From an uncultured Spartobacteria bacterium (GTDB lineage Bacteria; Verrucomicrobiota; Verrucomicrobiia; Chthoniobacterales; Chthoniobacteraceae): DNA of 51,686 bases. The DNA is taken from assembly GCA_903901425.1 (NCBI GenBank), contig CAIURC010000134.1, forward strand, positions 1-51,686, in the 5' to 3' direction. Below are positions 1-51,686 of the stretch, in pieces; position 1 is the first letter of the stretch; each line of letters starts with the position of its first letter. The notes beneath the pieces were generated by a model. It was not told the origin of the DNA. It saw nothing but the letters and a program-made list of their open reading frames with translations, and ran no database searches. The translations under genes were made by a program, and so were the position numbers.

Positions 1-1
1 A

Positions 2-196
2 ATTGCGGGGTCGCACGAAGCACGCGAACTGAATCTCCCGCTGGCTTTTACCATGTTTAGAAAACTGACCCCAATGGATCACCCGATCAAGGAGCGGGCG
101 GGGATCACGCAGGCCTGCCGGACTTCGTTGCAGGTGAAGTCGCATGGAGAGGAGCATGCGGAGCGCTGGTGGGAGGAGGGGCTCAAAACAGCGTGA
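2..196 (+). CDS. 3' end of an unidentified gene (partial)
   Basis: An open frame runs in from the window edge and stops with TGA at 194-196, giving the last 64 residues of a protein. The tail is charged and soluble (ends ERWWEEGLKTA) with no membrane segment. An internal ATG lies at 53, but the frame is open upstream of it, so the true start is probably outside the window. I do not recognise the family. The DNA just after the stop repeats the short motif tgaaccc, which can be seen near insertion-sequence ends, but nothing else supports that. It is read towards the minus-strand cassette that follows. Confidence 0.35.
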   Translation: MAGSHEARELNLPLAFTMFRKLTPMDHPIKERAGITQACRTSLQVKSHGEEHAERWWEEGLKTA

Positions 197-333
197 CCCC
201 TGAACCCAAAAACTGAACCCCGGCCGATCCGACGCCTTGGCTCGGCTTGCAAACCGCTGGATGGGTGCGAACCGCCTGTGTGCGGTGGGAGGGATGTGCG
301 GGGGGGTAGGGTGACGGAAACCCCTCTTCAGGT

Positions 334-1245
334 TCAGATCTCCGCGGTGTCCACCCACCAATTGCAATTGGCATCCATCCAGCAGCCGTGAATCGCGGCA
401 GGCGCCTCTTGAAAGGAGACTGTCGTCAAGGCCGCCCTCAAGGCAGGGTAATGCGATGCGGGCACCGCTGTGAACACCGCCGGAAAACACAGGGATTGAG
501 CCAACTCGAGAGCATTTTGGATGATGCGTGCTCCTTCTGATGGCTGCTTGAATCGAAATGAGCTCAGGTGCGCCGAGACCAGTTCTGCACCGTTGCCCGT
601 CCAGAGGCGTTTGCCACGCCGGGTGTCTTCGAGCCAAGCACCACCGTGCAATGGAATGGGGTTCATCTGACTGCGGAGATCGCGACGCCGGCCCATGGCG
701 ACGCAGTCATTACTGGAACTCCGGAAAGTTGAAGTGGTTAAAGTGGTCTGGCTTGGTTTCCTGAGCGTCATTCGCAAGATGATGATCTCTGCAATCTTCT
801 CGAAGCTAGGGATTCCCATGCGGCCGGTGTAATCGGAGGGGAGGCGGGCCGTGCCACCCATCACCACACTGTAACAGGAACGGAATTCGGTAAGCTCGAT
901 CTGGCGCCGGGCTTCAAGCATGAGGGCAGCCAGAACGCGCCCTTTGGAGGCGCCTGCGCTGACCTTCAAATCCGCCAGATAGTGGACGGGCCGGTTTAAA
1001 ACCTTCCTGCCATGCACTTTGATCCATCGCTCAACACGGACGAGGGTGCCGATCACTGCGCCCGAGTGCTCTGCTACCAGCAACGTGGCGGCTCCCATGG
1101 CGGCAAAGAACGGCAGGTACTTGCGGTCATGCGAAATTCGGAAGGTCTCGTCTGCGCCAAGCGGATACTGGAACTGGTGCTCGAACTGCTCCAGAGCCAG
1201 ACCGAGCCACTCTGGGGGAGCCTCGCGGAAGCTGTGGATGGTCAT
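334..1245 (-). CDS. GNAT-fold acyltransferase-like protein
   Basis: A 303-residue soluble protein. Residues about 50-150 look like a GNAT core: a strand with LLVAEHSGAVIGTLVRV, then a basic turn and a strand with YLADLKVSAGASKGRVLAAL, the usual site of the acetyl-CoA pyrophosphate loop, here with a G-rich but non-canonical sequence. The C-terminal 120 residues may hold a second, degenerate GNAT half. The start overlaps the stop of the upstream DUF3419 gene by 4 nt (ATGA), so the two are probably translationally coupled. The donor and acceptor cannot be read from the sequence. Given its partners, N-acylation of an amino-acid-derived product is a reasonable inference, not a demonstrated role. 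Confidence 0.7.
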   Translation of the reverse strand: MTIHSFREAPPEWLGLALEQFEHQFQYPLGADETFRISHDRKYLPFFAAMGAATLLVAEHSGAVIGTLVRVERWIKVHGRKVLNRPVHYLADLKVSAGASKGRVLAALMLEARRQIELTEFRSCYSVVMGGTARLPSDYTGRMGIPSFEKIAEIIILRMTLRKPSQTTLTTSTFRSSSNDCVAMGRRRDLRSQMNPIPLHGGAWLEDTRRGKRLWTGNGAELVSAHLSSFRFKQPSEGARIIQNALELAQSLCFPAVFTAVPASHYPALRAALTTVSFQEAPAAIHGCWMDANCNWWVDTAEI

Positions 1246-2261
1246 GGACGTATGCCAACAAAAATCCGTGGATAGAAGAATGAGCGGTCACGCGGCTCCA
1301 TTCGCCGGCCCCATTCGGCATCCCAGGCGATGGAATCGGTCAGGGTCTCGAAATGGAGCGAGGAATTCAACTGGCGGGCGATGAGTTTGCCGTTCGGTTT
1401 CAGGACGCGCGCGGCGGCGTTCAACGTCTGGGTGGCCTGTGCGGGCGAAAGCCAGTCCAAGATATTGGAGACGTGGACCATGTCAGCGCTTGCGGGCGGC
1501 AGTTCCGAGAGAACTGCCATCATGGTCCCGTGGTGCCAAACAACCTCTGTCCGGATGGGCTCGGAACGCTCCAGCCAATCGTATCGGTGACCGGGTGCAA
1601 AAGTACCCGTGTACATCTGATGGAGGAAGGGGTTGACGGCTGCTTCCTTGCGGGCGAAGGCCTCCTCGCTCCGATCGGCAAAGTGCTCGCAAAATGGCCG
1701 ACGCGGGTTTTGAACCGCTTGCTGGCCGAAGAGGGTCGTCAGGTTTGGAAGGGTCATGACCTTTGCGAGAGCCTCTCGTGGGCTGAATCCGTCGTGGATG
1801 AGGTCTCGCATGGCGGCAAAACAGCGTTCGTAGCGCCCGGCATGATCGGGACCGAGTTCGGCTACCAGCCCCAGCGGCCCGAAGATGGTCGCGGGCAGTT
1901 GCAGCGTTGCCAGCAGAGCTTTCAGTGTATTGCGGCGTTCCGATGGGGGCATGGGTTCGTGACCCAGAATTTGGCAAATGACCTCCGGCGGGGTTGTTCC
2001 GGCCAGGTGCAGTTTCAATTGTGCGAGGGCGATTTGGGCCGGATTCATGTCCACCGCATGGATGCGTGCCAGCGGACGGCGTGCAAGCGGAATGACGGTC
2101 TCTCCACCGGAGGCGATCATGACCACAACACCGTCGCGCGGCAGCGTCTCCGCGATTTCGCAGTCCAGACGTGGGTCTTCACGGACCTGAGCAAAAGCGA
2201 GGGGGAGGGTGGAGGCTTCGATGGCCCATGGATCAGGTGCGTTCACGTTTGAAGATGGCAT
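1242..2261 (-). CDS. DUF3419 (BtaA-like) S-adenosylmethionine 3-amino-3-carboxypropyl transferase
   Basis: 339 residues from the ATG at 2261; a TTG at 2300 in the same frame is a weaker alternative. The SAM-binding part has the family pattern ASGGE-TVIPLARR then AVDMNPAQ, and the C-terminal half has HVSNILDWLSPAQ followed by VLKPNGKLIARQLNS, as in BtaA proteins. Family members move the aminocarboxypropyl group of SAM rather than its methyl. The best known, BtaA, makes diacylglycerylhomoserine, the precursor of betaine lipids. No BtaB methyltransferase is adjacent, so a betaine lipid is not assured. The gene sits between a diiron oxidase plus a desaturase remnant and a GNAT protein, all overlapping, which points to a dedicated small pathway. 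Confidence 0.8.
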   Translation of the reverse strand: MPSSNVNAPDPWAIEASTLPLAFAQVREDPRLDCEIAETLPRDGVVVMIASGGETVIPLARRPLARIHAVDMNPAQIALAQLKLHLAGTTPPEVICQILGHEPMPPSERRNTLKALLATLQLPATIFGPLGLVAELGPDHAGRYERCFAAMRDLIHDGFSPREALAKVMTLPNLTTLFGQQAVQNPRRPFCEHFADRSEEAFARKEAAVNPFLHQMYTGTFAPGHRYDWLERSEPIRTEVVWHHGTMMAVLSELPPASADMVHVSNILDWLSPAQATQTLNAAARVLKPNGKLIARQLNSSLHFETLTDSIAWDAEWGRRMEPRDRSFFYPRIFVGIRP

Positions 2262-2747
2262 GGAGACCAAAAAGAGGATGCCGGAGGCGTGCAGATCCAA
2301 GTTTGCAGTGCAAACGCAGGACCACCTTGGACGCAGTCATGACCACAGACGGCATGAGCCTGAGTAAAAAGCGCCCGACAAAAACAGCTCCATTCCCAAT
2401 CAAACAGCATCTGGGTGATCAAGGCGTGCAGGCTCGGGAACGGGGCGTGTGCACAGGGAAACCGATGCCGTATTCAGGATGCGATTCTCCATCAAAGTAC
2501 CGTGGACGGTCTCATGGGTGAAAAGACGGATCCCATGCAAGGAAGCCGCCACGAGCAAGGAGATCGACATCTTCAGGAGAAACGGCCAAGCGATTGTTGC
2601 CTGAGTGGCGACGGCGATCGAACCGGCGGCACATCCCAGATAAAACAGGGCGAACACCGCGCCCCGCGCCAAATGACGGCCTGCGGAACGTGCCAGACAT
2701 CGTCGGAGAACTTCGGGAGCCGATCGGAGTGAGGTCGGCACATTCAT
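2233..2747 (-). pseudogene. fatty acid desaturase-like gene, truncated and frameshifted
   Basis: The ATG at 2747 overlaps the diiron oxidase stop by 4 nt. The first 115 codons encode two hydrophobic segments and then HGIRLFTHETVHG, which matches the first histidine box (HxxxH) of membrane fatty acid desaturases. The frame hits a stop at 2400-2402, before any second or third histidine box. In another frame the DNA from about 2400 continues to a stop at 2233-2235 with a basic tail (LHAIFKRERT), overlapping the DUF3419 start by 29 nt as an operon gene would. Total remaining length is about 171 codons against about 300 for the family, so a frameshift plus an internal deletion is likely. Inactive as written; the family call rests on one His box. 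Confidence 0.5.
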
Positions 2748-3532
2748 GGGGTCAAGCGTGCCTCCTGCCACAGATCTTCATACAGGCGGTTGAACACATG
2801 GAGTCCGAGATGCACCCCCTCTTCGACCAGTCGACGTCGTTCGCTTCCGGAATCCCAAGCCTCTGTCACAACCTCAAAAAAATCCCCCGCATGGCGTCGG
2901 TCGATTTCGGCGTGCAGCGTGTAGTGCACGAGTCGAATCTGGTTGATCCATCCTCGATTCACGACGGCCTGGCCGATGAGGGCTGAGAGGTCGGCAAAGA
3001 CATACTCGATGACTCCAAGGCACCCGAAAGCCATCTCCACGGGTTCCATCAGGCAAGTGCCCATGAGGCTGGTGTTAAAGGCGCGCACGGAAGCGCCTTC
3101 GCGGTCCAGGCCCCCTGGCCCAATTGCACCCAAGGTTTCCAGGAAGCGCACAAAGGTCAGATCATGCGAAAGGGCAGGGTCCATCCGACTTCCATCTTCA
3201 GCGCTGCCATGTTCCTCCATGAGGTTGTGGACCAAACCTTTCCGCAATGATGAACTCGGCTGGCGCGCCATGAGCGCTGCCATGGGGCGTGAAAAGTAGC
3301 GCACGGCGAAGAAGAATTGCCGTTGAGTCCGCGCAAACTCTTCCCGGCTCATCTCACCGTTCAAAAGGCTGTTGAAGAACGCGTTCTGCGCGATCGCCTT
3401 CGTATGCGCCTGATTTTCGACCCAAGTGATCATCTCAACTGGATGTTTGAGCTCCACCGGGTGCTGGCTGGAGCCATATCCTCTTGCCGCTCCACATTCT
3501 TCCGAGACGTTTGGATGTGGCAATCCGTCCAT
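2744..3532 (-). CDS. heme-oxygenase-like diiron oxidase (HDO; PqqC/CADD/TenA-like fold)
   Basis: 262 residues, all helical and soluble. Metal ligand candidates fit the HDO pattern: E106/E107 in NLMEEHG, H123 in HDLTFVRFLETLG, E176 in VIEYVF, and the terminal H207-x3-D211-x2-H214. Known HDOs oxidise amino-acid or fatty-acid-like substrates (for example UndA, BesC, CADD, SznF). TenA thiaminases share the fold but lack these iron ligands. The first about 33 residues look non-conserved; an internal ATG at 3433 (MITWVENQ) may be the real start. It is first of the overlapping cassette 3532-334 and so probably carries out the oxidative step on whatever the DUF3419 and GNAT enzymes handle. The substrate is unknown. 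Confidence 0.75.
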   Translation of the reverse strand: MDGLPHPNVSEECGAARGYGSSQHPVELKHPVEMITWVENQAHTKAIAQNAFFNSLLNGEMSREEFARTQRQFFFAVRYFSRPMAALMARQPSSSLRKGLVHNLMEEHGSAEDGSRMDPALSHDLTFVRFLETLGAIGPGGLDREGASVRAFNTSLMGTCLMEPVEMAFGCLGVIEYVFADLSALIGQAVVNRGWINQIRLVHYTLHAEIDRRHAGDFFEVVTEAWDSGSERRRLVEEGVHLGLHVFNRLYEDLWQEARLTP

Positions 3533-3583
3533 TCGGTGGGTTCATTTTAGGCGGTCAGGAGTCCAAACGCCGGGCACTCTGGG

Positions 3584-4633
3584 TCAGAGTTTGCGTTTGT
3601 GGACAAAGCGTTTTCCGGTGCCTTTTTCAATCAAGACCAATTCCTGCCCTTCTGCGATCCAGTCGTATTCAGCCACGCCGTTCTCCCTTCCAAGAATGAC
3701 TTTTCCACCTTGAACCGAACCCTTGGACACCTTCATTTCCACGGTCAAATAACAGACGCCGGAGGCGGTGAACTGCATGGTCTGCTGCGCACCCGCGGGA
3801 TGGGGGCCGCGCCAAAGCCCCACCAACCCCTGCTTTGAATCGCCTTTAACCCTTGAAAGCTGCATCGGCGAAACGCCCTCGCCAATGATCAGAATTTCTT
3901 CTGCGAGACTGTACTTCTGTGCAGGGACGCTCTCCCCTGCTTGGGAAAGGAACAGCTGGCCTTTTTCCGCCCTATAATCAAACGCAAGGGTCGCTCCAAA
4001 AATAGAAACCACGGTCCCATCCGGGGCCACGCTCAGTTCCATTCCCAACCCGCCTTCGCTGGTTTGGGTTGGGAACCGTTCCCCCACCAGCGCCGCATGG
4101 GGCTTACTTTCCGATGGGGCTTTCTCAACGCTTTCGCCTGCCGCTTGAAGATCCGAGGAACCAACGCACGCACACACGCCCAGCCACAGGCCAACACAGG
4201 ACTTCAGGCTGCAGGCGCTCGTGCCTCGCATCCAACGCCCCGCCCAAACCCCCGCCCAGGCCACCAGACTGATCAGGCCGTAAATCACAAACTCCAACGG
4301 CCAGAGATTGTGCGAGGACGGATCCCGTAGCATCTGGACCACCGCCAACGCCGGAAACGCCGCCATGGTCATGCTGCCATGGAGGGCAACAGACCCTCTC
4401 CCCAAAAAACCGAGCACCACTCCGGTCAACAGCAGAAGCAGAAAGCTCAGTCCGGAAGCCTGTTCAATCGACGTTTTCAGCAGACTGTAGAACCCCTCCT
4501 GCCCCGTTTCCGCACCAAGCCGCCAGGCGGGAAAAAGAAAGGCAGCCAAACCAAGAAAAGGCGCCGCGACCGCGCTGAGAACCACCGCGTGCTTCGGTAA
4601 ATGTGCCCCAAAACGGGCGATGCTTTTTTTCAT
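3584..4633 (-). CDS. membrane protein with C-terminal extracytoplasmic domain, function unknown
   Basis: 349 residues. The N-terminal 140 residues hold four hydrophobic segments: about 17-38, two around 62-100, and about 115-135. A short basic stretch follows. The C-terminal 200 residues are polar, rich in alternating hydrophobic residues and glycine, and look like a small beta domain (for example GMELSVAPDGTVVSIFGATL). A further hydrophobic stretch with Cys near residues 143-155 separates the two. I recognise no family and no catalytic motif. The gene stands alone between the diiron oxidase cassette and a divergent SGNH hydrolase; the start is the first ATG, at 4633. Confidence 0.7.
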   Translation of the reverse strand: MKKSIARFGAHLPKHAVVLSAVAAPFLGLAAFLFPAWRLGAETGQEGFYSLLKTSIEQASGLSFLLLLLTGVVLGFLGRGSVALHGSMTMAAFPALAVVQMLRDPSSHNLWPLEFVIYGLISLVAWAGVWAGRWMRGTSACSLKSCVGLWLGVCACVGSSDLQAAGESVEKAPSESKPHAALVGERFPTQTSEGGLGMELSVAPDGTVVSIFGATLAFDYRAEKGQLFLSQAGESVPAQKYSLAEEILIIGEGVSPMQLSRVKGDSKQGLVGLWRGPHPAGAQQTMQFTASGVCYLTVEMKVSKGSVQGGKVILGRENGVAEYDWIAEGQELVLIEKGTGKRFVHKRKL

Positions 4634-4696
4634 TCCCCGGAGAATCGCATGCCCTCAGGCAAAACACGAAATCGATAAACTTAAGGAAAGCATCGA

Positions 4697-4849
4697 TCAG
4701 ATCAATGCAGCGGGCTTGCCCTGCACAAGTCGTTTGAGCGTCACCATAAGGACGCCCGCAGTTAGGCCTCGGGTTCCCGACAGGGCTCCGAGGAGTCCGG
4801 CCTCGTCCAGAATGCCTACGGGTGGTGCTATGAACCACTCGGATTGCAA
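4697..4849 (-). CDS. possible 50-residue membrane peptide
   Basis: A short frame with a TTG start (4849) and TGA (4699-4697), lying 64 nt upstream of the membrane protein gene on the same strand. The peptide reads as one amphipathic or hydrophobic helix (GLLGALSGTRGLTAGVLMV) followed by a basic tail (TLKRLVQGK). The frame stays open further upstream to about 4910 without an ATG. There is no clear ribosome binding site and no recognised family. It could be chance reading frame in GC-rich DNA. Confidence 0.2.
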   Translation of the reverse strand: MQSEWFIAPPVGILDEAGLLGALSGTRGLTAGVLMVTLKRLVQGKPAALI

Positions 4850-5159
4850 GGAATTCGCTTTTTCGGGCGGATCACGGGAAACGCTTGGGGAGCGGATTGG
4901 GGCAGAAGGAGAGAGGGGGGGCTGATGCGCCTAAATTTGGCGCTTGCGCGAGGAGCGAGGCTTTCCGGTTGCTGAAGCCTAATGCGATGAGCGAAAAGCG
5001 GGGAAGTCTTTCCCGCGCGGGAGCGAAAAAAATGTTGGTGGAAAGTGTGGGAGCCTCAGTGTTACAGAGGATGGGATTGTCTTGGAAAGAAGGCGGCTCC
5101 CTGTGTGCCTTTCTTTGCGATGGTCTTTCATTCATCCCGATTTTTTTCTCCAGAAGCTT
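4850..5159. other. intergenic stretch, no feature recognised
   Basis: Divergent spacer between the minus-strand membrane protein side and the plus-strand SGNH hydrolase. It must carry the hydrolase promoter, but I see no convincing -35/-10 pair. The last 30 bases before the ATG are T/C-rich (gatttttttctccag) and lack a Shine-Dalgarno sequence. Confidence 0.4.
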
Positions 5160-5945
5160 ATGCGAAACACCCCAGGCCTTCATTCTCTCGCGGCACTCCT
5201 TGGAGTGGGCCTGTTGCTGCCTTCCCTCCGGGCGGAACCGGGACCCGGAGATGCGGACTTTGCGTCCGGCAAAGACACGGCGCGGCATCAGCAGAAGGTG
5301 GCTGCGGTTCGCTCGGGCGAGTATGATTTGGCGTTGGTGGGTGACTCCATCACGCAGTGTTTGGAGTCGGGCGGCGAATGGGCGCCGCTGCAAGCGGTGT
5401 GGGAGAAATACTACGCTCCTCTCAAGGCCATCAATCTGGGGTATTCCGGATACCGGACAGAAAATATTCTATGGAATCTGCAGAACGGAGAACTGGATTT
5501 CGGAAGGTCGCCAAAGGTGTTTCGAATTCTGATCGGCACGAACAACACGGATGACCAGCACTACAAGACTGTGCACTCGGGTGAGCAGACTTTCGCGGGG
5601 ATAAAGGCCATCGTGGAATTGATCCGGAGCCGGCATCCGGCGAGTCGGATTCTTTTGGTTAAAATTCTCCCCTGCGGTGGCCCGGGGGATCTGACCGACT
5701 ACAAGCGCAAATACAATCGTTCCGCCCAAGCCATGGAATCGGTCCGGCGCGTCAATGAGCTCTTGGAAACGTTGGTGGATGGGCGGCACGTCTTTTGTGT
5801 GGATGTGGGAAACGTCTTTCGCCGGGCTGATGGTACGCTGGACACTGAACGGATGCCGGACCTCGTTCACCCGAATGCCGCGGGGGCGGAAGCGATGGCA
5901 GCGGCTTTGGATCCGACCCTGCGCCGTTTGCTTGAGGAGCGGTAG
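5160..5945 (+). CDS. secreted SGNH/GDSL-family hydrolase
   Basis: 261 residues from the ATG at 5160, chosen because it begins with a good signal peptide (MRNTPG then a hydrophobic run ending SLRAEP, cleavage near residue 25). Block I is LVGDSIT with the nucleophile Ser63. Block II Gly lies in NLGYSGYRT, block III is GTNN, and block V is DLVHPN with the catalytic Asp and His. This layout resembles the platelet-activating-factor acetylhydrolase gamma-like and carbohydrate O-acetylesterase branch of SGNH enzymes. It probably removes acetyl or other ester groups from a polysaccharide outside the cytoplasm. Single gene, no operon partner. An ATG at 5082 in frame would put a non-signal leader in front and is less likely. 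Confidence 0.85.
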   Translation: MRNTPGLHSLAALLGVGLLLPSLRAEPGPGDADFASGKDTARHQQKVAAVRSGEYDLALVGDSITQCLESGGEWAPLQAVWEKYYAPLKAINLGYSGYRTENILWNLQNGELDFGRSPKVFRILIGTNNTDDQHYKTVHSGEQTFAGIKAIVELIRSRHPASRILLVKILPCGGPGDLTDYKRKYNRSAQAMESVRRVNELLETLVDGRHVFCVDVGNVFRRADGTLDTERMPDLVHPNAAGAEAMAAALDPTLRRLLEER

Positions 5946-6251
5946 AGGTTGTCGGGAGCTGGCCAGGCGGTTGCGGCGTGCGCATCGGGGCGGGCGATCG
6001 CAGGTTTAGGAACCAGAAGGGCGGGCCAGGCCCGAGAAGAAAGCGGTCTTGCAGCGGCAAAGACATCGAGATTGAAAGACGAGGGAATCGCCGAAGGTGT
6101 GGACGGCATCCTGCCGGATGCGGCCCCGGGGTGGGGCGGTAGTCCATTGCCCTGCCCCTGATCCAGTGCCGGCACCCAGCGATTTCGCAAGCGAAGCTCA
6201 CGCCGGAACAGGCCGCCGAGGTGCTCCTGAAACAAGAAGTGGGATGGAGCC
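5946..6251 (+). other. intergenic stretch with a possible antitoxin remnant
   Basis: No intact gene. The last 90 bases read, in the frame ending TAA about 20 nt inside the PIN pseudogene, LTPEQAAEVLLKQEVGWSHE. That position and overlap are what the C terminus of a VapB-type antitoxin upstream of its VapC would have, but no start or DNA-binding part can be found upstream. Treat as a tentative remnant. Confidence 0.25.
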
Positions 6252-6697
6252 ATGAAGCTACTCGACGTTAATCTTTGGCTGGCCTTGGTTCTCTCCAAAC
6301 GCACGCACCACCGGGCGGCTCGTGCTTAGCTGAAAGGCTGGCTGGGAGTGCCAGCCTGTGCTTTTGCCGCGTCACCCAGCAGGGATTGCTGCGGTTGCTC
6401 ACTACCGCCGAGGTGCTGGTTGGCTGTGGAAATCCTCTGCTAATCAACCGGGAGGCATGGGACGTGAGCGGCGGTTTTCTGAAGGATGAGCGCTTCACCC
6501 TCGCCAACGAAACTGAAGGCGTGGAGGAAACCTAGAAGGTTTTGGCCATCCACAACACGCATTCTCCGAAACTGGGGCTCGATGCCTACTTGGCCGCCTT
6601 TTCCATTCGTTTGGGGTTCCAGATGATCACCATCGACAGGGCATTCTCGCAATTCAGCGGGCTGGATCTGCTGGTGTTGAGGGCGCGAAAATTCTGA
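6252..6697 (+). pseudogene. VapC-like PIN-domain toxin, decayed
   Basis: The ATG at 6252 opens MKLLDVNLWLALVLSK, the PIN N terminus with the first catalytic Asp. The frame breaks at a TAG (6328-6330) where a Trp is expected, and a base is lost a few codons later. It continues in another frame through LCFCRVTQQGLLRLLTT, hits a second TAG in place of Trp (about 6532), and finishes with LGLDAYLAAFSIRLG and QMITIDRAFSQF, which hold the later PIN acidic residues. Intact length would be about 148 residues, normal for VapC. Two nonsense changes of Trp and one frameshift make it non-functional. No working antitoxin is next to it. Confidence 0.75.
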
Positions 6698-6912
6698 ACG
6701 CATGGGAAACATGCTTTTTCCTCCACGTGTGACAGGGGGCTGAGTGCAAAACGGGAAAAAAAGGCGGCGGTTTCACCGGATTGCGGGATGGCACAAACCA
6801 TCCAAATTGAATTTCCCTGTGCCTTTTCTTGCCGGTATGAGTGACGGCGGGAGATGAGGGCTTTTCGCCCTGACTCCATTCGGACGCGGGGACACCCTCT
6901 TCCATGGATTCG

Positions 6913-7257
6913 TCATTCCCGCGCCTTCTCCTGTCCTCCGGGTTGAATCACGAGGTGTTGTGCCTCGATGTTTGCCCGAAATGGAGGCGGCAGAGTCGAC
7001 CAGTCATGGGCATCCACCAGAAACGGCAGGTTGCTTTCACTGAATGCCTCTCTGAGCTTTGCAAGGACAAGGCCCGCGGGGGCCTTTGACTCCGCAGGGT
7101 GCCGGATTACAAGGTCCAGATCGCTGAGTTCATGCCCCGAACCGTCCACGCGACTGCCATAAGCCCACACCTCTGCATTCGGCACGAACTGGTTCAAGAT
7201 CCGTTCAAGTTCCGTGCGGTCCTGAGCCCGGACCCGGAGTGCGTCAACGATTTCCAT
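6913..7257 (-). CDS. mntA: MntA-type minimal nucleotidyltransferase antitoxin
   Basis: 114 residues with the polymerase-beta signature GSRVDG then SDLDLVI: Gly34-Ser35 and the metal-binding Asp46 and Asp48, close to the N terminus as in minimal nucleotidyltransferases. In characterised HepT-MntA systems this protein adds AMP units to HepT and silences it. The start overlaps the end of the HepT gene by 14 nt, giving toxin-then-antitoxin order. A third carboxylate is plausible at Asp82/Asp85 (LVDAHDW). Length is normal for the family and no damage is visible. Its partner lacks the conserved His (see HepT), so its present role is uncertain. Confidence 0.85.
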   Translation of the reverse strand: MEIVDALRVRAQDRTELERILNQFVPNAEVWAYGSRVDGSGHELSDLDLVIRHPAESKAPAGLVLAKLREAFSESNLPFLVDAHDWSTLPPPFRANIEAQHLVIQPGGQEKARE

Positions 7258-7672
7258 GTTTAGCGATCAGGGTGTCTGTGAGCCGCTGGGCGTCTTTCTG
7301 AAACACCTCGATGAGCCCCAGCGTGTGTTCGGCAAATTCCACGCCGTAATCCTGCGCCGTGCTGTTCCGGTTGTCGCGATACGCAAACCAGCGTTCCAGT
7401 TCCTCAGGAGAAAGCAGTCCATGGAGGGCTGAATGCCGGAGAACGTCTTTGTAGATGAGCTCATCCACTTTCTTGGGAGTGCCTGTGTACTCCTTGAGGA
7501 TCTTTCGGAGTAATTTCCCGATGGTTTCAAGCGTGAGCTCAAAACTCTTCACCACCGCGTTACGAGCCACCTCGTAGTCAATGCTGCCGGGTTCGCACGC
7601 CTTCAGGATTTGCAGCGAGCGTTCCAAGGTCAAACAGCAGCGTTGAAGATGGTCAAAGTGGATGGGGTTCAT
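7244..7672 (-). CDS. HepT-like HEPN-domain protein with altered RNase motif
   Basis: 142 residues from ATG 7672 (MNPIHFDHL), all alpha-helical, matching the HI0074/HepT 'nucleotidyltransferase substrate-binding' family. The expected R-x4-6-H ribonuclease motif region reads YRDNRNSTAQDYG (residues 98-110): the Arg is present but the histidine position holds Gln107. This suggests a dead or altered RNase. The Tyr target two residues on (Tyr109) is kept. The start codon overlaps the stop of the UPF0175 gene by 4 nt, and the 3' end overlaps MntA. The frame extends 16 codons further upstream, but that region belongs to the UPF0175 gene. Confidence 0.85.
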   Translation of the reverse strand: MNPIHFDHLQRCCLTLERSLQILKACEPGSIDYEVARNAVVKSFELTLETIGKLLRKILKEYTGTPKKVDELIYKDVLRHSALHGLLSPEELERWFAYRDNRNSTAQDYGVEFAEHTLGLIEVFQKDAQRLTDTLIAKHGNR

Positions 7673-7947
7673 TGGCAAAATCTTTTTGGCACGGAGCACC
7701 AGGGCGCCTGTGCAAGCCACTTCGAAGCCACATCCATTTCGATGACTGCTACGCCGCTTCTTTTGGCCCCGTTCAAGAATGCCGCTCTGCCCATCCCTGC
7801 CATCAGGGCAGCCTGGCCGGAGGGGATCTCCCCCAGTTTGAAGTATTTCAAGGCCGGAAAAAACGCGCTGCCCTGTTCCAACTCCGCGCGGCTCTTTCCC
7901 TGCAAGGTCAGGCAGTTCGGACGCTTGATGGAAAGTGTCGCTGTCAC
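7669..7947 (-). CDS. UPF0175-family antitoxin-like protein
   Basis: 92 residues. The core ALKYFKLGEIPSGQAALMAG then GRAAFLN matches the UPF0175 helix-turn-helix-like block, which is usually the antitoxin of a DUF3368 PIN toxin. The C-terminal 20 residues after VIEMDV (ASKWLAQAPWCSVPK) do not look like the acidic tail normal for the family and may come from a local rearrangement. No PIN toxin follows. Instead the stop overlaps the HepT start (ATGA), so this gene appears to head the HepT-MntA transcript and could act as its repressor. The family call is from the core only. Confidence 0.65.
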   Translation of the reverse strand: MTATLSIKRPNCLTLQGKSRAELEQGSAFFPALKYFKLGEIPSGQAALMAGMGRAAFLNGAKRSGVAVIEMDVASKWLAQAPWCSVPKRFCQ

Positions 7948-8430
7948 TTGGATAGCCTAGCCTGTGGTCAGCCGCGGGGCAAGAACGCCCCGTTCACACG
8001 GTAACGGGCACCCCCAAGATCGCGGGCTCGTTTGCCATGAAGCCTCTCGCGATGGCCCCGGGTTGGATCGCAAGCATCCGGGTCACTCATCTTTTGGAAC
8101 GAATCTGTGGCTGTAGCGGGGTCGCTGCCGCCTCGGCCTGATTCGGAGCCATTCGGTGTATCGGAAGCTGCTGATCCGGGGTTCTTGGGTGGTTGAACGC
8201 CGTACCGGCTAGAGATGCCCGGGCTGAGGGGGAGAATGTCCGTGGGACTTCGCTTCCATGGGCAACCATGGCGGGCCCCGGAAAAACCGGGGCCGGTTTT
8301 TTGGGGGAACGAATCGGGGCTGGCACTCCGTTGCGCATTGTGCGAAGCAAGCCCGCCCGGATGCGGGTGTGCGTGTTGAAGGCGCGTTCGCACCGGACTC
8401 AACCCGATCAACACCTCTCACTCTGCCCCA
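7948..8430. other. divergent intergenic region
   Basis: 483 bp between the minus-strand toxin-antitoxin set and the plus-strand PAP2 gene. The only structure I can support is the terminator-like hairpin at 8274-8302. The leader just before the PAP2 ATG is pyrimidine-rich with no Shine-Dalgarno sequence. No small gene recognised. Confidence 0.4.
8274..8302 (+). terminator. intrinsic terminator-like hairpin with no gene upstream
   Basis: A perfect 8-bp GC stem (GGCCCCGG / CCGGGGCC), a loop of five A, then GG and six T. This is an ideal Rho-independent terminator on the plus strand. No plus-strand gene is recognised for 1.5 kb upstream except the PIN pseudogene. It lies 129 nt before the PAP2 start, so it could end read-through or act as an attenuator. 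Confidence 0.65.
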
Positions 8431-9156
8431 ATGAATCCCGAGTCCCAATCGGTTTCCTGGATCCGTGTGCTCCGGAGCCGGATGCACCATCTCTGGGCGT
8501 TGAAGTTCACGGGATCCGTGGTGATGGTCTGGGCTTTCTTTTACGCGTATCTGTGGATCCTCCGGCATCCGTCGGTGCCGGCGCTCGCGATGCCGCTGAC
8601 TGTGGTGGACCGCTGGGTGGGGTTTGCGCCGTGGTCCATCTGGATCTATTTTTCGCTCTGGCCCTACGTGATCATTCTGCCGGCGTTCTACGCGGGTTTC
8701 AGACAGCTCCTGGTGTATCTCACGGGAGCGCTTTTGATCAGCGGGGTGGGGATGAGCATCTTTTATTTCAGTCCCACGGCGGTTCCCGCGGAGCGGGTGG
8801 CGAACCGGGCCCAGCATCCGGGGTTCGATCTTCTGGAGGGCGTGGATGCCACTGGCAACGCATGCCCGTCGCTGCATGTGGCATTTGCCGTGTACACGGC
8901 GCTTGGGATGCGGCGGGTCCTGCGGGAGATTGGGGCGCCAGCCGGGGCCCAGCACTTCAACCTCCTCTGGGGGGGCGCAATTGCGCTGTCGACGTTGACC
9001 ACCGGGCAGCACGTCTTCCTGGATCTGATTGCTGGGGGCGCTCTCGCGGCGCTGACGGCCGTCCCGGTGTTTGATCTCTTGCACCGGCGGACTCCGGAGG
9101 GCGAAAACCAAGCTGCTCCATGCCCGGGAAAACCGCCTCGGGCACAGGGGGGATGA
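8431..9156 (+). CDS. PAP2-family membrane phosphatase
   Basis: 241 residues with about six membrane segments. The PAP2 motifs are visible: CPSLHVAF (PSLH at residues 146-149, catalytic His149) and the third motif TTGQHVFLDLIAG with His194 and Asp198. The first motif (KxxxxxxRP) is not clear, which is common in the inositolphosphorylceramide-synthase-like PAP2 branch. It probably hydrolyses or transfers a lipid phosphate at the outer face of the inner membrane. The C-terminal tail is short and polar. The start follows a C/T-rich leader. It is followed at 75 nt by a secreted protein gene; no clear functional link. Confidence 0.8.
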   Translation: MNPESQSVSWIRVLRSRMHHLWALKFTGSVVMVWAFFYAYLWILRHPSVPALAMPLTVVDRWVGFAPWSIWIYFSLWPYVIILPAFYAGFRQLLVYLTGALLISGVGMSIFYFSPTAVPAERVANRAQHPGFDLLEGVDATGNACPSLHVAFAVYTALGMRRVLREIGAPAGAQHFNLLWGGAIALSTLTTGQHVFLDLIAGGALAALTAVPVFDLLHRRTPEGENQAAPCPGKPPRAQGG

Positions 9157-9230
9157 AGATTTTTCAGGCAAACCGGAGTCCACTCTGGAAATCCCCACCG
9201 ATTGACGCGCTCTTCAGCCTCCATTTCCCC

Positions 9231-10022
9231 ATGAAAAACTCATCCAGTCCGGTGCCTTTTCTCCTCCTCCTTGTGTCCTGCGCGCTGCCGTGTTTGGCAG
9301 CGGAGAAGACTGCTCTGCCCGGCGGGGATGCTGAGTGGTTGAAGTCCAAAGGAACCCTGATTTTCCACGAGACGTTTGAACGCGAGGAGACCGGGACAGG
9401 ATTGAAGGACATCGGCAACGGTTGGGAGAGTGCCACGGCAGACCGTGTGCCGCAGATCAAGCAGGCGGATTTGGATGGCGGCATCATGAAGGTGGCCAGC
9501 GCCACCAAGGAGGCCAAGCACGCGGCCCATATCCACCACGACGCCGGGTTCGCTGACGGCGGGGTGCTTGTCCGGTACCGGTTTCCCGAGTTGAAGCCGG
9601 ACCAGGCCTTGCAGTTGGGTTTTGTGGACCGGGAACTGAAGGATGTCCACGCCGGGCACCTATGTTACGGGCGGCTGGATCCGATGTCGGGCAAGGTCAT
9701 GCTCATGGACCACAAGACGGGCGGGATGAATCTGGCCATCCAGAAACGGCTCAAAGAATACACGGACAAAAAAGAGCCCCGGCCGGCGGATCTGGATGCG
9801 TTGATCAAGAGCAAACAAATCGTGCTCCCGTGGACCGGGGATACCGAGTGGCATGACCTTGTGCTGGTAACAGAAGGCGACGAACTCCGGCTCTCCATCG
9901 ATGGCAAACCCGTGGCCAGCCACCGGTCCGAAGGGTACGCGCATCCCATGAAACGCTGGTTTAGCTTCCTGATTCCGGGGACTGTCTGGGTGGAGGACGT
10001 GAAGATTTTCAAGGTCAAGTGA
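9231..10022 (+). CDS. secreted DUF1080/LamG-like concanavalin-fold protein
   Basis: 263 residues from ATG 9231, chosen for its signal peptide (MKNSSSPVPFLLLLVSCALP, cleavage after CLAA). The mature part begins with ATFE-type strand sequence (TLIFHETFERE) and continues in alternating strands (GGVLVRYRFPEL, WHDLVLVTEGDELRLSIDG), typical of the jelly-roll fold shared by DUF1080 and LamG proteins. The ending VWVEDVKIFKVK is a classic last strand of DUF1080. Proteins of this kind are abundant in Verrucomicrobiota and Planctomycetes; some act on 3-keto-glycosides. No catalytic residues can be assigned here. Upstream in-frame ATGs (9120, 9153) would mask the signal peptide. Confidence 0.7.
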   Translation: MKNSSSPVPFLLLLVSCALPCLAAEKTALPGGDAEWLKSKGTLIFHETFEREETGTGLKDIGNGWESATADRVPQIKQADLDGGIMKVASATKEAKHAAHIHHDAGFADGGVLVRYRFPELKPDQALQLGFVDRELKDVHAGHLCYGRLDPMSGKVMLMDHKTGGMNLAIQKRLKEYTDKKEPRPADLDALIKSKQIVLPWTGDTEWHDLVLVTEGDELRLSIDGKPVASHRSEGYAHPMKRWFSFLIPGTVWVEDVKIFKVK

Positions 10023-10136
10023 GCGTTATGGGGCGTCTCCCTTGGGTGCGGCTGCCAGTGGATTGCTAGTGCGGGGGGAACGGTTTGAGCGCGGGGCCGG
10101 GAGTTGCGTTTTGCCGGGGGCAATTCATTCTCGGGC

Positions 10137-11492
10137 ATGACCGAATTGCCCGTGTCTGACGCATCCGATTCCGATCCGGTGATCGGAAGGGCACTGCGGA
10201 TCAATGTCGCGGCGGGTTTTTTGGGAAGCATCTGGATCGCGGTGGCCAACGGGATGGCGTTGCCGCTGTTCATGGAGGCGCTGCACGTCAGCGGCTTTGA
10301 GCTGGGGATGCTGACGGCAGCCCGCCAGCTCTCAACGCTGGCGCAAGTTCCGGCGGCCTATCTGGGGGAGGGGTTGGTCCGGCGCAAACCCGTGTGGGGA
10401 TTGCTCTGCGGGACGCACCGGTTCCTGTGGCTGGGGCCGGCGCTTCTGCCATGGCTGTTTGCCGGAAGTGCCGACCAGTGGCCCCTCTGGATCATTGCGT
10501 GTTTGGGGTTGAGCGAATTGCTGGCGAACTGTTCGGTTTCTTTGTGGTTCAGTTGGATGGCCGACCTGGTGCCGGCCTCGCGTGCGGGTCGGTTCTGGGG
10601 CGGCCGGCAACGCTACCTCTCCGTGGCGATCCTGATCGCAGCGCTGGTATTCGGAGTGGTCCTGCAGAAGAGCGCGGGCTTGGCCGGGTTCCAGATTGTG
10701 TTTGTGGTGGGCGCACTGTTTGGCGTGGCCGATATCGTCCTGCACCTCGCTGTGCACGAACCGCCACACCGGAACCGTGAGGGATGCGGGGGCCTGGTGC
10801 GGTTGCGGCAAATCTGGGGCAACAAACGGTTCCGGCGGTTGACTTGGGCGATGGGCCTCTGGACGGCGGCGGTGACAATGCCGGGTTATGTGAGTGGGTT
10901 GCCGAGTTTTTTCAGTGTGGTGTATTTGAAAGAAGCGCTGGGAGCGTCGTACGGGGAGGCTTCTCTGGTATTTGCGGCTGCGGCTCTGGGAGGTGTGCTC
11001 TGGACCCCGGCGATTGGGGCGTGGGTGGACCGGCGTGGGGCGTCTCGGGTTTTGGTGTGGCTGATGATCATGGGGCCACTGGCCAGTCTGTCCTGGCTCT
11101 GTTTGGGCACCCAGCGGGTGCCGGGCCTTGGAGGCGTTTCAGCCGGTGTGCTGGTGGCAGGTGCCGCTTCGCTGTGGATGGGCGCGGCCTATGCGGGGGT
11201 CACTCTGTGCCAGATGCGGTTGACGCAGGAATGCACCGAACCCGGCAGCCGGACGCTGGCGATGGGGATGCATCTGGCTGCCGTTGGGGTTTTGGGGGCT
11301 GCGGGAGCGCTTCTGGCGGGAGCGATCAAGGACCATGTGGGGGTCACCGGGTTTCAGCTCAGGCCGGACTGGGCACCGTTCTCGTATTTTCAGGTGCTGA
11401 TTCTCGTCCAGGTGTCCTTGGTATGGCTGGGAGCCATCCCCCTTGCCTGCCGGCTTGCTGCCGGGCCAGCCCAGGTCAAAAAAGGCGAGTGA
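10137..11492 (+). CDS. MFS transporter
   Basis: 451 residues, about twelve membrane segments, with a cytoplasmic loop after segment 6 (HEPPHRNREG). Segment 2-3 loop reads YLGEGLVRRKPVWG, a degenerate form of the MFS A motif. Segment pairing and length fit a major facilitator permease; the substrate cannot be told. The start at 10137 (MTELPVSD) is preferred over 10104 since the family begins with a short polar tail before segment 1. It is followed at 112 nt by a lipoprotein and then the cytochrome c maturation genes, perhaps in one transcript. Confidence 0.8.
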   Translation: MTELPVSDASDSDPVIGRALRINVAAGFLGSIWIAVANGMALPLFMEALHVSGFELGMLTAARQLSTLAQVPAAYLGEGLVRRKPVWGLLCGTHRFLWLGPALLPWLFAGSADQWPLWIIACLGLSELLANCSVSLWFSWMADLVPASRAGRFWGGRQRYLSVAILIAALVFGVVLQKSAGLAGFQIVFVVGALFGVADIVLHLAVHEPPHRNREGCGGLVRLRQIWGNKRFRRLTWAMGLWTAAVTMPGYVSGLPSFFSVVYLKEALGASYGEASLVFAAAALGGVLWTPAIGAWVDRRGASRVLVWLMIMGPLASLSWLCLGTQRVPGLGGVSAGVLVAGAASLWMGAAYAGVTLCQMRLTQECTEPGSRTLAMGMHLAAVGVLGAAGALLAGAIKDHVGVTGFQLRPDWAPFSYFQVLILVQVSLVWLGAIPLACRLAAGPAQVKKGE

Positions 11493-11604
11493 GCAGGGGG
11501 GGCGGTGGCGCTGTTGGCGGGGTCACCCGAAGAGGGGGGTTGTTTTCAGGAGCGGAAAGCGGTTGCGTGTTGGGTGCCGAAGGTTTCTTGTTGGCGAACT
11601 GCGC

Positions 11605-12228
11605 ATGCGAATCCGATCAACCCTCATTCTGGCGGCCTGTGTTTCAGGTCTGACTCTGCCCGGTTGCGGGCGGCCCGAGTCCCCCAAGGTCTATACGGTT
11701 CCAAAAGAACAGCCCTTGCAGGAGACGGCCAGGGAGAACGCCGGAACCGATGCGGATCCGGGGGCCGCCAGGGAAAGCCGGGCTGAGCGGGCCCGGAGTC
11801 GGCTGACCTGGGAGTTGCCGCAGGGTTGGACGGAGGCACCTGCTGGCCGGGTGAACGCGGCCCAGTTCACGGTCAAAACCGCAGGGGGCGAGGTGGGGAT
11901 CAGCGTCACGCCGTTGCCGAACCTGAGCGGCAAGGAGGAGATGGTGGTCAACATGTGGCGTGAACAGGTGGGACAGCCCCCGTTGGAACCCGGCAAACTC
12001 GGCGAGCAAATCAGCAAGGTCGAGGTCGCGGGCGGCGAGGGACAGCTTTTTGAAGTTGCGGGAAACCGTGAAGGCGCCGCGCAGCGGATGGTGACCGCTT
12101 TCCTGCATCAGCCCGATGCCAGTTGGTTCTTCAAACTCTCGGGACCCGAGACCGGAGTCAACGAACAGCGCCCGGCCTTTTTGAGTTTCCTGAAGTCCGT
12201 GCGGATCGCAGGCGCGGAGAAACCGTGA
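11605..12228 (+). CDS. predicted lipoprotein, function unknown
   Basis: 207 residues from ATG 11605. A signal peptide ends in a lipobox (LTLPGC, Cys21), so the protein is probably lipid-anchored. A low-complexity charged linker (residues about 30-70) leads to a compact domain beginning LTWELPQGWTE and ending AFLSFLKSVRI. It resembles small PsbP/DUF1795-like domains in which a 'LPxGW' strand leads a beta sheet packed by a C-terminal helix. It is 42 nt upstream of ResB on the same strand, so a role near cytochrome c maturation or electron transport is possible. Earlier in-frame ATGs lie within the previous gene and are rejected. Confidence 0.7.
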   Translation: MRIRSTLILAACVSGLTLPGCGRPESPKVYTVPKEQPLQETARENAGTDADPGAARESRAERARSRLTWELPQGWTEAPAGRVNAAQFTVKTAGGEVGISVTPLPNLSGKEEMVVNMWREQVGQPPLEPGKLGEQISKVEVAGGEGQLFEVAGNREGAAQRMVTAFLHQPDASWFFKLSGPETGVNEQRPAFLSFLKSVRIAGAEKP

Positions 12229-12270
12229 CCGGCCTGCATTGGAAGAGACGAGCGAACCCCCTTTAAAATC

Positions 12271-13779
12271 ATGCGTGCGATCTGGAAATTTCTGAGTTCC
12301 CTCCGGCTGACGGTGGTGTGTCTGAGCCTGTCCATCATTCTGGTTTTTGTGGGGACGGTGGCGCAGGCGGACGAGGGGCTCTACCAAGCCCAGGTCCGAT
12401 ATTTCAAACAGTGGATGGTTTGGGGGCCCATGTTGTTTGGGCACCGGCTTCCGGTGCCGCTTCCGGGCGGTTACCTGCTGGGCGTGGTGCTCTTGGTGAA
12501 CCTGATTGGCGCCCATATCCAGAGGTTCCAGTGGACCGCTAAAAAGACCGGGATTCATCTGACGCACCTTGGCATCATCCTGCTTCTGGTGGGCCAACTC
12601 GCGACCGACATTTTCTCGGTGGAAACCTTCCTGCACTTCCGGGAGGGCGAATCCAAGAGCTACTCGGAAAGTCACCGGGAACATGAACTGGCGTTTTCCA
12701 TCGATGCCGGGGACGGCCAGGAGAAGGTGGTGGCGTTTCCAGAAAGTCTGGTGGCCAAGGGCGGTGAGCTCCGGCATCCGGACCTCCCGTTCACCTTGCG
12801 GATCAAGGAGTACCGGATCAACAGCCAGGTAATGGCAAAAAGCGAGGTGACCGAGGCCGGGGGCAGGCTTCAGACGGCGTTGGCCACGCTGGAAAGCAAC
12901 TACAGCACTGCCGAGGGGTTGCCGGTCCAGGCGGAAAAAGCCGGGGATATGCCGGGGCGCCGCGAGGTTTGGGTGGCGGCACTCGCCGCAGTCGGCGAGA
13001 CTGGGGTTACGGATCTCGTGGCGGCAGCCAAGAAAATTTCGGCGGATCCGGGGCGCGCCGGCCGGCTGCAAACTGAGCTGAAAGGGCGGTTCCGAAAGGA
13101 GATGCTGGGGCGCTTTACCCAGCAGGGTGGTGCGATGCAGGTGGCTGCGGAACGGATCGGGAAGGGGGAAAGTTTAGAGGGTCTGGCTTCCCCTGTGGAG
13201 AAGGGGTTGGGGTCGGATGTGGTGGTATTTCCGGCTCCGGAAGCCCGGGCGATGGACACCAAAAACTGGCCCTACGCAGTGGTGGAAGTTCTGCAGGAAG
13301 GAAAAAGCCTTGGTGCCTGGCTGTTTTCGCCGTGGTTCATGGGGCGCGACCGGGTGGCGCTGGCCCAGGATTTTGAAGCGGGCGGCAAGGTGTGGCGGGG
13401 CGCGTTCCGGTCCGAGCGGGTCTACTATCCTTTCAGCGTGCAGCTGTTGAAGACCACCCATGAGGTGTATCCGGGCACGACGATCCCGAAGAATTTTCAG
13501 AGCCGGGTGCGTCTGGTGAACCGGGAGCGGAGTGAGACTCGGGAGGTGGACATTTACATGAACAACCCGCTCCGGTACGCGGGCCTGACATATTTCCAGT
13601 CTGGCATGGACAAGGATCCCGAGAAACCCGGAGCCCTCGGGAGCAGCACGCTTCAGGTAGTGCGTAACCCGGGCTGGCTGACTCCCTACCTTGCCTGTGT
13701 GCTGGTCGGGTTGGGCATGACTTGGCAGTTCCTCTATCACCTTTCCAACTTCGTTCTCCGGCGCCGGAGCAACTCCTGA
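12271..13779 (+). CDS. resB: ResB-like cytochrome c biogenesis protein
   Basis: 502 residues. It begins MRAIWKFLSSLRLTVVCLS, the ResB/Ccs1 opening with membrane segment 1, and keeps the family signature VGTVAQADEG. Two further segments (about 65-85 and 92-112) precede a large periplasmic region, and a last segment (about 465-490) follows YMNNPLRYAGLTYFQSG, also typical of ResB. With CcsA it forms the system II haem delivery and cytochrome c synthase complex. The downstream gene starts 6 nt after the stop. The leader is ccccctttaaaatc with no Shine-Dalgarno sequence. Confidence 0.9.
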   Translation: MRAIWKFLSSLRLTVVCLSLSIILVFVGTVAQADEGLYQAQVRYFKQWMVWGPMLFGHRLPVPLPGGYLLGVVLLVNLIGAHIQRFQWTAKKTGIHLTHLGIILLLVGQLATDIFSVETFLHFREGESKSYSESHREHELAFSIDAGDGQEKVVAFPESLVAKGGELRHPDLPFTLRIKEYRINSQVMAKSEVTEAGGRLQTALATLESNYSTAEGLPVQAEKAGDMPGRREVWVAALAAVGETGVTDLVAAAKKISADPGRAGRLQTELKGRFRKEMLGRFTQQGGAMQVAAERIGKGESLEGLASPVEKGLGSDVVVFPAPEARAMDTKNWPYAVVEVLQEGKSLGAWLFSPWFMGRDRVALAQDFEAGGKVWRGAFRSERVYYPFSVQLLKTTHEVYPGTTIPKNFQSRVRLVNRERSETREVDIYMNNPLRYAGLTYFQSGMDKDPEKPGALGSSTLQVVRNPGWLTPYLACVLVGLGMTWQFLYHLSNFVLRRRSNS

Positions 13780-13785
13780 TTCCCT

Positions 13786-15690
13786 ATGAAAAAGTGGTTC
13801 CCCATCATTTTGGCGGTGGTATTTCTGGGCTGGGCGGCGGGCGGGATCCGTCCGAAAAAGGTGCCGGCCGGCGGGATGGACTTTGAGCAGTTTGGAGCGC
13901 TGCCCGTCGTTTCGAATGGCCGTTGTCAGCCGATGGATTCGCTGGCCCGGAACTCTCTCCTCCAGCTCCGGGAAAAGCAGACTGTGAACCTGGAGCCGTG
14001 GAAGGGAAACCTGGAAAAGCCGCGGATTCTGTCAGCCTCGGAATGGATGGCGGCAATGATGATGAAGCCGCAGGTGGCTGACACCTGGCCGGTTTTCCGG
14101 ATTGATCATCCGGACATCAAGGGATTGCTCGGCCTGCCGATGAATGCCGACAAGGCTGCACAGACGGACGGCAAACATTTTCCGTGGGTCCTGATTCAGT
14201 TGCGGTTGCAGGACCTGCAGCGAGAGGGGCAGCGGGCCGGAATGGTGAACCAGCAGAAACGGACGCCGTACGAGCAGGGGTTGGTGCGGTTGATGAACTG
14301 CGTGGGGCTGTACATGCGCCTTCAAAACACGCTCCAGCCGCAGAACGCCAAGGACTGGCCTGCCGAACTCCAGTCGTATGCCGCGACTGCGGCTGCCGGA
14401 GTCGCCGCCTACACGGCCAAGAACGAAAAAAAACCGTATGACGAGGGGGTGTTGGAAAAGTTCATGGCGGACATCAACCGGTTTGGGGCAATGGGCGAGC
14501 TGGAGCCGCCCCTTTTGTTGACACCCAAGGCTGGCGAAACGGGCGCATCCAACTGGAAGCGGTCGGTGGAGGGGTTGGTGGGACTCGCGCGCGGCGAGCC
14601 GATGCATTTTGGCTTGAGCGCTTACGCCCGGATTTCCGGGGCTTACGCCCGCGGGGATGCGGCGGGATTCAACGAGGCCGTGGCCGATTACCGCGCGGCG
14701 CTGCAGCAGACCGTGCCGGGGGAGGTGATCAAGTCGGGCCGGGAACAGACGTTCAACCGGGTGGAGCCCTTCTACAAAGCGCTCTGCATGTACGTGATGG
14801 CGTTTGTCTGTGTGCTGCTCTACTGGGCGGCACCTGCCCGGATGGAGGTGGCACGGCGCACCGCATGGTGGCTGGTGGTGGCGGCCCTGTGCATCCATAC
14901 CGGCGGGCTGTTGACCCGGATGTTGCTGGAAGGCCGGCCGCCTGTGACCAACTTGTACTCTTCCGCGGTCTTTATTGGTTGGGGCGCATGCATCCTGGGT
15001 CTGGTGCTCGAACGGTTCTGGCGGAACTCCGTGGGCCTGGCGGTTTCGAGCACCATTGGTTTTTTGACGCTGATCATTGCCCACATGCTGGCGCTTTCGG
15101 GTGACACCATGGAGATGATGCGCGCGGTGCTGGACACCAACTTCTGGCTGGCCACCCATGTGGTCGTGGTGACGCTGGGATACGCGTCCACCTATGTGGC
15201 AGGGTTCCTCGCCATCATTTACATCGGCCGCGGTGTTTTGACGTCCGGTCTGGATTCCGCCACGGGCAAGTCGCTGATCAAGATGGTGTACGGGATTGTG
15301 TGTTTCGCCACCCTGTTCAGCTTTGTCGGGACGGTGCTGGGCGGCATCTGGGCGGACCAGAGCTGGGGCAGGTTCTGGGGATGGGATCCGAAAGAAAACG
15401 GGGCGCTGATTATCGTGCTCTGGAATGCGCTGATTCTGCATGCCCGCTGGGGGGGATTGGTCCGGGAACGCGGCATGGCGAATCTGGCCATCGTGGGGAA
15501 CATCGTAACGAGTTGGTCCTGGTTTGGCGTCAACATGCTGGGCATCGGATTGCACAGCTACGGATTCATGGAGTCTGGGTTCCGGTGGTTGATGATTTTC
15601 GTCGGCAGCCAGCTCCTGCTGCTCGCGCTCGGAGGACTTCCCCAGAGGTTGTGGCGCAGTGCCCGGGGGCTGTCCGAGAAACCCGCATAA
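13786..15690 (+). CDS. ccsA: CcsA/ResC cytochrome c biogenesis protein with long N-terminal domain
   Basis: 634 residues. A first membrane segment (residues 3-20) is followed by about 300 mostly polar residues, then a multi-segment membrane block from about residue 330. This block holds the tryptophan-rich haem motif WADQSWGRFWGWDPKEN and nearby periplasmic His residues, as in CcsA/CcmC. Minimal CcsA proteins are about 300-350 residues, so half of this protein is extra. Similar long forms occur in Bacteroidota and PVC bacteria. It pairs with ResB just upstream, completing a system II apparatus. The extra domain is probably periplasmic; its function is unknown. Confidence 0.9.
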   Translation: MKKWFPIILAVVFLGWAAGGIRPKKVPAGGMDFEQFGALPVVSNGRCQPMDSLARNSLLQLREKQTVNLEPWKGNLEKPRILSASEWMAAMMMKPQVADTWPVFRIDHPDIKGLLGLPMNADKAAQTDGKHFPWVLIQLRLQDLQREGQRAGMVNQQKRTPYEQGLVRLMNCVGLYMRLQNTLQPQNAKDWPAELQSYAATAAAGVAAYTAKNEKKPYDEGVLEKFMADINRFGAMGELEPPLLLTPKAGETGASNWKRSVEGLVGLARGEPMHFGLSAYARISGAYARGDAAGFNEAVADYRAALQQTVPGEVIKSGREQTFNRVEPFYKALCMYVMAFVCVLLYWAAPARMEVARRTAWWLVVAALCIHTGGLLTRMLLEGRPPVTNLYSSAVFIGWGACILGLVLERFWRNSVGLAVSSTIGFLTLIIAHMLALSGDTMEMMRAVLDTNFWLATHVVVVTLGYASTYVAGFLAIIYIGRGVLTSGLDSATGKSLIKMVYGIVCFATLFSFVGTVLGGIWADQSWGRFWGWDPKENGALIIVLWNALILHARWGGLVRERGMANLAIVGNIVTSWSWFGVNMLGIGLHSYGFMESGFRWLMIFVGSQLLLLALGGLPQRLWRSARGLSEKPA

Positions 15691-15897
15691 TTATCCTTCA
15701 GGCTACGGTTTGTTTGTTCCTTCCTTCCGGATGCAAGGCCACTGGTTTCTCGGTGGCGAAGGGGTTCTCTCACCGCGAGATGCCGCTCCTGAGCTCGGCT
15801 GGAGTCCCGATCCCGCATCCTCGGGAGCGGTTCTGCCTTGCAGAAGCCTTGCCCCGGGAACTGGGGCAGAATGCACTGTTGAGCGTCCTGAACAGTC

Positions 15898-16536
15898 CTA
15901 CGCCAGCAGGGCTGTGAGTTCCGAAAGGCGGAGAATAAATGCGTCTGCCTCCAGCCGGACTTTTTCCCGGACGGCATAGCCCCCGTAACCGACCACCAGA
16001 TCTGCGTCACCCTTGACTTCCAGATCGCTGGCGCCGTCCCCGACCATTACCACACGGTGGGCGTTCCATTCTGCTCGGAGGCGCCTTGCGACCTCGTTTT
16101 TTCCGCGGGTGCGCGCGGTGGGGCTCTGGGGATCAAACCCGCGGTAGCGGCCATCGGCGTCGAAAAGCAGTTCCACGGCTTCCACCCGCGTGATGCCCAG
16201 GTGCCGGGCGAGGGGGAGGATGGCTTGAGTAAACCCGCCGCTGACGATTGCCACGCGCCAGCCCATGGATTCCAGGGCTCGGACCGTTTCTGAGGCGGTG
16301 GGTTCCACCTGGGCGATGTATTTCTGTCCGATGGCTTCCAACTCGCCGAGGGTGGGCTGAATCAACTCCAGGCGCCGTGCGAAGATGGTTTCCATCGGGG
16401 TGCCGCCTTCCATGGCGGCGCGGGTCATCTGTTCAACCGCTGCAAAGGTTTCGTCGCCGCGGAGACGGGCGAGTTCGTCGATTCCTTCGATGGCGCTGAG
16501 CGTGGAATCGCAATCCAGAAGCACGAGTTTGGTCAC
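15898..16536 (-). CDS. serB: HAD-family phosphatase, probably phosphoserine phosphatase
   Basis: 212 residues. HAD motif I is LLDCDSTLS (nucleophile Asp8, acid/base Asp10), motif II is IVSGGF, motif III Lys lies in RTRGKNEV, and motif IV is MVGDGASD. The small helical cap between motifs I and II (residues about 20-75) carries EGIDELARLRG, as in SerB. The size agrees with SerB of plants and many bacteria. It likely dephosphorylates phosphoserine, the last step of serine synthesis, but related HAD enzymes act on other phosphates. It lies 63 nt downstream of the DUF1501 gene on the same strand, perhaps by chance. Confidence 0.8.
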   Translation of the reverse strand: MTKLVLLDCDSTLSAIEGIDELARLRGDETFAAVEQMTRAAMEGGTPMETIFARRLELIQPTLGELEAIGQKYIAQVEPTASETVRALESMGWRVAIVSGGFTQAILPLARHLGITRVEAVELLFDADGRYRGFDPQSPTARTRGKNEVARRLRAEWNAHRVVMVGDGASDLEVKGDADLVVGYGGYAVREKVRLEADAFILRLSELTALLA

Positions 16537-16599
16537 GGCCCCACTCCACTTCAGGTCTGGTCAGGGGTCAAGGGTTTGCGCGTGCCCGGGCTGTCTGGG

Positions 16600-18021
16600 T
16601 CACGCGAGCAGTTCCTTGACCACCTCGCCCTCGACGTCTGTGAGTCGGAAATCCCGGCCTGCATACCGGTAGGTGAGTGTTTCGTGGTTGAATCCGAGCA
16701 GATGCAGGAGGGTGGCATGGAGGTCGTGCACATGGACTTTGCCCTCGGCAATGTGCAGCCCGATGTCATCGGTGGCGCCGTGGATGTGGCCGGCCTTGAC
16801 GCCGCCGCCTGCCATCCAGAGGGAAAACCCGTCGTTGTGATGGTCCCGGCCCACCTTTGGAGTGAGCGGCATTTGGGCGGTGGGGGTGCGTCCGAATTCA
16901 CCTCCCCAGAGTACCAGCGTGTCGTCGAGCATGCCCCGGTTCTGGAGGTCTTCAAGGAGGGCGGCGATGGGTTTGTCGCACTCGGTGGCCAGACGGCGGT
17001 GCGCTTCCTCGACGTTTTCATGGGTGTCCCATGGCTGGCCGCTTCCATGCCAGACCTGCACGTAGCGCACCCCGCGTTCCGCCAGACGCCGGGCCATGAG
17101 GATCTGTCGGCCCTGCACGGTGTCGCCGTACATCTCCCGGATGTTTTGGGGTTCCTGGCTGACGTCAAAGGCATTGGTGGCCTCGGTTTGCATGCGGAAT
17201 GCGAGTTCCAACGATTGAATTCTGGCTTCGAGTTGGGGATGGCTGGGGTGCTGTTTGCGGTGCAACTCGTTGAGTTGTTGGATGTAGCCAAGTTGTTCCC
17301 TTTGCTGGCCGGGAAGAATCGCCTCGTTGCGAAGGTTGGCAATCAGCCGGTCTGCCTGAGTTTCTTTGGTGTCGATGTGGGTTCCCTGATAGATCCCGGG
17401 CAGGAATGCGCTGCGCCAGTTGGCGCTCTGGGCGACTGGGAGTCCCCCGGGACACATCACCACAAAACCCGGGAGGCTTTGGTTTTCGGTGCCGAGCCCG
17501 TACAGCGTCCAGGAACCGACGCTGGGTCTTGGAAGGGTGAGGCTGCCGGTGTTCATCATCATGAGTGCCGACTCGTGGTTGGGCACGTCATTGAACATTG
17601 AGCGCACCACACAGAGCTTGTCTGCGTGCCGTGCGACATGGGGAAAGAGTTCGCTGATTTCGATCCCGCTCTGGCCGTGTCGGGTGAATTTGAAGCTCGA
17701 GCCAAGCGCGGCGCCGCTCAGGCGCTTGTCTTTACTCAACTCCGCGGACATGGGGAGGGATTTGCCGTGGAGTTCGTTCAGCTTGGGTTTCGGATCAAAG
17801 GTGTCCATCTGGGACGGTCCGCCGTTCATGAACAGATGAATGATGCGTTTTGCCTTGCCCGGGAACTGGGGACGCCGCGGCGCGAGTGGGGAAAGAGGCG
17901 CGGCATTGGCTTCTGTCAGGCCGAGTTCGTGGAGAAGTCCCCCGAGCGCGAGGCTTCCGAGGCCAAAACCGGCCCTGGAAAGGGCTTCACGGCGGGAAAG
18001 GTGTGCGGACTGTGGGTTCAT
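16600..18021 (-). CDS. DUF1501 protein (secreted, sulfatase-like fold)
   Basis: 473 residues. It begins with a Tat-like signal: SRREALSRAGFG then a hydrophobic run ending near residue 40. Typical DUF1501 landmarks follow: RIIHLFMNGGPSQMDTFDPK, an ARRLAERGVRYVQVWHGSGQ block and the end segment [20 protein letters not shown]. The family is related to alkaline phosphatases/sulfatases but often lacks their full metal set; its function is not established. It nearly always travels with a PSCyt1/DUF1549/DUF1553 protein, as here, where it lies 18 nt downstream. The pair is exported and thought to act in breakdown of polymers in PVC bacteria. Confidence 0.9.
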   Translation of the reverse strand: MNPQSAHLSRREALSRAGFGLGSLALGGLLHELGLTEANAAPLSPLAPRRPQFPGKAKRIIHLFMNGGPSQMDTFDPKPKLNELHGKSLPMSAELSKDKRLSGAALGSSFKFTRHGQSGIEISELFPHVARHADKLCVVRSMFNDVPNHESALMMMNTGSLTLPRPSVGSWTLYGLGTENQSLPGFVVMCPGGLPVAQSANWRSAFLPGIYQGTHIDTKETQADRLIANLRNEAILPGQQREQLGYIQQLNELHRKQHPSHPQLEARIQSLELAFRMQTEATNAFDVSQEPQNIREMYGDTVQGRQILMARRLAERGVRYVQVWHGSGQPWDTHENVEEAHRRLATECDKPIAALLEDLQNRGMLDDTLVLWGGEFGRTPTAQMPLTPKVGRDHHNDGFSLWMAGGGVKAGHIHGATDDIGLHIAEGKVHVHDLHATLLHLLGFNHETLTYRYAGRDFRLTDVEGEVVKELLA

Positions 18022-18039
18022 GGCGGAAAGAAGTGGGGG

Positions 18040-21000
18040 TCAGTCGACAAACATGAATTCGTTGGTGATCAGAAGCGCCTGGGCCATGCGTTCAAGGGCT
18101 GTCAGTTTCGGGGGGGGCGGGTTTTTGAAGTCCGCCTGTGCGTCCCAGACGGTTTGGAGGTTCTTGGGCGCCATTTCCGGCATGACCAGCAGACGCAGCG
18201 TGGGAGCCCATCGGAACCCGTCACTCGTCGTGGTTTCACGACAGTCCACGGTGAAATCAAGAATCTCACCCTGTTCCACCCTGATCTTCTCCACCTGCGT
18301 TTGGCAGGAGGATCCGTTGTTGCGGTCCACGATCCATTCGGCCAGCAGACCCGTTTTGGATGAAAGAATCCGGGCACGGATTCCGTCGCCGCTGGCTTTT
18401 GCCGCCACTGCGATCTCGCCGCCCACTGCAAATTCACCGGCATAGGGAGCCACCCAGCGTCGGATGGCTGCCATGCCAATTCCGGCCCCCGGATGTCCCC
18501 CGCCGGCGCTGAGGCTGACGAAACCATGCACCCGGTCAGGAAACGCCCGTGCCCCTTGGTAGCGTTTGGTTTTCTGATCAAAGTGCGGCAGGAGCTGAAA
18601 CGCTTGGTCCCGAGGAACCTGCGGGTCGGCGCTCCCGTAGCCGCTCCGCCAGGCGCCGCCGGGTGGTTCTCCCGGCGGAGCCAGCGGACTGTGGATCAGC
18701 CTCCGGCCAAGAGCCTCTTCCTCAGGGGTGGGGAGGCGCTGGTAGACAAGTCGGTACAGCGACCGGATCAGGGCGTCCGAGGGGTCCAGTGATGCCGGAG
18801 GCACTTCCTCCTGAGCCTTGGAGGCCATCAGACAGGCCTTCTCGATGATAAATGCGTCGTTCAACGCAAACAACGCCTGTTGCGGAACGAGCGTCTGTGA
18901 GCGTTCCGTGTTCGAAATGTCCGGGGACGGAAAATCGAACGTGGTGAAGAGCGGATCAATGTTCACACGGTCCACGAATCCGTAAATGGTTCTGCGAGTG
19001 GTAAAGGGTTGGGTGGAGAGGTTGACTGCGCGTCCTCCGATGGCGGGATTGAGCTGACCACTGGCTGAAAGCATGGCGTCCCGCATCGATTCGAAGTCTC
19101 GCCGGCGTTGGTTTGCGCGCCAGAGCCCTGTGTTGTCAGGATCGACCCTCGATGCCTCCGGCCGGTCCGCACTGCTTTGCTGGTAGGTGCGGCTCAGCAC
19201 AATATCCCGCACCAATTTCTTGGTGGACCAGTTCCGTTGCATCAATGCCGAGGCAAGCCAGTCCAGCAGTTCGGGATGGGAGGGTGGTTCGGATTGCAGG
19301 CCGAAGTCCCCTGGGGTTTTCACCAGAGGCCGACCCAGAAGATGACGCCACACCTGGTTGGCCCACACGCGTGGCGTCAGCGGATTTTCCTTGCTGGCAA
19401 TTTTCTCGGCCAGTTCTCTGCGGCCACTTTGTTCAGCAGGAAACGGGGTCTTGCCCGGATCCAGCACCTCGAGAAAGCGGCGATCCACGGGCTCGCCCCG
19501 TTTCGCGGGATCTCCGCGCATGTAAATCACGGGTTTGAAGGGTTTGGAGCGGTCCTTGAGCGCCATGGCCCGCACCGGAGCGCCCTCATGGGTTGCCTCG
19601 ATTTCTGAGACCGCTTTTCCGAGTTTCTCGTATTCGTTTCGGGCCTCGCGGGAGGGCCGTGCAACCCGTTCGACATCGGCGGGTTGGAAGTCTAAGAGGC
19701 CGTCCTTCCTCAGGAAGGCTTCGAGCACGCCAGCCGCGGCGGGATCCGAGGCGGAGATCGCTGTGGCGAGCACCGCGCCATAAGCACGTGCCAAGGCTTC
19801 CTCGTTTTCCGGGTTTTTTTCACGCAGGATTTTCAGCACCCACGGATGAATCGCCTGCCCTGATGCAGAGGTGTTACCCGAGCCCAGTAGGGTTTTGAGA
19901 ACTTCTGGTTTTCTATCCACGGCGGCCTTTAACACTTCAGTCATAGCGCCAAACACCGGGTCTTCCAGGTGTTCCGGGGATTTCCGGAAGGAGGTCCACT
20001 TTTTGTGGAGGGGGTCCAGGGCAATCTCCAAAAGCTGGGTGTCGCTGAGCACCTTGCGCATCTCCTTTTTCTGGAACTCCAATGCGCAAAGTGCATCGAA
20101 ATAGGCTTCCGGCTTCGCTTTGACTGCTTCGAGTGCTTTGGCCCGTTGGCGGGTGGTTAGATCGTTGAGAGCCTGCACGGCCAGGTTTTTTCGGGACTCA
20201 TAATCCGCGCGAACTTCTTCGGGGATTTTTGCATGGGAAAGCGCGATGGCCGGCAGTGGGTTGCAGACTTCCGTGCTTTTGAAGACTCCGTACAGCGCAT
20301 AGAAGTCTGCCGTGGGAATAGGGTCAAATTTGTGGTCGTGGCAGCGTGCGCACACCACGGTGAGGCCCATGATTCCCCGCGTGACCACATCGATCCGGTC
20401 GTTGATTTGCTCGTCTTCGCGTTTCAGAAAACGGGGCCCCACGGTGAGCAGGCCGAGCGCCGCCAAAGACGGATGGTCCTGGGGGAATCCCATCAAATCA
20501 GCGGCGATCTGTTCCCTGACAAACTCATCGTAGGGTTTGTCTTCGTTGAATGACGCAATGACATAGTCCCGGAAAGTCCATGCAAACGGGTAGCGCAGGT
20601 CGTCCACCGGGAAAAAATCCTGCGTGTCAGCGTAGCGCGCGATGTCCAGCCAGTGTCGGCCCCAGCGTTCGCCGAAGTGGGGGGACGCCAAAAGTTGGTC
20701 GACTTTTCCGGCCACTGCCATGTCCGGATCTGCAGAAAAAGCGGCTACAAATCGGTCCATCTCTGCGGGCGAGGGCGGAAGTCCCGTGAGATCAAAGTGG
20801 AGCCGCTTGAGCAGGGTTGAGGCGTCCGCCCTTTCAGAGGGGGAAAGGTTTACGGTTCTCCGCCTGCTCTCCACAAACGCATCAATGGCTTCGGATCCGG
20901 CTTCCAGGGTTCCGGCCTGGGCGGGAGGCACTGGCTGAAACGCCCAGTGGTGGGCGGCTTTTTTGAAGAGCACCTCCTGTTTTCCCAAAATGGACTCCCC

Positions 21001-21429
21001 GGCAGCCGTGCCCCCGGCTTTTCCTGGCCAGTCTGCACCTTGATCAATCCATGCCCTGAGAATGGCGAGGGTTTCCTCAGCCAACATTTTTTTCTTCGGG
21101 GGCATTTCCATGTCCGGCTCAAGATGCGCGGTAAAGCGCAGGAGCGGGCTTTCCGAACCTTTGCCCGGAACAATTGCCGGGCCGTAAGAACTGCCCCCCA
21201 AAAGAGCCATTTCTCGTGAATCGAGACGCAGCCCGCCTTTCTGTTTTTCCGGTCCGTGACAGGAAACGCAGTGCTCGACCAGCACGGGATGAATATCGCC
21301 AAAATAGCGCACCGGTCTCTGGACGGGGTCTGGCAGGTCGAGAGTGTCCGCACCTGCCCGCTTCTGTGCGGGTTCAGCACGGACTTGGAAAGGGAGGGCA
21401 ACAACCAGCGCAAGCAGTGCGGATTTCAT
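18040..21429 (-). CDS. PSCyt1-DUF1549-DUF1553 planctomycete-type cytochrome protein
   Basis: 1129 residues with a signal peptide (cleavage near VRAEP). Residues about 45-140 form the PSCyt1 haem domain with CVSCHGPEKQKGG (Cys54, Cys57, His58). DUF1549 follows (about 170-400), including SFDLTGLPPS-like FDLTGLPPSPAEMD, the WGRHWLDIARYADT block and a second CxxCH (CARCHDHKFDPI). DUF1553 (about 690-930) includes PRVWANQVWRHLLG and NTERSQTLVPQQALFALND. The last about 180 residues form a separate beta-rich domain. A c-type cytochrome made outside the cytoplasm depends on ResB/CcsA, present at 12271-15690. The role of the family is unknown; it is assumed to be oxidation during polymer use. Confidence 0.9.
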   Translation of the reverse strand: MKSALLALVVALPFQVRAEPAQKRAGADTLDLPDPVQRPVRYFGDIHPVLVEHCVSCHGPEKQKGGLRLDSREMALLGGSSYGPAIVPGKGSESPLLRFTAHLEPDMEMPPKKKMLAEETLAILRAWIDQGADWPGKAGGTAAGESILGKQEVLFKKAAHHWAFQPVPPAQAGTLEAGSEAIDAFVESRRRTVNLSPSERADASTLLKRLHFDLTGLPPSPAEMDRFVAAFSADPDMAVAGKVDQLLASPHFGERWGRHWLDIARYADTQDFFPVDDLRYPFAWTFRDYVIASFNEDKPYDEFVREQIAADLMGFPQDHPSLAALGLLTVGPRFLKREDEQINDRIDVVTRGIMGLTVVCARCHDHKFDPIPTADFYALYGVFKSTEVCNPLPAIALSHAKIPEEVRADYESRKNLAVQALNDLTTRQRAKALEAVKAKPEAYFDALCALEFQKKEMRKVLSDTQLLEIALDPLHKKWTSFRKSPEHLEDPVFGAMTEVLKAAVDRKPEVLKTLLGSGNTSASGQAIHPWVLKILREKNPENEEALARAYGAVLATAISASDPAAAGVLEAFLRKDGLLDFQPADVERVARPSREARNEYEKLGKAVSEIEATHEGAPVRAMALKDRSKPFKPVIYMRGDPAKRGEPVDRRFLEVLDPGKTPFPAEQSGRRELAEKIASKENPLTPRVWANQVWRHLLGRPLVKTPGDFGLQSEPPSHPELLDWLASALMQRNWSTKKLVRDIVLSRTYQQSSADRPEASRVDPDNTGLWRANQRRRDFESMRDAMLSASGQLNPAIGGRAVNLSTQPFTTRRTIYGFVDRVNIDPLFTTFDFPSPDISNTERSQTLVPQQALFALNDAFIIEKACLMASKAQEEVPPASLDPSDALIRSLYRLVYQRLPTPEEEALGRRLIHSPLAPPGEPPGGAWRSGYGSADPQVPRDQAFQLLPHFDQKTKRYQGARAFPDRVHGFVSLSAGGGHPGAGIGMAAIRRWVAPYAGEFAVGGEIAVAAKASGDGIRARILSSKTGLLAEWIVDRNNGSSCQTQVEKIRVEQGEILDFTVDCRETTTSDGFRWAPTLRLLVMPEMAPKNLQTVWDAQADFKNPPPPKLTALERMAQALLITNEFMFVD

Positions 21430-21572
21430 TAGGACAGAAGGATTGGTCTGCTCAAGGGCGGCGGAATGACACGAGTGGAAGCAAGACGCTGCACAGGTTG
21501 GAGTTGCGGGTGGAGGGGTGCGCCAAAACTATTCAAGGAAGAATACCTGTGGCAGGGGGGCGTTCTTTGATG

Positions 21573-21612
21573 GATTGTCTTTCATCTTTGTGTCTGACAC
21601 AAAAGGACAATC
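21573..21612. promoter_or_regulatory. interrupted dyad, candidate operator before the AraC gene
   Basis: Two nested inverted repeats: outer GATTGTC/GACAATC (21573-21579 and 21606-21612) and inner TTTGTGTC/GACACAAA (21587-21594 and 21596-21603). The inner arms are separated by one base. The element covers the likely ribosome binding site (AAAGGA) and ends 4 nt before the AraC ATG, in the spacer shared with the divergent PSCyt gene. Likely an autoregulatory site or a translation-blocking hairpin; inference only. Confidence 0.5.
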
Positions 21613-21616
21613 GCAC

Positions 21617-22528
21617 ATGCCGCCCCGTGTCCCTCGTCCCGCTGCCGAACGCGAAGTCTTTGAAGTCCGGGAAGCCAAACTGACTGGCGTAGATCTCGGA
21701 TTTCCCCAGCTCGCCTATGTCACCGCGACAACGGATTTCCTCTCCAGCAGGGTGGCATGGCATTCCCATGATTTCTGGGAGGTCCTCATGTTCTTTCGCG
21801 GAGCTGCGCGGTACGAGTTGGAGGATGGAATCCAGGTGGAGGTTCCTGGCAACCATTTTCTTCTGGTTCCCCCCGGGTTCCGCCACCGGGGAGACAACGA
21901 TGTCCGGTTGCCCTGCGACTTCTTTGCGCTCGGATTTTTTGGTAAACCGCCTCTGGCGGAATGCGGGCACAGTCCCTTGAGTGAGTGGGAATCCTGCTGG
22001 GTGGTGGAGCAATTCGGATTGGGAGAGAAACGGGTGTTCTCGATGAGCCGGTCTCTGATGGAACAGACGGAGCAGTTGCGCAGATTGGTTCTCGCGAGTC
22101 AGGCACAGCCGCTGAGCCACAGCCAACGAGCCATGCTTCGGCATGCGGTTGCATGGGCCTTGGTTCAGATCGCAGAGAATCTCGGCTCTTGCTCCCAGAA
22201 CACGGGTTCGGCTCGAATCTCTGCTGCCATGACATTTCTAGAAACTCACATGGGGCGTCCTGTGGGGATGGATGCTGTGGCCTCTGCGGTCGGCATTCCG
22301 CGCAAGCAATTCTACAGCCAGTTCCGGCAGGAAACGGGGATGACCCCCAACGACTGGCTTCAGAGGCTTCGCCTCCGCCGGGCCGAGGAGTTGCTGCTTT
22401 CCACCAATCTGACCGTGGAATCCATCGCTCTGGAACTGGGGTACCCCGGGGCTGCCTATTTTTGCCGGGTTTTTCGCAAGTATCTTGGGAGCACTCCCGG
22501 CCAATTCCGAAGGGATGCGGGCAGGTGA
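21617..22528 (+). CDS. AraC-family transcriptional regulator
   Basis: 303 residues from ATG 21617 (MPPRVPRPAAE), preceded by AAAGGA at suitable spacing. The N-terminal 110 residues are a cupin-like sensor (WHSHDFWEVLMFFRG, then NHFLLVPPGFRHRG). The C-terminal 100 residues hold two helix-turn-helix units: VGMDAVASAVGIPRKQFYSQF and the signature SIALELGYPGAAYFCRVFRK. The sensor type usually binds a sugar or other small ligand. Divergent from the PSCyt/DUF1501 genes and just before a second, broken copy of such a pair, so control of these is probable. Upstream in-frame start at 21518 would add a non-conserved leader covering the dyad. Confidence 0.9.
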   Translation: MPPRVPRPAAEREVFEVREAKLTGVDLGFPQLAYVTATTDFLSSRVAWHSHDFWEVLMFFRGAARYELEDGIQVEVPGNHFLLVPPGFRHRGDNDVRLPCDFFALGFFGKPPLAECGHSPLSEWESCWVVEQFGLGEKRVFSMSRSLMEQTEQLRRLVLASQAQPLSHSQRAMLRHAVAWALVQIAENLGSCSQNTGSARISAAMTFLETHMGRPVGMDAVASAVGIPRKQFYSQFRQETGMTPNDWLQRLRLRRAEELLLSTNLTVESIALELGYPGAAYFCRVFRKYLGSTPGQFRRDAGR

Positions 22529-22885
22529 GCCGAATGGCGGGTCTGCCCGGGTGCGAGGCCGATCTCCATAGATTGGTGCTCCACAGGGATGGGCACCATG
22601 ATGGGGCGTGCTAGGCGGGAGATTTTTGAGTGCCGCGTTGAATGCAGCGAGAGCAGGCAATCGGGCGCGTGCAGCATAACGGAGTGAGTGGGCGGAAAGG
22701 GAAGTTGTTGAATTTCACCGGATTCGGAGAGCGTCCGCGGAGCCGGAGCACCCGTGTGATGCTCTTCTCACCAAGCGCGTCTATGCCCAAAGTCACGCGA
22801 TGCGCTGGGGGTGCGTGTGCCAGAGATCCAGAATCACGCGTTTGCGTGACTGTGTTTGTTTCCACGGCTGTGGGATTACTTTGGA
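22529..22885. other. intergenic region before the chimeric pseudogene
   Basis: No gene recognised. A short perfect inverted repeat TCACGC-gttt-GCGTGA lies at 22834-22849, 37 nt before the pseudogene ATG, and a related half (tcacgcgatgcgctg) at about 22794. It may be an old operator. The region is otherwise featureless. Confidence 0.35.
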
Positions 22886-24196
22886 ATGCAAGTTCCCCGA
22901 AGTGCGCTTCTTTGCCTTCTCCTGAGTGTCCCCGGTTTTTGCATCCAAGCCAAAACCCAGGAACCCGCCGCAGTTGATTTTTCACGGGAAGTGCTTCCGA
23001 TTTTCCGGGACCACTGCATGGGCTGTCACGGGCCTGAAAAACAGAAGAGTGGGTACCGTCTTGACCGGCGGGATGACGCGTTGAAGGGGGGCGAGTCCGG
23101 TGAGGCCGCGATCCACCCCGGCGATCCTGCGAAAAGCCCTGTGTTGCGGTTTGTTTCCGGCGAGGACAGCGACATGCTCATGCCCCCAAAAAAGAGCACC
23201 CAAAAACCGCTCTCCCCGGCCCAGATCGAGACCCTGCGAAAATGGATCGCTCAGGGCGCGCCGTGGCCCGAGGAAAACCAGACTGCACGCAGGGACCCGC
23301 TGGACTGGTGGTCACTCCGTCCGCTTTCCACGCCTGCGGTGCCCGTTTTGAACGTGCATCCCGTGGATGCTTTTTGCGGGTCCGGCTCCGAGAAAAGGGG
23401 CCCTCGCCTCGAGCCGACAAGGCGGTGTTGCTCCGGCGGGTTTCATTTGATCTCACAGGGTTCAACCGCGATCATGCGGCGCGGCATCCCGAGGATCCCC
23501 GGCTGGAGGGGCGGATCCGGAGTTATGAGATGGCAGCCAAAATGCAGTTGAGCGCGCCGGATGCATTGAGCCTCAAGCAGGAGCCAGAGCATATCCTGCG
23601 TCATTACGGACTGGATAAAGGTGCCTAGAAATGGCCGTCCGAAATCAACGAGGCGGAGGAGACATTTCATTTTTCGCAGAAGTGCCTCACCGCCCGGCGT
23701 CTCCTGGAGCGGGGCGTGCGTTTTGTCCAGATCTGGAGCGGGAACGATAACGGTTTCCCAAGGCGGAACTGGGATTCCCACGAGGACATTCGGCGCGACC
23801 ATGGGCCGTTAGCGATGGGAATGGCGCGCGGAGCCGCAGCGTTAATCCAAGGCCTCAAACAGCGCGGGATGCTGTAGGACACTCTCATTCTCTGGACCAC
23901 AGAGTTTGGCCGGATGCCCTCCTCACAAAATGGTCTGAAGGGGCGGGACCACAACCCGTATGTGTTCACCAACTGGCTGTGTGGTGGCGGGATCAAGGGG
24001 GGGGACACATGGCGAGAGCGACCCGCGGGGATACAAGCCGATGGACCGGAAGAATCCGACGGAAGTGTACGACGTGCACGCCACGCTGCTGCATCTTTTG
24101 GGCATCGACCACACCCGGTTCACTGTCCGTCGCGACGGAATCGACCGGCGCCTGACCGATGTTTACGGGCACGTGATCCACGAGATTCTCTCCTGA
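22886..24196 (+). pseudogene. PSCyt1/DUF1549 gene fused by deletion to a DUF1501 gene, decayed
   Basis: The 5' part encodes a signal peptide, PSCyt1 with the haem site CMGCHGPEKQKSG, and the first residues of DUF1549 (VSFDLTGF). At about 23455-23465 the reading passes, in frame, into the C-terminal half of a DUF1501 protein (EDPRLEGRIRSYEMAAKMQL, then RRLLERGVRFVQIWSG and [14 protein letters not shown]). Damage: a one-base loss in the T run at 23371-23375, TAG at 23626-23628, TAG at 23875-23877, and a one-base gain in the eight-G run at 23997-24004. The missing middle would be about 3 kb by comparison with the intact pair at 16600-21429. A relic of a second PSCyt-DUF1501 operon, in PSCyt-first order. 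Confidence 0.85.
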
Positions 24197-24690
24197 TTCG
24201 TCTGGGGGTGATAGGAATCCCCACCCGGCCAAGGCGAGCGAGGCGTTGTGAGCGGATCTTCGTTGGTCCGCGGCGTATCCTCGGCGGGCGGGGAGGGATT
24301 CTCTGGAGGCGCCGCGGATCCGATGGCCGGCCTGATGCGTTGCCAAGTGCTTCCCGGCTCAGGCGGCTTTAGGTGAGGTTCAAACCAGCCCCAGATGCCG
24401 TAGCGCCTCCGTGGTCGGCCCCTCCAACGTTGCGACAGGGACGTTTCCCACAGACCCCGCTGCCTTTATTCCTTGGGGGGTGTAGTATGCGCCGAGAGCG
24501 AGGTCGCGGAACCTGCGGAAAAACTGGGCCGCCTGAGCATTCACGACACGGCTGTCTGCGAATACGGAGGGAGAGCGGTGAAAAAAAGTTCTAGGGAGAG
24601 GTCGGGAAACGGGTTAGTTGAATGCGTTCCTTGGCTGCGTTGGGCCCTGAGGCAGGGTGTTCCAGCCAGAACCAACCCCCTTTTTATTCT
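24197..24690. other. intergenic region, no intact gene
   Basis: 494 bp between the chimeric pseudogene and the DUF1080 gene. Short plus-strand frames around 24373-24594 have protein-like stretches (AESEVAEPAEKLGRLS) but no recognisable family, and may be further relics of the broken operon. The DUF1080 leader ends ccccctttttattct before ATG, without a Shine-Dalgarno sequence. Confidence 0.35.
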
Positions 24691-25509
24691 ATGAAACCGT
24701 TGATCCCCCTTGTTGTTGCTGGTGCCGTTGTTTCCCTCGTCAGCCAGAGCGCGATAGCCCAAGAAAAAAAGCCTCTGGGTTATCAGGACACCCCGCTGAT
24801 TCCCGGCACCCAGTGGCACGTGCACGACGGGCTCAGGCCCCAGCCCAAGGTGGTGACGCCCGGCGAGTTCCCCAGCCAGGCGAAACCTTCCAAGGCCCCC
24901 TCGGATGCTGTGGTGTTGTTCGACGGCAAGGATCTCTCCCAATGGACGGGCAAATCCGGGTCGGCAGATTGGAAGGTGGAAAATGGGTACGCGGAGGTGA
25001 ACGGAACGGGTGACATTGTGACCAAGGGCGAGTTTGGCCCGGACCTCCAGCTACATGTGGAATGGGCGTCTCCCATGCCACCGGAAGCTACTGGGCAGGG
25101 GCGCGGCAACAGCGGGATCTTTTTCTTTGGGAAATACGAGGTGCAAGTTCTGGACTGCTTTGAAAACCAGACCTATCCGGACGGCCAGGCCACGGCGGTG
25201 TACGGTCAGACGCCGCCGCTGGTGAACGCTTCGTTGCCGCCGGGGCAGTGGCAGACCTACGACATTCTCTTTTCCGGGCCCCGTTTCGGTGCGGATGGGA
25301 AACTGGAGAAACCGGCTTTTGTGACGATTCTGCACAATGGGGTGGTGGTTCAGAACCACACACAGTTGTTGGGGAACACCCCGCACAAGAAGGTGGGAAC
25401 ATACGAACCGCATCCTGAGAAGGGCGCAATCAAGCTCCAGGACCACCGGAACCCGGTGCGTTACCGGAACATTTGGGTGCGCGAGCTCAAGCCGGTCGAC
25501 TCCCAGTAA
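24691..25509 (+). CDS. secreted DUF1080 protein (3-keto-disaccharide hydrolase family)
   Basis: 272 residues from ATG 24691, with signal peptide MKPLIPLVVAGAVV ending SAIAQ. The DUF1080 opening is clear: DAVVLFDGKDLSQWTG, then ADWKVENGYAEVNGTGDI. The central GNSGIFFFGKYEVQVLD and the closing strand VRYRNIWVRELKP are hallmarks. The family has a concanavalin-like fold; members act on 3-keto-glycosides, and many are uncharacterised. Position after the PSCyt/DUF1501 relic suits sugar catabolism. It lies 105 nt before the lipocalin gene; co-transcription is possible. Confidence 0.9.
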   Translation: MKPLIPLVVAGAVVSLVSQSAIAQEKKPLGYQDTPLIPGTQWHVHDGLRPQPKVVTPGEFPSQAKPSKAPSDAVVLFDGKDLSQWTGKSGSADWKVENGYAEVNGTGDIVTKGEFGPDLQLHVEWASPMPPEATGQGRGNSGIFFFGKYEVQVLDCFENQTYPDGQATAVYGQTPPLVNASLPPGQWQTYDILFSGPRFGADGKLEKPAFVTILHNGVVVQNHTQLLGNTPHKKVGTYEPHPEKGAIKLQDHRNPVRYRNIWVRELKPVDSQ

Positions 25510-25614
25510 ACTCGGTTCCCTAGAGGTCCAGAGGACCCGGGTGCGCGGTGGATCAATGGGCCGGGGTCTGGTTCCGCCTTGCCTTTGGCTGGTACTCCGG
25601 AGAGGGGAATGGGC

Positions 25615-26160
25615 ATGAAATCCCGTTTTTTGCCGTGGCAGCTTTTGGTTTGCGTTGCCGTGTCCCTTCTTCTGGTGGGGTGCGCGGGGCTTGATTCTGG
25701 GCGGAAACCGTTGTGTTCCGTGAAGCACGTGGACCTCAAGCGGTACATGGGCGACTGGTACGTGTTTGCCAACATCCCGTACTTTGCTGAGAAAGGGTGT
25801 TACAACTCGGTGGAAAGTTATGCGCTGAGACCGGATGGCAGGATCGACAACGGGTTCCGGTACCGGAAAGGTTCCTTTGAGGGGCCGGAAAAGAAGGTCC
25901 GCGCATTGGCATGGGTGCACAACACGCAGAGCAACGCAGAATGGCGGGTCCGGTTTTTTGGGGTGTTCACGGCGGAATACGTGGTGGTGGACTTGGATCC
26001 CCAGTACCGGTGGGCGGTGGTTGGGCATCCCTCCCGGAACTACGGGTGGGTGCTGTCGCGTTCCAAAAAACTGTCCGAACGCGAGTACGCCTCGATTTTG
26101 AAGCGGTTGGAGACCCAGGGGTACGATCCTGCGCGCTTTGAGAGGGTGCCCCAGAGGTAG
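25615..26160 (+). CDS. blc: bacterial lipocalin (Blc-like outer membrane lipoprotein)
   Basis: 181 residues from ATG 25615 (MKSRFLPWQ), with AGAGGGG about 7 nt upstream; an ATG at 25609 is possible. The signal ends in the lipobox LLLVGC. The lipocalin motif follows as VDLKRYMGDWYVFANIPYF (GxW), then the second and third motifs VVVDLDPQYRWAVVGHPSR and YGWVLSRSKKL. Blc-type lipocalins bind fatty acids or lysophospholipids at the outer membrane. The next gene on this strand starts the lipid-modification operon, and in several proteobacteria a lipocalin belongs to the same stress regulon as CFA synthase genes, so a shared role is plausible. Confidence 0.88.
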   Translation: MKSRFLPWQLLVCVAVSLLLVGCAGLDSGRKPLCSVKHVDLKRYMGDWYVFANIPYFAEKGCYNSVESYALRPDGRIDNGFRYRKGSFEGPEKKVRALAWVHNTQSNAEWRVRFFGVFTAEYVVVDLDPQYRWAVVGHPSRNYGWVLSRSKKLSEREYASILKRLETQGYDPARFERVPQR

Positions 26161-26292
26161 TTGCCGCTCAAGGGATGGGGCAAATTGGCTTCCGGGTGCG
26201 GGATGAAACGGGTTTTTAGGACGTTGGCAGGACCCAGTTGGAAGCGAATCCTCTTTTCGACAGGGCGCAGGTTGAGTATTCCCCGGGTGCGC

Positions 26293-27288
26293 ATGCGATC
26301 CGAGAATCAGACGGTGATGGAGTCGGACCCCCAGACCGGGGAGGGAACACTCTGGCGATGGCTGGTGCGCCGGGTGGACTCGGACTATTTTCCGGAGGGC
26401 GCGGAGGCGGTGAAACGGCAGCCCGACCGGTTTGAATGGAAGCGGTGCGTGCCCTTCCTCTTTCTGCACTTGGGTTGTCTCGGGGTGGCGTGGACCGGGT
26501 GGAGCTGGAGCGCGGTTGGAGTGGCGGTTTTTCTGTACGTAATCCGGATGTTTGCGATCACGGGGTTTTACCACCGGTACTTCTCGCACCGGACATTCCG
26601 GACGAGTCGCTGGGCGCAGTTTTTGTTCGCGGTCTGGGGTAATCTGGCGGTGCAGCGGGGGGCGCTCTGGTGGGCTTCGGTGCACCGGCATCATCACCGG
26701 CACTCGGATCAGGAGGAGGACGTGCATTCTCCTTTGGTGAGCGGGTTCTGGTGGTCGCACATCGGGTGGATGACGAGCAGCCGGAATTTTCCGACGGATT
26801 ACGGGGCGGTGAAGGATCTGGCGAAGTACCCGGAGCTCGTGTTTTTGAACCGGTTCGACATGTTGGTGCCACTGTTGATGGCGGGCGTTCTTTACGGGGT
26901 GGGAGCAATTCTTGGGGCGAACGGGGTGCCCACAAGCGGCTGGCAGATGGTGGTGTGGGGCTTTTTCATCAGCACGGTGGTGCTGTTGCACGGAACGCTG
27001 ATGATCAACTCGCTGGCCCATGTGTTTGGCCGGAAACGGTTTGCGACCGGGGACGACAGCCGGAACAGTTTGTTTCTGGCCCTGATCACTCTGGGGGAGG
27101 GTTGGCACAACAACCATCACCGGTTCATGCATGCCGCCCGGCAGGGGTTTTACTGGTGGGAGATCGATCTGACTTACTACGGCCTGAAGCTGCTGTCCTG
27201 GCTGGGGGTCATCTGGGATTTGAGGCCGGTTCCGGCCGAGGTCTATCAGGAGGCCAAAACCCGCGCCGGATTGGAGGGCGCGGCATGA
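26293..27288 (+). CDS. acyl-CoA/acyl-lipid delta-9 type fatty acid desaturase
   Basis: 331 residues from ATG 26293; earlier (26203) and later (26314) starts are possible and none has a good ribosome binding site. The three histidine boxes of the stearoyl-CoA-type desaturases are intact: HRYFSH (residues 94-99), HRHHH (131-135) and HNNHH near residue 270. Four hydrophobic segments surround them. It introduces a double bond into a long acyl chain using O2 and a diiron site. The stop overlaps the next gene's start (ATGA). A double bond is the substrate that cyclopropane or methyl-transfer enzymes need, so it would feed the methyltransferases downstream. Confidence 0.88.
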   Translation: MRSENQTVMESDPQTGEGTLWRWLVRRVDSDYFPEGAEAVKRQPDRFEWKRCVPFLFLHLGCLGVAWTGWSWSAVGVAVFLYVIRMFAITGFYHRYFSHRTFRTSRWAQFLFAVWGNLAVQRGALWWASVHRHHHRHSDQEEDVHSPLVSGFWWSHIGWMTSSRNFPTDYGAVKDLAKYPELVFLNRFDMLVPLLMAGVLYGVGAILGANGVPTSGWQMVVWGFFISTVVLLHGTLMINSLAHVFGRKRFATGDDSRNSLFLALITLGEGWHNNHHRFMHAARQGFYWWEIDLTYYGLKLLSWLGVIWDLRPVPAEVYQEAKTRAGLEGAA

Positions 27289-28592
27289 AGACGTTGGCGG
27301 TCATTGGAACCGGGATTTCGGGGTTGGGCGTGGCGCATCTGCTCAAGGAGCGGTTCGACATGACCGTTTACGAGCAGAACGGGTATGCCGGAGGGCACAC
27401 CCACACGGTGCTGGTGGACGAGGGCGGGCGCAAACTCCCTGTCGACACTGGGTTCATGGTGTACAACGAGGTCACCTACCCAAACCTGACCCGGTTGTTC
27501 CGGGAACTGGAGGTGGAAACCAAGCCCACGGACATGTCCTTCAGCGTGCAGCATCTGCCCGCGCGGATGGAATACAACGGGTGCAGTTTCAACCAGATCT
27601 TTGGACAGCGCCGCAATGTGTTTCGACCCAAGTTCTGGCGGATGCTGCTCAGCATCGGCCGGTTCAACGCGGAGGCCGTGGCGGCCCTCGGCGATCCTAG
27701 GAACGCAGATCTCACCCTCAAAGAGTGGGTCCGGGAACGGGGATACACCCCGGAGTTCATGGAGCTTTACCTCGTGCCGATGAGCAGCGCGGTCTGGTCC
27801 ACGCCGCCTGAACTCATGGAGGAGTTTCCCGCCACCACGCTCATCCGGTTCTGGCACAATCATGGTTTTTTGGGGATGCACACCCATCATCCATGGCGGA
27901 CCGTGGTGAATGGCGCGCGGTCCTATGTTTCCCGAATCACCGGCCCCTTGGGCAACCGGCTTCAGTTGGGGCGCCGCGCCGCGCGGGTGAGCCGGTCCGA
28001 GGTTCCGGGCAAGGTCCGTGTCACCTGCGAAGACGGTCACCAGGCGGACTATGACAAGGTGGTGCTGGCCTGTCATGGGGACCAAGCGCTCAGGCTTCTT
28101 TCAGACCCGACTCCAGACGAGGCGCGGTTGCTGGGCGAGTTTAAGTACCAGAAAAACTCGGTCCTTCTTCACTCGGACGAATCTGTGATGCCGCGCCGGC
28201 GCCGGTGCTGGGCTTCGTGGAACTACCGGTTGGACGGTAAGGAAGAAGGCGGCATCCTGCCTAGCACGCACTATTGGATGAACCGGCTCCAAGGTGTTTC
28301 GGACCGGCGCAATTATTTTGTGTCGTTGAATGCCGGGCATTTGGTGAACGAGAAGAAGGTGCTTCGGCGTCTGGAGTACGAGCATCCCCTGTTCAACCTC
28401 GGGGCGATTCGTGCTCAGGCCGAGCTTCCCGGATTGAACCGGATCGGGCCGGATCAGACCACGTATTATAGTGGAGCATGGTTCCGGTACGGCTTTCACG
28501 AGGACGGCCTGACCAGTGCGCTGGAGTGCGCCCGGGCCATTTCCGGGGAGGAACTCTGGGAGGGGGCGCCCGGATGGGCTGCGCACCGTTGA
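27285..28592 (+). CDS. FAD-dependent amine-oxidase-like oxidoreductase
   Basis: 435 residues. The ADP-binding beta-alpha-beta fold opens the protein: VIGTGISGLG (residues 6-15) then YEQNGYAGGHTHT. The motif PVDTGFMVYNEVTYPNL is characteristic of the flavoprotein that accompanies cyclopropane fatty acid synthase genes and DUF1365. A C-terminal FAD-contact strand with YYSGAWFRYGFHEDGL is also typical. It is thought to oxidise or reduce a lipid substrate; in related UfaD-type systems a flavoprotein desaturates a methylated fatty acid. It overlaps the desaturase by 4 nt and the DUF1365 gene by 19 nt. Confidence 0.88.
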   Translation: MKTLAVIGTGISGLGVAHLLKERFDMTVYEQNGYAGGHTHTVLVDEGGRKLPVDTGFMVYNEVTYPNLTRLFRELEVETKPTDMSFSVQHLPARMEYNGCSFNQIFGQRRNVFRPKFWRMLLSIGRFNAEAVAALGDPRNADLTLKEWVRERGYTPEFMELYLVPMSSAVWSTPPELMEEFPATTLIRFWHNHGFLGMHTHHPWRTVVNGARSYVSRITGPLGNRLQLGRRAARVSRSEVPGKVRVTCEDGHQADYDKVVLACHGDQALRLLSDPTPDEARLLGEFKYQKNSVLLHSDESVMPRRRRCWASWNYRLDGKEEGGILPSTHYWMNRLQGVSDRRNYFVSLNAGHLVNEKKVLRRLEYEHPLFNLGAIRAQAELPGLNRIGPDQTTYYSGAWFRYGFHEDGLTSALECARAISGEELWEGAPGWAAHR

Positions 28593-29383
28593 GATCCTGC
28601 CTCTACGAATGCACGGTGATGCATCACCGTCTGGTGCCGCGGCGGCACCGGTTCAATTACCGGGTTTTTCTTTTCTGCCTCGATCTGGACGAGTTGGATG
28701 CGGTCGCAGAGAACGTGGCCGGGTTCAGTCGGAACGCGTGGAACTTCTACTGTTTCAGGGACCGCGATCATCTGCCGTTGCCGGGCCGGGATTTGAAGGA
28801 ATCCCTGCGCGGGTATCTCGCCGGGGAAGGTGTGGACTGGCCAGAGTCGGGGCGCGCGGTGCTCGTCACGTTTCCGAGGGTTCTGGGATATGTGTTCAAT
28901 CCGGTCTCGTTTTATTTCTGTTTTGATGGGGAGGGAGAACCGCTGTGCGCGGTGGCGGAGGTAGGCAACACTTTTGGGGAATTGAAGCCCTACCTTCTCC
29001 GAGACCGTCAGCCGGGGGGCGGGTTCCGGCGGGTGGTGCCCAAGCACTTTTACGTGTCGCCGTTCTCGGACCTGGATTTGTGTTTTGACTTCCAGCTCCG
29101 GTTGCCCGGGGAACGGCTCCAGGTGCGGGTGGATGACCGACGGGGCGACTCCAAGGAGTTGCTGAGCACGGTGGCTGGCCGCCGGGTGGACCTCGACAGC
29201 TGGACGCTTTTTTGGATGACGCTCAAGTATCCGCTGATTACGCTCCGGGTGATCTTTCTAATCCACTGGAACGCGCTGTTGATTTGGGCAAAGCGCGTGC
29301 CCTTCCATCAGAAGACCGCGAACATGCATTTGCAGCGTGGAGTGTTGAGGTCGCGAGATCGAGCAGGGCAACCATCACCATGA
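28574..29383 (+). CDS. DUF1365 family protein
   Basis: 269 residues from ATG 28574. It starts SCLYECTVMHHRLVPRRHRF, the family's opening (a 'Y.G.V.H.R..P..H.F' pattern), and has FPRVLGYVFNPVSFYFCFD and VPKHFYVSPFSDLD, both standard DUF1365 blocks. Soluble, with no catalytic residues established for the family. DUF1365 nearly always sits between a FAD oxidoreductase and a CFA synthase, exactly as here, and overlaps both neighbours (19 nt and 4 nt). Its role is presumed to be in the same fatty-acid modification. Confidence 0.88.
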   Translation: MGCAPLRSCLYECTVMHHRLVPRRHRFNYRVFLFCLDLDELDAVAENVAGFSRNAWNFYCFRDRDHLPLPGRDLKESLRGYLAGEGVDWPESGRAVLVTFPRVLGYVFNPVSFYFCFDGEGEPLCAVAEVGNTFGELKPYLLRDRQPGGGFRRVVPKHFYVSPFSDLDLCFDFQLRLPGERLQVRVDDRRGDSKELLSTVAGRRVDLDSWTLFWMTLKYPLITLRVIFLIHWNALLIWAKRVPFHQKTANMHLQRGVLRSRDRAGQPSP

Positions 29384-30648
29384 GCGAGACCACTTGTGAA
29401 AGAGCCACAGCCGTCGGAACGGCGGAGGGCGGCTGGTACCAGACCTTGGTGCTTCAGGCGTTGGGCAGAATGACCCTCGGACACCTCCACATGACCTTGC
29501 CTGGGGGCAGGACATTCGTGGTCGGATCCCCGGGGGCCGAACTCTCGGCAACGGTCCGCGTGGTGAACCCGGATTTCTTTCGGAAATGCGTGTTGTTCGG
29601 GGACGTGGGGTTCGGCGAGGCCTATTTGGATGGGGACTGGGAGACAGACAGCCTAGCGCGTGTGATTGCGTGGGCGGTCACCAACTTGGAGACAAACCCT
29701 GCGTTTGCCGCGGCACCTGGCCGTCTGCCGCTGATGAATTTCCTGCAGTGGATCAACCGGTTCAAACACTGGTTGCGGCCGAACAGTGTCCAGACGAGCC
29801 GGCGCAACATCTCCGACCATTACGATCTGGGGAACGACTTCTACCGGCTCTGGCTGGACCCGACGATGACGTACTCGAGCGCGTATTTCACGCGGCAAGG
29901 GCAGGGGTTGGAGGACGCGCAGCGGGCAAAGTACGATGCGTTGTGCCAGAAGGTACGGTTGCAGGCGTCCGATCATCTCTTGGAGATTGGAAGCGGCTGG
30001 GGCGGGTTCAGCGTGCATGCCGCACGAAATTACGGGTGCCGAATCACGACGGTCACGATCTCTGAGGAACAGTACCGGTACGCCAAGGAGCGGTTTGAGC
30101 GGGAGGGCGTGTCGGACCGTGTGGAGATCCTGCTCAAGGATTACCGGGCCGTGGAGGGGAAGTTCGACAAGGTGGTGTCGATCGAGATGATGGAGGCAAT
30201 CGGGGACCGTTACCTTGAGGTCTACTGTGCCAAGCTCCATGAGGTGCTCAAGCCCGAGGGCTTGATTGGACTGCAGTACATCACCGTGCCCGACTGCCGG
30301 CATGCCGATCTCCTGCGAGGCGTGGATTTCATCCAGAAACACATTTTCCCGGGCTCGCTTCTACTCAGTGTGGGGCGGGTAAACGAGGCGATGAACCGCA
30401 CCGGCAACCTGTTCCTGCACGGACTGGAGGACATGGGCGCCTCCTATGCCCGTACGCTGCACCTGTGGTGGGAGACGTTCAACCAGAAGCTCGCGGAGGT
30501 GCGCGCGCAGGGGTTCGACGACCGGTTCATCCGGAAATGGAACTATTACCTGCAGTATTGCGAGGCGGCGTTTGCCACCCGGAACATCAGCGTGGTTCAG
30601 GCGGTTTATACACGTCCGCACAACCGGTTCCTGCACGAGGAGTTCTGA
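29380..30648 (+). CDS. cfa: cyclopropane-fatty-acyl-phospholipid synthase-like methyltransferase
   Basis: 422 residues from ATG 29380. The family block HYDLGNDFYRLWLDPTMTYS leads into SSAYF; the Cys found at this point in E. coli Cfa is Ser167 here, as in many proteobacterial homologues. SAM motif I is LEIGSGWGGFS (201-211). VSIEMMEAIGDRY and the C-terminal EDMGASYARTLHLWWETF follow, with acidic and His residues near the bicarbonate site. It uses SAM to add a methylene (or methyl) carbon to an acyl double bond in membrane lipids. The N-terminal 120 residues carry the lipid-binding domain of full-length Cfa. The product (cyclopropane or methyl-branched) cannot be decided from sequence. Confidence 0.9.
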   Translation: MSETTCERATAVGTAEGGWYQTLVLQALGRMTLGHLHMTLPGGRTFVVGSPGAELSATVRVVNPDFFRKCVLFGDVGFGEAYLDGDWETDSLARVIAWAVTNLETNPAFAAAPGRLPLMNFLQWINRFKHWLRPNSVQTSRRNISDHYDLGNDFYRLWLDPTMTYSSAYFTRQGQGLEDAQRAKYDALCQKVRLQASDHLLEIGSGWGGFSVHAARNYGCRITTVTISEEQYRYAKERFEREGVSDRVEILLKDYRAVEGKFDKVVSIEMMEAIGDRYLEVYCAKLHEVLKPEGLIGLQYITVPDCRHADLLRGVDFIQKHIFPGSLLLSVGRVNEAMNRTGNLFLHGLEDMGASYARTLHLWWETFNQKLAEVRAQGFDDRFIRKWNYYLQYCEAAFATRNISVVQAVYTRPHNRFLHEEF

Positions 30649-30703
30649 ACGGGTGTCACTTTTGAGCGTCCACGAGAGTCCACGAGAAAACCCAAACTGA
30701 ATT

Positions 30704-31033
30704 ATGATCTGGTTTCTGAGAATCGCATTTCTGGGGGTGCTGGCCAGCATGCTCTGGGTCACGACTTGGGCCAGTTTGCAGCAGTCCATTTTGCAGATCC
30801 CGCGGGAGGTCTGGGGAAACCCATGGTTTGTGGCGACCCTGTTCGACACCTATTTTGCGTTCCTCACCTTTTATCTGTGGGTCGCCTACCGGGAGAAAGG
30901 ATGGGTGGCACGGATCCTCTGGCTGCTGGGTGTGCTCGTGCTGGGCAACATTGCCATGGCTTCTTACATGCTGCTGGTGCTCTTCCGGTTGCCGCCGGAC
31001 GCGCCCATGCGTGCGGTTCTGGTCCGGGACTGA
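30704..31033 (+). CDS. small membrane protein, DUF1475-like
   Basis: 109 residues with three hydrophobic helices (about 3-25, 40-62 and 68-93). WGNPWFVATLFDTYFAFLTFYLW-like sequence around residues 38-60, with NPWFVATLFDTY, agrees with DUF1475 proteins, which are frequently found in the same kind of gene set. No catalytic motif. It starts 55 nt after the CFA synthase stop, and the next gene starts 2 nt after its own stop. Assignment to DUF1475 is by pattern and context. Confidence 0.7.
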   Translation: MIWFLRIAFLGVLASMLWVTTWASLQQSILQIPREVWGNPWFVATLFDTYFAFLTFYLWVAYREKGWVARILWLLGVLVLGNIAMASYMLLVLFRLPPDAPMRAVLVRD

Positions 31034-31035
31034 CC

Positions 31036-31542
31036 ATGAAGGTGCACATGGAACGGGGGGGAGATTCGGGTTTTTTCAGGCGCAGAGTTGTGCAGCCGGT
31101 GCTGGAACAGCTCAGGCAGGGAATCACCCCGGAACGGATCGCCTGGAGTGTCGCGTTGGGCTTCGTGGTGGGGGTCGTTCCGGTGCTGGGGATCGCCACC
31201 GGTCTTTGTGCGCTGGCGGGTTGGTGGCTGCGGCTCAACCAGCCGGTGATCCAGATGGTGAACTACCTCGCTTACCCGCTCCAGATCGCACTCCTGCTCC
31301 CGTTTTACCGGGCCGGCGAGACGCTTCTGGGCCGGGACCATCTCCCGCTCTCCCTAGAAGCCATCACGGGCCGGTTTCGGGAGGGGTTCTGGGTTTTTCT
31401 GCGCGAATTTGGCGGTGTGCTGGCGGGCGGGGTTCTGGTCTGGCTTTTGGTGGCGCCGGTGGCGGCGTTTGCATTGTATGGGGTGCTGCGTCCCGTCCTG
31501 CGCGGGGTGGCAGGACGGATTCAGAACGGGGGAGGGCGCTGA
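31036..31542 (+). CDS. DUF2062 membrane protein
   Basis: 168 residues from ATG 31036. The DUF2062 signature is present: TPERIAWSVALGFVVGVVPV followed by a second helix and LNQPVIQMVNYLAYPLQIAL. Two to three membrane segments follow, with a C-terminal segment (about 128-152). The family is of unknown biochemical role and recurs next to glycosyltransferases and lipid genes. Here it lies inside the lipid-modification operon and abuts the DUF1295 gene with no gap (its stop ends at 31542). The frame extends upstream within the DUF1475 gene and those starts are rejected. Confidence 0.8.
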   Translation: MKVHMERGGDSGFFRRRVVQPVLEQLRQGITPERIAWSVALGFVVGVVPVLGIATGLCALAGWWLRLNQPVIQMVNYLAYPLQIALLLPFYRAGETLLGRDHLPLSLEAITGRFREGFWVFLREFGGVLAGGVLVWLLVAPVAAFALYGVLRPVLRGVAGRIQNGGGR

Positions 31543-32352
31543 ATGGGACTTGTTGAGACGGCGGGGTTGGGAGCAGCGGTGTCGCTGGTGTTTTTCGCAG
31601 TGGTCTGGGCAATCAGTGTCCGGGTCAAAAACTACGGGTTTCTGGACGTGGCATTTTCGTACGGGCTGCTGGTGTTGTTGCCGGTGTACTGGGCGGTTGG
31701 GGGCGCGCCTTGGGAGCGGAAAGCGCTATTTGGGGTGGCCGGTATTCTGTGGAGTGTGCGGCTCGGGACGTACATTTTGAGGCGGGTGGTCCGGCATCAT
31801 CCGGTGGAGGATGTGCGCTATGAGAAGCTGAGGGCGAGCTGGCCAGGGCCATGGCGGTTTCTGGTTTTTTTCGAGATCCAAGCCCTGCTGGTCGTGGTGT
31901 TTTCGCTGCCGTTTCTTTTTTCGGCGTTTAATCCGGAGGCGCGGCTGGGCTGGGTCGAGTTGGCGGGCGTGGCACTGGCGTTTTTTGCGCTGGGTGGGGA
32001 GGCGTTGGCGGATGCGCAGATGGCCCGGTTTAAGGCGGATCCTGCAAACCGGGGGCAGGTTTGCGAGGCCGGCCTGTGGCGGTATTCAAGGCACCCGAAC
32101 TATTTTTTTGAGTCGCTGGTATGGTGGGGGTTCTTTCTCGGGGCACTCGGGTCGGCGCACGGTGTGTGGACGGTGGTCTGCCCCCTGTTGATGACCCATT
32201 TTCTCTGCCGCGTAACCGGAATCCCGCTGACAGAGGAGTACGCGCTGCGGAGCAAGGGGGAGGCCTACCGCCGTTACCAGCGGACCACTAGCGCGTTTGT
32301 GCCGTGGTTTCGGAAAGAAGATACGCCAGAATCCAAAGTTCATGAACCTTGA
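31543..32352 (+). CDS. DUF1295 (steroid 5-alpha-reductase C-terminal-like) membrane enzyme
   Basis: 269 residues with about seven membrane helices. The C-terminal half carries QVCEAGLWRYSRHPNYFFES, the NADPH/substrate signature shared with steroid 5-alpha-reductases and isoprenylcysteine methyltransferases, ending YRRYQRTTSAFVPWF. DUF1295 members are thought to reduce an activated double bond, or to act as integral-membrane oxidoreductases of lipids. In several phyla DUF1295 lies beside CFA-type methyltransferases, consistent with reducing a methylene intermediate to a methyl branch, as in tuberculostearic-type acid synthesis by BfaA/TmsA (there a different reductase). The 3' end overlaps the next methyltransferase by 11 nt. 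Confidence 0.85.
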   Translation: MGLVETAGLGAAVSLVFFAVVWAISVRVKNYGFLDVAFSYGLLVLLPVYWAVGGAPWERKALFGVAGILWSVRLGTYILRRVVRHHPVEDVRYEKLRASWPGPWRFLVFFEIQALLVVVFSLPFLFSAFNPEARLGWVELAGVALAFFALGGEALADAQMARFKADPANRGQVCEAGLWRYSRHPNYFFESLVWWGFFLGALGSAHGVWTVVCPLLMTHFLCRVTGIPLTEEYALRSKGEAYRRYQRTTSAFVPWFRKEDTPESKVHEP

Positions 32353-33367
32353 CCATCTGCTTGAAACCGGACTCGTTCCGGACCCGTTGATCCGGATCGG
32401 GATCCGGTATTTGCTCTGGAAAACGCTGCGCGACAAGCGGGCGGACACCGCCGAGGCGCGGCAGGAGGCCGTGATGCGGCACGTTGAAGGACTCCGCCGG
32501 AGCGGGATTGCGGAGCAGACGGCCGCTGCGAACGAACAGCATTACGAGGTGCCGACGCGCTTCTACCAGTGCGCGCTCGGGCGCCGTCTCAAGTACAGTT
32601 CGGGCCTGTGGCAGGATGGGGATACCCTGGATCAATCCGAGGAGCGGATGCTGGCTTTGAGCTGTGAACGCGCCGAGCTTGCGGACGGTCAGCGGATCTT
32701 GGAACTGGGCTGCGGCTGGGGATCCCTGTCGCTCTGGATGGCCGAGAAGTATCCGGGCGCCCGGATCACCGGGGTGTCCAATTCCCGGACCCAGAAGGAA
32801 TACATTGACGCGGAGGCGGCCCGGCGCGGGTTTCGGAACTTGGAGATCGTGACGGCGGACATGAACGTGTTTGAGCCTGCTCCGGGTTATGACCGGGTGG
32901 TTTCGGTGGAGATGTTCGAGCACATGAAGAACTACGATTTGCTCATGGCCAAGGTGAGCCGTGCGCTGGTGAGCGGGGGTAAACTTTTCGTCCACATTTT
33001 TACGCACCGGGACATCGCCTACCACTATGAAGACCAGGGCGATAAGGACTGGATCACCCGGTATTTTTTCGCGGGTGGCCAGATGCCATCGGATCATCTG
33101 CTCCTTCATTTCCAAGAGGCGCTGCGGATTGAGAAACACTGGGTGGTGAACGGCACCCATTATTCCAAGACCTCTGAGGCTTGGCTGAAGAACATGGACG
33201 CACACCGGGCCGAGATTTGGCCGCTTTTTGAGGAGACCTATGGGCCCGGTGCGGCGCAGCGCTGGTGGTCCTATTGGCGGATCTTTTTCATGTCGTGCGC
33301 CGAGCTTTGGGGGTACGCAGGCGGAGAGGAATGGTTCGTGTCGCATTACCGGTTCCGGAAACCATGA
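32342..33367 (+). CDS. second CFA-type SAM methyltransferase, coclaurine N-methyltransferase-like
   Basis: 341 residues from ATG 32342. The substrate loop reads HYEVPTRFYQCALGRRLKYS then SGLW, closer to the coclaurine N-methyltransferase/CNMT-like branch than to classical Cfa, whose counterpart is HYDxGNDFY. SAM motif I is LELGCGWGSLSLW (119-131), and SVEMFEHMKNYD follows. It lacks the long N-terminal lipid domain of the first CFA synthase. Two methyltransferases in one operon suggest two different methyl-transfer steps, or different acceptors. It overlaps DUF1295 by 11 nt and the TPR gene by 4 nt. Confidence 0.85.
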   Translation: MNLDHLLETGLVPDPLIRIGIRYLLWKTLRDKRADTAEARQEAVMRHVEGLRRSGIAEQTAAANEQHYEVPTRFYQCALGRRLKYSSGLWQDGDTLDQSEERMLALSCERAELADGQRILELGCGWGSLSLWMAEKYPGARITGVSNSRTQKEYIDAEAARRGFRNLEIVTADMNVFEPAPGYDRVVSVEMFEHMKNYDLLMAKVSRALVSGGKLFVHIFTHRDIAYHYEDQGDKDWITRYFFAGGQMPSDHLLLHFQEALRIEKHWVVNGTHYSKTSEAWLKNMDAHRAEIWPLFEETYGPGAAQRWWSYWRIFFMSCAELWGYAGGEEWFVSHYRFRKP

Positions 33368-34206
33368 AAACTTTGTCTCAGGCCGCTTGGAACGGAGGGC
33401 CGGGTTCGATCAGGCGCGGAGCTGGATGGGTGCGCGGCACAGGCTGTGTGCTGGCCTTGGTTGGGGGAATCCTGTGTTCCAGATTGGAGGCTGCGCCGAT
33501 GGCGCTTACCGGGCCTGCGGCCGAGTGGGTTCGGAAGGGGGATCTGCTGGATGAAAAACTCCGGACCCGCGAATCGCTGGCGGCCTATGAGGAAGCCGAC
33601 CGGCAACAGCCTGGAAACGCCGAAATCCTGCGGCGGATTGCCAGGGAACATTGTCTGGCGATGGTGGACACCGATTCCAAGAAGGAGAAACAGGCGTGTG
33701 CGGAGAAGGGGTTGGAGTTCGCCAAGCGCGCGGTGGCAGCGGATCCGGGCAACGCGATGGCGCATCTCGCGCTTGCGGTGTGCTATGGACGGGTGGCGCC
33801 GTACTGCGATGGAAAGACGAAGATTGCGTATTCGCGGCTGATCAAAGAGGAGACCGACAAATCCATCGCGATCGATCCGGGAAACGACTACGCCTACCAC
33901 CTGCTGGGCGCATGGGACTACGAACTCGCGGGACTGAATCCGGTGCTGCGGGCCCTAGCGAAAGTGGTTTACGGGGAACTGCCGGCTGCCTCGTACGAGA
34001 AGTCGGCGGAGTATTTTGAGAGGGCTGCGAAAATGGCGCCGGACCGTCTGGCGCACCATGTGCAGCTGGGAAGGACTTACCTTGCGCAGGGGCGTCGGAA
34101 GGAAGCGCTGGCTTCGTTGGAGCGCGGCTTGGCGCTTCCCGACAGAGAAAAGGACGATCCGTACACCCGGCAGTTGGGCGTTGAGGCGTTGAAAAAGCTG
34201 AAGTAG
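33364..34206 (+). CDS. exported TPR-repeat protein
   Basis: 280 residues from ATG 33364, which overlaps the methyltransferase stop by 4 nt. A basic N terminus and a hydrophobic stretch (CVLALVGGILCSRLEAAPMA) suggest a signal peptide. Helical repeats follow: ESLAAYEEADRQQPGNAEIL, then FAKRAVAADPGNAMAHLALA, IAIDPGNDYAYHLLGAWDYE and YFERAAKMAPDRLAHHVQLG, giving four or more TPR-like units with the usual Pro at the end of each. No catalytic domain. It is the last gene of the operon and may scaffold periplasmic partners. A hairpin 21 nt downstream may terminate the transcript. Confidence 0.8.
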   Translation: MKTLSQAAWNGGPGSIRRGAGWVRGTGCVLALVGGILCSRLEAAPMALTGPAAEWVRKGDLLDEKLRTRESLAAYEEADRQQPGNAEILRRIAREHCLAMVDTDSKKEKQACAEKGLEFAKRAVAADPGNAMAHLALAVCYGRVAPYCDGKTKIAYSRLIKEETDKSIAIDPGNDYAYHLLGAWDYELAGLNPVLRALAKVVYGELPAASYEKSAEYFERAAKMAPDRLAHHVQLGRTYLAQGRRKEALASLERGLALPDREKDDPYTRQLGVEALKKLK

Positions 34207-34227
34207 GAAACCCCGGCCGGAAAAGAA

Positions 34228-34258
34228 GAAGGGCAGGATTCGGTGAATCCTGCCCTTC
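34228..34258 (-). terminator. intrinsic terminator between convergent genes
   Basis: A perfect 14-bp stem (GAAGGGCAGGATTC / GAATCCTGCCCTTC) with a three-base loop. Read on the minus strand it is followed by TTCTTTT, so it terminates the porin gene that ends 30 nt away. On the plus strand there is no T run, though it may still halt the lipid operon. Confidence 0.75.
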
Positions 34259-34287
34259 CGGGAATCAGAGTTGAAGCGGTTGACTGC

Positions 34288-35661
34288 TTAGAATTCGACG
34301 CCGAGCTGGATGGTGGCCAGCTGGGTGGCGTTCACGCCGCCGGAAGGCAGGAGGGTGAGGTCCTGATCGATCTGGCGCGTGGCGCTGTAGGCCAGCGAGA
34401 CGCTGGCTGCGTTGGTCAGATTATAGCAGGTGCCCACTTGGAAACCGCGCTGGTTCAGGTACCCCAGACCGAAGTCCGAGTCGCTGAATCCCTGGTTCAC
34501 AGAGCCTGCGCCGAGATGGCGGTAGTTGGCGTAGAAGGACAGATCGCCCTTGGTGACATTGTCGCCGATTTTGAACCCGAGCAGGTAGGCGAGGCGATCT
34601 TCGTTTCCGCTGGTGGAGGCCACCAAGCGGTCCGTGGCGGTGGAGGCTTCAAAGTTGTAAGCGAAATCCCAGAGGAGTTTCACCGGGGCTCCAGCCAGAT
34701 CAAAGCTCACGTCGCCAGGGAGCAGAAGTGCACCTACGTCGTTGGCCACATCCGCCGTTGCAGCCAAGGCTGAACCGCCCAATCCGAGGGTGCCTTTCCG
34801 CGGATTGTTGGAGCTGAAAGCGCCATTGGCCCAGAGCACGCCGGGAGCAACGGTGACCTTGGCGGGCCCGAGGTCGGCAGAGGCTTTCACCTGCGCCTGG
34901 TAGAGCCAGGCATCGGTGTTCCGGCTGCGTCCGAGCACTGCGGAGGATTCAAAGGACTGGTTGTTGCCGCTGATGAACTGACCAGCGATCAGATCCAGAC
35001 CAAACCCACCGCCCAAGTTCATCAGCTTGGCCAGATCGACTTTCTCGGTGACGCCGTCCAGGCGCACATCGCGGTCCCAGACCATTTCGGTGGAATAGAA
35101 CGGCACAGCTTGGCGGCCGCCGACCAAAGAGACTTCTGGGATCGGATTCCAGCCCACATAAGCTTTGCTGATGGCCACTTTGTAGTCGCCGCTGCCGTCC
35201 GCGTCCTGACCCAAGGTCACAAACCGGTCGGTCGGGCTGGAGCCAGTCGAGAATTCAAATCCCGCGAAGAGGTCCTCGGCGAGTGTCACTTCAGCGCCCA
35301 ACAGGAGGCGGAACCGGAAGGACTGATCCTGGAAATCGTTGCCAGATCCGTCCAAGTCGGCGTTGGCGTGCTGCCAGCGCAGTCGCAGATCACCGTAGAT
35401 TTTCAGCTGCTCAATCGAGTCGCTCAGCTTGAGCTTGGAGGGCGCCACGGAGGTCACGGTTGCGCCTTTGGCGTCCACCACGGATTTTCCAGATTTGGCA
35501 GGCTTGGAGGTCTCGGCGAGGATGGAATCGGCATCGCTCTTTTTGATGAGCCCGCGGGAAACCAGAAGCTTCAGAAGGGCTTCTTCGCTGCCGTAAGCGC
35601 TCGAGGCGGATGCGCCAGCGATGGCGAGTGCGGCCAGAGTCGTGAATGTGCGTTTCAGCAT
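34288..35661 (-). CDS. putative outer-membrane porin
   Basis: 457 residues from ATG 35661. A signal peptide (MLKRTFTTLAALAIAGASAS) is followed by a short helical segment EALLKLLVSRGLIKKSDADS, seen at the N terminus of verrucomicrobial 'putative porin' proteins and used for peptidoglycan or trimer contact. The rest is alternating beta strands rich in aromatic girdle residues (LKIYGDLRLRWQHA, FLLGAEVT-like, LSFYANYRHLG), ending in Phe (LGVEF) as required for barrel insertion. About 16 strands are expected. Likely a general or phosphate/sugar channel. Terminator at 34228-34258; inverted repeat at 35728-35743 upstream. Confidence 0.85.
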   Translation of the reverse strand: MLKRTFTTLAALAIAGASASSAYGSEEALLKLLVSRGLIKKSDADSILAETSKPAKSGKSVVDAKGATVTSVAPSKLKLSDSIEQLKIYGDLRLRWQHANADLDGSGNDFQDQSFRFRLLLGAEVTLAEDLFAGFEFSTGSSPTDRFVTLGQDADGSGDYKVAISKAYVGWNPIPEVSLVGGRQAVPFYSTEMVWDRDVRLDGVTEKVDLAKLMNLGGGFGLDLIAGQFISGNNQSFESSAVLGRSRNTDAWLYQAQVKASADLGPAKVTVAPGVLWANGAFSSNNPRKGTLGLGGSALAATADVANDVGALLLPGDVSFDLAGAPVKLLWDFAYNFEASTATDRLVASTSGNEDRLAYLLGFKIGDNVTKGDLSFYANYRHLGAGSVNQGFSDSDFGLGYLNQRGFQVGTCYNLTNAASVSLAYSATRQIDQDLTLLPSGGVNATQLATIQLGVEF

Positions 35662-35727
35662 TGTGTTTTCAGGGTTTAAGGTTTGAACACAGCCCGGCTG
35701 AGGCAGCACGGGACCGAGAAAAAGTTA

Positions 35728-35743
35728 AATTCTGCACAGAATT
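35728..35743. promoter_or_regulatory. inverted repeat upstream of the porin gene
   Basis: AATTCTG-ca-CAGAATT, arms of 7 bp exact with a two-base centre, 67 nt upstream of the porin start in the AT-richest part of the spacer. It could be a dimeric repressor or activator site for the porin. No factor is known for it. Confidence 0.4.
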
Positions 35744-35884
35744 GCACAAGTTCTTTTCGCAGGATGCGCAAAAGGCGACATTGGGGCGCTGGGTAACGGA
35801 ACCGCGGTGCCAGCCCTGTTTCCGGACTGCGGCAGACATGTTTTTGTACCTCTCATTCTCCCGCGGCGCGGCTAGTATGTAGAG

Positions 35885-36823
35885 ATGGAGACACTTGGAA
35901 GGGTCGCAGTCGTGGGAGCAGGAGCGGTGGGGCTTTATTATGGGGGCTTGCTGGCGCTGGGCGGCGCGGATGTGCATTTTCTGCTCCGGTCAGATCTCGA
36001 GGCGGTGAAAAAAGGGGGGCTCACCATCGAAACTGGAGGCAGCACGCTGCGGCTGGAAGGCGTTCAGGCGTACGGGAATACCGAGGAAATCGGGCCGTGT
36101 GATCTGGTGTTGATTGCATTGAAGACGACGTCCAATAGCGCGCTGGAGGCTATTCTTCCCCCGTTGTTGGGACCGAACACGCGTCTTCTGACGCTCCAGA
36201 ACGGACTCGGGAACGAGGAATACCTGGCGGAGCGCTGGGGGAAAGAGCGGGTTCTTGGGGGGCTCTGTTATGTCTGCCTCAACCGGACGGCGCCCGGGCA
36301 TGTGCTGCATCTGGACCGCGGCTCGCTTTCGCTGGGAGATTTTGGGCGGCCCCCGGGAAGTCTGGTGAGGGCCGTCGCGGCTGCGCTTGGTGCGATGGGG
36401 GTCGATGTGCGCGTGGTGGAGAGTTTGGGCGAGGAACGTTGGCGGAAACTGCTTTGGAATATTCCCTTCAACGGGCTCTCGATCGCCGCTGGCGGCGTGA
36501 CGGTGGCCGATGTGTTGGCGGACGAATCGCTTCGCCAACTGGCGTGGGAGCTCATGGAGGAAGCCCGTGGCATTGCGGTCCGGCTCGGGCACGCGATTCC
36601 CGTGGAATACTCCCGGTACCATCTCGAACGCAGCGGGGCGATGGGCCCGTACCGGACCTCAAGCCTGATCGACTGGGAACTTGGGCGTCCGGTGGAGGTC
36701 GAGTCGATTTGGGGTGAGGCGGTCCGATTGGGAGTCGGCCTTTCTATACCCCGTCTGGAGATGCTCTACACGCTCCTCAAAAGTGTGGTGAGCAGGCCGC
36801 GCCGATCAGTCGCGGAGGCCTGA
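35885..36823 (+). CDS. panE: ketopantoate reductase-family protein (PanE/ApbA)
   Basis: 312 residues. The NADP-binding Rossmann start is VAVVGAGAVGLYYGG, then LIALKTTSN and TLQNGLGNEEYLAERWG, as in 2-dehydropantoate 2-reductase. The catalytic Lys lies in ERWRKLLWNIPFN and the C-terminal ketopantoate site in YRTSSLIDWELGRPVEVESI. Length is normal. It would reduce 2-dehydropantoate to pantoate for coenzyme A, though the family includes paralogues of other specificity. A TAGTAT box lies 7 nt before the ATG (35873-35878), which would make the message almost leaderless. A plus-strand terminator follows at 36842. Confidence 0.85.
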   Translation: METLGRVAVVGAGAVGLYYGGLLALGGADVHFLLRSDLEAVKKGGLTIETGGSTLRLEGVQAYGNTEEIGPCDLVLIALKTTSNSALEAILPPLLGPNTRLLTLQNGLGNEEYLAERWGKERVLGGLCYVCLNRTAPGHVLHLDRGSLSLGDFGRPPGSLVRAVAAALGAMGVDVRVVESLGEERWRKLLWNIPFNGLSIAAGGVTVADVLADESLRQLAWELMEEARGIAVRLGHAIPVEYSRYHLERSGAMGPYRTSSLIDWELGRPVEVESIWGEAVRLGVGLSIPRLEMLYTLLKSVVSRPRRSVAEA

Positions 36824-36841
36824 CGCCCGGGAACGAGTGCG

Positions 36842-36875
36842 CCGCGCCCGGCCCCTGTTCAGGGCGCGGTTTTTT
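36842..36875 (+). terminator. intrinsic terminator of the PanE-like gene
   Basis: An 8-bp GC stem (CCGCGCCC / GGGCGCGG) with a 12-nt loop, followed by six T. It lies 19 nt after the PanE stop and overlaps the last codons of the convergent ArnT-like gene. Confidence 0.75.
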
Positions 36876-38367
36876 CGAGAAGCAGATAGGCGCTGGCTTT
36901 GCCCTCGATCTTTCCAGTCTGCAAAATTTGCCGCGCGTTTGGGAGGGTGGGCACCAGCGTTTTTTTGGATTTCTCAGGAACAATCAGGAACCGGAGCGGG
37001 CCTTCTGACCATGCCTTTCGCGCGGTGTCCTCGGAGAGAAACCGGGTTTGGCGGGTGTACAGGAGCAGTCCCTCGTCGCCCCCCCGGACAACGCCCAGTT
37101 GAGCAGGAGAGTTTGCGGCCAGTGCGAGAGCCTTTTTCCCCAGGTCCACGAGGGCGGACTGGTGATTGGAGTACGCCCAGATGGCCTTGGAAATGGCGTA
37201 TGCGGAACTGAACAGGGCGGCGGCTCCAACCGCGCTGAGGGCAAGACGCTGCACGGTTTTTGCCGGGAAACGGGAGTTGCCCATCGTGGGAATCCATGCG
37301 GACAACAGAAGGCAGAGAGGCGGGATGGCAGGCAGGATCCGGTCAAAGCGTTTGGACGGGATCAGGGACATGAACAGGAGTCCGCCGAAGCCCCAGCAGG
37401 CCAGCCAGAGGACGGCCGGTTCACGGAACCTGCGTCGGATTTCTGGCAATGCACACAGACAGGCGAGAAGGAGGCCCCAAGGCTGCCAGCGCAGCAAAAG
37501 CAGGCCGACATAGAAAAACGGGTTCCGGGGCTGGTGTACGGCGTTTTCACCGGTCTGGAACCGGCCAAGGAATTCGCGCAGAACCACCTGCTCATAAAAT
37601 TCCGGGCTGATCGCGATCCCGATCCCGGCCCAGAGCAGAAACAGAAGCAACGGTGCGATCCATGGCAGGAAGCCCGGCCACGCGAACCGGCGGGAGTCCT
37701 TGGAGAACAGGGCAAACGCCGCAAGGCCGGGCAGAAGAAACGCGAACGCGATCGGGCCTTTGAGGAGCATCGAGGCGAGAATTGAGGCAAAGAGACCCCA
37801 GCGCGCCCGCGGGGACCAAGGCGACTGGGCACGGACTTGTTGGAGTACGAGGAGTCCGGCTGCAGTGATGGATGCGGTGAGCAGCATGTCGGTCCGGACC
37901 AAGCTGGCGAGCCGAGGCGTGAAAACGGTGAGCGCAAACGCGGCCACCGCGACCGGCCCCCCCAGACGGGTTCCTGCAAGCGAGTTGCCCAGTGTCCAAA
38001 GTGCCCGGAGCAGAAACGCCGCGACCAAAAGAGAGGGAATGCGCCATGCGAGCGGCCATGCGAGCGTGTTGAGCGAGCCGCCCAGAAGATTGTAGGCTCC
38101 AGCCGAGATCCAGCCCGCGAGGGGAGGCTTCGTGGCAATTTTTCCCGAGGGCGTGTGCTGGAAGATCCACTGCCCGGTTTCCACCATTTCAAACGACACA
38201 AAAGCCTGTTTTGCCTGGTCGTAGTCGTCCAGATGCCAGGGAAGGTTCCGGACCACGAAAAGCACGGCAATCAACGCACAGAGTGCGGGTCCGAGCCAGC
38301 GCGGGAGAGCTGGCAGCCCCTGAACATGGGTTGATTCCGGTTCCGCCGGTTTCTCTGCAGAATTCAT
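36859..38367 (-). CDS. ArnT/PMT-like membrane glycosyltransferase
   Basis: 502 residues from ATG 38367, which overlaps the LpxB stop by 4 nt (ATGA). About eleven or twelve membrane segments fill the first 400 residues. The first extracytoplasmic loop has DDYDQAKQAFVSFEMV, the acidic catalytic loop of GT-C enzymes, followed by KIATKPPLAGWISAG, a signature of ArnT (GKPPLxxW). A C-terminal soluble domain follows. ArnT adds 4-amino-arabinose from undecaprenyl phosphate to lipid A. Placement directly after lpxB supports lipid A modification, but the sugar is not certain. Its 3' end shares DNA with the PanE terminator. Confidence 0.85.
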   Translation of the reverse strand: MNSAEKPAEPESTHVQGLPALPRWLGPALCALIAVLFVVRNLPWHLDDYDQAKQAFVSFEMVETGQWIFQHTPSGKIATKPPLAGWISAGAYNLLGGSLNTLAWPLAWRIPSLLVAAFLLRALWTLGNSLAGTRLGGPVAVAAFALTVFTPRLASLVRTDMLLTASITAAGLLVLQQVRAQSPWSPRARWGLFASILASMLLKGPIAFAFLLPGLAAFALFSKDSRRFAWPGFLPWIAPLLLFLLWAGIGIAISPEFYEQVVLREFLGRFQTGENAVHQPRNPFFYVGLLLLRWQPWGLLLACLCALPEIRRRFREPAVLWLACWGFGGLLFMSLIPSKRFDRILPAIPPLCLLLSAWIPTMGNSRFPAKTVQRLALSAVGAAALFSSAYAISKAIWAYSNHQSALVDLGKKALALAANSPAQLGVVRGGDEGLLLYTRQTRFLSEDTARKAWSEGPLRFLIVPEKSKKTLVPTLPNARQILQTGKIEGKASAYLLLEKTAP

Positions 38368-39524
38368 GGCCGCGGGTGTGCAGCAGCCGCCCCGCCGGGC
38401 CGGAGGGAGTTCATGTGGCTGTGAATGGCTTCTGCGGCCCGGTCTGCAGCGCCCGGTCGGCCCAGGCCCGCAATCACATCCGCCAAGCATCGAGCGGCCT
38501 CGGTCGCGGCTTTGGGCGAGTCCAGAAGCCGCTGGAGTTCCTCGGCCATTGGCTCTGGAGTCGCTGCCGATTGCAGAAATTCCCGCGCAATTTCGCGGCC
38601 CGCCAGAAGGTTGGGCATTCCGAGGAACGGCACTTTGACCAGAAGCTTGCCCACGACCCAGGTCAGCCATGCCACTTTGTAGACGATGATCATGGGCATC
38701 GCGAAGTAGGCGGCTTCCAACGTGGCGGTTCCCGATGCGACCATTCCCGCTGAAGCCTGCTGCATGAGCGCATGGGCAGCCCGGTCCCGGATCGGACAGA
38801 AGCCCGGGTCCAATCCCTCCGCAGAAACAAGGTCCGCCATGAGCCGGCCCACCTTTTCCGAAGCCGCTGCAGCCAGGAACCGGGTGCCCGGCCGGCGTCT
38901 CCGGAGTTCGCGCGCTGCGCGGAGCAGGACCGGGAAAATCTTGCGGACTTCCTTTTCGCGGCTGCCCGGCAATAGCGCCACAAGGTCTGGATCCCGGCTG
39001 ATTCCAAGGTTTTTCTGGGCGAGCGAATCGAGCAGGGGATGGCCCACGCAGACCGCGTGGAGACCGGAGTTTTGGTAGAGGTCAGTCTCGAAGGGGAACA
39101 GGCAGAGCATCAGGTTGAGGAACTGTGCCATTTTTGGAATCCGGCCGCGGTTCCATGCCCAGACCTGGGGGCTGATGTAGTAGAGGAGTTGGAGTTGGGG
39201 ATGCGCAGCGCGCAGCGCCTTTGCCAGGCGGAGGTTGAACCCGGGGTAGTCGATGAAAATGACGGCATCGGGTTGGAGCGCGGCGATCTCTCGGCGCATC
39301 CGCTCAAACTGGCGTTTGAAGTACGGGTAGTTGCGGAGGACATCCCAGAGCCCGACCACGGCGTGTTCAGTCCATTCCAGAAATGGGGCTGAACACAGGG
39401 GGCGCATCTGGGAACCGCCGGCACCATGGAACACGGCGCTTGGAAAACGCGGGGAAAGCGCGCGGATGAGTTCGGCTCCCCGGGAGTCACCGCTGGTTTC
39501 CCCGGCGACAAGGTAGAATTTCAT
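38364..39524 (-). CDS. lpxB: lipid-A-disaccharide synthase
   Basis: 386 residues from ATG 39524 (MKFYLVAGETSGDSRG). The N-terminal GETSGD motif is diagnostic of LpxB, and GAGGSQM and IFIDYPGFNLRLA follow. The GT-B C-terminal domain contains VALLPGSREKEVRKIFPVLL, the UDP-binding signature, and VASGTATLEAAYFAMPMIIVY. It joins UDP-2,3-diacylglucosamine and lipid X to make the lipid A disaccharide at the membrane. It is 32 nt after the Gfo/Idh gene and 4 nt overlapping the ArnT-like gene, in a minus-strand lipid A series. Confidence 0.95.
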   Translation of the reverse strand: MKFYLVAGETSGDSRGAELIRALSPRFPSAVFHGAGGSQMRPLCSAPFLEWTEHAVVGLWDVLRNYPYFKRQFERMRREIAALQPDAVIFIDYPGFNLRLAKALRAAHPQLQLLYYISPQVWAWNRGRIPKMAQFLNLMLCLFPFETDLYQNSGLHAVCVGHPLLDSLAQKNLGISRDPDLVALLPGSREKEVRKIFPVLLRAARELRRRRPGTRFLAAAASEKVGRLMADLVSAEGLDPGFCPIRDRAAHALMQQASAGMVASGTATLEAAYFAMPMIIVYKVAWLTWVVGKLLVKVPFLGMPNLLAGREIAREFLQSAATPEPMAEELQRLLDSPKAATEAARCLADVIAGLGRPGAADRAAEAIHSHMNSLRPGGAAAAHPRP

Positions 39525-39556
39525 GGTCAATGGAGCGGGACGCAGGGGGAAACGCC

Positions 39557-40552
39557 TCAGAGGGACTCGATCTGCCGCGTGATCTGGAGCGCCAGATCCA
39601 GCGCGGCAGTGGCCTGGTGGCCCGTCACCTTGGGCTGAATCCCTGTCCTTGCGCATTCCAGAAACGATGCAAGTTCCCGGCGCAGGGGTTCCCCTTTTTC
39701 AATCAGCACCGGTTCCCGGACAATTTTGCGGCCGGCAAACTCCGACACAATCGATTCGTCCCGCGAGGCGAGCAGTTTTTTGAAGAGGGAGCTTTCAGGT
39801 TCCGCGGAATTGGCCAGGCGGTAGAAGAAGCCCTCCTGTTTCTGGTAGTCGAGCGAGAGGTAGCCGTCCTTTTGGAACACGCGAATTTTCCGGAGGCGCT
39901 CCGGGCTGACCCTGCTGACTGTGACATTCGCCACGCAGCCGTTTTCGAACCGGATTCGGGCGTTGGCGATGTCTTCGCCCTTGCTGAGTACCGGGATGCC
40001 AACGGCGTCCACCGAGGCGATGGGAGACCGGACCAGATGAAGAATGATCTCGAGGTCATGGATCATCAGATCCAGCACCACGCCGATTTCGGTGCTGCGA
40101 TTGGGGTACGGCGAAAGGCGGTGGCTTTCGATGAAGCGGGGCTGGTTGAGTTTGGCTTCCAGCGCGCTCAGGGCGGGGTTGAACCGTTCGATGTGGCCCA
40201 CTTGGAGCACCAGGTTTTTTTGCTGGGCGAGCAGAGAGAGCGCATGAGCGTCTGCCGTGTTCTCCGTGATGGGTTTTTCCACCAGCACATGGCGGCCCTG
40301 CTGGAGCAGAAAGCTGGCCACCGGGAAGTGGGTGGGGGTGGGGGTCGCAACGGTTGCGGCGTCCACCAGACTCGCAAACTCCTCAAGGCTTGAAGTGGGT
40401 TTGGCGCCGTACTGGCCGGCAATTTCCCGGGCGGTATCCGGGTTCGCGTCGTAGATGGCTGTGAACGTGCAGTCCGGAAGGTCCGCAAGAATGCGGGCAT
40501 GATTTTTTCCGATGCTGCCAGTGCCGACAACGCCGGCGCGGATGGGGCTCAT
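39557..40552 (-). CDS. Gfo/Idh/MocA-family oxidoreductase in the lipid A operon
   Basis: 331 residues. The NAD(P) fold starts AGVVGTGSIGKNHARILADL. The conserved EKP motif is present (HVLVEKPITENTADAH), and a C-terminal Gfo/Idh domain follows with a FIESHRLSPYPNRSTEIGV substrate region and a catalytic His near DLMIHDLEIILHL. It overlaps LpxI by 4 nt and precedes LpxB. In some bacteria GnnA, a protein of this family, oxidises UDP-GlcNAc at C3 so that GnnB can aminate it and give amide-linked lipid A. The location makes that role attractive, but no aminotransferase is near. Confidence 0.85.
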   Translation of the reverse strand: MSPIRAGVVGTGSIGKNHARILADLPDCTFTAIYDANPDTAREIAGQYGAKPTSSLEEFASLVDAATVATPTPTHFPVASFLLQQGRHVLVEKPITENTADAHALSLLAQQKNLVLQVGHIERFNPALSALEAKLNQPRFIESHRLSPYPNRSTEIGVVLDLMIHDLEIILHLVRSPIASVDAVGIPVLSKGEDIANARIRFENGCVANVTVSRVSPERLRKIRVFQKDGYLSLDYQKQEGFFYRLANSAEPESSLFKKLLASRDESIVSEFAGRKIVREPVLIEKGEPLRRELASFLECARTGIQPKVTGHQATAALDLALQITRQIESL

Positions 40553-41364
40553 AAGGTTCGGGGTTGGCCGTGGAGGGTGATCCCCTCCTTTTCGGCGAGT
40601 TCAAAAAGCCGTTCGCGTTCCAAGAGGAGCGTGCGGCGGGCTTCCACCGCAATCACCGAGATCCGCGCCTCCCGGGCGGCTTCAAGCGTGAGAGGGCCAA
40701 CCACCGGAACGTCGAACCGGAAATCCTGGTTGGGCTTGGACACCTTCACCATCACGGAGTCTTTGCGCCCGAGTTCGCCGCCGCGCCGGATGGCGGCGTT
40801 GGTTCCTTCGAATGCTTCCACGGCAAGCACGGTGCCGCCCTTCACCACCACGGTCTGGCCAATGTCGAGCCGGCTCGATTCCTTGGCGATCCGGTAACCG
40901 AACTCCACATCGGCCTGGGCGCGCCGGCTCAGTTTCGGGCCGGCGATCCGGCCTTCCGGGGCGAGAAACTCCTCCATGTAACTGGTGGCCGGCAGCAGTT
41001 CGACGCCGACCTTCTGCATTTCGTCGGCAATCGCGCCGAAGATGGATTCCGCGTTGCGTTCCCGGAGTTTGCCCAGCAGCACCAATGCCTTGAGGTCGGG
41101 TCTGAGATCAAACAGGTTTTTCGGGTGGATCTGGCCAGACATCACCGCGCGCGGTGTTCCAGAATCGCGGAGGAACCGGAGAAGGCGTCCGAGTTGCCCG
41201 ACGCGCATCCACTCGATCGAGTCCACCAGCGGAACCAAGTCTTTGGAGGTCTCGTTTTCAAATGCCGCCGCAACAATCCTAGGGACGCCCGCCGCGCGCG
41301 CGGCACGGGCCATGGCGAGGGGATAGGCGCCGCTTCCGGCAATGATGGCGAGTGGGGTTTCCAA
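40549..41364 (-). CDS. lpxI: UDP-2,3-diacylglucosamine pyrophosphatase LpxI
   Basis: About 271 residues if it starts at the TTG 41364 (product ETPLAIIAGSGAYP, matching the LpxI N terminus); another TTG at 41421 would add 19 residues. Two LpxI domains: an N-terminal Rossmann-like part (GQLGRLLRFLRDSGTPRAVM, SGQIHPKNLFDLRPDL) and a C-terminal part with VVVKGGTVLAVEAFEGTNAA and DFRFDVPVVGPLTLE. It hydrolyses UDP-diacylglucosamine to lipid X, a role filled by LpxH in enterobacteria. Start not certain. Downstream of topB by 75 nt; overlaps the Gfo/Idh gene (ATGA). Confidence 0.88.
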   Translation of the reverse strand: METPLAIIAGSGAYPLAMARAARAAGVPRIVAAAFENETSKDLVPLVDSIEWMRVGQLGRLLRFLRDSGTPRAVMSGQIHPKNLFDLRPDLKALVLLGKLRERNAESIFGAIADEMQKVGVELLPATSYMEEFLAPEGRIAGPKLSRRAQADVEFGYRIAKESSRLDIGQTVVVKGGTVLAVEAFEGTNAAIRRGGELGRKDSVMVKVSKPNQDFRFDVPVVGPLTLEAAREARISVIAVEARRTLLLERERLFELAEKEGITLHGQPRTL

Positions 41365-41439
41365 AGTGCGCGTGACTCTAAAAGACAACCCGTGCTGCTG
41401 TCCAGCGGACCCCGGCGCCAACCCCGTTTCCGGGCCGGA

Positions 41440-43941
41440 TCAGGAGTTGCCGGTGGGTGCCGCCTTTTTCGGGGGCTTCTTGGACGTAGCCTTTTTTTCC
41501 CGCGGCTCAAATTCAAAGCCGACTTTGCCGTTCTCGCCCAACACCAGATAGGCGGAGAACGCCCGCTTGGTCTTTGCGGAGACGAACTTTTGGAGCAGGT
41601 CGGTTTTTCCGGTCTGCAGAAGTTTTGTGGCCTGCACACGGGGGATTTCCCGTTGGAGGATCACTTTGCCCATCTTGAACGCGCAGCTCTTCTTGGGCTG
41701 GTTCTCGCAGACAAACCCGTTCGCGGTCTCGAACACCTGGCCGGAACTGCAGCAGCGGCAGGTGCCAAGGGATTCCGGGTTCACGGGTTGGAGTTCCTCG
41801 GTGCTGGTGGCGTCGTTTTCGAAATCGAACTTCTGGCGGTGATCCTCGCCCAAAATCACGGATGCACTGAAAAGCCGCCCCAGCTTGCTCCGGAACCCTT
41901 CCAGGGGACCGACTTTCTTGTCCCTAAGAAGCGCCTGGACTTCAGTCCGTTCCAGTTCCCGGCCGGCCATGTTTTTCCAGACCACCAGTTTGCATTCCTG
42001 GTTGGGGCACTCGTATGCCTTGAAACTTTCGCGGAACGGGCCGGGCGAGGCGCACTTGGGGCAACTCGACTCAAGCGGGGCAAACTCGCCCACCACGGTG
42101 CGGCCCATGCCTTCCCGGACCTTCTGGACGAGGTCTTGGGTGAGGGTCCGAATTTCCTGCATGAACGCGGTCCGTGTCAGGGCGCCGCGTTCGATTTGTT
42201 TGAGTTTGAACTCCCATTCACCGGTGAGCTCGGGCTTGGTGAGCGCCTCGGCGTGGAGCGACCGGAGAAGCGTGATGAGGGAGAGGCCTTTGGCGGTGAC
42301 CACCAGATCCCGTTTGTCCCGGAGAATGTAGCCCTCGGTCAGGAGCCCCTCGATGATCTGGGCGCGCGTGGCTGGGGTGCCCAGACCGCGTTCGCTCATC
42401 GCCTCGCGCAGGTCCTCGTCGTCCACCAATTTTCCTGCGCCTTCCATGGCCGAGAGCAGGGTGGCTTCGTTGAAACGCGCCGGCGGCTTCGTTTCAGACT
42501 GCTTCACCGAAATGTCGCGGGTGTCCGCTTTTTCGCCGGGAGTCACCGGCACCACGGCCTTCTCGGAGTCTGACTCGGACTCGGCCTGTTTGCCGTACAC
42601 CGCCAACCAGCCGGGGTTGGTGACGATCTTGCCGTCGGTCCGGAAACATTCGCCCTGAACCGTGGTGATCCTGACGGTGAGTTCGAACTGCGCGGCCGGG
42701 AAAAAGACGGCGACGAACCGGCGGGTCACCATGTCGAAAATCTTCTCCTCGGTCTCGGAGAGACCGCGGGGATGGGTGCCGGTCGGGACAATCGCAAAGT
42801 GGTCGCTGACCTTGGCGTTGTTGAAAATCCGTTTGTTGGGACGGACCCAGTCGTTCTGGAGGGCGGTCCGGGCGAACGAAGCCACCGAGGCGAGCGGCAT
42901 GTCCTCAAGAATCCGGCGTGCTGTGGAAAGATGATCCTCGGGCAGGTAGCGGGAATCGGTCCGGGGATAGGTGAGGACCTTGTGTTTTTCGTACAGGGCC
43001 TGGGCGATCTGAAGGGTCATCCGGGCGGGAAACCCGAACCGGCTGTTGGCTTCGCGCTGGAGGGTGGTCAGGTCGTAGAGCAGGGGCGGGGCCTGCGTGG
43101 ACGGCGTTTTCTTTTCCTCAATGGTGCCGGGCTGATGCAGGCACTTGGCGCGGATGGCCTCGGCTGCGGCCTGGTCCCAGATCCGTTCGGCGCGGAGATC
43201 CTCTTCGGCTCCTTTTTTAAATGCAGGATCAAACCAGCGGCCCGAGTAGGAGCCCGAGGCGACGCCAAACTCGGCATGGACCTCAAAATAGGTCTTCGGC
43301 TTGAACGCGCGGATCTTGTTTTCGCGGTCGGCAAGAATGGCGAGAGTCGGGGTCTGGACCCGGCCGGAGGTCGTTTTCTGGAAACCGCCGCCCTGGGAGT
43401 TGAACGCGGTGAGGGCGCGGGTGGAGTTGATGCCCACCAGCCAGTCGGCTTCGCTGCGGCTGATGGCGGCATCGGCCAGAGGCTGCAACTCCTCGTCTGG
43501 GCGGAGCCGGGTAAACGCCGTGCGGATGGCTTCCGGAGTCATCGACTGGAGCCAGAGGCGTTTGGTGGTTTTCTGAACCCCGCTGGCCCGCACGATATTG
43601 CGGAAAATGAGTTCGCCCTCGCGGCCGGCGTCGCAGGCGTTCACCACCTCGGTGACGTCCTTCCGTTTGAGCAGCCGTTTGAGCAGGGTCAGCCGGGACG
43701 CATTTTTTTCAATCGGCGCAAGGTCGAACTGCACTGGCAGGACCGGCACGTTTTCAATCTTCCACTTCCCGCGGGCAGGTTCGGCCCCCTCCGGAGCCTG
43801 AATTTCCAGAAGATGACCGACCGCAGAGGAGATCACGTACCGGTCGTTCTCGAAGGTTTCGCCTTCTTTTTTTGCTCCCAGCACGCGGGCAAGGTCCCCC
43901 GCAACACTCGGTTTCTCCGCGATGACGAGGGTTTTGGACAT
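41440..43941 (-). CDS. topB: type IA DNA topoisomerase (topoisomerase III-like)
   Basis: 833 residues from ATG 43941 (MSKTLVIAEKPSVAGDLARV). The TOPRIM domain shows EKPSVA and ACDAGREGELIFR, and the catalytic tyrosine is in VLTYPRTDSRYLPED. GRVQTPTLAILADRE and ARFNEATLLSAMEGAGKL, then RGLGTPATRAQIIEGL are TopB signatures. The C terminus has a zinc-type cluster (CPKCASP then CPNQECK) and two more repeats with CRCCSSGQVFE and LQTGKTDLLQKFVSAK-like blocks, making it longer than E. coli TopB. It relaxes or decatenates DNA by single-strand passage. Upstream neighbours are dprA and yhbY on the same strand. Confidence 0.93.
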   Translation of the reverse strand: MSKTLVIAEKPSVAGDLARVLGAKKEGETFENDRYVISSAVGHLLEIQAPEGAEPARGKWKIENVPVLPVQFDLAPIEKNASRLTLLKRLLKRKDVTEVVNACDAGREGELIFRNIVRASGVQKTTKRLWLQSMTPEAIRTAFTRLRPDEELQPLADAAISRSEADWLVGINSTRALTAFNSQGGGFQKTTSGRVQTPTLAILADRENKIRAFKPKTYFEVHAEFGVASGSYSGRWFDPAFKKGAEEDLRAERIWDQAAAEAIRAKCLHQPGTIEEKKTPSTQAPPLLYDLTTLQREANSRFGFPARMTLQIAQALYEKHKVLTYPRTDSRYLPEDHLSTARRILEDMPLASVASFARTALQNDWVRPNKRIFNNAKVSDHFAIVPTGTHPRGLSETEEKIFDMVTRRFVAVFFPAAQFELTVRITTVQGECFRTDGKIVTNPGWLAVYGKQAESESDSEKAVVPVTPGEKADTRDISVKQSETKPPARFNEATLLSAMEGAGKLVDDEDLREAMSERGLGTPATRAQIIEGLLTEGYILRDKRDLVVTAKGLSLITLLRSLHAEALTKPELTGEWEFKLKQIERGALTRTAFMQEIRTLTQDLVQKVREGMGRTVVGEFAPLESSCPKCASPGPFRESFKAYECPNQECKLVVWKNMAGRELERTEVQALLRDKKVGPLEGFRSKLGRLFSASVILGEDHRQKFDFENDATSTEELQPVNPESLGTCRCCSSGQVFETANGFVCENQPKKSCAFKMGKVILQREIPRVQATKLLQTGKTDLLQKFVSAKTKRAFSAYLVLGENGKVGFEFEPREKKATSKKPPKKAAPTGNS

Positions 43942-44063
43942 GGTCGGCGTGGGTTGCTGCCTCGGGCGCACGGTACACACGGAGCGGACACCCATCCGTG
44001 CCAGATGCCAGTGCGAAGGCGCCGGAACCTAGGGGAACCGGTTGGCAGACGTCAAATCGGTTT

Positions 44064-45215
44064 TCAGGGAGTCTGGGGCGTCGGGGCGGTTGCAGGGCGC
44101 AGCCGGTACTGGGTTCCGGGCAGGGCTTCCACCAGGGTACGCATCTCGAGTCCAAGGAGAATGGCGCTCAGCAGATGGCCCGGTTTGTCGCAGGCTTCAG
44201 ACAGTTCGTCCAGGTGCCGTGGTCCCCGGACCAGCGCCGATAAAATCTGGGCTTCGTCGGGCGTCACCTGGGGGGGCGGAGGGGGTGGGCTGTCGCCGGG
44301 TACGGATGCCGCCGGCCGACGGGAGCCGGGGGCAGCCGAAGGAAAAAGGGCGTTGAGGTCTTCAAGCACATCGGAAGCCGAAGTGACCAATTTCGCCCCC
44401 TGCTGGATAAGCCGGTTGGTTCCAGCTGAGGTCGGCCGGTCGATCGGTCCCGGGACGGCATACACCAACCGGCCTTGGTCGATCGCTTGGTTGGCCGTGA
44501 TCAGCGCGCCGCTCTTGAGACCCGCCTCGACCACCAGAATCCCGCTGCCCCAGCCCGCAACAATCCGGTTCCGGTAGGGGAAATTCGGCACGGCAGGCGG
44601 CGTGTCCATCGGATACTCGCTCAGAACGGCGCCCTGGGCCGCGATTTTTTCCGCGAGCGAGAAGTTTTCAGGGGGATACAGTTGGTTCAGACCGGAGCCG
44701 AGGACGGCCAGGGTGCGTCCCTTGGCGGCCAGAGCCCCCTGATGCGCAGCGGTGTCGATGCCCCGCGCAAGGCCGCTGACCACGGTCAACCCGGCGTAGG
44801 CCAGTTGATAGGACAGCTTTTTCGCGCATTCCACGCCGTAGTACGAAGATTTCCGGGAACCCACCACGGAAACGGCCCGGTGGTCCCGTTCCTGAATCTC
44901 GCCCCAGACGTAGAGCACGACGGGCGGATTATGGATTTCGCGCAGGGAATGCGGGTACAGAGCGTCCCATGGGGTGAGGATGGAGGCGTCAAACGCCCGG
45001 ATCTTGGCCAGTTCGCCTTGGAGATCGACGGAGCTTTCCCACTGGGCAATCGCAGTGGCCACCTCCGGGCCGATGCCGGGGACCTGTTCCAACTGGCCCG
45101 CCCGCGCGGAAAGCACCCGCTCGGGCGACTCGAACTGGTCGAGCAGTTTCCGGAGCCTGACCGGGCCGAGGTTGGGAACCAGGTTCAGCGCGATGCAGGC
45201 CTCGGTCCGCGTCAT
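44064..45215 (-). CDS. dprA: DNA processing protein DprA
   Basis: 383 residues. An N-terminal helical domain (ALNLVPNLGPVRLRKLLDQF, with a helix-hairpin-helix GIGPEVATAI) leads into the Rossmann core: SVVGSRKSSYYG, VSGLARGIDTAAHQGALA, GSGLNQLYPPEN, PYRNRIVAGWG and SGALITANQAIDQGR. The last 70 residues form a winged-helix domain (DEAQILSALVRGPRHLDEL). It loads RecA on incoming single-stranded DNA during transformation. It starts 1 nt after yhbY and lies 122 nt upstream of topB. Its presence suggests, but does not prove, natural competence. Confidence 0.95.
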   Translation of the reverse strand: MTRTEACIALNLVPNLGPVRLRKLLDQFESPERVLSARAGQLEQVPGIGPEVATAIAQWESSVDLQGELAKIRAFDASILTPWDALYPHSLREIHNPPVVLYVWGEIQERDHRAVSVVGSRKSSYYGVECAKKLSYQLAYAGLTVVSGLARGIDTAAHQGALAAKGRTLAVLGSGLNQLYPPENFSLAEKIAAQGAVLSEYPMDTPPAVPNFPYRNRIVAGWGSGILVVEAGLKSGALITANQAIDQGRLVYAVPGPIDRPTSAGTNRLIQQGAKLVTSASDVLEDLNALFPSAAPGSRRPAASVPGDSPPPPPPQVTPDEAQILSALVRGPRHLDELSEACDKPGHLLSAILLGLEMRTLVEALPGTQYRLRPATAPTPQTP

Positions 45216-45216
45216 G

Positions 45217-45498
45217 TCATTCTCCTGCGGATCTCGGCCGGTAATAGACGGCCACGTTGCCCACGCGCATCACCAGTTCGCTTCCCGTGGCCTCTGCAAT
45301 CTGGGGAGCCAGCGTTTTCTTTTCGTCCTTGAAATCGGTGAACTTGATTTTGACCAGTTCGTGCTGGGCCAGAGCAGATTGCAGGCTTGAAATGAAGCCG
45401 GGGCTCATTCCGCCATGACCGAGTTTGAGCGCCGGCTCCAGCAGTTGCGCCCGGGCTTTGAGCGCGCGTTTTTGGGAACCCGAAAGAGAACTGTCCAT
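45217..45498 (-). CDS. yhbY: YhbY/CRM-domain RNA-binding protein
   Basis: 93 residues from ATG 45498 (MDSSLSGSQKRALKARAQLL). The CRM fold signatures LEPALKLGHGGMSP (normally a 'GKxGxT' loop, here GHGGMSP) and LVKIKFTDFKDEKK are present, ending in AVYYRP. YhbY proteins bind 50S ribosomal precursors. The stop is 1 nt from the dprA start, so they form one transcript. Longer open frame upstream runs across the tRNA and is not coding. Confidence 0.85.
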   Translation of the reverse strand: MDSSLSGSQKRALKARAQLLEPALKLGHGGMSPGFISSLQSALAQHELVKIKFTDFKDEKKTLAPQIAEATGSELVMRVGNVAVYYRPRSAGE

Positions 45499-45707
45499 GG
45501 CATGGAGCCTGCCCGAGGAGAAGGGGGCAGGGCCAGAGCAATTCTGGCGGGCAAAAAGAAGGGCGCACCCGGGGCCCCCATTTGTCCCGCCCATGCGTCC
45601 CGGCTCGAACGAAAGATTGGGCATGGATTTCGATAGCCAAAAAACCGCGCGGTGCGGATCGGGCAGGGGACGGGAAGCGGGGTCCGGGATTCCGGAGGAA
45701 AAAATGG

Positions 45708-45780
45708 TGCGCGATGCAGGGTTCGAACCTGCGACTTCTTGCGTGTGAAGCAAGCGCTCTACCACTGAGCTAATCGCGCA
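45708..45780 (-). tRNA. tRNA-Val (anticodon CAC)
   Basis: 73 nt. The acceptor stem TGCGCGA pairs with TCGCGCA, and CCA is encoded at 45707-45705. D arm AGCTCAGTGGTAGAGC, anticodon stem CTTGC/GCAAG with loop TTCACAC (anticodon CAC), variable loop AAGTC, and T arm GCAGG-TTCGAAC-CCTGC are all intact. It reads GTG codons. A plausible promoter lies at 45799-45827. Confidence 0.95.
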
Positions 45781-45798
45781 AAAATCGGAGAGGGGTTC

Positions 45799-45827
45799 CG
45801 TATAGCGGACTCGCCGGGGAAAGCGAA
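45799..45827 (-). promoter_or_regulatory. likely promoter of tRNA-Val
   Basis: On the minus strand: -35 TTCGCT (45827-45822), a 17-nt spacer, and -10 TATACG (45804-45799). A start about 7 nt downstream would leave a 5' leader of roughly 12 nt before the tRNA. The spacing is optimal and both boxes deviate from consensus by two bases. Confidence 0.5.
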
Positions 45828-45907
45828 AGGTTTTTTTCGCGAAGTGGTGTCGACCCGAGCCGGATCCGGCTTTCCACAGGCGCCCATGGGAAGTTAGCCT
45901 TTCCCGC

Positions 45908-48583
45908 ATGACCCCCGAGCACGGAGCAGAAGAATTGCGACTTTTGGAGGAGGTGCGGCGCGAGAAAAACTGGAAACGCTGGGGGCCTTACCTTTCCGAA
46001 CGCCAGTGGGGGACGGTTCGCGAAGATTACTCCGAGACCGGCGATGCCTGGAACTATTTCCCGCACGACCATGCGCGCAGCCGGGCTTACCGCTGGGGCG
46101 AAGATGGGTTGCTCGGAATCAGCGACCGGGAAAGCCGCCTGTGTTTTGCGCTCGCGCTCTGGAACCGGCGGGACCCGATTCTCAAGGAACGGCTATTCGG
46201 GTTGAGCAACCCGCAGGGAAACCACGGCGAGGACGTCAAAGAGGCGTATTATTACCTCAGCTCTAGCCCCACGCATTCCTATCTCAAGGGCCTCTACAAG
46301 TATCCCCAGACCGAATACCCCTACGGATGGTTGATTGAGGAAAATGCCCGGCGCGGCAAACTCGACCGCGAATTCGAACTCCACCAGACCGGGGCATTCG
46401 ACGGAGGCCGGTACTTTGACGTATTTGTCGAATACGCGAAGGCGGCTCCCGAGGACATCCTGATCCGGGTGCGCCTCGAGAACCGCGGCCCGGAGGAAGC
46501 GGAGATCGATGTCCTGCCCACGCTCTGGTTCCGGAACACCTGGGGCTGGGGCCCGTGTTATGGCGGAACCGCCAAGCCCGTTCTGAAGCGGACTAGTTCC
46601 CGGACTGTTCTCGCCAATCACCCGACTCTGGGCGATTTCCAGTTTAGCCTCGAAAAAGAGGCGCCGCTTCTTTTCACGGAGAACGAGACCAACCAGATGC
46701 GGCTCTACGGGGTCCCGAATGGCGTGCCGCACGTCAAAGACGCCTTCCACGATTACGTGGTGCATGGGCGGAAGGACGCCGTGGACACCGATTCCGGAAC
46801 TAAGTGCGCGCCCTTCTACCAGTTGCGAATTCCCGGCGGCAGCAGCGTGGAACTCCAGTTCCGTCTGACGCGGGTGGGGGACGATGGAGCGGCCCCAGCG
46901 GAGTTCGGCACGAAGTTTGATGCGGCGTTTGCGGAACGGATCCGGGAGACCGAGGAATACTACGCGGCGATCACGGCACCGGCGTTGAATGCGGACCAGC
47001 AGCGGGTGGTGCGCCAAGCCTATGCCGGGTTGTTGTGGAGCAAGCAGTTCTACCAGTACGTGGTCAAGGAATGGGTCGATGGCGATCCCGGGATGCCCGG
47101 GCCGCCGCCCGGACATGCCGGGACCCGGAACAGCGACTGGCAGCATCTCCACGCGTGCGACGTGCTCTCCATGCCGGACAAGTGGGAGTACCCGTGGTAC
47201 GCGGCGTGGGACCTCGCGTTTCACATGATCCCCATGGCCCGGGTGGATCCGCATTTTGCCAAGGACCAACTCCAGTTGCTCCTCCGCGAATGGTACATGC
47301 ATCCCAACGGACAAATCCCCGCCTACGAGTGGAATTTCCGGGATGTGAACCCGCCCGTGCACGCATGGGCATGCTGGCGCGTGTACAAGGTGAGCGGCCG
47401 GAAAGGCGAACGCGACCTGCTCTTCCTGGAGCGCTGTTTCCAGAAGCTGCTGCTCAATTTCACCTGGTGGGTGAACCGCAAGGACGTCCAGGGGCGCCAT
47501 ATCTTTTCCGGCGGGTTCCTCGGGCTCGACAACATCGGTCTCTTTGACCGGTCACAGCCGTTGCCCAGCGGGCAGTCCCTGGCGCAGGCCGACGGGACCG
47601 CATGGATGGCTTTTTACTGCGGTACCATGCTGTCCATGGCGCTCGAGTTGGCCCAGACCCGGCCCGCGTACGAGGACATCGCGTCCAAGTTTTTCGAGCA
47701 TTTCGTGGAAATCGTCGACGCCATGAACGCCGTGGGCGGCGGCGGTCTCTGGCACGAAGAGGACGGTTTTTACTACGACCAGTTGTTGATCGAAGGAAAA
47801 CGCACGGTGCCGCTCCGGGTCCGGTCTTTGGTGGGGTTGATCCCGCTTTTGGCGTGCGAGGTGTTGGACCAGCGCAAGATCGACAAACTTCCCGGATTCA
47901 GAAAACGGATGCGGTGGTTCCTTGATCATCGTCCGGACTTGTCCCGCCATATCTCCTGCATGCAACGCCGGGAACGGGAGGGCGAATCCACGCTGCGCCT
48001 CCTCGCCATCCCATCCAAGGAACGCTTGGAACGCGTGCTCCGGTACGTGCTCGACGAGGACGAGTTCCTTTCCCGGTTCGGGATCCGGTCCTTGTCCAAA
48101 CATTACGAGGCCCATCCGTACTCCCTCCAGTTGGACGGCCAGACCTACGGAATTGCCTATGAACCGGGCGAATCCCAGTCCGGCATGTTCGGCGGAAACT
48201 CCAATTGGCGGGGCCCGATCTGGTTCCCGATCAATTACCTGCTCATCGAGGCCCTGGAACGGTACCACCATTTTTACGGAGACACCTTCACTGTGGAGTA
48301 CCCTGTCGGGAGCGGACACCGGGCCAACCTTGGCCAGGTGGCGCGCGGCATCGCGCAACGGCTTTCCACGATCTTCACGCTCGATGAAAAAGGCCGGCGC
48401 CCGTGTTTCGGCGACAACTTCCGGTACGCTGACGACCCGAACTGGCGGGACAACGTGTTGTTCCACGAGTATTTCCATGCCGACGTCGGATGCGGCTTGG
48501 GGGCGAACCATCAGACCGGTTGGACAGCGCTGATCACGCGCTGTCTCGGGATCGTCGGCCGGATTTCCGCCAACACGCACTGA
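45908..48583 (+). CDS. GH63/MGH1-like glycoside hydrolase
   Basis: 891 residues, soluble with no signal peptide. The first 30 residues are charged, then GTVREDYSETGDAWNYFPHDH and KEAYYYLSSSPTHSYLKGLYKYP mark the N-terminal beta domain. The (alpha/alpha)6 barrel contains WEYPWYAAWDLAFHMIPMAR, WYMHPNGQIPAYEWNFRDVN and FGGNSNWRGPIWFPINYLLI, as in MGH1/GH63 enzymes. The acidic residues in AAWDLAF and the late NWRGPIW region are the usual catalytic places. Substrates in bacteria include mannosylglycerate, glucosylglycerate and alpha-glucosides. Cytoplasmic location favours an intracellular compatible solute or oligosaccharide. The ATG at 45908 has TTAGCCT 8 nt upstream and no Shine-Dalgarno sequence. 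Confidence 0.88.
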   Translation: MTPEHGAEELRLLEEVRREKNWKRWGPYLSERQWGTVREDYSETGDAWNYFPHDHARSRAYRWGEDGLLGISDRESRLCFALALWNRRDPILKERLFGLSNPQGNHGEDVKEAYYYLSSSPTHSYLKGLYKYPQTEYPYGWLIEENARRGKLDREFELHQTGAFDGGRYFDVFVEYAKAAPEDILIRVRLENRGPEEAEIDVLPTLWFRNTWGWGPCYGGTAKPVLKRTSSRTVLANHPTLGDFQFSLEKEAPLLFTENETNQMRLYGVPNGVPHVKDAFHDYVVHGRKDAVDTDSGTKCAPFYQLRIPGGSSVELQFRLTRVGDDGAAPAEFGTKFDAAFAERIRETEEYYAAITAPALNADQQRVVRQAYAGLLWSKQFYQYVVKEWVDGDPGMPGPPPGHAGTRNSDWQHLHACDVLSMPDKWEYPWYAAWDLAFHMIPMARVDPHFAKDQLQLLLREWYMHPNGQIPAYEWNFRDVNPPVHAWACWRVYKVSGRKGERDLLFLERCFQKLLLNFTWWVNRKDVQGRHIFSGGFLGLDNIGLFDRSQPLPSGQSLAQADGTAWMAFYCGTMLSMALELAQTRPAYEDIASKFFEHFVEIVDAMNAVGGGGLWHEEDGFYYDQLLIEGKRTVPLRVRSLVGLIPLLACEVLDQRKIDKLPGFRKRMRWFLDHRPDLSRHISCMQRREREGESTLRLLAIPSKERLERVLRYVLDEDEFLSRFGIRSLSKHYEAHPYSLQLDGQTYGIAYEPGESQSGMFGGNSNWRGPIWFPINYLLIEALERYHHFYGDTFTVEYPVGSGHRANLGQVARGIAQRLSTIFTLDEKGRRPCFGDNFRYADDPNWRDNVLFHEYFHADVGCGLGANHQTGWTALITRCLGIVGRISANTH

Positions 48584-49114
48584 CCGGATTCAAGGGGGGG
48601 AACCACGCTGGTCGGGCGGTAAGCAGCAAGCCTGCCGCCCTGCTCAGCCCCCGCAGCCTTGAAGGACAATCTGAAGCGCCTTGGTTTCCGCAAGAACTGC
48701 ATTGGCAAACCGATCGAGCCGCCCAGTCTCAGAATCCGAGGCAATCGCGCGATCCAAAAGCCAAGGGGGCATGACGTGGGGGCACCTGTTGAAAAATGAC
48801 GGATCGGCATTTGGTTGAAAATTCAAAGATCAACATGTGACGCCATGGGCTTCCCGTCCAGAGGGGGGGCTCGCTGCGGAGCCTGTCCGAAGAATCAAGG
48901 TTTCAGAAATGCGGGTGGGGGATCGCGGCATTCCTGTCGTTCCTCTCTGTCCCGACGCAGATCAACCGGGCTCTGTGGAAATTTATGCTGAAGCGAATTC
49001 CCTGCTGAGAACCAAAACACGGGTGAGGGTTGCCCACGCTCTGCGTCAGGGGCTGTGTCTTCCGCATGGAAAGAACGAGTGGACGAGATTCGACGTCTCG
49101 CGTAGCGGTTGTTC
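48584..49114. other. intergenic region, possible small frame only
   Basis: A GGGCGG/CCGCCC inverted repeat (48614-48640) follows the glycosidase without a T run, so it is a weak terminator candidate. A 60-codon minus-strand frame (48644-48826) has a hydrophilic sequence of no known family (ending VLAETKALQIVLQGCGG); I would not call it a gene. Base composition becomes less GC-rich towards the cyclase. Confidence 0.4.
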
Positions 49115-50596
49115 ATGGCCACGTCCATCATGGCTCGTCTGCCCATGGGGGCACGACTACGTTTGCACTTTGCAACGGCTCTCGTTTCGTTGTTCACGTT
49201 TGTCTATGCGCGCCTTGTCTGCACTTTCATGTGCAGTTTGACTCCGGATTCGCTCGCGCGCTCCGTGGGAGCGCTGTTTGTGCTGCACGTCTTTCTTCGG
49301 GAGGTTTTGTTTCGGGTCGTACGCGTGAAGGGTGATGTGCCCCCTGCGCGCAGGGCATATATTTTGTCGATATTGACCTTTGGTGTGACAGGGTGTGTGG
49401 CGGTCGCGTTGCACGCGGTCCTGCATCCGACGTTTCCGTTTGCGAGTCACATCAAGTTAGCCATTGGGTATTGGGCGCTGGGGGCCGGGATCGTTGCGCA
49501 ACTGGAATACCTTCTGTTCGAACGGACGATGCAGACGACAACACCTCTCGCTGCACACTTGCACGAACGGCTGGGGCGAAGGCTCATGGAGGGGTATGTT
49601 GTATTCACTGCAGTCCCGGTGATCGTCCTGCTGTTGACGTTGCGGCGCATCGTGACGGAGTTGGGTGGCCTCCATCGATATGTGCTTGAGGCGACGGTGC
49701 TCGCAGTAGGTTTTACCTCGGCGGCGCTCGTGACGGCTTTTGCGTTCGGGCGCAGCTTGCGGAAGGACTCCGAAAAACTGCTTGAAGCCGTGCGGAAAGT
49801 GGGTGGAGGCAATTTTGAACCGAGTGTGTCAACGAGTCGTCCGGACGAACTGTCGCTGGTGGCCGCAGGCATCAATGACATGGCGAACGGGCTGTTGCTG
49901 CGCGAACGCATTCGGGATGCGTTGGGAAGGTTTGTTTCGCCGGAAGTTGCAACCGAATTCATTGAAAAGTACGCCCGTGATGGGCGGCAGGTCGAACTGG
50001 GTGGGATCAAGCGTGACGTCGTCATCGTGTTCAGCGACCTCCGAGGCTTCACGCAGCTCAGTGAATCACTTCCGCCCGAGCGCTTGATCGGTGTCCTGAA
50101 TGGGTACTTTACGGAAATGGTCGAGGCGATTCGATCCAATGGCGGAATGGTCGACAAGTTCATCGGAGATGCGGTGTTGGCGGTATTCGGCTTGATCGAC
50201 GGAAGTTCGGGTGACAATCCCGCGGTATCGGCGGTGCGGGCGGCAATGGAGATGCATGAGCGATTGGCGAAGTATAATGAAGAGCTTGCCGCGGACGGGA
50301 TTGGACTGAAGTCAGGGATTGGGATTCATGCGGGCGAGGTGGTGGCGGGGTATTTGGGGAGTGTGCAGCGACTTGAATTCACGGTGATTGGGCACAACGT
50401 CAATGTGGCGGCGCGCATTGAAAGTCAGGCCAAAGCCCCCAATCCGCCGCTGCTCGTGAGCGACGAAGTCGCCAAACGCGTAGGATCGGTGTTTGAAATG
50501 GAGTGCGTGGGAGCCGCTCCGTTGAAAGGCGTTGGTGACGAGATGAAACTCTTTACCGTGAAGAAAGCACACCCGTACGAACCATCGACGAAATGA
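49115..50596 (+). CDS. membrane class III adenylate/guanylate cyclase
   Basis: 493 residues from ATG 49115; 49130 is also possible. About six hydrophobic segments occupy residues 10-205 (for example AVPVIVLLLTL), with no recognised sensor domain. A HAMP domain follows (FAFGRSLRKDSEKLLEAVRK, ending INDMANGLLLRERI). The cyclase core spans about 285-470: metal-binding Asp in VVIVFSDLRGFTQLSE, then MVDKFIGDAVLAVFG with the second Asp, and LEFTVIGHNVNVAARIES. It converts ATP (or GTP) to the cyclic nucleotide in response to a membrane signal. The base composition looks less GC-rich than its neighbours. Single gene. Confidence 0.9.
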   Translation: MATSIMARLPMGARLRLHFATALVSLFTFVYARLVCTFMCSLTPDSLARSVGALFVLHVFLREVLFRVVRVKGDVPPARRAYILSILTFGVTGCVAVALHAVLHPTFPFASHIKLAIGYWALGAGIVAQLEYLLFERTMQTTTPLAAHLHERLGRRLMEGYVVFTAVPVIVLLLTLRRIVTELGGLHRYVLEATVLAVGFTSAALVTAFAFGRSLRKDSEKLLEAVRKVGGGNFEPSVSTSRPDELSLVAAGINDMANGLLLRERIRDALGRFVSPEVATEFIEKYARDGRQVELGGIKRDVVIVFSDLRGFTQLSESLPPERLIGVLNGYFTEMVEAIRSNGGMVDKFIGDAVLAVFGLIDGSSGDNPAVSAVRAAMEMHERLAKYNEELAADGIGLKSGIGIHAGEVVAGYLGSVQRLEFTVIGHNVNVAARIESQAKAPNPPLLVSDEVAKRVGSVFEMECVGAAPLKGVGDEMKLFTVKKAHPYEPSTK

Positions 50597-50644
50597 GCCC
50601 GCGCATGGGAGCGTGTGAGGGGCGAGCCCTGTCTGCGGCCCCAG

Positions 50645-51031
50645 CTACCAAACCACCTGAATCCCGGGATACGTAGGAATCACTGCATCCTTGGTCACTA
50701 TACGACACTTTCTTTCAAGAGTCTCGGCGATCAGGATTCGGTCGAAGGGATCGTTGTGGATGTCCGGCAATGCCACTGCAGCCATGGCCACCCCTGTGGT
50801 GACCGGCAGTTCATTCAGGCCATGGCGTGTCACCGCCCGTTGTACAAACACCTCCGGGGCGACGGGCAGGAGCAGCCGTCCACGCTTGTGCAGCAGGGCG
50901 ATCTCCCAGGCCGATACTGCCGAGATCAATAGGCTCCCCTTGAACTGGTGTAGGGCTTCCCGCGCCGCTTGGGAAAGCTGATCCGGACTGGAGGCCATCC
51001 AAACCAAGACATGGGTGTCCAGCAAGATCAC
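50645..51031 (-). CDS. vapC: VapC-type PIN-domain toxin
   Basis: 128 residues starting at GTG 51031 (VILLDTHVLVWMAS). PIN acidic residues: Asp5 in LLDTHVLVW, Glu43 in SAWEIALL, Asp94/Asp97 in HNDPFDRILIAET, and Asp115 in VTKDAVI. This is the intact set for a magnesium-dependent RNase that cleaves tRNA or rRNA. The DTHVLVW and DPFDRILIA forms belong to the group paired with Phd/YefM antitoxins. The GTG overlaps the antitoxin stop (GTGA), so the two are coupled. Confidence 0.88.
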   Translation of the reverse strand: MILLDTHVLVWMASSPDQLSQAAREALHQFKGSLLISAVSAWEIALLHKRGRLLLPVAPEVFVQRAVTRHGLNELPVTTGVAMAAVALPDIHNDPFDRILIAETLERKCRIVTKDAVIPTYPGIQVVW

Positions 51032-51261
51032 CGCAGCTCCTCCGGCCAATCCGCCGCGCCGAGCGGAGCCGTGGGGTCCCCCACGTATCGGGCGCCACGC
51101 AACTCGGGATCGGGTTCGAGGGTGCTTTCCCTGCGATGGGGGACGATGTTCGCCACGGGGGTACCATTCCGGCAGAGCACCACCGTTTCGCCACGGGTTT
51201 CCACGGCGGCAACCAAGCGGGAGAGCTGGGTTTTTGCCTCGTAAATATTGATGGAAATCAT
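51028..51261 (-). CDS. Phd/YefM-type antitoxin
   Basis: 77 residues from ATG 51261 (MISINIYEAKTQLSRLVAAV). The Phd/YefM N-terminal fold with NIYEAKTQLSRLV and GETVVLCRNGTPVANIVPHR is clear; it binds DNA and is usually autoregulatory. The C terminus (residues about 50-77, ending AADWPEELR) should wrap the toxin. It overlaps vapC by 4 nt, antitoxin first. The operator must be upstream of 51261; I see no clear palindrome. Confidence 0.85.
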   Translation of the reverse strand: MISINIYEAKTQLSRLVAAVETRGETVVLCRNGTPVANIVPHRRESTLEPDPELRGARYVGDPTAPLGAADWPEELR

Positions 51262-51601
51262 CTCGCACAAAATGAACCCAGGATGCCAGCATTGGTCAAG
51301 TCTGGTCTGGTTATTTTGTGACTCCTGCAGGGAGGGTAACGGCCAAATGGCCGGAACATCCGGAGCCGGACCGGGTGGGATCTGGGTCCTGTCTCAGGGG
51401 GCCCGGAGGAAAAAATATCGCTCGTAGCCGGCGGTTGAGCGCAGCGACACAGCCGGACCGTGCTCCCAAATAGCGCCCGATCCTGCAAGGGATCTCAGAA
51501 GAGTGTAGAGGGTAAACTTGGAGCGCCGTACGCTCCACTGCAGCCTACTGACAATTCCAAAAAAGCCTCATAATTGGTAAAGGACCTGCTTGCTATCACG
51601 C
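51262..51601. other. intergenic region with a possible promoter
   Basis: 340 bp separating the Phd-VapC pair from the gene at the edge. CTGACA (51548-51553) and CATAAT (51569-51574), 15 nt apart, could be a weak promoter for the edge gene. No gene, terminator or clear terminal inverted repeat recognised elsewhere. Confidence 0.3.
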
Positions 51602-51686
51602 ATGGCAAGAAGATCTTTGAAAACTGTGACAGGCAGAAGGAGCAGGCAGGAGCAACGCAGATTGCAAGCGGCGGAGATGTTCGCTG
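51602..51686 (+). mobile_element. 5' end of a probable IS630-type transposase (partial)
   Basis: From the ATG at 51602 the frame stays open to the window edge for 28 codons: MARRSLKTVTGRRSRQEQRR then LQAAEMFA. A basic stretch leading into a helix of the form RRLQAAEMF is how the winged-helix N terminus of IS630-family transposases begins. Too short to be sure; a regulator with a basic tail is possible. Confidence 0.35.

What the first reader, a model, noticed from the sequence alone, without database searches (positions are those of the whole stretch)
334..3532. Overlapping cassette: diiron oxidase + desaturase + BtaA-like aminocarboxypropyl transferase + GNAT
Four minus-strand genes overlap by 4, 29 and 4 nt and encode an HDO with a complete ligand pattern, a desaturase-like protein (now broken), a DUF3419 transferase and a GNAT protein. 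I know of no described pathway with this set. The reactions together would suit an N-acylated, oxidised homoserine- or aminobutyrate-type lipid or signal. Family roles are known; the combination and product are inference. The BtaA-like gene has no adjacent BtaB.
Basis: partly seen in the sequence, partly recalled or inferred. Interest (0 to 1): 0.72.

Follow-up and report, generated by a model that had tools for sequence, protein, structure and literature searches.

The report
Widespread orphan N-acyl amino-acid cassette
A small set of enzyme genes that travels together through many unrelated bacteria, one of them a bacterial look-alike of the eukaryotic protein-myristoylating enzyme, probably makes an unknown fatty-acyl amino-acid compound or lipid; the copy in this genome has lost two of its five genes in one deletion.

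Summary
The cassette is real and conserved. In 70 of 78 named-record loci found with its DUF3419 protein, DUF3419, a GNAT and a haem-oxygenase-like diiron oxidase (HDO) lie together on one strand; contig ends explain 6 of the 8 exceptions. Record titles span about nine phyla. A desaturase joins in 42 loci and a PAP2 gene in 18.

In the window one deletion of about 1.23 kb fused the desaturase start to the PAP2 end, so this was a five-gene cassette. The three survivors remain under purifying selection.

The GNAT is the surprise. Its last residues are fixed (67 of 70 complete proteins), and its confident model matches N-myristoyltransferases end to end (Z 17.6), the C-termini pairing. NMT uses that terminal carboxylate as base.

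Best reading, all inferred: DUF3419 moves the aminocarboxypropyl group of SAM to an acceptor, the NMT-type enzyme N-acylates it, the HDO oxidises it. No reaction is shown. The genome has a separate canonical DUF3419, so this is probably not betaine-lipid synthesis. I found no published description in the open-licence papers searched.

The parts
2744..3532 (-). HDO: haem-oxygenase-like diiron oxidase (PF14518), complete; first gene of the cassette
   Evidence: Pfam 48.2 bits; ligand positions E/H/E/H/D/H identical in 52 of 52 aligned proteins; only match in the genome to the cassette HDO profile; dN/dS 0.19-0.22 vs L033 and L045
2451..2747 (-). Remnant: N-terminal third of a membrane fatty-acid-desaturase-like gene (PF00487), ATG at 2747; the frame runs on to a stop at 2400
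   Evidence: Aligned to intact relatives; deletion mapped against L033 and L045; no other match to the desaturase profile in the genome; dN/dS 0.34-0.37 vs L033 and L045, against 0.17 between their intact copies
2442..2451 (.). Deletion junction: 1233 bases present in L033 and in L045 are missing here
   Evidence: blastn pieces against L033 and L045; junction DNA printed
2233..2442 (-). Remnant: C-terminal part of a PAP2_3 (PF14378) lipid-phosphatase-like gene, with three 1-nt indels; overlaps the DUF3419 start by 29 nt
   Evidence: Alignment to L033; PAP2 profile 23 bits at 2246-2473; Pfam of the intact copy in L033, 1e-13
1242..2261 (-). DUF3419 (PF11899), divergent BtaA-like SAM enzyme, 339 aa, ATG 2261 (TTG 2300 less likely)
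   Evidence: Pfam 102.9 bits, cut-off 28.2; model pLDDT 96.2; class I methyltransferase fold with a long helical insertion; separated from canonical DUF3419 in the tree
334..1245 (-). NMT-type double-GNAT N-acyltransferase, 303 aa, C-terminus ...VDTAEI
   Evidence: Model pLDDT 93.6, about 67 over residues 161-180; Foldseek E 1.3e-8 and VIA Z 17.6 to NMT over 262 residues, model residue 303 against NMT1 residue 496; terminal residues fixed in the family

Best explanation
A horizontally spread biosynthetic cassette for an N-acylated, SAM-derived amino-acid compound, most likely a lipid. Proposed order, all of it inferred: (1) DUF3419 binds SAM and transfers its 3-amino-3-carboxypropyl group to an acceptor, probably an alcohol as in BtaA, giving an O-substituted homoserine. 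(2) The NMT-type double GNAT N-acylates the alpha-amine from an acyl-CoA, using its own C-terminal carboxylate as general base, as NMT does. (3) The HDO, which in four loci is one polypeptide with DUF3419 and so probably acts on the same intermediate, oxidises the amino-acid headgroup with O2 (desaturation or oxidative decarboxylation or fragmentation, as in BesC and UndA). (4) Where present, the membrane desaturase adds a further unsaturation or hydroxyl and PAP2 supplies or trims a lipid-phosphate precursor. The window strain lost step 4 by deletion and keeps steps 1-3, like the many lineages in which only those three genes are found. Shown here: gene content, conservation, selection, predicted fold and C-terminal fixation. 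Inferred: every reaction, the acceptor, the acyl donor and the product.
For: Core genes together on one strand in 70 of 78 loci, in six gene orders counting the desaturase (three for the core alone), and four DUF3419-HDO fusions. The reverse search with the GNAT profile found it in 16 of 294 Planctomycetota genomes; DUF3419 lies beside it in 16 of 16 and HDO is seen in 11 of 16; four of those 16 are, or look like, loci already in the 78. The GNAT profile matched one locus in each of 12 of 14 genomes and none in 2 (in G429 reported as two adjoining pieces). Pairwise distances agree: GNAT-DUF3419 r=0.91, DUF3419-HDO 0.78, GNAT-HDO 0.67, against at most 0.23 in 1000 permutations, which ignore relatedness. 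NMT fold and paired C-termini; the last residue has 0.32 bits of entropy against 3.07-3.71 for the other three proteins. The literature gives NMT's C-terminal carboxylate as its base (PMC7048800, passages) and BtaA as an aminocarboxypropyl transferase (PMC10491745, passages). Two nocardicin aminocarboxypropyl-transferase chains are among the DUF3419 Foldseek rows (ranks 30 and 50). Best curated match of the three desaturases tested is the amino-acid hydroxylase GntB. PAP2 in 18 of 78 loci points to lipids.
Against: The DUF3419 here does not group with canonical DUF3419, and its fold search returns mostly methyltransferases, so methyl transfer is not excluded. Two of 16 planctomycete cassettes have no HDO within 17 kb of sequence (L139, L146), and two loci lack genes with no contig end to blame (L086, L099). 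PAP2 and the desaturase are not found in many loci, so a lipid product is not forced. NMT-type folds in bacteria have no shown activity, and the authors who reported them warn against inferring it (PMC12219266, passages). In HsNMT1, removing the last two residues left kcat unchanged, another carboxylate taking over (PMC7048800, passages), so the terminal carboxylate is not indispensable even there. The NMT match is from a model; I saw aligned ranges, not coordinates, and in some rows the last aligned residue is 301 rather than 303. The C-terminus is less uniform in the divergent group (for example TYQI, TGDI, TSDL).
Confidence: 0.42

Rival explanations
1. Oxyvinylglycine-type antimetabolite: DUF3419 makes a homoserine ether, the desaturase and/or HDO desaturate it to an enol-ether or vinylglycine warhead (as the desaturase RtxC does in rhizobitoxine, recalled), and the GNAT N-acylates it as a prodrug or self-protection step.
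For: The desaturase matches the amino-acid hydroxylase GntB best among curated models (3.6e-23 for L019); 14 of 52 HDOs also match BesC, which makes an allylglycine. ABC-transporter ATPase-like ORFs occur somewhere in 12 of 78 loci, in several gammaproteobacterial ones just upstream (named by eye).
Against: The desaturase is not found in 36 of 78 loci, a few of them cut by contig ends. PAP2 points to lipids. The RtxC comparison is recalled; the eight papers listed did not hold the term, and no sequence was compared. No transporter family occurs in more than 12 of 78 loci in the neighbour clustering.
Confidence: 0.15
2. DUF3419 is a methyltransferase in this cassette: a pre-existing amino acid or lipid is N-acylated by the GNAT, oxidised by the HDO and methylated by DUF3419.
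For: Class I methyltransferase fold with the usual SAM motifs; Pfam methyltransferase models hit the C-terminal part.
Against: PF11899 is the stronger match (102.9 against 35.2 bits), and BtaA, the characterised member of that family (family membership of BtaA recalled), transfers aminocarboxypropyl groups.
Confidence: 0.2
3. Diffusible N-acyl amino-acid signal analogous to acyl-homoserine lactones rather than a membrane lipid.
For: N-acyltransferase plus a SAM-derived headgroup; sporadic, horizontally spread distribution.
Against: In the neighbour clustering no regulator-like family, as named by eye, occurs in more than 6 of 78 loci; the window GNAT has no LuxI-family Pfam match.
Confidence: 0.13
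4. Protein modification: the NMT-type enzyme acylates an N-terminus or a lysine of a protein, and HDO and DUF3419 modify the same peptide.
For: NMT fold and C-terminal layout.
Against: No recurrent small precursor gene among the families shared by four or more loci in the neighbour clustering of ORFs of 70 aa or more; shorter peptides were not sought.
Confidence: 0.06

Closest known systems
BtaA (DUF3419/PF11899), S-adenosylmethionine:diacylglycerol 3-amino-3-carboxypropyltransferase of betaine lipid synthesis
   Same: Same Pfam family, SAM-binding motifs and the ED ... DW core residues
   Different: QVREDP/ASGG/SNILDWL instead of CWEDP/TSAGCNALDY/LDHMDWL as in the genome's canonical copy; separated from canonical members by a very long branch; no BtaB-like gene beside it; the genome has a canonical copy as well
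Eukaryotic N-myristoyltransferase (NMT) and the bacterial 'NMT-type' double-GNAT structures noted in the HisAT/NAT16 paper
   Same: Whole-length fold (Z 17.6, 262 residues) and C-terminus paired with NMT1 Gln496, the catalytic base
   Different: About 11% identity; 303 residues against 341-426 in the listed chains; none of 58 members matches an NMT Pfam model at E 0.01; sits in a biosynthetic cassette; substrate unknown
CADD-family self-sacrificing p-aminobenzoate synthase and BesC (HDO superfamily)
   Same: Nearest solved structures by sequence; ligands kept
   Different: CADD's catalytic Tyr27 position is Phe in the window protein; its Lys152 position is Leu in 23 of 52, Lys not being among the six commonest residues there
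GntB, arginine hydroxylase of guanitoxin synthesis (membrane desaturase superfamily)
   Same: Best curated NCBIfam match of the three intact desaturases tested
   Different: 82.5 bits (L019) against a cut-off of 380
OlsB/OlsF ornithine-lipid and NasY/FeeM N-acyl amino-acid pathways
   Same: Would also give an N-acyl amino acid
   Different: Those use PF13444 or N-acyl amino-acid synthase enzymes and take existing amino acids (PMC11631085, PMC12479983, passages); no SAM-derived headgroup or HDO is mentioned for them in what I saw

Membership tests
DUF3419 (PF11899) | Score above the Pfam gathering cut-off | tested here: met
   102.9 bits against 28.2
BtaA (betaine-lipid enzyme proper) | Groups with canonical DUF3419 and carries the CWEDP / TSAGCNALDY motifs (that these mark BtaA is recalled) | tested here: not met
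   The 9 canonical rows form their own group (100/99) on a branch of 7.4 changes per column; motifs differ. The program said the bootstrap had not settled and warned that the canonical and Legionella-b long branches meet.
BtaA (betaine-lipid enzyme proper) | Aminocarboxypropyl transfer from SAM to diacylglycerol | not testable with these tools
   Needs an assay
HDO superfamily | PF14518 match and six metal ligands (E, H, E, H, D, H) | tested here: met
   48.2 bits against 28.9; 52 of 52 aligned proteins keep E88 and E89, H105, E158, H189, D193, H196
CADD / p-aminobenzoate synthase | Self-sacrificed Tyr27 and Lys152 (residue roles recalled) | tested here: not met
   Aligned Tyr27 position: F 39, L 11, V 1, M 1 of 52. 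The residue before it is Tyr in 47 of 52, so a one-residue shift would matter for relatives, but the window protein has Phe at both. Aligned Lys152 position: Leu in 23 of 52, Lys not among the six commonest
NMT-type double GNAT | Double-GNAT fold like NMT | tested here: met
   Predicted model, Z 17.6, rmsd 4.0, 262 aligned over model residues 1-303; all 50 Foldseek rows shown are NMTs
NMT-type double GNAT | C-terminus ending at the active site (definition of PMC12219266) | tested here: inconclusive
   Aligned ranges pair model residue 303 with NMT1 496 in the top rows and end at 301 in some; terminal residues fixed in 67 of 70; coordinates not inspected
N-myristoyltransferase (enzyme) | Match to the NMT Pfam models | tested here: not met
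   0 of 58 members at E 0.01; generic GNAT models and one stray match only
N-myristoyltransferase (enzyme) | Transfers myristate from CoA to protein N-termini | not testable with these tools
   Needs an assay
LuxI acyl-homoserine-lactone synthase | LuxI-family Pfam match | tested here: not met
   No Pfam family at E 1 for the window protein
Membrane fatty acid desaturase superfamily (PF00487), intact relatives | PF00487 match and three histidine boxes | tested here: met
   1.2e-45 for L019; HxxxH, HH and HxxHH histidines identical in 31 of 31
GntB | Score above the NCBIfam equivalog cut-off | tested here: not met
   82.5, 74.1 and 74.6 bits for three desaturases against 380

The most novel reading that the evidence does not exclude
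An undescribed biosynthetic pathway spread across about nine bacterial phyla by record title, including intracellular lineages, makes a new class of N-acylated, O2-modified, SAM-derived amino-acid lipid or signal. Its acyltransferase is a bacterial NMT-type enzyme that uses its own C-terminal carboxylate as catalytic base, giving a first biological role to the bacterial NMT-type folds.
Probability: 0.4. Interest if true: 0.85.

Novelty: new variant of a known kind. Interest (0 to 1): 0.66.

Why it matters
A tightly conserved three-gene unit with no described product that I could find recurs in free-living aquatic bacteria and in host-associated lineages, so its compound is probably made widely and overlooked. 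A 2025 study reported NMT-type structures in bacteria and archaea and warned against inferring their activity (PMC12219266, passages). The cassette supplies a genetic context and a likely substrate class, so that question can be tested directly. The fixed C-terminus gives a sharp mechanistic test, and the DUF3419-HDO fusions suggest which two steps share an intermediate.

Tried and rejected
Rejected: CADD/p-aminobenzoate synthase for the HDO; TenA/thiamine (NCBIfam matches run to CADD and BesC; one thiamine-enzyme hit at E 0.016); betaine-lipid operon; stieleriacine pathway, considered because one cassette lies in a Stieleria, but stieleriacines are attributed to NasY, nitroreductase and ThiF-type genes (PMC12479983, passages).

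Led nowhere: Foldseek and VIA for DUF3419 matched the Rossmann part to methyltransferases and a few aminocarboxypropyl or aminopropyl transferases; the helical insertion of about 150 residues is barely covered, which is no evidence of a new fold. A PDB sequence search with the GNAT profile gave nothing at E 1. Paper searches for DUF3419 with desaturase/GNAT, DUF3419 alone, BtaA with HDO terms, NMT in bacteria, double-GNAT, stieleriacines, and BtaA with Legionella/Verrucomicrobia/Planctomycetes showed no description of the cassette in the listings, nor did the passages seen in eight papers (PMC13108848, PMC13185094, PMC10491745, PMC12219266, PMC7048800, PMC11631085, PMC12479983, PMC12493201). 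The library holds open-licence PMC papers only. No RtxC sequence was available, so that comparison rests on memory.

Limits: one search kept the best 80 of 134 confirmed stretches (78 loci); the rest were not seen. The query peptides come from the cassette's own DUF3419 subfamily, so the 70 of 78 is a statement about that subfamily. In the reverse test L113 is L081, and L111, L112 and L114 look like L067, L109 and L087 (same C-termini), so at most 12 of the 16 are new; L127 is L086. Many Verrucomicrobiota loci are close relatives. Taxon names are record titles; some MAG titles (such as a Chlamydia species name) are doubtful, and the record titled Lentisphaera lies in the window's own phylum in the genome search (G125). 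dN/dS against the more distant L034 is saturated (dS above 2) and gives 0.09-0.11 for all four stretches, the desaturase fragment included, so the relaxation rests on L033 and L045 alone.
Full report
WHAT IS THERE. The window is contig C134 of a 5.1-Mb, 224-contig genome (96% complete), position 1 being the contig end. On the minus strand lie an HDO (2744-3532), a DUF3419 protein (1242-2261 from the likeliest ATG) and a GNAT-fold protein (334-1245), with a desaturase-like fragment between HDO and DUF3419. The stop/start overlaps HDO/desaturase and DUF3419/GNAT are 4 nt each.

THE SCAR. The nearest relative, L033 (a Verrucomicrobiota MAG, 83% DNA identity), has HDO, desaturase, PAP2, DUF3419 and the start of GNAT, where its contig ends. 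The window aligns to it in two pieces with 1233 bases missing between them; L045 shows the same break with the same length. The junction is at about 2442-2451. What is left is the first 98 or so residues of the desaturase and the last part of PAP2, the latter with three 1-nt indels. No other match to the desaturase or HDO profiles lies in the genome. Against L033, L045 and L057, dN/dS is 0.19-0.22 for HDO, DUF3419 and GNAT and 0.34-0.37 for the desaturase fragment, compared with 0.17 between the intact desaturases of L033 and L045. Against the more distant L034 synonymous change is saturated and all four stretches give 0.09-0.11. So three genes are still selected, and the remnant is probably relaxing.

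CONSERVATION. Searches of 40 genomes of the family and 387 of the phylum showed the subfamily is rare but recurrent: in the family strong matches in the window's genome and three others, in the phylum draw 5 of 387 at E 1e-15, the window's own genome included. The first relatives already carried HDO-desaturase-DUF3419-GNAT (L019, L020, L030, L031) or DUF3419-GNAT-HDO (L029, L032), while a genome of the same genus had DUF3419 alone (L021). A scan of named genome contigs with the DUF3419 alignment gave 78 loci (best 80 of 134 stretches kept). With the window, 71 of 79 hold all three core genes, that is 70 of the 78 loci. Of the 8 others, 6 are cut by contig ends (L045, L057, L058, L075, L080, L108) and 2 are real absences (L086, Legionella worsleiensis, no GNAT; L099, DUF3419 alone). 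In every one of the 79 the detected genes lie on one strand. Orders, window included: HDO-DES-DUF3419-GNAT 29, DUF3419-GNAT-HDO 25, DES-DUF3419-GNAT-HDO 9, GNAT-DUF3419-HDO 6, then 3 DUF3419-GNAT, 2 DES-DUF3419-GNAT and five orders once each. In L082, L083, L092 and L098 DUF3419 and HDO are one open frame. The desaturase was found in 42 of 78 loci (in L068 only as a fragment), and PAP2 in 18 of 78, in all 18 together with the desaturase.

REVERSE TEST. Searching with the GNAT profile, 16 of 294 Planctomycetota genomes have it. DUF3419 is beside it in 16 of 16: 15 within the 1.5 kb first fetched, the sixteenth at about 1.8 kb; in one, L145, it is on the opposite strand at a contig end. HDO is seen in 11 of 16, not seen beside contig ends in 3 (L144, L145, L147), and absent from 17 kb around L139 and L146. 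Four of the 16 are, or look like, loci already among the 78. In 14 chosen genomes the GNAT was found in 12, at a single locus in each (two adjoining pieces in G429), and not in the genomes of L086 and L099. In 140 genomes of the order of L. worsleiensis the DUF3419 occurs in 6: that species and five others, all five showing DUF3419-HDO-GNAT followed by a second DUF3419 gene, which in L134 scores higher with PF11899 than the first (120.6 against 89.7 bits).

CO-INHERITANCE AND SPREAD. Pairwise distances of GNAT and DUF3419 correlate at r=0.91 (n=51), DUF3419 and HDO at 0.78 (48), GNAT and HDO at 0.67 (42); the largest of 1000 permutations was 0.23 (permutations ignore relatedness). Record titles put the loci in Verrucomicrobiota, Planctomycetota, Pseudomonadota, Chlamydiota, Dependentiae, Eremiobacterota, Elusimicrobiota, Lentisphaerota and Cyanobacteriota. 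In the DUF3419 tree two gammaproteobacterial rows group with a planctomycete one (99/84), next to a verrucomicrobial one with weaker support, which suggests horizontal transfer.

THE GNAT. The window copy has no Pfam match at E 1; relatives match only generic GNAT models, apart from one stray hit. Its C-terminus is extraordinary: 67 of 70 complete proteins end in [STN]x[EDQN][IVL]. The three exceptions are PAEI, a frameshifted row and one with an ambiguous base. The last position has 0.32 bits of entropy, against 3.71, 3.07 and 3.49 for HDO, DUF3419 and desaturase. In the divergent planctomycete and Legionella group the end varies a little more (TYQI, TGDI, TSDL). A fixed last residue suggested an NMT-like terminal-carboxylate mechanism, and the structure prediction was made after that. 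The model (pLDDT 93.6, 58 sequences; about 67 over residues 161-180) has NMT structures in all 50 Foldseek rows shown (best E 1.3e-8). VIA-align gives Z 17.6 over 262 residues with residue 303 paired with NMT1 residue 496; some rows end at 301. In NMT1 that residue's carboxylate is the catalytic base, though removing the last two residues left kcat unchanged and cost peptide affinity (PMC7048800, passages; PMC12219266, passages). The latter paper defines NMT-type by a C-terminus reaching the active site and reports such structures in bacteria and archaea without a tested function in the passages I saw.

THE HDO. Nearest solved structures by sequence are CADD-type p-aminobenzoate synthases (3e-14) and BesC (7e-6). 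The ligands are invariant in 52 of 52, but the residues that make CADD self-sacrificing are not kept in the window protein. All 52 members hit the CADD NCBIfam model at E 0.001 (the window copy with 28.5 bits against a cut-off of 200), and 14 hit BesC.

THE DUF3419. The model (pLDDT 96.2) is a class I methyltransferase fold with a long helical insertion. The same genome has a canonical 389-bit DUF3419 on contig C49, overlapped by a different GNAT gene (PF13480) and next to a methyltransferase-like ORF. The canonical rows stand apart on a very long branch. So the cassette enzyme is a paralogue, probably with its own role, and the absence of BtaB beside it says little.

MECHANISM. The function that best joins these parts is SAM-derived aminocarboxypropyl transfer, N-acylation and O2-dependent oxidation of the resulting headgroup. 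The fusion ties DUF3419 to HDO. The PAP2-desaturase pair suggests a lipid in part of the family. The DUF3419 + NMT-type pair may be the minimum, since it occurs twice without a nearby HDO. None of the reactions is shown.

NOVELTY. The paper searches showed no description; the library is partial. All enzyme superfamilies are known; the combination, its breadth and the bacterial NMT-type enzyme in it appear undescribed. I class it as a new variant of a known kind (N-acyl amino-acid/aminolipid biosynthesis).

Noticed in passing
window 8431-9156 (+): A second PAP2_3-type phosphatase/phosphotransferase ORF (PF14378 1.5e-10), about 5 kb from the cassette on the other strand; whether it is linked to the cassette was not tested.
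   Followed up: partly
window 1-330: The contig breaks in a repeat: bases 1-141 are identical to the start of contig C137 and similar pieces lie on C196 and C201. C137 carries a tRNA-guanine-transglycosylase-like ORF about 2 kb in (named by eye).
   Followed up: partly
window 706-765 (GNAT residues about 161-180): This stretch aligns poorly to relatives and is the lowest-confidence part of the GNAT model (pLDDT about 67); a local frame disturbance in the window copy is possible.
   Followed up: no
L153:3223-5698 (G000 contig C49): The genome's canonical DUF3419 overlaps a PF13480 (FemAB-like) GNAT gene, so DUF3419 is paired with a GNAT there too; a methyltransferase-like ORF is divergent beside it.
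   Followed up: no
L133:6300-10152, L134:8471-12164, L135-L137: In five genomes of the order of Legionella worsleiensis the cassette ends with a second DUF3419; in L133 an ABC transporter gene (named by eye) follows it.
   Followed up: partly
L060-L063, L066: In these gammaproteobacterial loci an ABC-transporter ATPase-like and a permease-like ORF (named by eye) lie upstream on the opposite strand.
   Followed up: no
L086:6414-7832: In Legionella worsleiensis a group II PLP decarboxylase-like ORF (named by eye) precedes the DUF3419; its HDO is N-terminally short and the GNAT is missing, so the cassette looks degenerate there.
   Followed up: no
L064, L073, L076, L093, L108, L109, L112: DUF3419 is covered by two HMM pieces in these loci, either because the insertion is shorter (one open frame) or through frame breaks (two frames in L108, L109 and L112).
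   Followed up: no
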